A stretch of DNA of 34,941 nucleotides, taken from the IMG/VR virus record IMGVR_UViG_3300046534_000580, positions 1 to 34,941 of that record; one strand, given 5' to 3'. Below the pieces are notes generated by a model. That model had not been told where the DNA came from. It saw only the letters and a list, made by a program, of their open reading frames with translations, and ran no database searches. The DNA comes from a virus. Shown here in pieces: positions 1 to 34,941 of this stretch. A program made the translations under genes and the position numbers. Position 1 is the stretch's first letter. Every line of letters begins with the position of its first letter.

Positions 1-55
1 GAAGAAGAAAACCCTGTCGAAGGTGGGGATCTTGATAAGCGAGTTTAGAGGGTAA
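1..55 (+). repeat. Exact 55-bp repeat of 34342-34396
   Basis: The first 55 bases of the window are identical to 34342-34396, the 3' end of a winged-helix gene. Similarity continues more weakly to about position 80. The window therefore begins inside a repeated gene. Confidence 0.95.
2..55 (+). CDS. 3' end of a winged-helix protein (partial)
   Basis: The last 17 codons of a gene whose start lies outside the window. They read KKKTLSKVGILISEFRG and stop at TAA 53-55, identical to the C-terminus of the complete gene at 34133-34396. That gene belongs to a family of small winged-helix-like proteins also found at 548 and 3232. If the genome is circular, this fragment could be the 3' part of the gene that begins at 34858, with the middle missing. 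The function of the family is unknown; DNA binding is inferred. Confidence 0.75.
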   Translation, partial: KKKTLSKVGILISEFRG

Positions 56-73
56 CGGTTGGGTTGTGTGTAG
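53..73 (+). repeat. attC-like half-site, copy A
   Basis: TAACGGTTGGGTTGTGTGTA overlaps the stop codon of the preceding gene fragment. It is close to TAATGGTTTGGCTATGTGTA at 34394 and to the left half of the inverted-repeat site at 2485. No matching right half follows, so it may be a decayed or half site. Confidence 0.5.
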
Positions 74-108
74 TTTTAGAAATCAACAACAAATTAAATA
101 AATAAACG

Positions 109-339
109 ATGAGCAAAAAAGCAGATAAATTTATAGACAAGTACATAGTTGGAAAAGATGATTGGTTGTTAAAAAACAAGGAAGTAATATCTAAATTACT
201 TGATGAGTACGAAACCGAGCAATTAACTATATCCGTTGTTGTGAAATCGTTTTATTGCGGTGCTGAACACAATGGCGGTAGTTTATGTGAAACACAATGT
301 TTGGGATGTGATGCCTTTGATAGAGAGTGTAATAATTAA
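109..339 (+). CDS. Hypothetical 76-aa cysteine-rich protein, cassette-like gene
   Basis: I do not recognise this protein. The N-terminal half is charged and probably helical (KKADKFIDKYIVGKDDW). The C-terminal third holds five cysteines (roughly residues 50, 60, 64, 67 and 74), including CETQC and CLGC, which could bind metal. The gene follows an A-rich leader without a Shine-Dalgarno sequence. It lies between the half-site at 53-73 and a TAACAACC-type repeat at 354, the arrangement also seen around 34440-34772, so it looks like an exchangeable single-gene unit. Its AT-rich codon use differs from the neighbouring winged-helix gene. Confidence 0.65.
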   Translation: MSKKADKFIDKYIVGKDDWLLKNKEVISKLLDEYETEQLTISVVVKSFYCGAEHNGGSLCETQCLGCDAFDRECNN

Positions 340-353
340 CAATAATATGCACT

Positions 354-376
354 ATAACAACCGAATATACACACCA
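354..376 (+). repeat. TAACAACC-type repeat (1 of 3)
   Basis: ATAACAACCGAATATACACA, followed by CCA, recurs with one or two changes at 3157 and 34769. Each copy follows a small cassette-like gene and precedes a gene of the winged-helix family, here by way of the small ORF at 420. Confidence 0.7.
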
Positions 377-424
377 CAACAGCACCGAAAAACAATACCT
401 AACACGAAAAAATACTAAGATGAA
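371..424 (+). repeat. 54-bp leader repeat shared with 34809-34862
   Basis: This segment matches 34809-34862 with a single mismatch at about 399. It forms the A/C-rich leader and first codon of the small ORF at 420 here, and of the winged-helix gene at 34858 in the other copy. The same leader thus drives two different genes. Confidence 0.9.
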
Positions 425-551
425 TAGAGATGTATTACTAAAAATATTACAAGCGGAAACAGATGGCTTTATTGAACAAAGCAGATTAAGAGATGATATT
501 CTTGACGCAATGGAAACAGCTTATTTAAAGGGCTTACGCACTAACCAATGA
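420..551 (+). CDS. Small ORF, 43 aa
   Basis: An unrecognised, probably helical protein starting MNRDVLLKILQAETDGF. It has the conserved leader at 371-424, and its stop overlaps the start of the winged-helix gene at 548 (ATGA). That suggests translational coupling and supports it as real despite its size. In the parallel locus at the right end of the window the leader is joined directly to the winged-helix gene, so this small gene is an insertion there or a loss here. Confidence 0.6.
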   Translation: MNRDVLLKILQAETDGFIEQSRLRDDILDAMETAYLKGLRTNQ

Positions 552-820
552 CACAGAACCAAGACCCAACCGCCTACCGAACCATAATCCAAAACCGAAA
601 GCTCACCCCGATCCAGCGCATTATCTTGATCTACCTTAACACGCTTGAGGATGACTTTCTGGAGGGGAAGCTTAATGATCTCAGCATTAAGTTAGGACTC
701 GGTAAGTCTGCGGTAATAGCTCAGACCCGAACTCTGCATGATATGGGTTACCTTGTACGCGAGAACGTCGGGAAGCCAGGAGAGAGGCACGGAATTAGGT
801 TAAGCGATTTTAGACCGTAA
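548..820 (+). CDS. Small winged-helix-like DNA-binding protein, paralog 1
   Basis: A 90-aa protein, inferred to bind DNA. The segment LTPIQRIILIYLNTL (about residues 18-32) looks like the first helix of a winged helix-turn-helix. LNDLSIKLGLGKSAVIAQTRTLHDMGYL (split here around residue 55) gives the helix-turn-helix and recognition helix, and the C-terminus HGIRLSDFRP the wing. The paralogs at 3232 and 34133 share the N-P/R-x-L-S/T-P start and the I-x-L-S-D/E-F/W end. It is translationally coupled to the small ORF upstream. Plausible roles are a phage regulator or a replication accessory protein. Confidence 0.75.
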   Translation: MTQNQDPTAYRTIIQNRKLTPIQRIILIYLNTLEDDFLEGKLNDLSIKLGLGKSAVIAQTRTLHDMGYLVRENVGKPGERHGIRLSDFRP

Positions 821-838
821 TTAATTAATAAACACAAC

Positions 839-1189
839 ATGACAGACAAGGAATTAAAAAGTATCGGCAAATGGTTAAATACCCAAGGCTATGATTTAGA
901 CTTAAGCGATGGCTTTTGGATGGAAGAATGGATTGCGGGCGAGCATAAGTTTAGAGACATAGCGCAGCTTCTGCAAGATTATCATACTGATAAAATAGCG
1001 GAACCTAGCAAAGATTCTATTATTCAGCAAGTATGCGAAGAGTATTCTCAGCGCGGGAAAGTTGGACTAGAAAAGTACGGAGTTACACTAGATAGGGAAG
1101 ACCTAACTAAAGAGCAATGGATCCAACACGCTAAAGAGGAGGCAATGGATTTAACTCTGTACCTGACCAAAATACAAAAGTTGTTATAA
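839..1189 (+). CDS. MazG-like / dGTP diphosphohydrolase-like protein
   Basis: The C-terminal half (about residues 70-116) has the spacing RGKVGLEKYGVTL, then LTKEQWIQHAKEEAMDLTLYL. The KYG motif followed by a helix with H-x2-EE-x2-D resembles the N-terminal domain of phage dATP/dGTP diphosphohydrolases of the all-alpha NTP pyrophosphatase (MazG) type, where the acidic residues bind Mg2+. Such enzymes would hydrolyse nucleotides and shift the pool or signal in the infected cell. The first 65 residues are not recognised. At 116 aa the protein is short but holds the core helices. It starts 18 nt after the winged-helix gene and is probably co-transcribed with it. Confidence 0.6.
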   Translation: MTDKELKSIGKWLNTQGYDLDLSDGFWMEEWIAGEHKFRDIAQLLQDYHTDKIAEPSKDSIIQQVCEEYSQRGKVGLEKYGVTLDREDLTKEQWIQHAKEEAMDLTLYLTKIQKLL

Positions 1190-1246
1190 TCGATTGGTAA
1201 TTAGTTCAATTAAATAAAATACCTTAGCGCCTGAGAACTAATTATC

Positions 1247-1402
1247 TTGGCAAACCTATACACCAACATCTTAAACCTAATATTCATCGGCAACAAGCTG
1301 ATAGTATTAATCTTTTTCATCTTAACTTTTTATGTCCAAAAGAGAAAACCGCTTTCGCTTAAACAACTATTTAGCAAAGCAATTAGGAATAGAACCAAAT
1401 AA
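1247..1402 (+). CDS. Possible 51-aa membrane protein overlapping the next gene
   Basis: Reading from TTG 1247 gives 51 codons with a strongly hydrophobic segment (LIVLIFFILTFYV) followed by a basic tail with many K and R. This is the layout of a single-span membrane protein. It overlaps the metallophosphoesterase start by 71 nt in another frame. There is no ATG, and the hydrophobicity could be chance in AT-rich sequence, so I list it only as a possibility. Confidence 0.25.
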   Translation: MANLYTNILNLIFIGNKLIVLIFFILTFYVQKRKPLSLKQLFSKAIRNRTK

Positions 1403-2465
1403 AAGCCAGCGGTACACCTTAACGCCTGAGCAAGAGAAAGAGTACAAAGCTATTAAGGAGCTAAATAATGATTCCGTAGTGGATGAAACCTTGCACCGGG
1501 GGAACTTAAAAAGGAACACTTGGCAGGCCGCTTGGGTAAAAGAGGAGGGCATTTCTGTCCTAGTTAAAAACCCAGACTACAAAGAGGAGACTATCGACTA
1601 CGACACAATCCGCCTAGATATGATTGAGGAGATGAAACAGCTCTCGCCAGTCGTTAAGAGGTACAAGCGCAAGGCAATTACCGACCCGCATTGTTTATTG
1701 CTTGACATTGCAGATTTGCATCTCGGTAAGCTTGCAACGGTAGGAGGTACAGGAAGTTTTTACAATGTAGACGTGGCAATTGAGAGGGCAATAGAAGCGT
1801 CTGAGTCGTTAATAGATGCGTCTAAGCCTTATAACATTGATAAGGTTTTCTTTATTGTTAGCAACGATGTACTGCACACGGATAACACCACGGGCTCAAC
1901 TACGAAAGGTACCAGCCAAGACACAGATGGGATGTGGTACGATAATTTTAAGATTACCCGCATGGTTTATTGTCAGATTATCCAGCGCCTTACTTCTATT
2001 GCACCGGTTCATATAATACATTGTCCATCTAATCACGATTACATGACAGGGTTTATGTTAGCCGATGCTCTTAGCTGCTTCTTTCACGCTAATAAAAACG
2101 TAACTTTTGACGCGAGCAACCGGCATAGAAAATACACCACGTACGGCAAAAATTTACTTGCATTTTCTCACGGTGACGGGGCTAAAGTTGATCAAGTGCC
2201 CTATCTTGCAGCACACGAAGAACCCCAAATGTGGGCAGATACTTATTACCGATATTGTTTCTTACATCACATTCACCACAAAGAAGTATTCAAGTTTCGC
2301 AGCGGCAAGGACTTTATCGGAATGACAATCGAATACCTAAGAAGCCCAAGCGAGGCCGACCAATGGCACGCGGATAAGGGATTTGTAGGCGCTAAGATTG
2401 CGATCGAGTCATTCATTCACCACCCGACTAAGGGACAAGTAGCAAGGCATACGCACAATTTTTAA
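1332..2465 (+). CDS. Calcineurin-like metallophosphoesterase
   Basis: A 377-aa protein with the five metal-binding blocks of calcineurin-type phosphoesterases in order: D-x-H in DIADLHLGK (D128, H130), SNDVLHTDN (about D179, standing in for the usual GD), SNHDY (N234 H235 D236), SHGDG (about H280) and HHIHH (about 313-317). These ligate two divalent metals and cleave phosphoester bonds. The first 120 residues form a charged extension that I do not recognise. The intact motifs suggest an active enzyme. The substrate is unknown; in phages such proteins have been linked to DNA end processing or nucleotide metabolism. ATG 1332 follows an AT-rich leader, and an attC-like site begins 20 nt after the stop. 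Confidence 0.85.
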   Translation: MSKRENRFRLNNYLAKQLGIEPNKSQRYTLTPEQEKEYKAIKELNNDSVVDETLHRGNLKRNTWQAAWVKEEGISVLVKNPDYKEETIDYDTIRLDMIEEMKQLSPVVKRYKRKAITDPHCLLLDIADLHLGKLATVGGTGSFYNVDVAIERAIEASESLIDASKPYNIDKVFFIVSNDVLHTDNTTGSTTKGTSQDTDGMWYDNFKITRMVYCQIIQRLTSIAPVHIIHCPSNHDYMTGFMLADALSCFFHANKNVTFDASNRHRKYTTYGKNLLAFSHGDGAKVDQVPYLAAHEEPQMWADTYYRYCFLHHIHHKEVFKFRSGKDFIGMTIEYLRSPSEADQWHADKGFVGAKIAIESFIHHPTKGQVARHTHNF

Positions 2466-2484
2466 AGAGTATAAATAATCATAC

Positions 2485-2575
2485 ATAACGGTTTGGCTAT
2501 GTTTTGAAGCCGACAACGGAAAAATTAAATTGAAATACAAATCTTACATAGGCTTTTAAATATAGCCCGTGTTAT
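2485..2575 (+). repeat. attC-like inverted-repeat site B
   Basis: ATAAC (2485-2489) pairs with GTTAT (2571-2575), and GGCTAT (2495-2500) pairs with ATAGCC (2562-2567). The spacers are 5 nt on the left and 3 nt on the right, and the loop is about 61 nt. This two-armed layout, with TAAC and GTTA at the outer ends, is how integron attC sites are built. The site at 2812 has the same left and right spacing. Confidence 0.6.
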
Positions 2576-2586
2576 AACCTTTTATT

Positions 2587-2805
2587 ATGGATAGTAACGA
2601 AATATTTGATAAATACCTAGAGAACAAATGCCCTGTGTGCGACAGTGAGAAAGATAGTGATGATTTTGTAGCACACACTGAACACGGAGGGAAATTAATG
2701 GCTAAAAACTTTACGTGTATGAAGTGCGGGAGCAGTTACGTTGTGGGCTACAACAGACGAAGTATGCCAATAGACAGCGAAATAACCTACAAAGGTAAAA
2801 CCTAA
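2587..2805 (+). CDS. Small zinc-ribbon protein in a cassette-like unit
   Basis: A 72-aa protein with two CxxC pairs, CPVC (C15, C18) and CMKC (C44, C47), separated by 25 residues. This is the geometry of a zinc ribbon, so it probably binds one zinc and perhaps nucleic acid or another protein. No catalytic domain is visible. The gene starts 12 nt after the right arm of site B and ends 7 nt before the left arm of site C, so it fills the space between two attC-like sites, as a gene cassette does. Confidence 0.75.
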   Translation: MDSNEIFDKYLENKCPVCDSEKDSDDFVAHTEHGGKLMAKNFTCMKCGSSYVVGYNRRSMPIDSEITYKGKT

Positions 2806-2811
2806 TTGGTT

Positions 2812-2874
2812 ATAACGTTGAGGCTATGATTTGGAATTTGAGGAACGAAAATTATTAATTATAGGCTGTGTTAT
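2812..2874 (+). repeat. attC-like inverted-repeat site C
   Basis: ATAAC (2812-2816) pairs with GTTAT (2870-2874). GGCTAT (2822-2827) faces ATAGGC (2861-2866), a partly mismatched inner arm. The spacers are again 5 and 3 nt. The right arm region reads GCTGTGTTATGCACAG, itself a small hairpin. The element follows the stop of one small gene and precedes another. Confidence 0.55.
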
Positions 2875-2899
2875 GCACAGTCTTTTAAAAGGAAAAACT

Positions 2900-3160
2900 A
2901 TGTTGATAAAAGTAAAAGACAAAAAAACAGGGGTTATTTATTCTACAAATATGATGGATGGAAATAAACACTCTATTTTAGAAATGAACTTTTGTACAAG
3001 CTACACACAAGTAACAGTACAAGACGAAATTGAAGTTGATGGTAAAACAAAATACCCAACTCACGACATTATACTACCACCATTTGGAACTACACCTAAT
3101 TGGGTAGACTTAATTGCTACCCAAGATGATAACGAAGGTGTCTGGATTGATTGTGCATAA
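2900..3160 (+). CDS. Hypothetical 86-aa protein in a cassette-like unit
   Basis: I do not recognise this protein. It looks like a small beta-rich domain (MLIKVKDKKTGVIYSTN at the start, VQDEIEVDGKTKYPTHDI in the middle) with an acidic end. I chose ATG 2900, after AAGGAAAAACT. The upstream ATG 2873 and TTG 2831 lie inside the attC-like site. The stop codon is embedded in the TAACAACC-type repeat at 3157, so the gene fills its unit from site to site. Confidence 0.65.
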   Translation: MLIKVKDKKTGVIYSTNMMDGNKHSILEMNFCTSYTQVTVQDEIEVDGKTKYPTHDIILPPFGTTPNWVDLIATQDDNEGVWIDCA

Positions 3161-3179
3161 CAACCAAATATACACACCA
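3157..3179 (+). repeat. TAACAACC-type repeat (2 of 3)
   Basis: ATAACAACCAAATATACACA overlaps the stop codon of the preceding cassette-like gene and precedes the winged-helix gene at 3232. Together with ATAAC at 2485 and 2812 it gives three sites about 330-345 nt apart with one gene in each interval. Confidence 0.7.
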
Positions 3180-3231
3180 GTAAACATATCCTCGTAATCA
3201 GCCAGAATAAAAACACCTTTTAAACAACCAC

Positions 3232-3474
3232 ATGGAAGCAATCCAGAACATCACAACGAACCCAGACCTCTCACCAATTGACAAAGTAATCCTCTGCTAC
3301 TTAAACAGCTTAGGGGTGCAGGAATTAGAGACAACGCTAAAGGAATTAAGCCACGAAATCAATATTGTTGAAACTACCCTATACCAGAACATTTACCACA
3401 TGCAGAAACGCGGTTACCTGGTTTTCGATAATGTCCACGGAGCCGGAATTATTTTAAGTGATTGGGAAACGTAA
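3232..3474 (+). CDS. Small winged-helix-like DNA-binding protein, paralog 2
   Basis: An 80-aa paralog of the gene at 548: NPDLSPIDKVILCYLNSL aligns with NRKLTPIQRIILIYLNTL, and the C-terminus GAGIILSDWET with HGIRLSDFRP. The middle (LKELSHEINIVETTLYQNIYHM) is the predicted helix-turn-helix. It has an A/C-rich leader of about 70 nt after the TAACAACC-type repeat. It is the last gene before the regulatory stretch at 3475-3729, so a role in controlling that switch is attractive but unproven. Confidence 0.75.
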   Translation: MEAIQNITTNPDLSPIDKVILCYLNSLGVQELETTLKELSHEINIVETTLYQNIYHMQKRGYLVFDNVHGAGIILSDWET

Positions 3475-3486
3475 GGGATAATTTAG

Positions 3487-3494
3487 TATATTTG
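3487..3494 (+). promoter_or_regulatory. Promoter -7 box TATATTTG
   Basis: AGTATATTTG matches the Bacteroidota -7 consensus TAnnTTTG. A TTG lies 22 nt upstream, slightly beyond the usual spacing. The same AG-prefixed box occurs at 3628 and 10238. The predicted transcript would run about 95 nt to the terminator at 3557-3595. Confidence 0.55.
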
Positions 3495-3556
3495 TTTTGC
3501 AAAGTAAAAATGTTATCGGCCTTTCATTCTGCTCTGTTTTTCTTTTATGATTATAT

Positions 3557-3595
3557 AAAGGAGGTTAGTAGTACAATACTAGCCTCTTTTTTTTT
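3557..3595 (+). terminator. Rho-independent terminator
   Basis: The ten-pair stem GAGGTTAGTA / TACTAGCCTC (one G-T pair) with loop GTACAA is followed by nine T. It closes the accessory operon and the unit starting at the 3487 promoter. Confidence 0.85.
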
Positions 3596-3627
3596 GCTTT
3601 AAACCACAAACCTAAGATATAAAGCAG

Positions 3628-3635
3628 TATATTTG
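3628..3635 (+). promoter_or_regulatory. Promoter -7 box TATATTTG
   Basis: An exact -7 box preceded by AG, as at 3487 and 10238. No clear TTG sits at the usual -33 distance, so an activator or a dedicated sigma factor is possible. Transcription would start near 3638-3641, at the base of the first hairpin of the small RNA. Confidence 0.55.
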
Positions 3636-3728
3636 TATTGTCCTAGTCATGCAGGACGTTAAGCAATAAAATTATTTAAAGCCTTAAGAGAGTACGGAAG
3701 CATGACCCGGAAATCTTGAGGCTTTTTT
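3636..3728 (+). ncRNA. Predicted small structured RNA or attenuator leader
   Basis: A roughly 90-nt unit between a promoter box and a terminator. Hairpin 1 is GTCCT (3640-3644) / AGGAC (3653-3657) with loop AGTCATGC; flanking TATTG (3636-3640) and CAATA (3664-3668) could extend it. Hairpin 2 is the terminator stem (3679-3689 / 3714-3724). The loop of hairpin 1 (GTCATGC, 3646-3652) is perfectly complementary to GCATGAC (3700-3706) in the loop of hairpin 2, giving a possible seven-pair kissing interaction. I match it to no known RNA family. The T-run ends one base before the ATG at 3730, so it may instead be an attenuator for that gene. Confidence 0.55.
3679..3728 (+). terminator. Rho-independent terminator directly before an ATG
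   Basis: The 11-pair stem AAGCCTTAAGA / TCTTGAGGCTT (one G-T pair) has a 24-nt loop and is followed by TTTTTT. The downstream start codon ATG is at 3730, so read-through or antitermination would be needed to express the gene from the upstream promoter. Confidence 0.75.
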
Positions 3729-3729
3729 A

Positions 3730-3969
3730 ATGGTTACTGGATCCGTAAAACCTTTAGATTATATGAGTGATATCTTAATAAGGGCAAATGACGGTTTTCT
3801 GTATGACGTCTTTGCAAATGAAGCATACACTATTACTATTGATGTGTACTTAGGTTCTGATGTTAGAGAGCATACAACTATATCAATTCATGCGGCTCAA
3901 GTATTAGCAAAGCAGTTAAGAAAAAGTATTGCAATCGCTAAAAGCTACACGGATGAGCGGGTGGATTAA
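3730..3969 (+). CDS. Hypothetical 79-aa protein downstream of the attenuator
   Basis: I do not recognise this protein. It reads as a small alpha/beta domain: a beta-rich centre (GFLYDVFANEAYTITIDVYL) and a C-terminal helix with basic residues (AQVLAKQLRKSIAIAKSY). ATG 3730 lies immediately after the terminator T-run; a second start at ATG 3763 would give 68 aa and leave more leader. The 3' end overlaps the initiator gene by 17 nt, so the two are probably translationally linked. Its place between the RNA element and the initiator suggests a role in controlling replication, by position only. Confidence 0.6.
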   Translation: MVTGSVKPLDYMSDILIRANDGFLYDVFANEAYTITIDVYLGSDVREHTTISIHAAQVLAKQLRKSIAIAKSYTDERVD

Positions 3970-4642
3970 AATACATCGTCAAATTTATACTCATTGGATT
4001 TTTCAAGATGCTGAACGCTTAAGGGCTTGGCTAATTATATTAGGCCATGTTAACTTTAAAGAAGAAAAGGTTGCATTAGGTAATGATTTATTAGTCTGTA
4101 AGCGTGGGGAAAGCTTAATGAGTTTAGATTCATGGGCGAAATTGTTTGGTAAAAATTGGAACAAAAGCAAGGTTAGGCGTTTTTTAAATCTGTTAAAAAA
4201 TGATTCAATGATTGAACTTAAGAACGAACAGATAACGACACGCCTAACTGTCTGTAACTACGACAATTACCAAGACGAAGGGAACGCAAGTGAAACGCAA
4301 ACGAAACGCAAACGAAACGCAAGTGAAACGCAAGTGACACCAACTAAAGAAGGTAAAGAAAGTAAAGAACCTAAGAAGGTAAAGAATATAGATGATCGCA
4401 AATTAGAATTTGCTCAAACCCTAAAACCTTTTTTAGATCAATACGGCAAGGATATGATTAACAAATTTTATTCTTATTGGACTGAGCCAAATAAAAGCAA
4501 TTCAAAATTTAAACAGGAAATGCTAAAAACTTGGAGCTTATCGCATCGGCTTGCAAATTGGAACTCTAATAATTTTAATAGCAAACCAGTCGCAAAGAGA
4601 ACCGGTAAAGATGTATTTTTAGACACATATCATAACTCATAA
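3953..4642 (+). CDS. Phage replication initiator (lambda O / DnaD-like N-terminal domain)
   Basis: A 229-aa protein. I chose ATG 3953 (MSGWIKIHRQIYTHWIF) over 3929 because this is the usual start of the family. Residues 1-90 show the phage replisome-organiser winged helix, with the typical phrases DAERLRAWLIILGHVNF, RGESLMSLDSWAKLFG and KSKVRRFLNLLKND. A hydrophilic linker follows (about 110-145, with KRKRNASETQ and many K/E), encoded by the iterons at 4282-4335. The C-terminal domain (about 150-215) would recruit helicase or its loader. By analogy with lambda O, the N-terminal domain binds iterons inside its own gene to open the origin. The next gene starts 6 nt downstream. Confidence 0.75.
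   Translation: MSGWIKIHRQIYTHWIFQDAERLRAWLIILGHVNFKEEKVALGNDLLVCKRGESLMSLDSWAKLFGKNWNKSKVRRFLNLLKNDSMIELKNEQITTRLTVCNYDNYQDEGNASETQTKRKRNASETQVTPTKEGKESKEPKKVKNIDDRKLEFAQTLKPFLDQYGKDMINKFYSYWTEPNKSNSKFKQEMLKTWSLSHRLANWNSNNFNSKPVAKRTGKDVFLDTYHNS
4282..4335 (+). repeat. Five tandem 11-bp iterons, candidate replication origin
   Basis: There are five direct copies of GAAACGCAAAC or GAAACGCAAGT: 4282-4291 (one base short), 4292-4302, 4303-4313, 4314-4324 and 4325-4335. The period of 11 is about one helical turn and is not a multiple of three, so selection acts on DNA rather than protein. They lie inside the initiator gene and are followed by A-rich DNA (4340-4390) that could melt. An isolated copy is at 5059-5069. 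Confidence 0.7.
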
Positions 4643-4647
4643 AAATA

Positions 4648-5535
4648 ATGGCAAACATTGAAAAGTTTAAAAATCAAAGCTCTCTTGCGTTATTTAATCC
4701 GAGCAAACAACTAAGCACCCAAGAGGATTTAGATAAGCTAAACATCAAGGACGTGCAAGCGATGGAAGTTTTATCAGCCCGACTCCAGAACACACTTAGC
4801 AACGAACTCGACAAGGATCTTAAAAAAGTTATCGCGATGGAATGCTACAAAGCCGTGGAGCGACTAGGGCAAAACAACCTGGACGAGCAAAGAGCGAATC
4901 TGATTCAAGAGGATGTTATGCGACATTTGCGGGCGAAGTGTTTCAACTGGACAACTCGAGAGCTATCGATTGCGTTCCGTATGGGTGCATTAGGTGAACT
5001 TGGAGAGACTCCGCGACATCTTACCTCACAAACTATGATTGGATGGCTTAGGGGCTACGAAACGCAAACGAGAACGGCAGCAACTAAGGAACTCAAAAGA
5101 GCCACGCTAACAGCCTCAAGGAGTGAAGAGGTAGAAAGACAAGCAAACCCCAAAGAAATGCCAGCAGAACAAAAGAAAGAGGCTATAATGACCGCGTTTG
5201 ACTCCTACAAGAATGGTCAAGTACTAGCGGGATCATTTATTTATAGGCTTTGTGTAGATCTCAAGATCCTAAACATTACAAAAGACACGGCATGGAGATA
5301 CATTCAGAGAGCGAAAGACGAGATAATGATTGAGGCTAAGGAGGCGATGATTAACCCGATCACAAAAGGGGCCGCGAAGATGAAAATTGAGGAGGTTAAG
5401 CGGGTAGAGTTAGGCAAGTCTAACACGGTATCAGAGGCAATTAAAAACCGCGCTCAACTTCTATCGGTAAAGGATTACTTCGCGGAGTGTGTAGCTATTG
5501 ATATGTCACCAATTGATTTAATGGAAACGAATTAA
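4648..5535 (+). CDS. Conserved phage protein next to the initiator, possible helicase loader
   Basis: A 295-aa, mostly helical, charged protein starting MANIEKFKNQSSLALFNPSK. The centre carries FNWTTRELSIAFRMGALGELGE and QTMIGWLRGYETQTRTAATKEL; the C-terminus has long helices rich in K and E. I see no Walker motifs, so it is not an AAA+ loader like DnaC. Its place just behind the initiator is where lambda-type phages keep the helicase-loading gene, which is the only basis for that suggestion. I recall similar proteins from flavobacterial phages without an assigned role. One iteron-like 11-mer lies within it at 5059. Confidence 0.6.
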   Translation: MANIEKFKNQSSLALFNPSKQLSTQEDLDKLNIKDVQAMEVLSARLQNTLSNELDKDLKKVIAMECYKAVERLGQNNLDEQRANLIQEDVMRHLRAKCFNWTTRELSIAFRMGALGELGETPRHLTSQTMIGWLRGYETQTRTAATKELKRATLTASRSEEVERQANPKEMPAEQKKEAIMTAFDSYKNGQVLAGSFIYRLCVDLKILNITKDTAWRYIQRAKDEIMIEAKEAMINPITKGAAKMKIEEVKRVELGKSNTVSEAIKNRAQLLSVKDYFAECVAIDMSPIDLMETN

Positions 5536-5541
5536 AAACAA

Positions 5542-5718
5542 ATGAATAATATATTAATATGTTTATTATTACAGCTTATACTTTTTATCCCGTTTTACTT
5601 AATTTGGATAAATGACTGTAAAAAAATAGGTAAGGATAACTTAGCGGTAAGTTTGCAAGAAAGGTTTTTTGATTGGTTGCTTTTTTTTCCAATTTGGGGA
5701 TTGGGATTTTTGGAATAA
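5542..5718 (+). CDS. Small membrane protein, 58 aa
   Basis: Two hydrophobic segments (about residues 4-23, ILICLLLQLILFIPFYLIW, and 44-57, DWLLFFPIWGLGF) are joined by a polar loop with lysines. This would give two membrane spans, hairpin-like. It starts at ATG 5542, 7 nt after the previous stop, behind AAAAACAA. No family is recognised. Its 3' part overlaps in another frame an upstream extension of the next ORF that I reject. Confidence 0.55.
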   Translation: MNNILICLLLQLILFIPFYLIWINDCKKIGKDNLAVSLQERFFDWLLFFPIWGLGFLE

Positions 5719-5759
5719 TAGGCTTATACACGAATTATAAAAAATTAAATTATACTAAG

Positions 5760-6008
5760 ATGACAACAAGAAAAGATTTACAAAAATGGCTAGATAGATT
5801 TCCAGAAGATACTATAATTGAATTTGGAATACAGCAAGAATCAGGAGCGTACCAAAGTTACGGTAGTGTTGAATTTAACACGCCTAAACTTGAAGATAAT
5901 GATATTGGTGATGGTTGGGAGTTTAGCGACTTTAAAAATAATCAGTTTGTTAAAAAAGGAGATAAACTATTTGGAAAGCAATATTTAAAAATTGGTGAAT
6001 CAAGATAG
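5760..6008 (+). CDS. Hypothetical 82-aa protein
   Basis: I chose ATG 5760 after the A/T-rich leader TATACTAAG. The open frame extends upstream to GTG 5673, but that part overlaps the membrane protein at 5542 and is not convincing. The sequence MTTRKDLQKWLDRFPEDTII, then FGIQQESGAYQSYGSVEF, is a pattern I associate with small phage proteins: a short helix, P-E-D, then beta strands. No function is known. Its AT-rich codons differ from the replication gene upstream. Confidence 0.65.
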   Translation: MTTRKDLQKWLDRFPEDTIIEFGIQQESGAYQSYGSVEFNTPKLEDNDIGDGWEFSDFKNNQFVKKGDKLFGKQYLKIGESR

Positions 6009-6077
6009 TATTAAGCCTAATAACCAACTAAGACACCATGCAACTATTTACGAGAATATACACAACCCCAACAAACT

Positions 6078-6302
6078 ATGGATGAATGCGAGAAAGTAAT
6101 TAAAGAGATGAGAAGGACTCAACGAGCGGAAAACCAAAGAGCATGGCGGGCGAGAAATAAAGACAAGGTAAAGGAGCTAAATAAAAACTGGAACGCAAGC
6201 CAACACGGAAAAGAGTATTTCCGCGAGTATTATAATAACAAAAAGAACACTGACAATTTGAGCCATGACCAACCCCAACCAAACCCAGCAGACCCACTTT
6301 AA
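6078..6302 (+). CDS. Small basic protein, 74 aa
   Basis: Highly charged, with many R and K (EMRRTQRAENQRAWRARNKD) and a Tyr-rich stretch (EYFREYYNNKK). It has the look of a nucleic-acid-binding helix but no recognised domain. It overlaps the next gene by 38 nt. A 15-codon ORF at 6039-6086 ends just inside its start and might couple translation. The last 15 residues, rich in P and Q, are encoded in the overlap. Confidence 0.5.
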   Translation: MDECEKVIKEMRRTQRAENQRAWRARNKDKVKELNKNWNASQHGKEYFREYYNNKKNTDNLSHDQPQPNPADPL

Positions 6303-6477
6303 CCGACTCCGAACCCTTGGCGTAGCGTTTACCGAGTACGGTATCTACTCCTTAACCGTCGGGCAATACTCTGCAATTCGGGACGCGAGCCAGTGCATCG
6401 AAAGCTTCGAGGGTGACAGAGTGGAGGGCTATTTTGATTTGCTTAAGGTTGAGGCGAAAAGGTACGGATGGAAATAA
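6265..6477 (+). CDS. Hypothetical 70-aa protein
   Basis: Unrecognised. The sequence starts MTNPNQTQQTHFNRLRTLG and ends LLKVEAKRYGWK. The core GVAFTEYGIYSLTVGQYSAI reads as a beta hairpin with a following helix. The start lies inside the preceding gene (38-nt overlap). The codon use, with C-rich third positions, matches the older phage genes rather than the AT-rich inserts around it. Confidence 0.65.
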   Translation: MTNPNQTQQTHFNRLRTLGVAFTEYGIYSLTVGQYSAIRDASQCIESFEGDRVEGYFDLLKVEAKRYGWK

Positions 6478-6492
6478 ATAACTAAAAATGTA

Positions 6493-6534
6493 TTGATATG
6501 TAAAATATTGGTTTTATATTGCGGTCATCAAATA
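6493..6534 (+). promoter_or_regulatory. Promoter with downstream ATCAAATA box (1 of 3)
   Basis: TTG (6493-6495), a 19-nt spacer, and TATATTG (6515-6521). Five bases later comes ATCAAATA (6527-6534). The same arrangement with the same 5-nt gap occurs at 28633-28675 and 33733-33773. It lies 21 nt before the ATG at 6556 and shows that an apparent TTG start at 6493 is promoter, not coding. Confidence 0.65.
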
Positions 6535-6555
6535 ACAGTAAAAACTATAACACCA

Positions 6556-6687
6556 ATGAAAGTATATTACAGAGAATTTGAAGACCTTGCAGATCTTAAT
6601 CAATACATAAAAATATCAGTACAGAGAAAAGACATTATAAGTATAAGCTACATTAACGGTAATCACTGCATGTACTTTTGGTTATGA
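6556..6687 (+). CDS. Small protein with its own promoter, 43 aa
   Basis: It starts at ATG 6556 behind AACACCA, downstream of a consensus-like promoter. The sequence MKVYYREFEDLADLNQYIKI ends HCMYFWL and suggests one strand-helix-strand unit. No family is recognised. Having its own promoter inside a long operon, and being AT-rich, it resembles a moron (a separately expressed accessory gene). Confidence 0.5.
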   Translation: MKVYYREFEDLADLNQYIKISVQRKDIISISYINGNHCMYFWL

Positions 6688-6728
6688 TCTACTGTCAAAA
6701 TTAATAAAACCACCTCAAAAAAACCACT

Positions 6729-6935
6729 ATGATACTATACGCAACCAGACACCAATCCAAACTCTACAAGCTAGACACAGAGACGCGGGTGCTTATCACA
6801 GATATACATTGTGATACCTTAACCGAAACCGTACCAAAGGATAAACTTGAGTCGGTAGTCGTTGGAATGACCAAGTACTCAACTTTATTAGGAGAGGAGA
6901 ACTACAAGCAGAAACTAGAACTTTTAAAACGATAA
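6729..6935 (+). CDS. Hypothetical 68-aa protein
   Basis: Unrecognised. The first part, MILYATRHQSKLYKLDTETR, looks beta-rich; the C-terminus (EENYKQKLELLKR) is a helix. A long A/C-rich leader precedes it, and it ends 4 nt before the next gene. Confidence 0.6.
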   Translation: MILYATRHQSKLYKLDTETRVLITDIHCDTLTETVPKDKLESVVVGMTKYSTLLGEENYKQKLELLKR

Positions 6936-6939
6936 AATC

Positions 6940-7128
6940 ATGGCAGATAATAAAATTACCTTCTCTAGAGAAGAAGTACAGATGATGATGATGAAATCAT
7001 TTGTAAAAGGTGAAGAATGGGGAGTATGTTATTCAGGTTGGTTTGACCCATCAGAAGAAGTAAAAGCAAATAAAGCTGCTGACAATTGCGAGGATATTTA
7101 TCAAGAGGCTTTAATAGATAAACTTTAA
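6940..7128 (+). CDS. Hypothetical 62-aa acidic protein
   Basis: Unrecognised. It begins MADNKITFSREEVQMMMMKS, has a central W-x-V-C-Y-S-G-W patch, and ends in an acidic helix (DIYQEALIDKL). The start is 4 nt after the previous stop behind AAAATC. It is probably expressed with the neighbours on both sides. Confidence 0.55.
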   Translation: MADNKITFSREEVQMMMMKSFVKGEEWGVCYSGWFDPSEEVKANKAADNCEDIYQEALIDKL

Positions 7129-7140
7129 AACGATAACACT

Positions 7141-7374
7141 ATGAAGGACACAACCAGATTAAACAATAGAGAATTACCAGCTTTCCCGATAAGCCAAGAA
7201 GAAACATATAGCTTAGAAGAAGGTGTAAACATCTATTATGGGCTTACCAAAAGGGAATACTTTGCAGCCAAAGCAATGCAAGGATTATTATCTTGGGGCC
7301 AAGATCTTCAAGGATATACAGCAAAGAAAGCAGTAACCTATGCTGACGAATTAATTAAAGCTTTAGAACTATGA
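7141..7374 (+). CDS. Small widespread phage protein (GLTKREYFAA type)
   Basis: A 77-aa protein with an N-terminal PAFPI segment, then YGLTKREYFAAKAMQGLL and a C-terminal helix AVTYADELIKAL. This order is familiar from many unassigned small phage proteins, where a proline-rich start is followed by G-[LM]-[ST]-x-R-[ED]-x-[FI]-A-A. The function is unknown. Its stop overlaps the next start (ATGA), so the two genes are coupled. Confidence 0.7.
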   Translation: MKDTTRLNNRELPAFPISQEETYSLEEGVNIYYGLTKREYFAAKAMQGLLSWGQDLQGYTAKKAVTYADELIKALEL

Positions 7375-7877
7375 CCACACAACAACTACAAGCCCGACAC
7401 GAAAAAGGGGAGAAGATACTAGACATGATTAAGGGGGCAGAGAATAGCCTAGACTTTAAAGGGAACACGCTAAGAAATTGGAAAAGAGATTACTCAGGAT
7501 TCAGGACAATAATAGCAAAGATGGAACACCGCATCGACATCACCACCCGCGCACTTTCCCGATTAAGAAGCTACTACTATTCCACTATGGAGATAGTCCC
7601 AACCGAAAGCATAGAGGAGATAGCTAAGGAGGTGGCTAAGGGAACGGAGTTTTATGAGCGTGGAATAGGATCAATGTATCAAGACCGAACTTTTGAAAGT
7701 GACGAGTACCGATTAGATTGGCGAGTTATAACCCATTACTTTGAGGGTAAGCTTGAGGAGTTCTCAGACCTTGAAATTTGCGAACTCTACCACAACCGCA
7801 GAAAGTACAGCGCGGAGGAGATAGAAGGTCTTGAGCTGTTACTATTGGAGGAGCTGACTAGAAAGGGGAAGGGTTAA
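7371..7877 (+). CDS. Hypothetical 168-aa helical protein
   Basis: Mostly helical, with likely coiled-coil stretches: ARHEKGEKILDMIKGAENSL near the start and two E-rich helices at the end (EEIEGLELLLLEEL). The middle has a basic/tyrosine segment (RSYYYSTMEIVP). No catalytic motif is seen and no family recognised. It is translationally coupled to the preceding gene and is the last gene before a 209-nt gap with repeats and a hairpin. Confidence 0.6.
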   Translation: MTTQQLQARHEKGEKILDMIKGAENSLDFKGNTLRNWKRDYSGFRTIIAKMEHRIDITTRALSRLRSYYYSTMEIVPTESIEEIAKEVAKGTEFYERGIGSMYQDRTFESDEYRLDWRVITHYFEGKLEEFSDLEICELYHNRRKYSAEEIEGLELLLLEELTRKGKG

Positions 7878-7910
7878 TAACAACACAAAAACGGACACGT
7901 TAATAGTACT

Positions 7911-7944
7911 TTGTCCGTTTATTGTCCGTTTATTGTCCGATTTA
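7911..7944 (+). repeat. Three tandem 11/12-bp repeats (TTGTCCGTTTA)
   Basis: TTGTCCGTTTA at 7911-7921 and 7922-7932, and TTGTCCGATTTA at 7933-7944. An inverted half, AAACGGACA, sits at 7889-7897 and could form a hairpin with the first copy. One-turn spacing suggests a protein-binding site such as an operator or second origin element. Confidence 0.6.
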
Positions 7945-7969
7945 TACCCGATAAGGTACAAGAGTTAAT

Positions 7970-8057
7970 AATCGGTGGTATCGTACCAGTGCAGCAAGGG
8001 TTTAGAAATTACCTAGCTTTAGACGAAGATACAGTTCAGCAACGAACACCACCGATT
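7970..8057 (+). other. Long-range hairpin, possible structured RNA or site
   Basis: AATCGGTGGT (7970-7979) is perfectly complementary to ACCACCGATT (8048-8057), enclosing 68 nt; inside, GTATCG and CGAAGATAC could extend pairing. The gap 7878-8086 holds no convincing ATG gene. One frame (from about TTG 7911) is open for about 59 codons to TGA 8088, so a short coding relic cannot be excluded. Confidence 0.45.
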
Positions 8058-8086
8058 TTAATAAATAACAACACAAAAACAAAAAC

Positions 8087-8209
8087 ATGACCAACGATCA
8101 AAAAGAAATGCACAAGCAAATCAAGCGCCTAGAGATATTCACCGTAATCTTCGCCCTCTGCTTTGCCGCGATAGTATTAATCACTGCTCACTGCTTTACT
8201 AATGGTTAA
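8087..8209 (+). CDS. Small membrane protein, 40 aa
   Basis: One hydrophobic helix (about residues 17-35, EIFTVIFALCFAAIVLITA) after a charged N-terminus (TNDQKEMHKQIKR), so a single-span protein with the N-terminus probably cytoplasmic. ATG 8087 follows the A-rich leader CAAAAACAAAAAC. Its end overlaps the next start by 8 nt. Confidence 0.55.
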   Translation: MTNDQKEMHKQIKRLEIFTVIFALCFAAIVLITAHCFTNG

Positions 8210-8522
8210 AAAGATATACTCCACAACCATAGACAGCAAGACATTCTTTATCCTAGCATCTGGCAAGGGTGAAGCGATAAACTACCTCGCATCTATTATT
8301 GGACAGAGCAAGGTGATCAACTTTGCCAACCTAGAGAACCTGCACCCGAACCAATGGGATAGACATTACATTACAGACCCTTTTACTTTCTCCTTTGATA
8401 TGGATATCCCAGACGAAGAGAAAGACCTTTACAGCAATTGCGAGTTAATAATCGAATCGTTTACGCAATACGCAGAGAGGGAATCAGGGCCGCAAATTAT
8501 TAAAACTTTAGAGGTATGTTAA
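8202..8522 (+). CDS. Hypothetical 106-aa protein
   Basis: Unrecognised. The pattern MVKKIYSTTIDSKTFFILAS then GKGEAINYLASI suggests a strand pair followed by a helix, as in small alpha/beta domains. The C-terminal half is acidic (DIPDEEKD). It overlaps both neighbours, the small membrane protein (8 nt) and the HNH gene (7 nt), which argues that it is a real member of one translation unit. Confidence 0.65.
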   Translation: MVKKIYSTTIDSKTFFILASGKGEAINYLASIIGQSKVINFANLENLHPNQWDRHYITDPFTFSFDMDIPDEEKDLYSNCELIIESFTQYAERESGPQIIKTLEVC

Positions 8523-8851
8523 AAGAAATTAGAGAAAAAGTTTGGCATAAATATAATAAGCGTTGTTCTTATTGTGGGAAACCCCTTGAGTATAGTAAAA
8601 TGCAAGTTGACCACATAGATGCTAAATACTTAGGCGGAGCGAATGATATTGAAAACTACAACCCAAGCTGTAGAGGGTGTAATTTTTACAAAAATACATT
8701 TACGATAGATGGATTTAGACAACAGTTAGTTTCTTTGCATGAGAGACTTGAAAAAATATTTATTGTAAGAACGGCAATTAGATACGGTATATTAAAATAC
8801 AAACCTTTTGATGGTGAATTTTACTTTGAAAAACAAAATCAAAAATTATAA
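8516..8851 (+). CDS. HNH endonuclease
   Basis: A 111-aa protein with an HNH core: CSYC (C17, C20), the DH pair (D32 H33), N47/N49, and CRGC (C52, C55). The two CxxC pairs bind a structural zinc, and the His-Asn residues with Mg2+ would cleave DNA. The motif order C-x2-C, V-D-H, N-Y-N-P-S-C is the standard HNH pattern. It is not next to the terminase, unlike the HNH proteins that help packaging, so it may be a free-standing or homing-type nuclease. No extra DNA-binding domain is visible. It is AT-rich relative to the following leader. Confidence 0.85.
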   Translation: MLKEIREKVWHKYNKRCSYCGKPLEYSKMQVDHIDAKYLGGANDIENYNPSCRGCNFYKNTFTIDGFRQQLVSLHERLEKIFIVRTAIRYGILKYKPFDGEFYFEKQNQKL

Positions 8852-8904
8852 TTAACAACCCACCACCCCCACCAATAAAACAAGCACAACACCAAAAAAG
8901 AACA

Positions 8905-9432
8905 ATGACACAATTAAAAAAATACGAAAAAGATAGTTTTTCTTTTGCTGAGGTTTTTCATGCAAGAATAGAAAAAGGAGTTGTTTACTTAGAGGAATAC
9001 GGAGAAGGCGCTTTTCCTTTGCCTCATATAAAAACAGAAAAACAATATTTAGAACTTTACGAAACGTTAACTGGTAAAAAGCGAAAAAAAATTAAGGAGG
9101 TAAAAAACAATAATAAAAAACCTACTGCAGACAACAACCAAATAGAATATTTCCGCAAGGCCATAAAGCTTTACGCCTCCTTACAAATCAGCCTAGAACT
9201 ATGCACCGACATAAAGAACAGCCCGTTTGTCAAGAACAGCCTCAAAGCAAAGATAAGCAACCTAGAGAAGCAGCTAGAGCTAGACATTAGACCGTATGTA
9301 AATAAGCTTTACGATAAGGACGAGGAAGCGTTTCAAGTAATCCAGAACTCAATCGAAATGATTCGGGATAATTCACTGGAGGAAATAGTAGATCGGGCGA
9401 TAGAAATGAGTAACTTAGCAGAAACAAATTAA
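8905..9432 (+). CDS. Hypothetical 175-aa protein
   Basis: It appears to have two parts. Residues 1-60 form a small beta-rich domain (SFSFAEVFHARIEKGVVYLE). A basic linker (GKKRKKIKEVKNNNKK) leads to a helical C-terminal domain (about 78-175) with charged, leucine-spaced segments. Codon use changes from AT-rich to more GC-rich at about residue 72 (near 9120), which hints at a fusion of two genes or an insertion in the leader of an older gene. No family is recognised. Confidence 0.6.
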   Translation: MTQLKKYEKDSFSFAEVFHARIEKGVVYLEEYGEGAFPLPHIKTEKQYLELYETLTGKKRKKIKEVKNNNKKPTADNNQIEYFRKAIKLYASLQISLELCTDIKNSPFVKNSLKAKISNLEKQLELDIRPYVNKLYDKDEEAFQVIQNSIEMIRDNSLEEIVDRAIEMSNLAETN

Positions 9433-9453
9433 ACACTATGATTTCAAAAGACA
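9426..9453 (+). repeat. 28-bp direct repeat, copy 1
   Basis: This segment is identical to 9583-9610. It contains the leader and the first five or six codons (MISKD) of the small gene at 9438. The next gene starts with the same codons, so one gene probably inserted or duplicated by recombination at its start. Confidence 0.9.
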
Positions 9454-9584
9454 CGGAAAAGACTTCAAGTACTATTGAATGCTCTGAGCAGTGGCACGTT
9501 CTTAACGTTAATATGGGAAATGGTAAATGCTCAGAATGTGGTAAAATAATAACAGAATTGAATTACTTAAAAAACCAAAAATAA
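9438..9584 (+). CDS. Small cysteine-containing protein, 48 aa
   Basis: It starts MISKDTEKTSSTIECSEQWH and carries CSECGK near residues 31-36. With C15 this could be part of a zinc-binding site, but a full set of ligands is not evident. The leader and first codons are repeated exactly at the next gene (28-bp repeat), so this gene looks inserted in front of the older one. Confidence 0.5.
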   Translation: MISKDTEKTSSTIECSEQWHVLNVNMGNGKCSECGKIITELNYLKNQK

Positions 9585-9610
9585 ATTAAACACTATGATT
9601 TCAAAAGACA
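9583..9610 (+). repeat. 28-bp direct repeat, copy 2
   Basis: Identical to 9426-9453. It covers the leader and the first codons of the gene at 9595. Confidence 0.9.
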
Positions 9611-9966
9611 AACAGTACACGACAAGAGAAGGGCTAGAGGTAAGGATTTATGCTATTGATGGATATGGTGATTTCCCTGTCCATGGAGCAATAAAAGCCA
9701 ATGCAGTGTGGAAGCAAAATTGCTGGAAAGAAGACGGTAATTCTAATGGTTACCTTTTTGAATCAAAATTTGACCTAATCGAAATAGTGCCAAAAGTAAA
9801 AGTATGGGTAGAGTATTGTTTAGATGAAGATGGACATTTTCACACCGTAGTCAATCTAACTGAAAGAGACTATTTAGAATGTAAAGCAGGCGGTGAGAGA
9901 TACGAAAACCAAACCCACCTCAAATTAGATGTATTCGAGTACGAACCAAAACCAGAAACGAAATGA
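9595..9966 (+). CDS. Hypothetical 123-aa protein
   Basis: Unrecognised. The centre (GYGDFPVHGAIKANAVWKQNCW) reads like a beta-sheet domain with aromatic residues, typical of small phage proteins of unknown role. The C-terminal part holds VEYCLDEDGHFHTVVNLTER. The stop overlaps the next ATG (ATGA), so the two are coupled. Confidence 0.65.
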   Translation: MISKDKQYTTREGLEVRIYAIDGYGDFPVHGAIKANAVWKQNCWKEDGNSNGYLFESKFDLIEIVPKVKVWVEYCLDEDGHFHTVVNLTERDYLECKAGGERYENQTHLKLDVFEYEPKPETK

Positions 9967-10232
9967 GAACAATTCACAAACATCAATTAGAAATCACCGA
10001 TGAGCAAACGGTAATTATAAAAGGCTTTAATGGATTTCTAAAAGCAGCAGAGCAAAAAGGTAATTTATGCCTATGGTACTTTGTAAACTTAGAGGATCAA
10101 ACAGACTACACGCATAATATTAGCATAGTAGGAACAGGATACGCGATAACTAAATCAAACATACACCTAGGAAGCCACCTCGACAGCGTTGTAATGGGTA
10201 GTGGTTTAGTCTGGCATGTATTTACCGATTAA
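9963..10232 (+). CDS. Hypothetical 89-aa protein
   Basis: Unrecognised, probably beta-rich. It starts MRTIHKHQLEITDEQTVIIK and later has LCLWYFVNLEDQTDYTHNI. The sequence around residues 44-70 (H-N-I-S-I-V-G-T-G-Y-A-I) and the ending GLVWHVF recall small phage proteins of the DUF7352 type, an uncertain match from memory. It is the last gene before the late promoter at 10238. Confidence 0.6.
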   Translation: MRTIHKHQLEITDEQTVIIKGFNGFLKAAEQKGNLCLWYFVNLEDQTDYTHNISIVGTGYAITKSNIHLGSHLDSVVMGSGLVWHVFTD

Positions 10233-10237
10233 TTCAG

Positions 10238-10245
10238 TATATTTG
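10238..10245 (+). promoter_or_regulatory. Late-operon promoter -7 box TATATTTG
   Basis: CAGTATATTTG matches the boxes at 3487 and 3628. The ATG of the sigma-like gene is only 5 nt after the box, so the transcript would be leaderless or nearly so. No TTG is seen at the -33 position. Confidence 0.6.
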
Positions 10246-10249
10246 CCTT

Positions 10250-10723
10250 ATGGTTTTACAGATACTAGCGAAGCGAAACAACGAATGGCGAAGAATGGCA
10301 AAGAAGTTCTCACCTTCTCCAGACGACGTGCTCCAAGATATGTATCTTAAACTTTACGATAGGTTTAAAGACTGCCCTGAGAAAGTACAAGCCATGCACC
10401 CTAACCAAGTAGCAATGTATTGTTATCTTACCATTAGAAGCATAGCCATAGAACTACACAAGCAGCCTAAAACCGTTCAAATAACTGAAGCAATAGAGCC
10501 GGACGAATACGATACTGAAGCCGACCAGCAAACAGAAGATAAACTTGAAGCAATACAAGCAGAGATTAATTCCTGGTGTTGGTATGACCAAAAGCTATTT
10601 AACATCTATACACAAAACGAAGGCATGACTTATAGAGCGATAGAGAAGACAATAGGTATAAGCGTGTCTAGTGCTTTCGGAACTATTAAGAATTGTAAGC
10701 AAAAACTAAAAGACGCGATATGA
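10250..10723 (+). CDS. Sigma-70-like (ECF-type) factor
   Basis: A 157-aa protein. Residues 1-40 (ILAKRNNEWRRMAKKF, then SPDDVLQDMYLKLYDR) match sigma region 2, which binds core polymerase and the -10 element. Residues 120-155 (GMTYRAIEKTIGISVSSAF, then GTIKNCKQKLKD) form a region 4 helix-turn-helix that reads the -35/-33 element. This two-domain layout is that of small ECF sigma factors. It is the first gene of the late operon and probably directs phage or late transcription, though such proteins sit at this position in many phages without proof of activity. An alternative start at ATG 10295 would cut into region 2. It overlaps the next gene by 4 nt. Confidence 0.75.
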   Translation: MVLQILAKRNNEWRRMAKKFSPSPDDVLQDMYLKLYDRFKDCPEKVQAMHPNQVAMYCYLTIRSIAIELHKQPKTVQITEAIEPDEYDTEADQQTEDKLEAIQAEINSWCWYDQKLFNIYTQNEGMTYRAIEKTIGISVSSAFGTIKNCKQKLKDAI

Positions 10724-11103
10724 AAAGCAAACAACTATCTATCCCCTCAGAGGGATTAGGAGATACCATTGAGAAAGTAACCAAAGCAACTGGAATAAAA
10801 AAAGTAGTGCGAATGTTTACAGAGGCGACAGGTATCGACTGCGGGTGTGATGAGCGCAGAGAGAAACTTAATAAGATGTTTAGGTATCAAAAGGTAAAGT
10901 GCTTGGAGGAATCAGAGTATAACTTTCTTTCAACCCTTTACGCTAAGAAACTTGCAAGGGTAGAACATGAGCAGCAAGTTAAGCTGGTTACGATTTATAA
11001 CCGCGTATTTGACCAGAAGAAAAAGACTAGCAACTGTGGCTCTTGCGTTCAATCTTTGCTTAATGAATTGGAGAAAATATATAACACTTACGAAATAAAA
11101 TAA
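10720..11103 (+). CDS. Conserved phage protein upstream of terminase, 127 aa
   Basis: It has two recognisable cores. IDCGCDERREKLNKMF (about residues 39-54) is a cysteine-containing helix motif that I have seen in proteins next to phage terminases. The C-terminus carries NCGSCVQSLLNELEKIYN, a second Cys pair. Metal binding by the four cysteines is possible. It sits between the sigma-like gene and small terminase, coupled to the former by ATGA. The function is unknown. Confidence 0.65.
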   Translation: MKSKQLSIPSEGLGDTIEKVTKATGIKKVVRMFTEATGIDCGCDERREKLNKMFRYQKVKCLEESEYNFLSTLYAKKLARVEHEQQVKLVTIYNRVFDQKKKTSNCGSCVQSLLNELEKIYNTYEIK

Positions 11104-11117
11104 TAATTTCTATTAAA

Positions 11118-11402
11118 ATGCCAGAAGACCAGCGAAAACATAACGGAGGCCACTCCACAACAGCCAAAGGAGTAGACGGTAGGAAGAATAAATACAAGAG
11201 CATAGTAGCGGAAACCATCAGCCCAAATGATGTCGCTAAGGTGCTTAGAATGCTTTTGGTTAAATCGGTACAAGGTAAAGACACGAAAGCCGCCCAGATT
11301 CTTTTAGACTATACTTTAGGTAAACCAAAGGAATCAGTAAAACTTGATGTTGGTGAGGGGCTAGAGCTGCACCTTAAGAACTTGATTAAGTTTAGTGATT
11401 GA
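11118..11402 (+). CDS. Terminase small subunit (probable)
   Basis: A 94-aa protein immediately before the large terminase and overlapping it by 8 nt. The N-terminus is polar and Gly/His-rich (QRKHNGGHSTTAKGVDGRKN). A helical segment follows (ISPNDVAKVLRMLLVKSVQG, KDTKAAQILLDYTLGKP), which resembles the oligomerisation helices of small terminases. The small subunit recognises phage DNA and stimulates the packaging motor. Identification rests mainly on position, size and this helical pattern. Confidence 0.7.
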   Translation: MPEDQRKHNGGHSTTAKGVDGRKNKYKSIVAETISPNDVAKVLRMLLVKSVQGKDTKAAQILLDYTLGKPKESVKLDVGEGLELHLKNLIKFSD

Positions 11403-12597
11403 TATTAATAAGAAATATAAAACTTTAGCCGAGTCGCTTAGTAGATACTTTGTGGTAACTGGAGGCAGGGGTTCAGGTAAATCGTACGCGGTTACTTTGA
11501 TCCTCTGCCTTTTGTTGTTTGAAAAAGGACATAAGATACTATTCACCCGCTACACAATGACAGCGGCTAAGATTTCAATTATCCCTGAGTTTCTGGAGAA
11601 GATTGAAATACTGGGATTAACAGAATACTTTACCATTACCCGCGATAGTATTATTAATAACGCGACAGGCAACGAGATAATATTTAGAGGGATAAAGACA
11701 AGCTCAGGCGACCAGACCGCAAACCTTAAATCATTGCAAGGCATTACCACATGGATACTCGATGAGGCCGAGGAGCTGGTAGATGAGGAGATCTTCGACA
11801 AGATAGATTTATCAGTCAGGAAGAAAGGCATCCAGAACAGGGTGATACTTATAATGAACCCAGCCACTAAAGCGCACTGGATTTATACTAGGTTTTTTGA
11901 GGAGGCAGCAGTTCAAGAAGGAACCAACACGACGAAAGGCCAAACGACTTACATACATACTACCTACCTCGATAATATAGAAAACCTAGACGAGTCGTTT
12001 CTAAAGCAAGTACAGCGAATTAAAGACACTAGACCTGAGAAGTACAAGCATCAAATCTTAGGGGGATGGTTAAACAAGGCCGAGGGCGTAATCTTTGACC
12101 GTTGGAAACTTGGCAAGGTCGAAGAGGGTGAGTTTATTTACGGGATGGATTTTGGTTTTAGCGTCGATCCTTCTACATTGGTAGGGGTGCGAGTAGACAA
12201 AGACCGCAAGCAGATTGAATTAAAAGAATACTTATACAAGCCAGAGTTAACCACCTCGGAATTATTCACCATTGGCAAACGTATTGCGGGTGGTTCTCTC
12301 ATTGTGGCAGATAGTGCAGAGCCTAGATTAATAGCCGAACTAAGACAACGCGGTTTAAATATTGTACCAGCTATCAAAGGCCCAGGTTCAGTTAATGCAG
12401 GTATAGCTATGCTTCAAGATTATGAGTTGATCGTTGACGAGGGCAGCGAGAACTTACAGCGCGAGTTGAATAACTATGCATGGCTTGAGAAAAAAGTTAG
12501 CCCGGTAGATAAATTTAACCACCTAATCGATGCGGTGAGGTATGCAGTCTACTATCAACTAGAGAGACCCAATCGAGGTAGTTACCATGTTCGCTAA
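11395..12597 (+). CDS. terL: Terminase large subunit
   Basis: The DNA-packaging motor, 400 aa, of the Terminase_3/PBSX type. The ATPase domain shows Walker A GGRGSGKS (residues 23-30) and Walker B TWILDEAEE (D123 E124). The nuclease domain has the three acidic ligands in GMDFGFSVDP (D252), VADSAEPRL (D306) and LIDAVRYA (D379). It cuts concatemeric DNA and drives it into the prohead through the portal. The start is GTG 11395, which overlaps the small-subunit stop; MIDINKKYKTLAES then runs straight into Walker A, so no longer form is likely. All motifs are intact and the length is normal for the family. Confidence 0.95.
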   Translation: MIDINKKYKTLAESLSRYFVVTGGRGSGKSYAVTLILCLLLFEKGHKILFTRYTMTAAKISIIPEFLEKIEILGLTEYFTITRDSIINNATGNEIIFRGIKTSSGDQTANLKSLQGITTWILDEAEELVDEEIFDKIDLSVRKKGIQNRVILIMNPATKAHWIYTRFFEEAAVQEGTNTTKGQTTYIHTTYLDNIENLDESFLKQVQRIKDTRPEKYKHQILGGWLNKAEGVIFDRWKLGKVEEGEFIYGMDFGFSVDPSTLVGVRVDKDRKQIELKEYLYKPELTTSELFTIGKRIAGGSLIVADSAEPRLIAELRQRGLNIVPAIKGPGSVNAGIAMLQDYELIVDEGSENLQRELNNYAWLEKKVSPVDKFNHLIDAVRYAVYYQLERPNRGSYHVR

Positions 12598-12629
12598 ATT
12601 ACAAAACTTACTTTATCAGTTCATTAATT

Positions 12630-13349
12630 ATGCAAGTAGAAATTACAGCGCCTACAAAATTAAACGAAATCAGCCTAAGCACTTACCAGAAGTTTGCGGC
12701 TATTGATGCGGGCATCGATCAGGACTTTATTGCTAGAAAGATGCTTTCTATCTTTTGCAACGTGGAAGACATACTTAAGGTATCTTTTAAAGATGTCGCT
12801 AACATATCGAGAAGCATAGACAACGTACTCAAGCAGCCTACAAGCTTACAAAAGACGTTTGACCATAAGGGGACTAGGTTTGGTTTTATCCCTAACATTG
12901 AGGATCTGACTTTCGGTGAGTTCATCGATCTGGATAACTTCCTAGACTGGCCAAATATGCATAAAGCTATGGCAGTACTTTACAGACCAGTGACAAAGCA
13001 AGCGGGCGACCTTTACGATATTGAGGAGTATAAAGGTAGTGCGAAGTATTCCGACCTAATGAAAGGCGTTCCTTTGGATATTGTACTTGGTGCAATGGTT
13101 TTTTTTTGGACTTTAAAGAACGACTTGTTAAAAGATTCGGTGCGGTCTTTAAATCAGACATCGAAGAGGGCAAAGAGTTTACCCAACGCGGACAGCTTGC
13201 CACAAGATACGGATGGTTTACAACGGTTAATCGACTCGCAAACGGAGATATTACAAAGCAAGACCAGATTACAAAGCTTACAGCAAGCCAATGCCTTTAT
13301 ACTTTATCATACCTCATTGAGAGCGATAGAATCGAAGCCGCAGAACTAA
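12630..13349 (+). CDS. Tail assembly chaperone, 0-frame product
   Basis: A 239-aa protein starting at ATG 12630. The body carries LSTYQKFAAIDAGIDQDFIA, LTFGEFIDLDNFLDWPNMHK and PLDIVLGAMVFFWTLKND, phrases I recall from flavobacterial phage proteins at this position. A run of nine T at 13099-13107 encodes V-F-F and holds a canonical -1 slippery heptamer, so part of the ribosomes should enter the -1 frame. After the slip site the 0 frame continues open for another 80 codons (polar, rich in S, Q and L). By analogy with lambda gpG and gpGT, the two products would coat the tape measure during tail assembly. The chaperone assignment is inferred from position and frameshift signal. Confidence 0.65.
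   Translation: MQVEITAPTKLNEISLSTYQKFAAIDAGIDQDFIARKMLSIFCNVEDILKVSFKDVANISRSIDNVLKQPTSLQKTFDHKGTRFGFIPNIEDLTFGEFIDLDNFLDWPNMHKAMAVLYRPVTKQAGDLYDIEEYKGSAKYSDLMKGVPLDIVLGAMVFFWTLKNDLLKDSVRSLNQTSKRAKSLPNADSLPQDTDGLQRLIDSQTEILQSKTRLQSLQQANAFILYHTSLRAIESKPQN
13099..13107 (+). other. Probable -1 frameshift site (T TTT TTT)
   Basis: Nine T; the 0-frame codons are gtt ttt ttt tgg, so T TTT TTT sits in the correct register for tandem -1 slippage. After the slip, decoding continues at 13106 (ttg gac ttt aaa) in a frame open to 13366. Confidence 0.65.
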
Positions 13350-13366
13350 AAAGACAATCAAAATGA
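13106..13366 (+). CDS. Tail assembly chaperone, -1 frame extension
   Basis: Eighty-six codons in the -1 frame relative to 12630, with no ATG of their own near the start, so expression most likely comes by frameshift from the upstream gene (product about 245 aa). The sequence is protein-like: YGWFTTVNRLANGDITKQDQ and ASQCLYTLSYLIESDRIEA, a helical domain of the sort found in chaperone T-type extensions. Its TGA overlaps the ATG of the next gene at 13363 (ATGA), the same coupling seen across this operon, which supports the -1 frame end as real. It overlaps the 0-frame coding region for about 240 nt. Confidence 0.7.
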   Translation: MDFKERLVKRFGAVFKSDIEEGKEFTQRGQLATRYGWFTTVNRLANGDITKQDQITKLTASQCLYTLSYLIESDRIEAAELKRQSK

Positions 13367-13827
13367 AAACCTATTACGAAATAACAGAAGCGATTTACAA
13401 CCACTTATCAAACAATAACATTACTAAGACCGTAACCATTGGAGATATTACTGAGGTAGATCTAAACCGCAGAACTATATTTCCCTTAGCTCATATGATT
13501 GTAACCGCAGGAAACATCACACCTCAGGTTATCAACTTACAGTTAAGCGTGTTGTTTATGGATTTGGTAGATTACAGCAATACGCAAACCAAAGACCAGC
13601 AGCAGCCTTTCTATGGCAACAATAACCTTCAAGACGTACACAATACACAACTTGCAGCGGCTAACCTATTAGCTCAGTCCATGATGAGGGGTGACCTTTG
13701 GGATAATTACTTCCAAACTGACAGCGTAGATGTGGAACCGTTTCAAGATAGATTTGAGAATACGGTTGCGGGTTGGACGTTAAACGTATCGGTAAACATT
13801 CGCAATACAGATATATCGGTTTGCTAG
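13363..13827 (+). CDS. Probable tail completion/terminator protein
   Basis: A 154-aa protein with an N-terminal helix (YYEITEAIYNHLSNNN), then strands including VTIGDITEVDLNRRTIFPLA and LQLSVLFMDLVDYS. The C-terminus (VAGWTLNVSVNIRN) is another strand pair. This order, with the D-L-x-R-x-T-I-F-P-L-A phrase, fits the small alpha/beta tail-terminator or neck proteins of siphoviruses. Assignment rests on fold pattern and position between chaperone and tail genes. Its end overlaps the next gene. Confidence 0.55.
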   Translation: MKTYYEITEAIYNHLSNNNITKTVTIGDITEVDLNRRTIFPLAHMIVTAGNITPQVINLQLSVLFMDLVDYSNTQTKDQQQPFYGNNNLQDVHNTQLAAANLLAQSMMRGDLWDNYFQTDSVDVEPFQDRFENTVAGWTLNVSVNIRNTDISVC

Positions 13828-14366
13828 ATTCCAACTTTATAGAACAGAGCTTTAATAAGTTCGCTAAGTTGGTGGTTAAACGGGCAAGGTATAATCTAAC
13901 CCGAGAAGATCACAACGCAAGCGGGAAGCTTTACAAGTCCTTAGACAATTGGACTGTGAACGTATCAAGCGGAGGATCTTTATCTTTAGTATTTGATATG
14001 CCAGAATACGCGCAATACCTAGACAAGGGAGTAAAGGGTGCAGCAAACTTCAAGAGTCACAAGATGGCAGAGTTTACGCCATTCAGATACAAAGACAAGA
14101 TGCCGCCCTTAAAGGACTTAAAGCAATGGGTAAAGACTAGGGGCTTAAAATTCAGAGACAAGAAAGGGCGGTACATTACACAAGACAGTACAGCGGCAAT
14201 CATACAAAGGTCGGTCTACCAGAAAGGAGTGCCGCAGACTTTATTCTTTACAAAACCTTTTAGGACACAATTTAAGAAACTACCTGCCGACATTCTTTCA
14301 AGCTTTGGAGACGACGTAGATAGATTCCTGACCTCACAATTAGCAGATAAAAAACGATTTAGATAA
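13773..14366 (+). CDS. HK97-gp10-like head-tail/tail completion protein
   Basis: The core FNKFAKLVVKRARYNLTRED, then HNASGKLYKSLDNWTV, and EYAQYLDKGVKGAAN is the typical pattern of the HK97 gp10/tail-completion family: helix, S-G-x-L, beta hairpin, then Y-A-x-Y-x-D-x-G. The protein helps join head and tail. No ATG is available; TTG 13773 (197 aa) overlaps the previous gene by 55 nt, while TTG 13821 would overlap by only 7 nt and still keep the domain. I give the longer form and consider the start uncertain. The stop overlaps the next ATG (TAATG). Confidence 0.65.
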   Translation: MDVKRIGKHSQYRYIGLLDSNFIEQSFNKFAKLVVKRARYNLTREDHNASGKLYKSLDNWTVNVSSGGSLSLVFDMPEYAQYLDKGVKGAANFKSHKMAEFTPFRYKDKMPPLKDLKQWVKTRGLKFRDKKGRYITQDSTAAIIQRSVYQKGVPQTLFFTKPFRTQFKKLPADILSSFGDDVDRFLTSQLADKKRFR

Positions 14367-15493
14367 TGGCGGTTACACTTACAAGCATACAAGAGGAAAA
14401 GATTTACGGGGTTAGGTCTGCTTTGCCTTGCCGATTTGTTTCGGACACGGTAGCGGAATACCTCCAGGCGATTACCATAGATTTAAAGATATGGAACGGA
14501 CACAGCACAACTGCAAAACCCGCAACAGATACCTATTCATTTGCTTTAGGTGCAAACGTATTAGGTACTAGCTTAACGGCTTATGAGGTAGACATCGCTG
14601 AGTTCATAAGAGAGTACATTAATACTGACAACTTCACCGCCACACCCGCGACAAGCTACGCGCAAGACTACGCAGCATGGGTAGAGATCTCATGGACGGC
14701 TACAATAGTCGGAGGGGACACAACGTATAGCGATGCACCTATTATCATTTGCACAAACGGTTGGAGGGCTTACGATAACCCAGTACTTGCTTTAGATACT
14801 TATTACTTTCCAGTAAGCGTTCAAGTGCCTAATGATAAATACTATTTTATTACCGCTTTAGATAATGGCGTAACTGGTGCGGCTCGCGTATTAGATGAGA
14901 TTGAAATCGATTACGATAGTAGCGCGACAGACTCAACTGCGTTTGGCACGGCTGGAAGTACTACTGCAAGCCTATTCAAAACCGCTGCCTTAAGTTGGGG
15001 CGCGAGTGATACTAAAGCGGTGGTAAATTTAAAGCTTAGCGGCTCCGTTGTGTTTAGCTTTGAGGTGTTTAAATACTGCAAATCAAAGTATGCTAATCAA
15101 GTAATAGGATATACTAACAGGTTGGGCTTAATGGATTTCATCTTTGCATTTGGTAAGAATGAGAACAATCAGAACGTAACACGCGCAAACTACAAGCCCG
15201 CATTAAACAGCACCTACACCGCTGCGAATGCACAATACAGAATATCCAGCGCAAACGGTAAGCAGCCATTTACTACAAACACGGATTTTGTACCGCAAGA
15301 AACCCGCGAGAAGATCCGGGACTTATTACTTACTGAGTACGCAATCATAACCGATGCCACTAGCTTAACTTTAATTAGCAAGGCGATTGTACCAACGGAC
15401 AGCGAACAGATAATGAAGCAAGACAATAACGAGATGAGCAATTATACTTTAAGTTTTGAATATGCCTTTGACACCATTAACTCAGTACGATGA
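14366..15493 (+). CDS. Tail protein, 375 aa
   Basis: A beta-rich, Thr/Ala-rich structural protein starting MAVTLTSIQEEKIYGVRSAL. Its C-terminal half includes EVFKYCKSKYANQVIGYTNR and LGLMDFIFAFGK, phrases I associate with a conserved but unnamed tail protein of flavobacterial prophages. An N-terminal beta domain (about 1-130) and a Ser/Thr-rich centre are visible. Its place beside the 684-aa gene and the tape measure suggests a distal tail or baseplate component. It overlaps both neighbours by a few bases (TAATG and ATGA). Confidence 0.6.
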   Translation: MAVTLTSIQEEKIYGVRSALPCRFVSDTVAEYLQAITIDLKIWNGHSTTAKPATDTYSFALGANVLGTSLTAYEVDIAEFIREYINTDNFTATPATSYAQDYAAWVEISWTATIVGGDTTYSDAPIIICTNGWRAYDNPVLALDTYYFPVSVQVPNDKYYFITALDNGVTGAARVLDEIEIDYDSSATDSTAFGTAGSTTASLFKTAALSWGASDTKAVVNLKLSGSVVFSFEVFKYCKSKYANQVIGYTNRLGLMDFIFAFGKNENNQNVTRANYKPALNSTYTAANAQYRISSANGKQPFTTNTDFVPQETREKIRDLLLTEYAIITDATSLTLISKAIVPTDSEQIMKQDNNEMSNYTLSFEYAFDTINSVR

Positions 15494-17544
15494 TTAAACT
15501 ATACGTTAACGGGGTAGAGGTAGATTTCTTTGAGGACGAGAGTATCAAGATTGTTAAAACGATCAAGAACCTAACCGATATTAGTAAAGTATTTAGCACG
15601 TTCTCGCAAGGGTTTACCGTTCCCGCAAGTAATAGGAACAATGCAATATTTCAGCACTTCTATCGCGACGACATACTGACCACCTCCACAAGCTTTAAGC
15701 GCCTAGATGCTTATATAACTTTGAATGATATACTGTTTGAGACTGGCGGCGTACAGATTGAAGGGGCAAGTATCAAGAACGGAATCCCAACCGATTACAA
15801 GCTGGGCTTCTTTGGTAATACCTCAAAGCTTAAAGAGTTAGTAGGTGACAATACTCTTGCAGATTTAGACTTAACGGCTTACGACCACTTCTATACCGCT
15901 GCGGCTGTACTTGAGGGCTTTGGCAATACAAGTACGGGCGCGACAATTAGCCGAAACAGTGGTGCAATAATTTACCCATTGTTTAGTGCTGTAAAGAATT
16001 GGGAATATGACAGCGGTTCATCTAACCACAAAGATAATAACATAGCTTATCACGGGGATCACGGGGCAAATCGTCACGGGGTGAACTACTACGAATTAAA
16101 ACCCGCTTTGCAAGTTACTAAGATACTAGACGCTATTGAGTCCGAGTATGGTATAACCTTCGATGGTAGCTTTATCGCTACTGCTCCGTTTGATGCGTTA
16201 TACATGTGGCTACATAATAGAGAGGGCTACACCTTTGAGGGGGTAGATACGGGCATCAATTATGAGATGTCAAAGCAATCTGTCTTTAACGTAACGCATA
16301 CCGTAAGCGATCCGCGAATATCTTCTATTGGCTCGAACATGTCTTTTGTTATGGGGGCAACAAACGCGCCCTCACTTTTTAGGTTTGCTATTGAGTTTAT
16401 TACTTTGTCGGATGACTGCTTTCTTGAGATGTATATTAATAATACATTATGGCAACGAAAGAAATATACAGCCACCAGCGCAAGCCAAGACTTTTTTACA
16501 CCTACACTAGTAACCGCTTCAACTACTGACATACGATTTAAGGTAGTAAAGACAACCGCGAATCTTACAATAGCCTTAGAATATACTTTATACTGGATAC
16601 CAACCGACCCAGTAATCGGAGTTCGCACACTTGGAACAGGCGCACAAACTGCTACCACTTACGCGGATACTGTAATAATGGCAAACCTAATACCTAAGAT
16701 TAAGATCACCGACTTTCTTAACGGGCTAATAAAGATGCATAACCTAATAGTAACAAGTACGGACGGTGAGACTTACACACTTACTCCTTACGACACTTAC
16801 TATGGCGCAGGTAATGAGATAGATTTATCAAGGTGGTTAGATACTAGTGAGGTGCAGGTAGAGGAGATTTCTAGGTATTCTTCTTTATCCTTTAAGTATC
16901 AAGAAAGCGATCAGGTATTACAAAAGCAGTTTAGGCAAAACAGCGGGCGCGGTTATGGTGACTTAGTTCAGCGGTTTAACTTTGACAGCTCGCAAGATTT
17001 CACAGTAGAGCTTCCATTCGATCAAGTGTTTCCTGAAGTGCTAAACGATTTGGACGACGGCACACCTGTTAACTTCCCGATGTATAAAAGTATTCAAGTA
17101 GATGAGGCGGGCGAAAGTTCGAGTTACTACGGCTCACCTATATTATTCTATCTAGGTGGGACTTTAAACATTACTGCCAACCCGATTTCTTTTGTAAACG
17201 AATCAAACGCGGAAACTAGGATAAACTTAATTAACTACTGCAACACAATAAGCCGACAAACAAACCCAGCGGACGACACGTGTTTTAGTGAGGAGATAAA
17301 CCCAGCCTTATTAAATAAAGCTGATGAGAATCTTTACACAAATTTTTGGACAAACTTTATAAACAGCACCTACGCACAGCAGGTGAGACTATTTCAGATA
17401 TCAGCTTACTTAAATGGCGGTGTATTGACGCGGTTAAATCTTAATGATACAATAGTATGGAAGGGTAGAAAATATATAATCAATCAAATGAATATAGACG
17501 GCAAGACAGGCAAAGTAGACTTCCAATTAATTACTAAAATATGA
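15490..17544 (+). CDS. Large tail / baseplate hub-like protein, 684 aa
   Basis: The start MIKLYVNGVEVDFFEDESIK then LTDISKVFSTFSQGFTVPAS is characteristic of a large flavobacterial phage tail protein: the ribosome-coupled gene begins with a beta domain including the F-S-Q-x-F-T-V-P-A-S motif. It ends with a beta sheet (DTIVWKGRKYIINQMNID). The size, beta content and position before the tape measure fit a tail-tip or hub protein that contacts the host surface. No enzymatic motif is seen. It overlaps the following small gene by 4 nt. Confidence 0.6.
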   Translation: MIKLYVNGVEVDFFEDESIKIVKTIKNLTDISKVFSTFSQGFTVPASNRNNAIFQHFYRDDILTTSTSFKRLDAYITLNDILFETGGVQIEGASIKNGIPTDYKLGFFGNTSKLKELVGDNTLADLDLTAYDHFYTAAAVLEGFGNTSTGATISRNSGAIIYPLFSAVKNWEYDSGSSNHKDNNIAYHGDHGANRHGVNYYELKPALQVTKILDAIESEYGITFDGSFIATAPFDALYMWLHNREGYTFEGVDTGINYEMSKQSVFNVTHTVSDPRISSIGSNMSFVMGATNAPSLFRFAIEFITLSDDCFLEMYINNTLWQRKKYTATSASQDFFTPTLVTASTTDIRFKVVKTTANLTIALEYTLYWIPTDPVIGVRTLGTGAQTATTYADTVIMANLIPKIKITDFLNGLIKMHNLIVTSTDGETYTLTPYDTYYGAGNEIDLSRWLDTSEVQVEEISRYSSLSFKYQESDQVLQKQFRQNSGRGYGDLVQRFNFDSSQDFTVELPFDQVFPEVLNDLDDGTPVNFPMYKSIQVDEAGESSSYYGSPILFYLGGTLNITANPISFVNESNAETRINLINYCNTISRQTNPADDTCFSEEINPALLNKADENLYTNFWTNFINSTYAQQVRLFQISAYLNGGVLTRLNLNDTIVWKGRKYIINQMNIDGKTGKVDFQLITKI

Positions 17545-17681
17545 GACTATTATTAGAAATGCTGCAAGCCTCGCAAGGTGAAGCGGAAAGTATTAAGATA
17601 GCGAAGGGGGCTAATCAATTCCCAAGAAACAAAAAGGAAATAATACAGAAATTTAAAGCGATATGGCAGAGAAGTATGTAA
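17541..17681 (+). CDS. Small ORF between tail gene and tape measure, 46 aa
   Basis: Starts MRLLLEMLQASQGEAESIKI and ends with a basic helix (KKEIIQKFKAIWQRSM). It overlaps the preceding stop (ATGA) and the tape-measure start by 19 nt, a packed arrangement that supports real coding. No family is recognised. Confidence 0.55.
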   Translation: MRLLLEMLQASQGEAESIKIAKGANQFPRNKKEIIQKFKAIWQRSM

Positions 17682-19438
17682 TCGAAATTGATGCCAACAC
17701 TAAAGAGGCTCAAAAATCTATCGAGAAGTTAACCAATAATGTTGACGACTTAGGGAAAGCGCAAGACAAAACCGCAGATGCCACTAAGAAGATAGGCAAG
17801 GGTATAAGCTTATTGACTGGCGGTGCTATTATTGCCGTGGCACTTAAGGCATTTACGGCATTTACTGAGGTACTAAGTAAGAATCAAAGAGTAGCTGATT
17901 TCTTTAGTGTATCACTAGAGGCCGTATCTATCGCGTTCAATGATTTAACAAACTTTATTATTAACAACTCAGGGGGAGTGATTGACACCTTTAAGGCGAT
18001 ATTTAACGACCCGGTAAAAGCGATTAAAGATTTAGGTACAGCTATAAAGGATAACATTATTGAGCGTTTTACCTCCATGATTGAAACCGTAGGCCTAGCA
18101 GGTAAGGCTATTGTTTCGTTTGTTAAGGGTGACTTTGAAGAAGCTGGTGAATTTGCAAAACAAGCGGGTAAGGAGTTAGTAGATGTTTATACTGGTGTAG
18201 ATAATTCAGTTGATAAACTTGCTGCGACTTATAACAAGGTTAAAGATAGCATTGTCGAATATACAACCGAAACTTTAAAAACAGCAAAGGCCAACATTGA
18301 ACTAATTAAAACCGCTGAAGTTGCCACTGCTTTAAATACTGGATTACTTGAGCAGTACGATAGGCAAGCCGAGAAACTAAGACAGGTTAGGGATGAAGAA
18401 CGCAACACTTTAGCGGAACGAATCCAAGCCAACGAAGAACTATCCGAGGTGCTTAACAAACAAGAGGCGGCAATGTTGGCCAATGCCAGAGCAATACAAG
18501 CCAGCGCAGCAGCACAATTTAATAAAAACGATAGCCAAGAGAATTACATTGCTTTAATCGAATCGAATAACGAAGTATTAGCGGTTCAAGCTACTATTGA
18601 AGGATTTAGATCTGAGCAGCTTATTAATAACCTGGGACTAAGTAGAGAGCAAGCCGAACTTGATAAAGCCGCAGCAGAAACTAATATTGAGAACTCGCGC
18701 ACAGAGCAAGAAGCGGACATAGCTTTAATGGAAAACGAGCGTCTAAGGTTTGAGGCAACGCGCGCGCTTGAGATGGAACAGCATGAGCAAAGACTAGAAC
18801 TAATCAATAGCAGACTAGAGGCTGAGAAAGAAGGTTCGACGGCTTACGCTGAGATACTAAACGAACGCTCAACACTTGAAACGGGATATAATACCACCTT
18901 AAAAACATTAGGCAAACAAACAAGTGATTTCTTAATAGACCTTAAGGCAAAAGAAGAAGCGGCAAAGCTAGGGATAATCGGTAGTGCTTTAGGCGGGGCT
19001 ATGGCTTTAGCCGAGCAAGGTAGCGCGACCTATAAAGCTTTAGCAGTTGCTCAAGTTCTGTTAGATACATTTAAAGGGGTACAGGCGAGTTTTGCTTCTA
19101 ATGCCGCAAACGTAGGGGCTACAACTTTAAGCGGTGGTGCTTGGCCATTTATACAGGCCGCAGCCGCTGCAAGTTTTGGAGCTGCAAACATTGCCGGAAT
19201 CCTTGCGGTAAATCCTAAAGGCGGAGGCTCGACAAGTGTATCGGCTCCAACTGGTAGAGCCGCCTCCATTAATTCTTCAGGGCCACAATTTAATACAGTC
19301 GCAGCACTTCAACAGAATAGACTACTAAATAATATCTCTAATTCCTCAAGTCAACCGATCCGAGCGTATGTAGTCGGTAGCGATGTTAGCACGGCTCAAC
19401 AAATCGAACGTAACAGAGTATCAAGCGCAAGCTTTTAA
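17663..19438 (+). CDS. Tape measure protein
   Basis: A 591-aa protein rich in A, E, K and Q with long helical and coiled-coil stretches (about 240-430), typical of tape measures that set tail length and line the tube. Two hydrophobic segments are seen, GISLLTGGAIIAVALKAF (about 48-65) and LGIIGSALGGAMALAE (about 440-455), as are usual for parts that enter the host membrane. The C-terminus is Ser/Asn-rich. At about 0.15 nm per residue the tail would be near 90 nm, an inference from length. It starts at ATG 17663 inside the previous small ORF. Confidence 0.8.
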   Translation: MAEKYVIEIDANTKEAQKSIEKLTNNVDDLGKAQDKTADATKKIGKGISLLTGGAIIAVALKAFTAFTEVLSKNQRVADFFSVSLEAVSIAFNDLTNFIINNSGGVIDTFKAIFNDPVKAIKDLGTAIKDNIIERFTSMIETVGLAGKAIVSFVKGDFEEAGEFAKQAGKELVDVYTGVDNSVDKLAATYNKVKDSIVEYTTETLKTAKANIELIKTAEVATALNTGLLEQYDRQAEKLRQVRDEERNTLAERIQANEELSEVLNKQEAAMLANARAIQASAAAQFNKNDSQENYIALIESNNEVLAVQATIEGFRSEQLINNLGLSREQAELDKAAAETNIENSRTEQEADIALMENERLRFEATRALEMEQHEQRLELINSRLEAEKEGSTAYAEILNERSTLETGYNTTLKTLGKQTSDFLIDLKAKEEAAKLGIIGSALGGAMALAEQGSATYKALAVAQVLLDTFKGVQASFASNAANVGATTLSGGAWPFIQAAAAASFGAANIAGILAVNPKGGGSTSVSAPTGRAASINSSGPQFNTVAALQQNRLLNNISNSSSQPIRAYVVGSDVSTAQQIERNRVSSASF

Positions 19439-19468
19439 AACAAAATTAAATCTATAAGTTAATTTAAC

Positions 19469-20062
19469 ATGAGCCAGATAATAGAACTGATTTTAAACGA
19501 GGAGGAAATGCTTCACGGTGTTGACGCAATTAGCATAGTGGGAAGTCCTGCAATTGAGCGCGACTTTGTAGCACTAAGCAAGGAGCCAGTAGAACTTGCC
19601 AAAGTAGCTGGAGAACAAAAGATATTACTAGGCGCTGCTTTAGTTCCTAATAAAATGATCTTCAGAAAAAAAGGCGATGAGGAGTTTTACGTTTACTTCA
19701 CAAAAGACACTATTAAGCGCGTCTCTGAATTATTTCTGACTAAGGGCAATCAAAACCATGCAACTCTTGAGCATGAGGTAAAGCTTCACGGCCTTAGCGT
19801 GGTAGAGTCTTGGATAGTAGAAGATACCGAAAAAGATAAAAGCAATCTATACAACATGAGCTTGCCCGTGGGGAGTTGGGTAGTAGCGATGAAAGTTTAC
19901 AACGATGACGTTTGGAATGACTATATAAAAACGGGCAAGGTCAAAGGATTTAGCATTGAGGGATATTTTGCCAATAAAGTCAACATGTCCACAGAAGACG
20001 ACAAAAAACTGGAGAAGGTTCGCGATGTCTTTAAACAAGTTTTTGCAACAAGATTTAATTAA
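19469..20062 (+). CDS. Prohead protease, XkdF-like
   Basis: A 197-aa protein with the phrases ISIVGSPAIERDFVALS, NHATLEHE, SVVESWIVED, and LPVGSWVVAMKVYNDDVWND followed by KGFSIEGYF. This series is the hallmark of XkdF-type phage capsid maturation proteases, where the His in NHATLEH and the Ser in the later block act in catalysis. It would cleave scaffold and capsid N-termini during prohead maturation. It directly precedes scaffold and capsid, as expected for the role. It starts at ATG 19469 after the leader TAATTTAAC. Confidence 0.85.
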   Translation: MSQIIELILNEEEMLHGVDAISIVGSPAIERDFVALSKEPVELAKVAGEQKILLGAALVPNKMIFRKKGDEEFYVYFTKDTIKRVSELFLTKGNQNHATLEHEVKLHGLSVVESWIVEDTEKDKSNLYNMSLPVGSWVVAMKVYNDDVWNDYIKTGKVKGFSIEGYFANKVNMSTEDDKKLEKVRDVFKQVFATRFN

Positions 20063-20076
20063 ATAGTTTATTGAAT

Positions 20077-20640
20077 ATGAATACAAAAGAAGCCTTACAG
20101 GCAATAGGTAAAATTCTTGGCGTTCAGCTCTCGGAGGAGGTGAAGCTTGCCACGATGAAACTAGACAACGGAGCAGTGATCGAAGCGGAGGTTTTCGAGG
20201 CGGGCCAAGATGTTTTCTTAGTTCAAGATGACGAACGTATCGCCGTTCCTATTGGTGAGTACACAATGGAAGACGGAAACATGTTAGTAGTTGCTGAGGA
20301 AGGTGTGATATCTGAGATCAAAGCCGCTGAAGCTCCTGGTGAGGAAGTGGTAGAAGAAGACTTAGCCGCAGATTACGCCACTAAAGCGGAACTCGCCGAG
20401 GTTAAAGACATGCTAACAGAGCTTAAGACCTTGATGTCTGACTTAATGGGTAAGGAAGAGGAGCAACTAGCTAAAACCGAAAAGGCCGAACTAGCAAAAC
20501 TTGAACTAGCTAAAGAAGAAAAAGCGCCTGAGTTTAAACACTCACCAGAAAAAGAAGCAGATAAGAAAGCTTTAAACCTTGGCGAACAAAAGCCAAAGAG
20601 TGCAAGAGATTATATTTTTAATACAATAAACAATAATTAA
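20077..20640 (+). CDS. Capsid scaffold protein (probable)
   Basis: A 187-aa acidic protein. Residues 1-90 form a beta-rich part (LDNGAVIEAEVFEAGQDVFL). Residues 105-165 form a long helix or coiled coil with repeats of L-A-K and K-A-E (LAKTEKAELAKLELAKEEK). High E/K content, coiled coil and position between protease and capsid are typical of scaffolds, which guide capsid assembly and are then degraded. I chose ATG 20077; TTG 20071 upstream adds only two residues. Confidence 0.8.
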   Translation: MNTKEALQAIGKILGVQLSEEVKLATMKLDNGAVIEAEVFEAGQDVFLVQDDERIAVPIGEYTMEDGNMLVVAEEGVISEIKAAEAPGEEVVEEDLAADYATKAELAEVKDMLTELKTLMSDLMGKEEEQLAKTEKAELAKLELAKEEKAPEFKHSPEKEADKKALNLGEQKPKSARDYIFNTINNN

Positions 20641-20643
20641 AAA

Positions 20644-21597
20644 ATGGCAACAACAACAAGCATCACTACCACCTACGCAGGTGAGTCAGCTAAAAAGTAC
20701 ATAAAAGCAGCATTGCTTTCTGGTAACACGCTAGCCCAGAACGGGGTTACGATTATGCCAAACGTTAAATTTAAGCAGGTTATTAAGAGATTAGATTTGG
20801 CCTCTTTGGTTGCCAATGGCTCTTGTGATTTTACGCCTACTGGAACAGTAACTTTGACTGAAAGAATTATTCAGCCAAAAGAATTACAAGTAAATATTGA
20901 ACTTTGTAAGACTGACTTTAGGAGTGACTGGGATGCCATCGAGATGGGCTTTAGTGCTTTCGATGTACTACCTAAAACCTTTAGTGATTATCTTATCGGC
21001 TGTATGGCTGAAAAAGTAGCCGCTAAAACTGAGGTAGATTTATGGACTGGTGCAACAGGTACAGCAGGAGAGTTTAACGGCTTCTCTACGATCGTAGCAT
21101 TAGACGCAGCTTTACCAGCAGCTCAAGAAGTTACAGGTACAACCGTAACCGCTGCGAATGTTATTGTTGAATTAGGTAAAATCGTAGATGCTATTCCTTC
21201 AGCTTTATACGGACGCGAAGACTTATTTGTTTACATACCTCAAAACATCGCCCGCGCTTATGTACGTGCATTAGGTGGATTTGGTGCAAGTGGATTAGGT
21301 GGCAGCGGTACAATGGCACAGGGTACACAATGGTTTAATGGTGGTTCTCTTGCTTTTGATGGCGTGAAGTTATTTGTAGCTAATGGATTAGCCGCAAACA
21401 CTGCAATCGCAACTTTAAAAGAGAACCTTTACTTTGGAACTGGTCTATTAAACGACTACAACGAAGTAAAAATTCTTGACATGGCTGACTTAGACGGATC
21501 TCAAAACGTTCGTTTTGTTATGCGCTACACTGCCGATGCTCAATACGGAATTATCGAGGATATCGTAACCTACGGAATCACAAACGCGGCTAACTAG
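20644..21597 (+). CDS. Major capsid protein
   Basis: A 317-aa protein starting MATTTSITTTYAGESAKKYI. Position after protease and scaffold, length in the usual capsid range, and the pattern of an N-terminal helix (KKYIKAALLSG), a long spine-like helix (FSDYLIGCMAEKVAAKTEVD, then LWTG) and a C-terminal beta-rich part (LFVANGLAANTAIATLKEN, RYTADAQYGIIEDIVTYGI) fit an HK97-fold capsid protein. It is preceded by the leader AATTAAAAA and followed at once by a strong terminator, consistent with high expression. Confidence 0.8.
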   Translation: MATTTSITTTYAGESAKKYIKAALLSGNTLAQNGVTIMPNVKFKQVIKRLDLASLVANGSCDFTPTGTVTLTERIIQPKELQVNIELCKTDFRSDWDAIEMGFSAFDVLPKTFSDYLIGCMAEKVAAKTEVDLWTGATGTAGEFNGFSTIVALDAALPAAQEVTGTTVTAANVIVELGKIVDAIPSALYGREDLFVYIPQNIARAYVRALGGFGASGLGGSGTMAQGTQWFNGGSLAFDGVKLFVANGLAANTAIATLKENLYFGTGLLNDYNEVKILDMADLDGSQNVRFVMRYTADAQYGIIEDIVTYGITNAAN

Positions 21598-21617
21598 AAT
21601 TAGCTTTCTAATATTCT

Positions 21618-21655
21618 AAAAGGGGCAGTGGTTTATTCTGCTGCCCTTTTTTTTT
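21618..21655 (+). terminator. Rho-independent terminator after the capsid gene
   Basis: The stem AAGGGGCAG / CTGCCCTTT (nine pairs, one G-T), with the 12-nt loop TGGTTTATTCTG, is followed by a T-run to 21655. Downstream genes probably depend on partial read-through. Confidence 0.85.
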
Positions 21656-21678
21656 ATAACCTTTTAATAAATAAAATT

Positions 21679-22227
21679 ATGGCTTGCGATTTAACATTAG
21701 GGCTTTTAGAGCCTTGCAAATCCAATGTTGGCGGGATAGATAAAATCTATTTTGTAAACTATGGCGAAATGGGTGCTGTAACACTTGGCACGGATGACGA
21801 GATCACCGATTTAGCGGGAACTTTTTCAGCGTTTGAGTACGAAGTAAAAAGTGACGCTACCAACCTGGAGGAGACGACCAACTCCAGCAGAGAAACGGGA
21901 ACGACTTTCTTTGGTCAAACTATTAACATTACCCTTAAAAACAAGAGTAAGGAATCCAACAAGCAATTAAAGTTAATGGCTTACGGACGTCCTCACGTTG
22001 TTATCTATGATAGAAACGGCAAGGCGTGGTTAGCTGGATTACTTCGCGGTTGTGAGGTTACTGGCGGTACTGCCGTGACTGGTGGCGCTATGGGTGATCT
22101 TTACGGTTATACTTTAGTATTAACTGGAAACGAAAACTCTTTAGCTAATTCAATTACAGGCGCAACTAAAGCCGATCCTTTCGCAGGAATGAGTACCGCG
22201 ACTGTTACAATAGTACAAGGGACTTAG
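21679..22227 (+). CDS. Structural protein, possibly the tail tube
   Basis: A 182-aa beta-rich protein starting MACDLTLGLLEPCKSNVGGI at ATG 21679, behind AATAAAATT; an open frame upstream runs through the terminator and is not coding. The phrases INITLKNKSKESNKQLKLMA, RPHVVIYDRNGKAWLAGL and VTGGTAVTGGAMGDLYGYTL are shared, as I recall, by a family of abundant virion proteins in Bacteroidota phages, which resemble tail-tube or head-decoration folds. Terminators on both sides suggest strong and separate expression, as for an abundant virion protein. Confidence 0.65.
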   Translation: MACDLTLGLLEPCKSNVGGIDKIYFVNYGEMGAVTLGTDDEITDLAGTFSAFEYEVKSDATNLEETTNSSRETGTTFFGQTINITLKNKSKESNKQLKLMAYGRPHVVIYDRNGKAWLAGLLRGCEVTGGTAVTGGAMGDLYGYTLVLTGNENSLANSITGATKADPFAGMSTATVTIVQGT

Positions 22228-22246
22228 TATTTACCCGACAAGGTAA

Positions 22247-22274
22247 AGGGCCTCGCATTATGCGGGGCTTTTTT
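22247..22274 (+). terminator. Rho-independent terminator
   Basis: The stem GCCTCGCA / TGCGGGGC (eight pairs, one T-G), with loop TTA, is followed by six T. It lies 22 nt after the preceding stop. Confidence 0.8.
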
Positions 22275-22310
22275 CGTTAAAACAAATTAGCCGTTTTCAG
22301 TTCATTATAT

Positions 22311-22640
22311 ATGCACGTTGTAACCACCAGTAGCCAAGTTGTAAAAGTAATCCTAAGAGGCACGAATTTAACTCTATCGCTAGAGCTTAGAGATGAGCAG
22401 CAACGAACCACAACAACCAAAAGTATTACAGGAACTATTGAGGGCAACTTCGTATCTTTTGATTTAGATTTTACACCTATCGAGGGTAATTTTTACACCT
22501 TTAAATTGAACGGGGGTAATTCAGAACTTGTTTATTACGGCATGTTATTTTGTACCGATCAAGCAAATCCAGAAGCTTATAAAATTACTCAAGGAGAATA
22601 CACGGAGCAAAGTAGCGCCAATGATTATAAATTTATATGA
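22311..22640 (+). CDS. Small beta-rich virion-associated protein, 109 aa
   Basis: A single beta-sandwich-like domain (LRGTNLTLSLELRDEQQRTT, FVSFDLDFTPIEGNFYTF, LVYYGMLFCTD). It resembles small head-decoration or adaptor proteins, but no family is certain. It lies directly before the portal gene and overlaps it (ATGA), so it is probably part of the head/neck module. Confidence 0.6.
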   Translation: MHVVTTSSQVVKVILRGTNLTLSLELRDEQQRTTTTKSITGTIEGNFVSFDLDFTPIEGNFYTFKLNGGNSELVYYGMLFCTDQANPEAYKITQGEYTEQSSANDYKFI

Positions 22641-24370
22641 GCAGAATAGAAGTATTAAACCTTTCTAGCTATACAAGACCAGAAGCAAAAGAGCAAGTAA
22701 ACAAGGACTTTGTTTCTTACGGTGTAGACAATAACTATTTCCAGTATCTAATCGACAACTTTAACGGATCGCCTACTAATAACGCGATTATAAACGGTAT
22801 CGTACAGCAGATTTATGGCTCAGGATTAGACGCGAAAGATAAAGTCCGCAAGCCTGACCAGTGGGCGCAGTTGATGACAATGATTAGCCCTGAATGTTTA
22901 CGAAATGTGATCACGGATTTAAAGATTACTGGGCAATGCGCGTTTCAAGTCGCCTACAATAAAGGCAAAACAAAGATATTAAAGCTTTCACACTTCCCAA
23001 TTAACACTTTGAGAGCTGAAAAAGCCAATGAGGAGGGGGAGATTGAGGCGTATTACTACCATCACGACTGGGTAAATATAAATTCAAAAGACGAACCTAA
23101 GAAATTTCCATCTTTTAAGTCTAAAAACTCCGAGCAAATAGAGATATTATACGTTAAACCTTACGCTCTTGGGTACTTTTATTACTCACCAGTTGACTAT
23201 CAAGGCTGTTTACCTTACTGCGAGCTAGAGCAAGAGGTCGCAAACTACCATATTAACAACGTCAAGAACGGAATGACGGCAGGAGTGCTGATTAATTTTA
23301 ATAATGGTGTACCTGATGATGAGAAACAAAGGAAAATAGAGGAAAGCATAAAGTCAAAGTTTACCAATACAAACAATGCGGGTAAAGCTATTATCGCGTT
23401 TAACGACAACAAAGAATCAGCCGCCACAGTTGATACGCTTCAACTTGGAGAGGCACACCAGCAATACAGTTTCCTAAGCGAAGAAAGTACTACTAAGATA
23501 ATGGTAGGTCATCGCGTAACCTCTCCAATGCTTTTAGGAATTAAAGACAGTAGCGGGCTAGGAAACAACGCGGAGGAGTTGGTAACTGCTGCAGCACTAT
23601 TTGAGGCCACGGTAATAAATCCGTTTAGGTTGCTTTTGATTGATGCACTAGAAAGCGTGATAAGCTTTAATGATATGAGTTTACGTTTGTTCTTTAAATC
23701 CTTAAACCCATTTCAGGAGGAGGAGGTTCAAGAAGATGCACAGACCGAAACCACATTAAGCAGCGAAGACGACAGGCCGTTTCTAAAAAACGAAGCCGCG
23801 CAAGAGTTGATTAATAGCCTTGAGGGTTTAGGTGAATTAGAATCTGACCTGCTTGCTGATTACGAAATGATAGAAGCTGAAGACTCAGAGGATGAGCCAG
23901 AGGATTTTAACGCTGAGGATTATATTAATAACCGCGAAGATTTAGCAGCGCAGCAAGATAGCGACCAAGACACCGAACGATATAAAGTGCGCTACGTTTA
24001 TGTAAAAGGAACTAAAAAGAATCCAGACGGTGAAACTAGATCCTTATGCTCTGCGCTAATAAAAGCGGGGCGCGTATATCGCAAAGAAGATATTACTAGC
24101 ATCTCAAGTAAAGGAGGCGCAGAGGCTAAGGAAGAAAAGTACTCAGTATGGCTTTATAAAGGCGGGGCAAATTGTCACCATAGATGGGAGCGCAGGATTT
24201 ACCGCAAGAAATTAAACAAGGCGGGCGAGCCTTGGGGCGGTGGTGCGTTAAATGGAACTAAGAAAATAGGAGTTTCGCAAGCGTTAAGACAGGGTTTTAA
24301 GCCAGTAAAGAATGACAAAACGGTAGCTATTGCACCGATTGAGACACCTACAAAAGGTTATAAGAAATGA
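22637..24370 (+). CDS. Portal protein with C-terminal extension
   Basis: The dodecameric DNA gateway of the head, here 577 aa. Residues 1-350 show typical portal features: an N-terminal phage-specific part, the motif ITGQCAFQVAYNKGKTKILK, a beta domain with YYYHHDWVNI, and the long helix LSEESTTKIMVGHRVTSPML followed by LGNNAEELVTAAALFEA. The region from about 365 to 440 is acidic and probably flexible. Residues 455-577 form a separate domain (RSLCSALIKAGRVYRKEDI, SVWLYKGGANCHHRWERRIY) that I recall from flavobacterial portals but cannot name. The portal lies downstream of the capsid gene, unlike the usual order. Overlap with the next gene is ATGA. Confidence 0.8.
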   Translation: MSRIEVLNLSSYTRPEAKEQVNKDFVSYGVDNNYFQYLIDNFNGSPTNNAIINGIVQQIYGSGLDAKDKVRKPDQWAQLMTMISPECLRNVITDLKITGQCAFQVAYNKGKTKILKLSHFPINTLRAEKANEEGEIEAYYYHHDWVNINSKDEPKKFPSFKSKNSEQIEILYVKPYALGYFYYSPVDYQGCLPYCELEQEVANYHINNVKNGMTAGVLINFNNGVPDDEKQRKIEESIKSKFTNTNNAGKAIIAFNDNKESAATVDTLQLGEAHQQYSFLSEESTTKIMVGHRVTSPMLLGIKDSSGLGNNAEELVTAAALFEATVINPFRLLLIDALESVISFNDMSLRLFFKSLNPFQEEEVQEDAQTETTLSSEDDRPFLKNEAAQELINSLEGLGELESDLLADYEMIEAEDSEDEPEDFNAEDYINNREDLAAQQDSDQDTERYKVRYVYVKGTKKNPDGETRSLCSALIKAGRVYRKEDITSISSKGGAEAKEEKYSVWLYKGGANCHHRWERRIYRKKLNKAGEPWGGGALNGTKKIGVSQALRQGFKPVKNDKTVAIAPIETPTKGYKK

Positions 24371-24870
24371 GTAAGGCTTTATTTATATCAAGAAACGACC
24401 TAGTAAACAAAACGCCATTAGGCGGGAACGTGGACGCAGATAAGTTTCTTCAGTTCGTGGAGATCGCGCAAGAAACCCACATACAAAACTTCTTAGGAAC
24501 GGAGCTATACGATAAGATAAGCACGGACATAAACGCGGGAACTTTAGCGGGCAACTATTTAAGCCTTGTAACGGACTATGTTAAGCCGATGCTAGTACAT
24601 TATGCCATGAGCGAGTATCTGCCCTTTGCGGCCTTTACAATAGGCAACGGAGGTATATATAAGCATACTAGCGAAAACAGCCAATCAGCTACCAAGGAGG
24701 ATATAAGCTTTATCAGTAACAAAGAGAGACAAATAGCAAAAGGCTATACAGATCGCTTTTTATCTTACATGAGCTTTAATGCTTCTGCTATGTTTCCAGA
24801 ATACTACACCAATTCAAACGGGGATATGAACCCAAGTAAAGACGAAAATCTATCTTCATGGGTACTGTAA
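24367..24870 (+). CDS. Head-tail connector (DUF6712-like)
   Basis: A 167-aa helical protein. The phrases KALFISRNDLVNKTPLGGNV, then FVEIAQETHIQNFLGTELYD and VKPMLVHYAMSEYLPFA fit the DUF6712 type found as head-completion proteins in Bacteroidota phages, equivalent in place to gp6-like connectors. It would attach under the portal to form the neck. It is translationally coupled to the portal and overlaps the next small gene by 13 nt. Confidence 0.7.
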   Translation: MSKALFISRNDLVNKTPLGGNVDADKFLQFVEIAQETHIQNFLGTELYDKISTDINAGTLAGNYLSLVTDYVKPMLVHYAMSEYLPFAAFTIGNGGIYKHTSENSQSATKEDISFISNKERQIAKGYTDRFLSYMSFNASAMFPEYYTNSNGDMNPSKDENLSSWVL

Positions 24871-24944
24871 GACGCAAACCGAAACCGCAAAATGTGGCGA
24901 AGCTAAAAACCTATTTAAAAAAGGTGACAGATGAAAGAAAATAA
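24858..24944 (+). CDS. Very small basic ORF, 28 aa
   Basis: MGTVRRKPKPQNVAKLKTYL then KKVTDERK: a proline/lysine-rich peptide. Overlaps both neighbours (13 and 14 nt). The tight packing supports it, but the size makes it uncertain. Confidence 0.4.
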   Translation: MGTVRRKPKPQNVAKLKTYLKKVTDERK

Positions 24945-25089
24945 GTTACTTTATTTTAAGGCTAGTGTAAGAGAATATTTTATGCCTGACACTCAGCAAC
25001 AAGGTTGGGGACGGATTACTAATGCAAGCACTACCTTAAGTAAAACGGAAAGCAACGGAGTAAGAACCACAACAAGAACGCCTATATAA
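24931..25089 (+). CDS. Small ORF, 52 aa
   Basis: Starts MKENKLLYFKASVREYFMPD and continues QQQGWGRITNASTTLSKTES. The stop overlaps the next start (TAATG). It sits in the late operon between connector and fiber genes. No family is recognised, but the beta-like polar pattern suits a minor virion part. Confidence 0.5.
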   Translation: MKENKLLYFKASVREYFMPDTQQQGWGRITNASTTLSKTESNGVRTTTRTPI

Positions 25090-25406
25090 TGCCAGATAAT
25101 ACAATAGATTGGGGGCAAGGCGCTGCTAATAATGACATAGGTTGGGGACAAGGCCCGACAAATAATACTTTAAGTTGGGGAATGATTGGCGAGGATAGTT
25201 ACGGCCATGATGAAACGAACTTAATGGGCGGCTCAGAGGGTTCCGACTACATCACGACCACAACAGCCGAGGGTTATTCGGGTGGGTCGGCATCATGCGC
25301 GGACGTAACATTTAGCGCACTGCAAGCAATACCTAGCGAGTTTCTGTTACAAGAAGAGGGCGGTGGTTTTATACTTCAAGAGAATGGTTTTAAAATAATA
25401 ACATAA
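25089..25406 (+). CDS. Repeat-containing virion protein, 105 aa
   Basis: The N-terminus consists of about three repeats of a unit T-I-D-W-G-Q-G-A-x-N-N (residues 4-32: TIDWGQGAANN, DIGWGQGPTNN, TLSWG). The middle is Gly/Ser/Thr-rich, and the C-terminus carries FLLQEEGGGFILQENGFKII, itself an internal duplication (FLLQEEGG / FILQENG). Such low-complexity repeats occur in head-fiber or tail-fiber-associated proteins. It is encoded between the connector and fiber genes. Confidence 0.6.
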   Translation: MPDNTIDWGQGAANNDIGWGQGPTNNTLSWGMIGEDSYGHDETNLMGGSEGSDYITTTTAEGYSGGSASCADVTFSALQAIPSEFLLQEEGGGFILQENGFKIIT

Positions 25407-25407
25407 A

Positions 25408-25842
25408 ATGGCAGATAGTAAAATTTCAGCACTTCCTGTAGTTACTGCGGTAGATACAGCGGCACTAGTCCCAATTGTTCAAAGCGGGGTGACTAGTCAA
25501 GTCACAGCCTCCAACTTTTCAATAGAAACTATCAGAAGGGCCGACCACGTAATAACAACAGTTGCAACTACTCAAACATTAAACCTTAGCACTACCGCGA
25601 CAATTAACGTTTTAGTGGTATCTGATCCAGGTTTAACAATTACCGTGCAATTCCCTACTGCTCCACTTGAGGGTCAAATTGTAGAGTTCACAACCTTGAC
25701 CAATACAGTAACTTTGATAGTAGGTACGGGTGGGACTTTCTCAGTAAACCCAAGTTTTGCGGGCGCACCTGTGGCGGGATTTAGTGCAACTTATGTCTAC
25801 CATGATTCAGACGATACATACTACAAAATAGCAGGCACTTAA
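25408..25842 (+). CDS. Fiber or adhesion-type structural protein, 144 aa
   Basis: MADSKISALPVVTAVDTAAL then VPIVQSGVTSQVTASNF is a common beginning of phage tail-fiber or head-fiber proteins: K-I-S-x-L-P at the start and a beta-rich, Thr/Val-rich body ending with VYHDSDDTYYKIAGT. It probably forms a trimeric fiber segment. The gene starts one base after the previous stop. Confidence 0.65.
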   Translation: MADSKISALPVVTAVDTAALVPIVQSGVTSQVTASNFSIETIRRADHVITTVATTQTLNLSTTATINVLVVSDPGLTITVQFPTAPLEGQIVEFTTLTNTVTLIVGTGGTFSVNPSFAGAPVAGFSATYVYHDSDDTYYKIAGT

Positions 25843-25843
25843 T

Positions 25844-26854
25844 ATGAGCCTACTAGACAACGCGAGCATTGTTTGGCCACTAGGAGCGCAAACAAAAGCA
25901 GGTAATTTAGCGGCATGGAATCCACAAACTAAAAGCACTGTGCCTTTTGATGTGGTACGGGCAACTATTAAGCAGCGAATTAACGAGGCAGGTGCATGGG
26001 AAGAAGTAGCGGCTAATGTCTTAGCGCGCGACTTTACAAACGGGGGCTGTGGTGATTTCACAATCGAACCCGCTAGAAAGTTCTTATTCCTGAACTCTAT
26101 TACTGGCGTGACTCAAGACATCACCGTTGTTTCAGGTAGAAACTACGCGGTATCTTTTAGCGGTACAGGTAGTATTACTTTTTCAGTAGGTGCGACAGGA
26201 ACATTAACAGGCTCAGGCGCTACAGCATTGGATCGGGTTAGCTCAATAGTTACCACCACGGGTACAAGCGTTACTTGTACTATCTCTGGAACTGTTCAAT
26301 ATGTGAACATTGAAATAAACACTAATGACTCAAGCGTTACTTATTCAACTTCATGGATGAAAACACTAGATAGTATTGTGACCCGAAACGAAGACGTTCC
26401 AAGCCTTACGGGTGCCAGTGCGTTGTTAAATGATAGTGAAGGTTTTATTTACGCTGAGTTTAAGCCGTTTATATCAGATGGTCAAGGAATTAGTTTTGTC
26501 CTAAGCGACGGTACGAGCGGAAATAGAGTATTTTTAGGCAAAAACATAGCAGGAACAGGTTATGTTTCAGTTGTAAGCTCTGGCGGTAGTAACACAGTTG
26601 TTTTAAGTGGGGGAACTATAAGTTCTACTAGCTTCAATAAAGCTTTGATGTCTTACGGGTCGGGAGCTGCTTTATTATCTACCAATGGGGCAACAATACA
26701 AACGGGATCAGGAGCAATGCCAACGGGCTTGGTAAATGTAAATATTAGTGACGCATCACCTGCCACCACAAGGTTTAACGGTAGATTGAGAGTTTTTATA
26801 GTAGGAAATCAACAGCCAACAGAATCACAAGCCAACGCCTTAACAACTCCTTAA
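25844..26854 (+). CDS. Tail fiber protein with lectin-like domain, 336 aa
   Basis: Gly/Ser/Thr-rich and beta-dominated. The N-terminus carries ASIVWPLGAQTKAGNLAAWN. The C-terminal 150 residues (FIYAEFKPFISDGQGISFVL, GTSGNRVFLGK, FNKALMSYGSG, FNGRLRVFIV) have the strand spacing of a concanavalin A/laminin-G-like domain often found in receptor-binding fibers. It is likely host-recognising and so variable. Confidence 0.6.
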   Translation: MSLLDNASIVWPLGAQTKAGNLAAWNPQTKSTVPFDVVRATIKQRINEAGAWEEVAANVLARDFTNGGCGDFTIEPARKFLFLNSITGVTQDITVVSGRNYAVSFSGTGSITFSVGATGTLTGSGATALDRVSSIVTTTGTSVTCTISGTVQYVNIEINTNDSSVTYSTSWMKTLDSIVTRNEDVPSLTGASALLNDSEGFIYAEFKPFISDGQGISFVLSDGTSGNRVFLGKNIAGTGYVSVVSSGGSNTVVLSGGTISSTSFNKALMSYGSGAALLSTNGATIQTGSGAMPTGLVNVNISDASPATTRFNGRLRVFIVGNQQPTESQANALTTP

Positions 26855-26856
26855 CC

Positions 26857-27186
26857 ATGATTAGAAAAGTAATACCAAACGATAACAAACCCGACCTAAT
26901 AGTTTTCGAGGGAAAGCTTCAGTATAAATCAAAATCCGCTTTAGAATCAGCGTTAAAAAGTCGTGGCGTGTTAGAAGTAATCCAAGGCGAAATGGTTAAC
27001 GCTAAAGGAACACACTCAGTTTCACATCTTGGATTTATTACGCTAAAGCCCGCAACGGAAACAAGCGAGGCGGTAATATCGAAAAAGTACCACGCCGATA
27101 TTATGACCGAGAAAGAATATAAATTCGGCTCTAGTGAAGTGATACTAAGTAAGGGAGCAATACCCTTTCATACTTTCGGTTTATGA
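26857..27186 (+). CDS. Hypothetical 109-aa protein near fibers
   Basis: Starts MIRKVIPNDNKPDLIVFEGK, with a helix LQYKSKSALESALKSRGV and a beta-rich end. Position between fiber and lysis genes suggests a fiber chaperone or accessory part. No family is recognised. The stop overlaps the next ATG (TTATGA). Confidence 0.55.
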   Translation: MIRKVIPNDNKPDLIVFEGKLQYKSKSALESALKSRGVLEVIQGEMVNAKGTHSVSHLGFITLKPATETSEAVISKKYHADIMTEKEYKFGSSEVILSKGAIPFHTFGL

Positions 27187-27551
27187 TTACGCAAACATTT
27201 TTATTAATATTTCTATTTGCTTTTCTCTTTGCCGCGTGCCGTGAGTTATCGGAACACGGTAAAGAGGGCGGCTTTATCGGTTTTCCTGACTGGTGGAATA
27301 CGCCACTAAGCCACAGGAATAAATACATCTGGAATAAGAAATACCTTCCCTTTTTACCAAATAATATCGGGCAGTTCATTTTTAGAAAAGTGCTTGTTTG
27401 GCTTACGGATGCAGAACACTTCTTCCAGTTCTTAAGCTTGCTTTGCGTCTTGGCTATGGTCTTAATATTAAGCGGTTGGCAATTGGTTTTAGTTGCTTAC
27501 CTTGGCCAAGCCTTAGCGGGCTTACTTAAATCCTTTACTAAAATAAAATGA
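27183..27551 (+). CDS. Membrane protein of the lysis region, 122 aa
   Basis: The N-terminal hydrophobic helix FLLIFLFAFLFAAC ends in a cysteine (F-A-A-C), which could be a signal peptide with lipobox or a membrane span. The second hydrophobic span is at about 84-103 (FLSLLCVLAMVLILSGWQLV). The centre is polar and aromatic (FPDWWNTPL). Coupled to the M15 endolysin gene by ATGA, it could be a holin, spanin or inhibitor of superinfection. Confidence 0.55.
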   Translation: MITQTFLLIFLFAFLFAACRELSEHGKEGGFIGFPDWWNTPLSHRNKYIWNKKYLPFLPNNIGQFIFRKVLVWLTDAEHFFQFLSLLCVLAMVLILSGWQLVLVAYLGQALAGLLKSFTKIK

Positions 27552-27964
27552 AATTAACCGAAAACTTTAGCTTACTTGAATTTATAGATTCACGCTTTTT
27601 TAATGAAGCTGAAAAGAAACGAGCGAAAGAAAGCTACGAAGAAAATAAATTCGAATTAGAGCCAAACCTAATCACCTTAGTAGATAACTTACAAACGCTT
27701 AGAGATCATCTAGACGCGCGTATTGATATAAACATTAGTTACAGACCTAAGTGGTACGAACTAAGCAGAGGACGCACAGGTAAAAGTCAGCACGTACCAC
27801 TAAAAGCGGCTGACATTTCGGTGATTGGTTGGGCTCCTGGAGATGTTGCAAACGAAATTGAGGCGCTAATTAAAGCGGGCAAGATGACAGAGGGCGGAGT
27901 GGGCAGATACAAGACCTTTACCCATTACGATATAAGAGGAACCGCAGCACGTTGGGTAGGATGA
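27548..27964 (+). CDS. Endolysin, M15-type peptidase
   Basis: A 138-aa protein of the peptidase M15A (Peptidase_M15_3) type, a zinc D-Ala-x carboxypeptidase/endopeptidase that cuts peptidoglycan cross-links. Zinc ligands: H82 in KSQHVPLKAADI, D89 in the same block, and H126 in FTHYDIRG, with the preceding GGVGRY motif typical of the family. Length matches the minimal catalytic domain. No signal peptide is seen, so release depends on the holins encoded next to it. It overlaps the upstream membrane gene and the downstream holin-like gene (both ATGA). Confidence 0.85.
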   Translation: MKLTENFSLLEFIDSRFFNEAEKKRAKESYEENKFELEPNLITLVDNLQTLRDHLDARIDINISYRPKWYELSRGRTGKSQHVPLKAADISVIGWAPGDVANEIEALIKAGKMTEGGVGRYKTFTHYDIRGTAARWVG

Positions 27965-28146
27965 AGGAGCATTTAGATACAATCAAAGTTTGGCTCATGT
28001 CCATAGGCGGGGGATTGCTAACATTAACAGAGGCGCTTGGTGAAATAGCTAGTGCAGTCGGAGCAATTGCAGCGGCAGTTTATACGATATACAAGCTAGT
28101 GATATTACACCAAGAGAATAAAAAGAAACGAAATGAGTTGGATTAG
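27961..28146 (+). CDS. Holin-like protein, 61 aa
   Basis: Starts at ATG 27961 overlapping the endolysin stop; the further upstream TTG is not needed. A central hydrophobic, Gly/Ala-rich stretch (VWLMSIGGGLLTL, then GEIASAVGAIAAAVYTIYKL) and a basic C-terminal tail (ENKKKRNELD) are typical of small holins. It probably forms lesions that let the endolysin reach the cell wall. Confidence 0.65.
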   Translation: MKEHLDTIKVWLMSIGGGLLTLTEALGEIASAVGAIAAAVYTIYKLVILHQENKKKRNELD

Positions 28147-28528
28147 TTGGTTAGTCGGGAAAAGTGATAAGGGCATAGTCGATCAAGTTGCCGATGGGAT
28201 AGAACGATTCACGGGATCTAAGTCGGCAACGGCTGAACAAAATGAACGCGCAGAAATAAGAGATAATGAACAACAATCTAGCGAGGATATAGAAACCACT
28301 AAGCGATGGGAGTCAGATAGTGAAGCCCCTATAACACGATTAGTTAGACCTCTTAGTTATCTATTTGTTACATTCATAGTATTTATCTTTGGAGGGCTTG
28401 AGGCATCCATAGAGGGCTTTAAATTAAGTGAGTCTTATATTCAGCTTTACAAAGAAGGCTGGATGATAATGACCGTTGCTTATTTTGGATCAAGAGGCTG
28501 GGAAAAAATAAAAGGGAAAGTTAAATAA
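28133..28528 (+). CDS. Holin (3TM superfamily-like)
   Basis: A 131-aa protein: charged N-terminal half with a coiled-coil-like segment (AEQNERAEIRDNEQQ) and two or three membrane spans (LVRPLSYLFVTFIVFIFGGL and GWMIMTVAYFGSRGW). The phrase I-T-R-L-V-R-P-L followed by hydrophobic spans and Y-F-G-S-R-G-W-E-K is typical of the 3TM holin family. Last gene of the late operon; a promoter-like box follows 8 nt downstream. Confidence 0.75.
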   Translation: MSWISWLVGKSDKGIVDQVADGIERFTGSKSATAEQNERAEIRDNEQQSSEDIETTKRWESDSEAPITRLVRPLSYLFVTFIVFIFGGLEASIEGFKLSESYIQLYKEGWMIMTVAYFGSRGWEKIKGKVK

Positions 28529-28535
28529 TTATTAG

Positions 28536-28543
28536 TATATTAG
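28536..28543 (+). promoter_or_regulatory. Possible promoter box TATATTAG
   Basis: AGTATATTAG is close to the AGTATATTTG boxes at 3487, 3628 and 10238 and lies just after the late operon. The presumed transcript would run about 80 nt to the terminator at 28602, with no ORF of note, so it could make a small RNA. Confidence 0.35.
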
Positions 28544-28601
28544 CCATTCAATAACGGATTGTTTTTAGATGTTTTCATAGTGCATGTTTAAATTTGGTTG
28601 T

Positions 28602-28629
28602 AAGCCTCGGAGAAATTCGGGGCTTTTTT
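28602..28629 (+). terminator. Rho-independent terminator of the late operon
   Basis: The ten-pair stem AAGCCTCGGA / TTCGGGGCTT (two wobble pairs) with loop GAAA is followed by a T-run; the next promoter's TTG starts 4 nt later. The stretch 28529-28693 holds no gene. Confidence 0.9.
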
Positions 28630-28632
28630 ATG

Positions 28633-28675
28633 TTGTATAATTAATATAAATGTATTATATTGCGCCTATCAAATA
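28633..28675 (+). promoter_or_regulatory. Promoter with downstream ATCAAATA box (2 of 3)
   Basis: TTG (28633-28635), a 20-nt spacer and TATATTG (28656-28662), then five bases and ATCAAATA (28668-28675). The ATG follows at 28694. Confidence 0.7.
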
Positions 28676-28693
28676 ACCATAAACATAAACACA

Positions 28694-29038
28694 ATGAGTG
28701 AAACAGTACATTACAAAGGGATTGCTATTAAAGTTGAGCAACCAAACGACAAAACATTATTAGATGTTGCAAAAGGTATTTTAAAAGAAAGAAACTACGA
28801 TATAGCAAATCATTATGATAACGCTATTGAGTGCTTAACACAAGAGTTTTATGAGGAGTTTTTTTACCACCCTAAAACACAAAATTTATACAAGATAACA
28901 AAAGAAGGTCACGATTTGGAGGAGGAAATAATTAAGGCTAATTTAATGGATGACGGAACTATTACTTATGAGTTGAGATATTACAACGGAGGCGCGGGGT
29001 TTGAGGAGTGCCTAGAAGAAGCCCTTAATAAGTTATAA
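28694..29038 (+). CDS. Moron-like hypothetical protein, 114 aa
   Basis: A single gene with its own promoter and terminator between the late and early operons, which is the definition of a moron. The protein is acidic and helical (TLLDVAKGILKERNYDIANH, ECLTQEFYEEFFYHPKTQNL) with a beta part near the end (TITYELRYYNGGAGFEECL). No family is recognised. AT-rich codons (K as aaa, L as tta) set it apart from the structural genes, consistent with recent acquisition. Confidence 0.7.
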   Translation: MSETVHYKGIAIKVEQPNDKTLLDVAKGILKERNYDIANHYDNAIECLTQEFYEEFFYHPKTQNLYKITKEGHDLEEEIIKANLMDDGTITYELRYYNGGAGFEECLEEALNKL

Positions 29039-29044
29039 ACCAAA

Positions 29045-29080
29045 GTCCCCCTCCGTGACAAGCACACGGGCTGGGCATAT
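29045..29080 (+). other. GC-rich hairpin between stop and terminator
   Basis: CCGTG (29053-29057) / CACGG (29065-29069), with further C-runs (29047-29051) facing G-runs (29068-29074). In AT-rich surroundings this hairpin may stabilise the 3' end or be part of a small RNA. Confidence 0.35.
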
Positions 29081-29087
29081 TAAAACT

Positions 29088-29119
29088 AAAAGCCCGACTT
29101 TAATTAGTTGGGCTTTTTT
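29088..29119 (+). terminator. Rho-independent terminator
   Basis: The stem AAAGCCCGACT / AGTTGGGCTTT (with a G-T pair), with a short AT loop, is followed by T. Its T-run abuts the next promoter. Confidence 0.85.
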
Positions 29120-29122
29120 ATG

Positions 29123-29153
29123 TTGTATATGTAAACTATTTGATTTATATTTG
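29123..29153 (+). promoter_or_regulatory. Strong consensus promoter of the early operon
   Basis: TTG (29123-29125), a 20-nt spacer and TATATTTG (29146-29153), the best match to the Bacteroidota consensus in the window. A 43-nt leader precedes the ATG at 29197. It should drive the recombination gene block. Confidence 0.75.
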
Positions 29154-29196
29154 CCTAACTAAAAACTAACAAAGACCTATTAAGGCACTTTAGATT

Positions 29197-29388
29197 ATGA
29201 GCGGTAGAAGAATACACGAAATGCCAATTGTTGAAATTAGAGAAAGCACGTTTGAATTAGATGACATGCTTAGTAAGTTAAGCGCCATCAATAGTGAGCA
29301 TACAGAAATACATAATGATATTACTGAAGCTATTTTATGTTTAGGCAATGAGATAAAAAGAATCAAGTCTAGCATAAGCAACAACTAA
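29197..29388 (+). CDS. First gene of the early operon, 63 aa
   Basis: A short helical, probably coiled-coil protein (ESTFELDDMLSKLSAINSEH, EILCLG-like end). The centre H-E-M-P-I-V-E-I precedes the helix. It is directly behind the strongest promoter and is likely expressed first after infection. No family is recognised. Confidence 0.65.
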   Translation: MSGRRIHEMPIVEIRESTFELDDMLSKLSAINSEHTEIHNDITEAILCLGNEIKRIKSSISNN

Positions 29389-29398
29389 AAACAACACT

Positions 29399-29611
29399 AT
29401 GCCATTCACAGAAAAAGCAAAAGCATTTAATCACCTCGTTATCGCGTGGCAATCCGACACCGAAAAAGTCCGCGTAATGTTTCAGGAGCAGATCAGTATT
29501 TGCCAGCGGTTACCCGTTGAGCATCCACAGCTAGAGCTTGAGATCAATATCCTGCACGAGGTTAGCCACCTGTTAAAATTCAAACTTAACAACCCACCTA
29601 AATATAAATAA
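29399..29611 (+). CDS. Hypothetical 70-aa protein
   Basis: A single helical domain (EKAKAFNHLVIAWQSDTEKV, VMFQEQISICQRLPVEHPQL). It reads as a small adaptor or inhibitor, but nothing is recognised. Gap of 10 nt to the previous gene and 2 nt to the next. Confidence 0.65.
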   Translation: MPFTEKAKAFNHLVIAWQSDTEKVRVMFQEQISICQRLPVEHPQLELEINILHEVSHLLKFKLNNPPKYK

Positions 29612-29613
29612 AC

Positions 29614-30114
29614 ATGAGCGAGAAAGAGAAAACACACTGGATGCAATCACCGAATAAAAACTACCTCGGCCACTGGGACTTACCCGAAAGCGGAGAGTTA
29701 GTACTGACTATTGAATCAGCACAATGGGAAGCGGTTACTGATCCCGTAAGCAATAAAGTAGATTCTAAACGAATAGTAAAGTTTCAGGAAGAGGGTGTTA
29801 AGCCTTGGATTTGTAACGCAGGCAATGCAATAGATATTGTAAAGTATGGCGGTGTAAAGTTCATGGAAGACTCTAAAGGGGTTCAAATTTGCTTATACAT
29901 TGGTGAATGGACTGATCGAAAAACAAAGGAAAGCATGGATGTAGTTCGGGTTAAACCTATTCCTGTTTACACACTTGAGGTATTAATAGCGCTAAGGGAT
30001 GAGAAGTTTAAGCTTATGCCAGAAAGCTTAGAAGAGCGGTTAAATGACATTGTAATCAATCAAGAGGTAAGCTCATATGCTAAGACCATTAAGTACTTAC
30101 AAGCCCTTAAATGA
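29614..30114 (+). CDS. Exonuclease-partner phage protein, 166 aa
   Basis: The start HWMQSPNKNYLGHWDLPESG then ELVLTIESAQWE, and later KPWICNAGNAIDIVKYGGVK and ICLYIGEWTDRKTKESMDVV, follows the pattern of a protein family next to YqaJ-type nucleases in Bacteroidota phages (H-W-x4-N-x-Y-L-G-x-x-D-L-P). It lacks the usual RecT/Bet sequence marks but occupies the place of a recombination partner. The overlap with the nuclease gene is ATGA. Role inferred from context only. Confidence 0.7.
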   Translation: MSEKEKTHWMQSPNKNYLGHWDLPESGELVLTIESAQWEAVTDPVSNKVDSKRIVKFQEEGVKPWICNAGNAIDIVKYGGVKFMEDSKGVQICLYIGEWTDRKTKESMDVVRVKPIPVYTLEVLIALRDEKFKLMPESLEERLNDIVINQEVSSYAKTIKYLQALK

Positions 30115-30971
30115 TTACTAGAGTAGCAAATTTTAGCAGCTCAAGCGCGCATAGATTAATAGGCGTAGGTAAGCGACCAATGACAAAGGACGAACTAGCC
30201 GCAAGACCTAAGAAGGGAGTCGGTAGTTCAGTCAAGCAAATTGAAGACCCTAAGATATTAGGCGCGACCACCCTATCCTATATTAAGGAGAAGGTAAGAG
30301 AGGAGAAGTTAATGAGGCCATTAGAAAGCGAAAGCCACGCGCGGTCTTTAACATGGGGCAAGGTAATGGAGCGTTACGTTTTCGAGCGCAAGTTAGATAT
30401 GAATTACCGCGATGGTAACCAACAAGGCCGAGTAGAACATAAAACCATAGCACGATGGAACGGCATCCCAGACGCTTTACGGGCTACGATAGATAACAAC
30501 ATAGTAGGAGATATCAAATGCCCGTGGAGCTTAACAGCTTACTGTGATACAGTCGAAGCGATAAAGGCGGGGCTTGATGTTTACAAAGTAGATAAGGCTG
30601 AGAATTACTGGCAGTTAGTTAGCAACGCTTGCCTGCTTGAGAGCAAACTAGATATTGAGTTCGACCAAGGCGAGAGCATTATCTACGTGCCTTACGCTAG
30701 TGAACTGCCAGACATTAGAGATTGGATTAGTCAAGACTTTGTACCAGAGGCTGAGGGGTTAACGCCTTTCTTATGCGAGTGGATCTATAATCAAATAGTC
30801 GGCTTTCTTACGGACGGACAAGAGCCTAGTTTTCCCTACCTAGTGGACGCATCAGAATATACCAATTTAACCTCCTGGACTTTTGATATTCCGCAAACAG
30901 ACAAGCAACTATTAACCTCTCGCGTTGAGATGGCAGTGAAGGAACTTAACAAACAATTAAATAACAAGTAA
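30111..30971 (+). CDS. YqaJ-like PD-(D/E)XK exonuclease
   Basis: A 286-aa protein. Visible catalytic pattern: E87 in SLTWGKVMERYVFERK, D121 in WNGIPDAL, and D134-x-K136 in VGDIKCPWSLTAY, followed by YWQLVSNACLLESKLDIEF, where Q supports the fold. This is the lambda exonuclease/YqaJ/Cas4 arrangement, which degrades one strand of DNA ends for recombination. The N-terminal part with SSSSAHRLIGVGKRP is usual for phage recombinases of this kind. Coupled to the partner gene upstream and, by a one-base overlap (TAATG), to the next gene. Confidence 0.8.
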   Translation: MITRVANFSSSSAHRLIGVGKRPMTKDELAARPKKGVGSSVKQIEDPKILGATTLSYIKEKVREEKLMRPLESESHARSLTWGKVMERYVFERKLDMNYRDGNQQGRVEHKTIARWNGIPDALRATIDNNIVGDIKCPWSLTAYCDTVEAIKAGLDVYKVDKAENYWQLVSNACLLESKLDIEFDQGESIIYVPYASELPDIRDWISQDFVPEAEGLTPFLCEWIYNQIVGFLTDGQEPSFPYLVDASEYTNLTSWTFDIPQTDKQLLTSRVEMAVKELNKQLNNK

Positions 30972-31315
30972 TGGAAGCAAGCGAATTAAGAATAGGTAAT
31001 AACGTTGACTTATACGGAAGAACGGCAACAATACAAGGACAGGACTTTGTAAACCATTATACCGCGGGAGGTAATAAATTGAGCAGGTTTAAGCCAATAG
31101 AAATGAATGAATTATGGCTTGTAAGGCTTGGGTTTGATAGTTCGTGGACAAAAGGAGAATTTGGAATAGGGACTACAAGCGAACACGAATACTACACCCT
31201 ATGGTACAAGTCAAAAGAAAACGGGTTTGCATTTTTTCCAATACAAATTAAATACGTTCACCAACTACAAAACCTTTACCACGCTTTAACTGGAAAGGAA
31301 TTAACAAACAATTAA
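30971..31315 (+). CDS. Conserved small phage protein, 114 aa
   Basis: ASELRIGNNVDLYGRTATIQ, then FKPIEMNELWLVRLGFDSSW, and at the end YVHQLQNLYHALTGKEL. I recall this order (L-R-I-G-N, P-I-x-L-x-E-x-W-L-x-x-[FL]-G-F, V-H-x-L-Q-N-L-Y-[FH]-A-L-T-G) from many small Bacteroidota phage and prophage proteins. The function is unknown. It overlaps the nuclease gene by one base. Confidence 0.75.
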   Translation: MEASELRIGNNVDLYGRTATIQGQDFVNHYTAGGNKLSRFKPIEMNELWLVRLGFDSSWTKGEFGIGTTSEHEYYTLWYKSKENGFAFFPIQIKYVHQLQNLYHALTGKELTNN

Positions 31316-31322
31316 ATAACAA

Positions 31323-31619
31323 ATGAATAACACAATACTAGACCACGTTCTAACCGTGGTTTGCAAATCGTACAAGGTAAGCCGCGATGACATGACCGCA
31401 AAGCAAGACGCAGGGCGAGGCGGTAACGATGACATAACTACGGCCCGTGGCGCTTACATGTTTATAAGCTCAGAGATTGGAATATCGGGCGTGGTTGCTT
31501 CTAAGTACATAGCCCTAAACAAAGGGAACGCGAGTACGTACCGGACTAAGTTTATACTGAACGCGGACGACGTACTTAAGCAGAGATTAAGAATAGCTAT
31601 TAACCGAAAATTAAAGTAA
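31323..31619 (+). CDS. DnaA C-terminal domain-like DNA-binding protein, 98 aa
   Basis: The arrangement TVVCKSYKVSRDDMTAKQDA, then ITTARGAYMFISSEIGISGV and ALNKGNASTYRTKF resembles the DnaA domain IV: an N-terminal helix Y-x-V-x-x-D-[IM], an A-R-x-x-[AY]-[MF]-[FI] helix, then a basic helix pair with N-x-x-T-Y-R. DnaA domain IV binds DnaA boxes. As a free-standing domain it could bind the origin, modulate host DnaA, or regulate transcription. No AAA+ part is present. Confidence 0.6.
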   Translation: MNNTILDHVLTVVCKSYKVSRDDMTAKQDAGRGGNDDITTARGAYMFISSEIGISGVVASKYIALNKGNASTYRTKFILNADDVLKQRLRIAINRKLK

Positions 31620-31620
31620 C

Positions 31621-31788
31621 ATGATAAAAAGAACAGAAAGAATTTACAAAGACTATCAGCATACATTTTTTAAAAAAAGAAAAAGCTTCTGGAAGGAAGA
31701 GCATTTAGTGAGTATCAATAGAACTACTTACTGGTTTTTGTTTATACCAATATTTATTAAGGAAGAGATTTATAATCACAACATGTAA
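31621..31788 (+). CDS. Small ORF, 55 aa
   Basis: A basic N-terminus (MIKRTERIYKDYQHTFFKKR), then a hydrophobic span (TYWFLFIPIFI) and an acidic end. Possibly a membrane-associated peptide. AT-rich, starting 1 nt after the previous stop. Too short for recognition. Confidence 0.5.
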   Translation: MIKRTERIYKDYQHTFFKKRKSFWKEEHLVSINRTTYWFLFIPIFIKEEIYNHNM

Positions 31789-31793
31789 ACACC

Positions 31794-32009
31794 ATGAAAC
31801 AGCAAACGAAAACCGCGATAATGATAACCACCTGCACCTTGCTCTCATTCCTAGCCGCGTACTTTATCGCAATCGAGAGCGGGAAAGTCAACCCATTAGT
31901 AAACGCCTTTATTATTTACGGTGTCTGTTTATTATTGGGATTAGCGGCGGGGTTTGGGGCCGTTGCCTTATCTTTGATTATTGCACCGATTAAACAATTT
32001 AAAAACTAG
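31794..32009 (+). CDS. Membrane protein with two spans, 71 aa
   Basis: Two hydrophobic segments (about residues 8-27, IMITTCTLLSFLAAYFIAI, and 38-64, AFIIYGVCLLLGLAAGFGAV, and on to LIIAPI). The end I-A-P-I-K-Q-F-K-N is encoded in a 41-bp repeat (31980-32020) that recurs behind the next gene. Function unknown; a role in superinfection exclusion or membrane modification is possible but unsupported. Confidence 0.6.
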   Translation: MKQQTKTAIMITTCTLLSFLAAYFIAIESGKVNPLVNAFIIYGVCLLLGLAAGFGAVALSLIIAPIKQFKN

Positions 32010-32020
32010 ATCAAATGAAA
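31980..32020 (+). repeat. 41-bp direct repeat, copy 1
   Basis: Identical to 32224-32264. It covers the last codons of the membrane-protein gene, the intergenic ACTAGATCAA and the first codons of the following gene. The second copy follows the next gene's stop codon. Confidence 0.9.
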
Positions 32021-32224
32021 CCAGAACAAATTACAGACGAAAATGGAATCAATTATTTGCTACAAAAACCGACTGAAGGACAAATGTGCCAAACTAAGCG
32101 AATAGGTAATAAAGGTTATGTTGGTCAATGCAAGTACATAAACGGCTATTTTGAAACCTATCAAGATAAAGGTAATAGAATGGAAATTACAAGATGGAAA
32201 GTTGATTTATGGCTACCAATTTAA
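32015..32224 (+). CDS. Hypothetical 69-aa protein, inserted between direct repeats
   Basis: Unrecognised; starts MKPEQITDENGINYLLQKPT and contains GYVGQCKYINGYFETYQDKG, so a small beta-rich domain. The 244-bp segment from one repeat to the other holds exactly this gene. That pattern suggests the gene was added by recombination between repeats. Removing it would place 31794 directly before 32259 with the same leader. AT-rich compared with both flanks of the operon. Confidence 0.6.
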   Translation: MKPEQITDENGINYLLQKPTEGQMCQTKRIGNKGYVGQCKYINGYFETYQDKGNRMEITRWKVDLWLPI

Positions 32225-32264
32225 TTGCACCGATTAAACAATTTAAAAACTAGATCAAATGAAA
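32224..32264 (+). repeat. 41-bp direct repeat, copy 2
   Basis: Identical to 31980-32020. It carries the leader and ATG (32259) of the next gene. Confidence 0.9.
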
Positions 32265-32573
32265 AAAGTAATTAGAAATAACAAAGTAGCAGTATTGATA
32301 TCTCACGGTTTTGGTGCTGGATGGTACACTAGTAATGAGGAGCAAGAAGTTTTATTATACCACCCTAAATTAGTTGATATGGTTGAGCAAAACCGAGCTA
32401 ATGAAATAAATGAAGAATGGGTATTAGAAAACCTAAAAATTAAAAATGTTTACTGTGGTGGCGCAGAGGATTTACAAATTCATTGGATTACTGTTGGTAC
32501 TTCGTTTTCTGTTGATGAATTTGATGGTGCTGAAAGCTTACGAACATTAGAGGATTTAATACTAATAGCATAG
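32259..32573 (+). CDS. Hypothetical 104-aa protein
   Basis: The start VIRNNKVAVLISHGFGAGWY then TSNEEQEVLLYHPKLVDMVE is familiar from small phage proteins that begin with K-x-A-V-L-x-S-x-G-[FY]-G-A-G-W-x-[ST]. The end FDGAESLRTLEDLILIA is helical. Function unknown. It shares its leader with the gene at 32015 through the 41-bp repeat. Confidence 0.7.
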   Translation: MKKVIRNNKVAVLISHGFGAGWYTSNEEQEVLLYHPKLVDMVEQNRANEINEEWVLENLKIKNVYCGGAEDLQIHWITVGTSFSVDEFDGAESLRTLEDLILIA

Positions 32574-32668
32574 TAAAGTTGGTGAACAAAAACTACAATA
32601 CGGGTAACTGGCCGTTAAGCTAGAATAGATTTTACTTATAAAACAAAAAACAATTTAACAAATAAATT

Positions 32669-32809
32669 ATGAAAGCATTACACTATTTAGGGATGGTAAT
32701 AGGACTAACATCAATGGCTTTGGGTTGCCTTTGGTTTGGTTGGGAATTATCATTAGTTATATTTCTTGCCTTGCTTGGTGAGAATATGTCAAAAAAAGCA
32801 AACAATTAA
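32669..32809 (+). CDS. Small membrane protein, 46 aa
   Basis: Two hydrophobic stretches (YLGMVIGLTSMALGCLWFGW and LSLVIFLALL) with a short polar end (ENMSKKANN). It starts at ATG 32669 behind AACAAATAAATT. The 95-nt gap upstream (32574-32668) holds only a TAACTGGCCGTTA palindrome near 32602. Confidence 0.5.
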   Translation: MKALHYLGMVIGLTSMALGCLWFGWELSLVIFLALLGENMSKKANN

Positions 32810-32819
32810 ATAAACAAAC

Positions 32820-33185
32820 ATGGAAATAACAGGAATCATTAAGCGCATCTCTCAAACGGATCAAGTAAGCGCCAAGTTTAAGAAGCGCGAAGTCGTAATA
32901 ACCACATCGGAGCAGTACCCGCAACAGATCAGCATAGAGTGCCATCAGGACAAAGTAAGTCTGTTAGACGGGCTTAGTGAAGGGCAGGAGGTTACGATTG
33001 GTATAAATATTCGCGGCAGAGAATGGACATCTCCACAAGGCGAGGTTAGATTTTTCAATACCATAGTCGGCTGGAAAGTTGACAAAGCAAGTCAAGCGCC
33101 TGCACCTAGTCAACCATCAGCACCGAAAGCAGCACCTTCAATGGCTCCGCTTGCTGATGGGGAAGATGATGATCTCCCATTTTGA
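32820..33185 (+). CDS. SSB-like protein (DUF3127-type)
   Basis: A 121-aa protein with an OB-fold-like N-terminal domain: MEITGIIKRISQTDQVSAKF, then KKREVVITTSEQYPQQISIE and GQEVTIGINIRGREW. The linker is Pro/Ala/Ser-rich (about 85-112), and the C-terminus DDDLPF is like the acidic tip of bacterial SSB that recruits partner proteins. It should coat single-stranded DNA in replication and recombination. It overlaps NinG by 4 nt (TTGA), linking it to the recombination block. Confidence 0.8.
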   Translation: MEITGIIKRISQTDQVSAKFKKREVVITTSEQYPQQISIECHQDKVSLLDGLSEGQEVTIGINIRGREWTSPQGEVRFFNTIVGWKVDKASQAPAPSQPSAPKAAPSMAPLADGEDDDLPF

Positions 33186-33724
33186 TCGTAAAGCCTAAAA
33201 AATGTAGTGAGTGCGGAGGGGATTTTAAACCTTTCCGCACTACTCAATCAGTATGCAGTACTGCCTGCGCAATTAAAGACGCAGCAACTAAGGCCAAGAA
33301 AAAGGCAGCAAGCGAGTGGAAGGTCGAGAGAGCGCGGAGGGTTGACAAAATGAAAACCCGAACCCAGAAGATCAACGACGTGCGGCCTGTGTTCCAGAGA
33401 TGGATTAGGCACAGAGATAAAGACCAGCCTTGTATTTCATGCCCTGCAACTTCCGCAGACGAATGGCACGGAGGACACTACTTCAAAGCGGAACTTTACA
33501 CTGGTATAATATTTAATGAACTCAATTGCAATAAACAATGTAAGCGGTGTAATAAGTTCGGGCAAGGTATGCAGGCAGAGTATAGGATCGGCCTAGTTAA
33601 ACGAATTGGAGAAGCGGCAGTACTAGAACTCGAAAGCATTAAAGACGCGCTTAGGGTCTACAAATGGAGCGACGACGAACTAAGCGAAATCAAAAAGAAG
33701 TACACCGCGAAATTAAAAGAGTAA
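33182..33724 (+). CDS. ninG: NinG/Rap-like recombination protein
   Basis: A 180-aa protein matching lambda NinG (Rap) in layout: N-terminal zinc motif CSECGGDF with later CSTAC, a basic helix (KAKKKAASEWKVERARR), WIRHRDKDQPCISCPATSAD, EWHGGHYFKAELYTG, and NCNKQCKRCNKFGQG. The C-x2-C, H-x-G-H and C-x2-C set resembles an HNH-type nuclease fold. NinG promotes recombination by acting on joint molecules. It starts with TTG 33182 overlapping the SSB-like stop, as no ATG is near. Confidence 0.85.
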   Translation: MIVKPKKCSECGGDFKPFRTTQSVCSTACAIKDAATKAKKKAASEWKVERARRVDKMKTRTQKINDVRPVFQRWIRHRDKDQPCISCPATSADEWHGGHYFKAELYTGIIFNELNCNKQCKRCNKFGQGMQAEYRIGLVKRIGEAAVLELESIKDALRVYKWSDDELSEIKKKYTAKLKE

Positions 33725-33732
33725 TATTATCG

Positions 33733-33773
33733 TTGTAATTAAAATAATAGTATTACATTGCACCCATCAAATA
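33733..33773 (+). promoter_or_regulatory. Promoter with downstream ATCAAATA box (3 of 3)
   Basis: TTG (33733-33735), an 18-nt spacer and TACATTG (33754-33760), then five bases and ATCAAATA (33766-33773). The ATG follows at 33783. Confidence 0.6.
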
Positions 33774-33782
33774 GAAACAAAC

Positions 33783-34100
33783 ATGAATAAATCAGATAGT
33801 AAAAAAACAGAAACCGAGCAATGCACTATACCAAGTGTTATAATTTCGGCTTTTTCTTGTAGATATACAGGAGTAAGGGACAGTAAGGGAAACAAAATAA
33901 ATGAAAGTGATTTTATTGAAGACGCTTTAAACACTGGAAGAATTGGGCAGGTGAAATACGGGTTGTATTACAATTTTTTTGATAGAAAAGAAGTAAAAGA
34001 GTTTGGGGGTCACGTAGGGTTTTACGTTGATTTTGAAGAAGAAAAAACAAGGAAAGATTTGTATTATTGGGCTAAAAATTCAAAAGTAGTTCCTTTTTAG
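33783..34100 (+). CDS. YopX-like phage protein, 105 aa
   Basis: The central phrase YTGVRDSKGNKINESDFIED then GRIGQVKYGLYYNFF follows the YopX family pattern (TG-x-x-D-x-x-G-x-x-I-x-E-x-D, then G-x-V-x-[FY]) found in many phages and prophages. Function of YopX-like proteins is unknown. AT-rich, with its own promoter; it precedes the winged-helix gene by a short gap, so it could co-transcribe the wHTH/cassette block. Confidence 0.7.
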   Translation: MNKSDSKKTETEQCTIPSVIISAFSCRYTGVRDSKGNKINESDFIEDALNTGRIGQVKYGLYYNFFDRKEVKEFGGHVGFYVDFEEEKTRKDLYYWAKNSKVVPF

Positions 34101-34132
34101 TGCTAAATTATAACACCCTTAAAAACTCCCCC

Positions 34133-34396
34133 ATGCAAAACCCGACACAATCCCTCGCCACGATCTTAAACATCCTAGCGAACCCAGACCTCACCCGAAC
34201 CCAATCGGCTTTATTAATCCACTTACACGCTCAGCCCCTTGACGAGGTTATTACTAACTACACGATACTAGGCGAGGACACAAGTCTAAACGAGTACACG
34301 GTCAAGCTTGCTGTGCGCGAGTTGGTGCGGTTAAAGTACATGAAGAAGAAAACCCTGTCGAAGGTGGGGATCTTGATAAGCGAGTTTAGAGGGTAA
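34133..34396 (+). CDS. Small winged-helix-like DNA-binding protein, paralog 3
   Basis: An 87-aa paralog of the genes at 548 and 3232: ILANPDLTRTQSALLIHLHA aligns with the first helix, EDTSLNEYTVKLAVRELVRL is the predicted helix-turn-helix, and the end VGILISEFRG is the wing. I chose ATG 34133; GTG 34100 would add 11 residues. The last 55 bases are identical to the first 55 of the window. Stop TAA overlaps the half-site TAATGGTTTGG. Confidence 0.75.
   Translation: MQNPTQSLATILNILANPDLTRTQSALLIHLHAQPLDEVITNYTILGEDTSLNEYTVKLAVRELVRLKYMKKKTLSKVGILISEFRG
34342..34396 (+). repeat. Exact 55-bp repeat of 1-55
   Basis: Identical to the first 55 bases of the window. It is the 3' end of this winged-helix gene. 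Confidence 0.95.
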
Positions 34397-34414
34397 TGGT
34401 TTGGCTATGTGTAG
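34394..34414 (+). repeat. attC-like half-site, copy D
   Basis: TAATGGTTTGGCTATGTGTA has the same outer TAA(C/T)G and inner GGCTATG as the left half of site B (2485). No right half is seen before the gene at 34440. Confidence 0.5.
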
Positions 34415-34439
34415 TTGCGGAATTAAAAACAAAAAACAA

Positions 34440-34772
34440 ATGATAAGCAAGAACCAATATTTAAAAGCACTCAACACTGTAAAAGAGTACAAAAAGCAAT
34501 TGCGTATAGGTGTTGTTAGCCGTTCGTTTTCTGAGGATGACTTATGGATATTAGATGGAACAATAGCTGTACCATCATTAACAATGGATTTAGTAGATGA
34601 AGATTATGCTAGTAAGATCGAATCAGATTTAGAAGAAAAAGGATATAGTGTTGATTATGTATCATTAGATGATATGGGGCACATCTCAGTAAAATTTTAC
34701 GGTGGTAGATATTCTGTTACTATATCTGAAAAGCACATAGAAGATATGTTAGCTATTTTAAATGACGCCTAA
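34440..34772 (+). CDS. Cassette-like hypothetical protein, 110 aa
   Basis: ATG 34440 (MISKNQYLKALNTVKEYKKQ) follows CAAAAAACAA; the upstream TTG 34401 lies in the half-site region. The C-terminal half is acidic, with EDYASKIESDLEEKGYSVDY and a beta end (HISVKFYGGRYSVTISEKH). Unrecognised. The gene fills the space between half-site D and the third TAACAACC-type repeat (34769), which overlaps its stop. AT-rich versus the flanking winged-helix genes. Confidence 0.65.
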   Translation: MISKNQYLKALNTVKEYKKQLRIGVVSRSFSEDDLWILDGTIAVPSLTMDLVDEDYASKIESDLEEKGYSVDYVSLDDMGHISVKFYGGRYSVTISEKHIEDMLAILNDA

Positions 34773-34791
34773 CAACCAAATATACAGACCA
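34769..34791 (+). repeat. TAACAACC-type repeat (3 of 3)
   Basis: CTAACAACCAAATATACAGA, then CCACAA. It overlaps the stop of the cassette-like gene and precedes the leader of the winged-helix gene at 34858. Confidence 0.7.
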
Positions 34792-34808
34792 CAATAAACC
34801 AAGCACAA

Positions 34809-34862
34809 ACACCACAACAGCACCGAAAAACAATACTTAACACGAAAAAATACTAAGATGAA
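34809..34862 (+). repeat. 54-bp leader repeat shared with 371-424
   Basis: Matches 371-424 with one mismatch; here it leads into the winged-helix gene at 34858. Confidence 0.9.
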
Positions 34863-34941
34863 CCAAGACCCAACCGCCTACCGAACTATAATACAAAACC
34901 GAAAGCTCACCCCGATCCAGCGCATTATCTTGATCTACCTT
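34858..34941 (+). CDS. 5' end of a winged-helix protein (partial), paralog 4
   Basis: Twenty-eight codons starting MNQDPTAYRTIIQNRKLTPI, almost identical to residues 4-30 of the gene at 548 (which reads DPTAYRTIIQNRKLTPIQRI). The last 48 bases (34894-34941) match 590-637 exactly. The gene is cut off by the window end. If the genome is circular, its 3' end could be the fragment at 2-55. Confidence 0.8.
   Translation, partial: MNQDPTAYRTIIQNRKLTPIQRIILIYL

Follow-up and report, generated by a model that had tools for sequence, protein, structure and literature searches.

In the textbook integron, a cassette consists of a gene followed by its attC site and is usually expressed from an outside promoter. 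When such a cassette forms a circle, both ends of the one gene pair with each other. T4-type phages carry "mobile regulatory cassettes", each made up of a promoter and a terminator-like stem-loop and not known to have R and L boxes, own-end pairing or translated arms; like the elements described below, these are stem-loops located between small accessory genes and are tied to gene shuffling. The T4-type elements are cited in PMC4503421, among other papers. CALINs (at least two attC sites with no integrase nearby) have been published for phages, including the virulent flavobacterium phage P12002L of Polaribacter (Qi et al. 2023, Front Microbiol 14:1091391, PMC9892861), and IntI1 recombined one of the two P12002L attC sites tested (PMC9892861). 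The locus analyzed here is likewise an attC array without an integrase in a phage. Arrays of this kind are already known, and what goes beyond them is the inverted orientation of the sites and the existence of sites that are translated. Systematic antiparallelism of attC and gene, or start codons within attC, are absent from the main text of PMC9892861, and no report of either was found in the text of the openly accessible papers searched.

The stretch of DNA examined (34,941 nucleotides, positions 1 to 34,941 of IMG/VR virus record IMGVR_UViG_3300046534_000580; hereafter the window) contains terminase and portal genes, which identifies its source as a tailed phage. The best-scoring phage records for its exonuclease include Flavobacterium and Elizabethkingia phages (35-42% identity), so that a flavobacterial host is likely. 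The first-pass annotation had proposed, from the letters alone, that two integron attC-like sites bound single-gene cassettes in this phage. The outer and inner arms, with their 5-nt and 3-nt spacers, lie exactly where it had placed them, and each interval holds one small gene, both in plus orientation (Table 1). On the minus strand, the R boxes read ATAACACG...AACCGTTAT at site 1 and ATAACACA...CAACGTTAT at site 2, and both pairs fit RYYYAAC...GTTRRRY.

Table 1. Features of the cassette loci in the window (rc, reverse complement).
Feature	Position	Strand	Details
Degenerate translated-type attC	53..241	-	..ETEQLTISVV↓VKSF; assigned by eye, weaker than the others
76-aa gene starting inside attC 53-241	109..339	+	
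Array-end motif, copy 2	356..376	-	follows the left-end cassette of the window
Phage exonuclease (phrog_704), left flank	1332..2465	+	query for finding relatives
attC site 1	2483..2577	- (antiparallel to genes)	core AAC 2487-2489...GTT 2571-2573; model R1
Outer arms of site 1			ATAAC 2485-2489 / GTTAT 2571-2575
Predicted mobile unit 1 (attC 1 + body 1)	about 2489-2815		
Cassette body 1	2571..2816	+	ends GTTATAACCTTTTA / TAATTGGTTATAAC, complementary 12/14
Small Cys-rich protein, 72 aa	2587..2805	+	weak zinc-ribbon/HNH-like profile
attC site 2	2810..2876	-	core AAC 2814-2816...GTT 2870-2872; model R1
Outer arms of site 2			ATAAC 2812-2816 / GTTAT 2870-2874
Inner arms of both sites			GGCTAT / ATAGCC or ATAGGC
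Predicted mobile unit 2 (attC 2 + body 2)	about 2816-3160		
Cassette body 2	2870..3161	+	ends GTTATGCACAGTCT / rc GTTATGCACAATCA, 12/14
Protein of unknown function, 86 aa	2900..3160	+	
Array-end motif, copy 1	3159..3179	-	minus-strand sequence TGGTGTGTATATTTGGTTGTT
Small winged-helix-like protein, right flank	3232..3474	+	
Degenerate translated-type attC	34394..34518	-	far arm GCAATTGCGTATAGGTGTTGTTAGC in frame, ..KKQLRIGV↓VSRSF; R'' TAAT, not TAAC
Gene starting inside attC 34394-34518	34440..34772	+	alternative in-frame ATG 34407; body ends 10/14
Array-end motif, copy 3	34771..34791	-	follows the right-end cassette of the window

A covariance model (R1) was built from 11 attC sites of other phages, with the window excluded. 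It recovered site 1 at 77.1 bits (E = 4.1e-15) and site 2 at 36.6 bits (E = 6.9e-6), both on the minus strand; in the rest of the window the next match had E = 5.6 and nothing else fell below E 5. The Rfam gathering search of the window gave no matches. Stem sites combined with own-end complementarity of at least 12/14 occurred twice in the real window and in none of 100 dinucleotide-preserving shuffled windows. The attC-type geometry is thus real and well beyond what chance would give. A scan for attC by structure alone, allowing loops of at most 260 nt, yielded 294 candidates against 159 in shuffled sequence, too many false positives to be used alone, and was applied solely in combination with own-end pairing; a small structural scan of phage TJE1 found no sites at the settings used. 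Taken alone, the folding preference of the single sites over shuffled sequence was weak at site 1 (plus strand z = -0.85, minus strand z = -0.03) and moderate at site 2 (z = -2.97 and -1.80, respectively), and so was not decisive.

In an RNAalifold alignment of the 11 sites, compensatory changes were found in 10 of 14 pairs, with the inner L''/L' stem kept apart from R by unpaired spacers and the R boxes TAAC/GTTA invariant at pairs 5-7. No single bulged base was seen; a constant L-stem mismatch and a mismatch at position 11 of the R arm, which is G.T on the coding strand, may mark the strand instead.

The two ends of each cassette body were compared by pairing the first 14 bases after the cut with the last 14 before it, and both window cassettes reached 12/14. 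Among 46 phage cassettes, positions 1-9 were paired nearly always, position 11 never formed a Watson-Crick pair, and positions 12-14 were paired again. In the 35 sites tested, the mean match was 11.5/14 for a cassette's own ends, compared to 8.4/14 for the ends of other cassettes. An exonuclease match listed among the cassettes (L013) was recognized as a false positive and removed. The two AAC-to-AAC intervals delimited in the first-pass annotation are the correct units. No relative of body 1 or its 72-aa product was found in phage records or viral contig collections. The 86-aa protein shares 59% identity with a relative from another phage (L141), which is also bounded by attC sites and has different neighbors. 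L141 additionally carries, at 505-948, a different long attC-like site (GGGCGGTTGGCGCAGTGCG / GCATTGCGCCAACCGCC), whose loop holds a small ORF reading through R' (MTDLQKEFEATGYTS..LALRQPPVIFSF).

Gain or loss of these units in related phages had been named as a check, and such variation was found. In three relatives (L006-L008) the place is empty, the winged-helix gene following the exonuclease after 17 bases. The place is occupied in L004 by two other genes together with an attC of this type, and in L005 by one gene without an attC. This bears on the possibility that the hairpins are attenuators, terminators or 5' leaders peculiar to phages, which stand at the starts of genes and play no part in recombination. 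The elements do lie between genes, and it is the coding strand, hence the mRNA, that folds best. Gene content at these boundaries nevertheless varies between relatives, the own-end pairing links opposite sides of a gene that are never adjacent in the array, and the R boxes are unchanged at pairs 5-7; we regard a purely regulatory role as very improbable.

The integron reading held in that attC sites delimit cassettes of one gene each in this tailed phage, but the sites run antiparallel to the genes. In phage contigs, model R1 matched both window sites and 76 further ones at E <= 0.01. An adjacent gene could be assigned for 73 of these 78 matches, and the model strand was antiparallel to it at 70 of the 73. 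On the gene strand of the phage cassettes (n = 46), the base after AAC is G in 43 and the base before GTT is T in 44, while arrays adjacent to an integrase have A after AAC and C before GTT (28/28 each). The phage box contexts are therefore the reverse complement of the integrase-adjacent ones, which points to the opposite strand for the phage sites. Own-end mismatches, scored along the gene strand, favor G.T over A.C in the phages (39 vs 3) and are mostly A.C in bacterial arrays (3 G.T vs 12 A.C), and the coding strand is the better-folding one in 43 of the 46 phage cassettes. In the canonical arrangement attC lies 3' of its gene and parallel to it; in the phages it lies 5' of the gene and antiparallel.

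The ends of the arrays differ from the canonical arrangement as well. The first-pass annotation had the second interval closed by a further ATAAC. This sequence is present at 3157-3161, but it is part of a 21-nt motif, AACAACCRAATATACANACCA, located at the end of the array. The window holds three copies of the motif (at 356, 3159 and 34771), each closing a cassette array on its 3' side, and none was found in 100 shuffles. The different array of L004 ends at the same motif. We consider it a candidate attI-like insertion site on the minus strand.

These data were weighed against an ordinary CALIN, in which each gene would travel with the attC behind it and be cut at G↓TT, with a first site that is a remnant or attI-like and a final attC that has decayed. 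To the eye, the order R''...R' along the genes looks canonical, the gene starts lie shortly after G↓TT, and shared bodies likewise begin at G↓TT. Against this, the box contexts, the mismatch types and the model and folding strands all indicate the opposite strand, the last genes of the window and L004 arrays have no attC behind them and the same motif instead, and the 3' attC differs in all four groups of shared bodies. Assignment of each attC to the preceding gene, our first idea, was dropped after the comparisons of shared bodies, mismatches, array ends and box contexts, and we now hold the canonical arrangement to be unlikely. Box contexts, mismatch types, folding and model strands, and array ends together argue for assigning each attC to the gene that follows it, with the cut expected at TAA↓C, at the stop codon of that gene. 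The mobile unit is thus probably an attC with its downstream gene, rather than a gene with the attC that comes after.

The two ends of the window (1-640 and 34340-34941) represent the same locus with different intervening genes and cassettes. They match at 1-75 and 34341-34415 (95%), 371-424 and 34808-34861 (98%), and 556-637 and 34859-34940 (98%). The corresponding locus of L005 has no cassette. On the simplest reading, the genome is circularly permuted and the two end cassettes are variants within the population; the contig probably closes into a circle, the source population being polymorphic at this locus. The two may instead be tandem copies. Winged-helix paralogues are encoded at 421-820, 3232-3474, 34100-34396 and 34859-34941 of the window and also in L004-L006, and each adjoins a place of accessory gene turnover.

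The first-pass annotation saw no integron integrase in the window, and the record indeed contains no TIGR02249 match above the cut-off and no intI. The locus, having two attC sites and no integrase nearby, is a CALIN and not a complete integron, which has an adjacent intI and attI. TIGR02249 did not exceed its cut-off in any of the 48 records with such arrays that were searched. Only the curated cut-off was used, since at E <= 1e-3 the profile matches other tyrosine recombinases in 14/14 control genomes. With this cut-off, 105 of the 394 genomes sampled from one bacterial phylum had an integrase and none of the 14 controls did; several of the integrase-positive genomes carry classical arrays (L133, L134, L138). 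The phylum sampled is that of the metagenome-assembled genome (MAG) behind contig L062, which we infer to be Bacteroidota. A 370-aa recombinase of this MAG, present as separate pieces below the TIGR02249 cut-off, was not counted.

The impression that intergenic sequences of this kind occur in flavobacterial chromosomes found no support with the closely related string tested. This string, AACGGTTTGGCTATGTGTAGTGCC, the exact 24-base arm of the translated type (see below) and close to TATGTGTAGTTGCGG of the first-pass annotation, matched once in the 257 Gb of bacterial and archaeal sequence searched, in a contig that itself belongs to a phage. The sole GTDB contig with this arm (L062 / G022:C87; L143, L144) is filed under bacterial MAG M1805; it encodes a terminase, portal, major head protein and Erf-like protein, contains a mixed cassette array, and is thus a phage. 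Apart from this phage contig binned with the MAG, none of the bacterial contigs in the 394 genomes showed the short phage-type pattern. With the arm found only in a phage contig and the integrases in bacterial genomes, the sites look phage-specific and the enzyme would be the host's; the recombinase is presumably a host IntI.

Chromosomal integrons with TIGR02249 integrases (L128, L133, L134, L135, L138) share RYYYAAC/GTTRRRY boxes, single-gene cassettes and own-end complementarity with the phage arrays. They differ in that their genes are parallel to attC and start about 20-30 nt after G↓TT, with a divergent integrase, in that their L boxes (GCGTTTCAAGCGG/CCGCTTAAACGC) are unlike those of the phage type, and in that own-end pairing extends over about 11 nt without the re-pairing at positions 12-14. 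Integrase-adjacent bacterial attC sites matched model R1 weakly (E 0.01-0.03). In P12002L (L142), the model identified sites at 38032-38093, 38876-38939 and 39119-39248 on the plus strand, where the genes are on the minus strand; these sites are probably the published CALIN. They adjoin two minus-strand genes, one for Mom-like modification and the other for a DNA methyltransferase, in the same antiparallel layout.

A second class of attC site, overlooked in the first-pass annotation, is present in two degenerate copies at the window's ends (Table 1). Neither is found by model R1, and the body ends of the left copy are not clearly complementary. The string AACGGTTTGGCTATGTGTAG from the window's ends occurs in 28 viral contigs, and these contigs together with a scan for the far arm provided 37 distinct sites, including one degenerate copy from the window. 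In the 37 sites the start codon lies inside the attC, mostly 65 nt into it and preceded by an A-rich stretch, and the far arm reads in frame as protein (..KALHIGGV). In 37/37 sites the R' box supplies an in-frame Val codon at the crossover G↓TT, and all distances from ATG to GTT are multiples of 3. The pairs of the L arm are all Watson-Crick or G.T in 36 of the 37 sites, with two constant G.T positions.

The leaders thus encoded, such as MSKEQNLEDKDKALHIGGV, MDNLEIFDKNGKALHIADV and MKTNIVGTPKGIGKEALHIGGV, precede unrelated bodies. In 593 pairs with unrelated bodies, identity was 76% over the 30 bases before the cut, compared to 32% from the 12th base after it. Conversely, one body may follow different leaders: the bodies of L044 and L068 are nearly identical and those of L042 and L070 are shared at lower identity, and in both pairs the 3' identity ends at TAA(C/T). 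No ATG is present in the first 20 codons of 24 of 35 bodies. In L063, L065 and L087 the leader and body are kept while the first attC arm is missing, as expected if translation needs the leader. The leaders are presumably translated in vivo. In these three contigs a tRNA-like sequence stands directly before the leader-body gene (VSVSLP body). In L049, L056 and L058 a tRNA-like gene, rather than a protein gene, lies within about 110 bases after the arm AACGGTTTGGCTATGTGTAG (at reverse-strand position 345 in L049) and may represent a tRNA cassette.

Swaps of leader and body require breakpoints at both R' and R'', for which a single cut per attC does not account. Breakpoints at both arms would follow from homologous or annealing recombination between short conserved linkers, as proposed for the T4-type elements, the hairpins then being regulatory or transcriptional. 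In the translated type the two arms, whose conservation exceeds 20 nt, lie on either side of the leader that is swapped, and one phage with such an array encodes an Erf-like annealing protein. This mechanism does not, however, predict the 14-nt complementarity of each body's own ends with its fixed mismatch at position 11, the compensatory changes within canonical R and L box geometry, or the equal end-pairing in integrase-adjacent arrays. As an explanation of the arrays as a whole it therefore seems unlikely to us, although some leader swaps may arise, alongside integrase-driven exchange, from recombination within the conserved arms, perhaps carried out by annealing proteins of the phages.

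On these comparisons, we consider it likely that the window carries a two-cassette inverted CALIN of a probably flavobacterial tailed phage, moved by an integrase acting in trans, and that a second class of sites provides translated leaders. In the proposed mechanism, a cassette unit would comprise the attC hairpin and then the gene, ending with its stop codon TAA inside the R box TAAC. The inverted attC would form the 5' end of the gene, and the folded, recombining strand would be the coding strand. An integron integrase supplied in trans, most likely encoded by the host, would fold this strand and cut at TAA↓C, so that "attC plus downstream gene" could travel between phage genomes. In the second class, the attC would contribute both the codon for initiation and an N-terminal leader, and the crossover G↓TT falls in frame as a Val codon. 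Whether phages of Bacteroidota maintain a private pool of inverted cassettes, in which attC is the 5' gene part that gives the ribosome start, start codon and leader, and in which leaders and bodies recombine, is a broader proposal that we find about evenly balanced.

A recombination site that stands before its gene, is reversed, and in one class is read as protein would couple cassette exchange to the start of translation. Where the attC holds the start codon and the first amino acids, exchange of cassettes would also swap protein N-termini. This would offer phages a direct route to plug in small accessory genes that are translated at once. It also makes two questions testable: which integrase moves the phage cassettes, and which strand is used when attC is inverted relative to the gene. 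If the proposed scheme is true, site-specific recombination assembles proteins from interchangeable leaders and bodies, besides exchanging whole genes.
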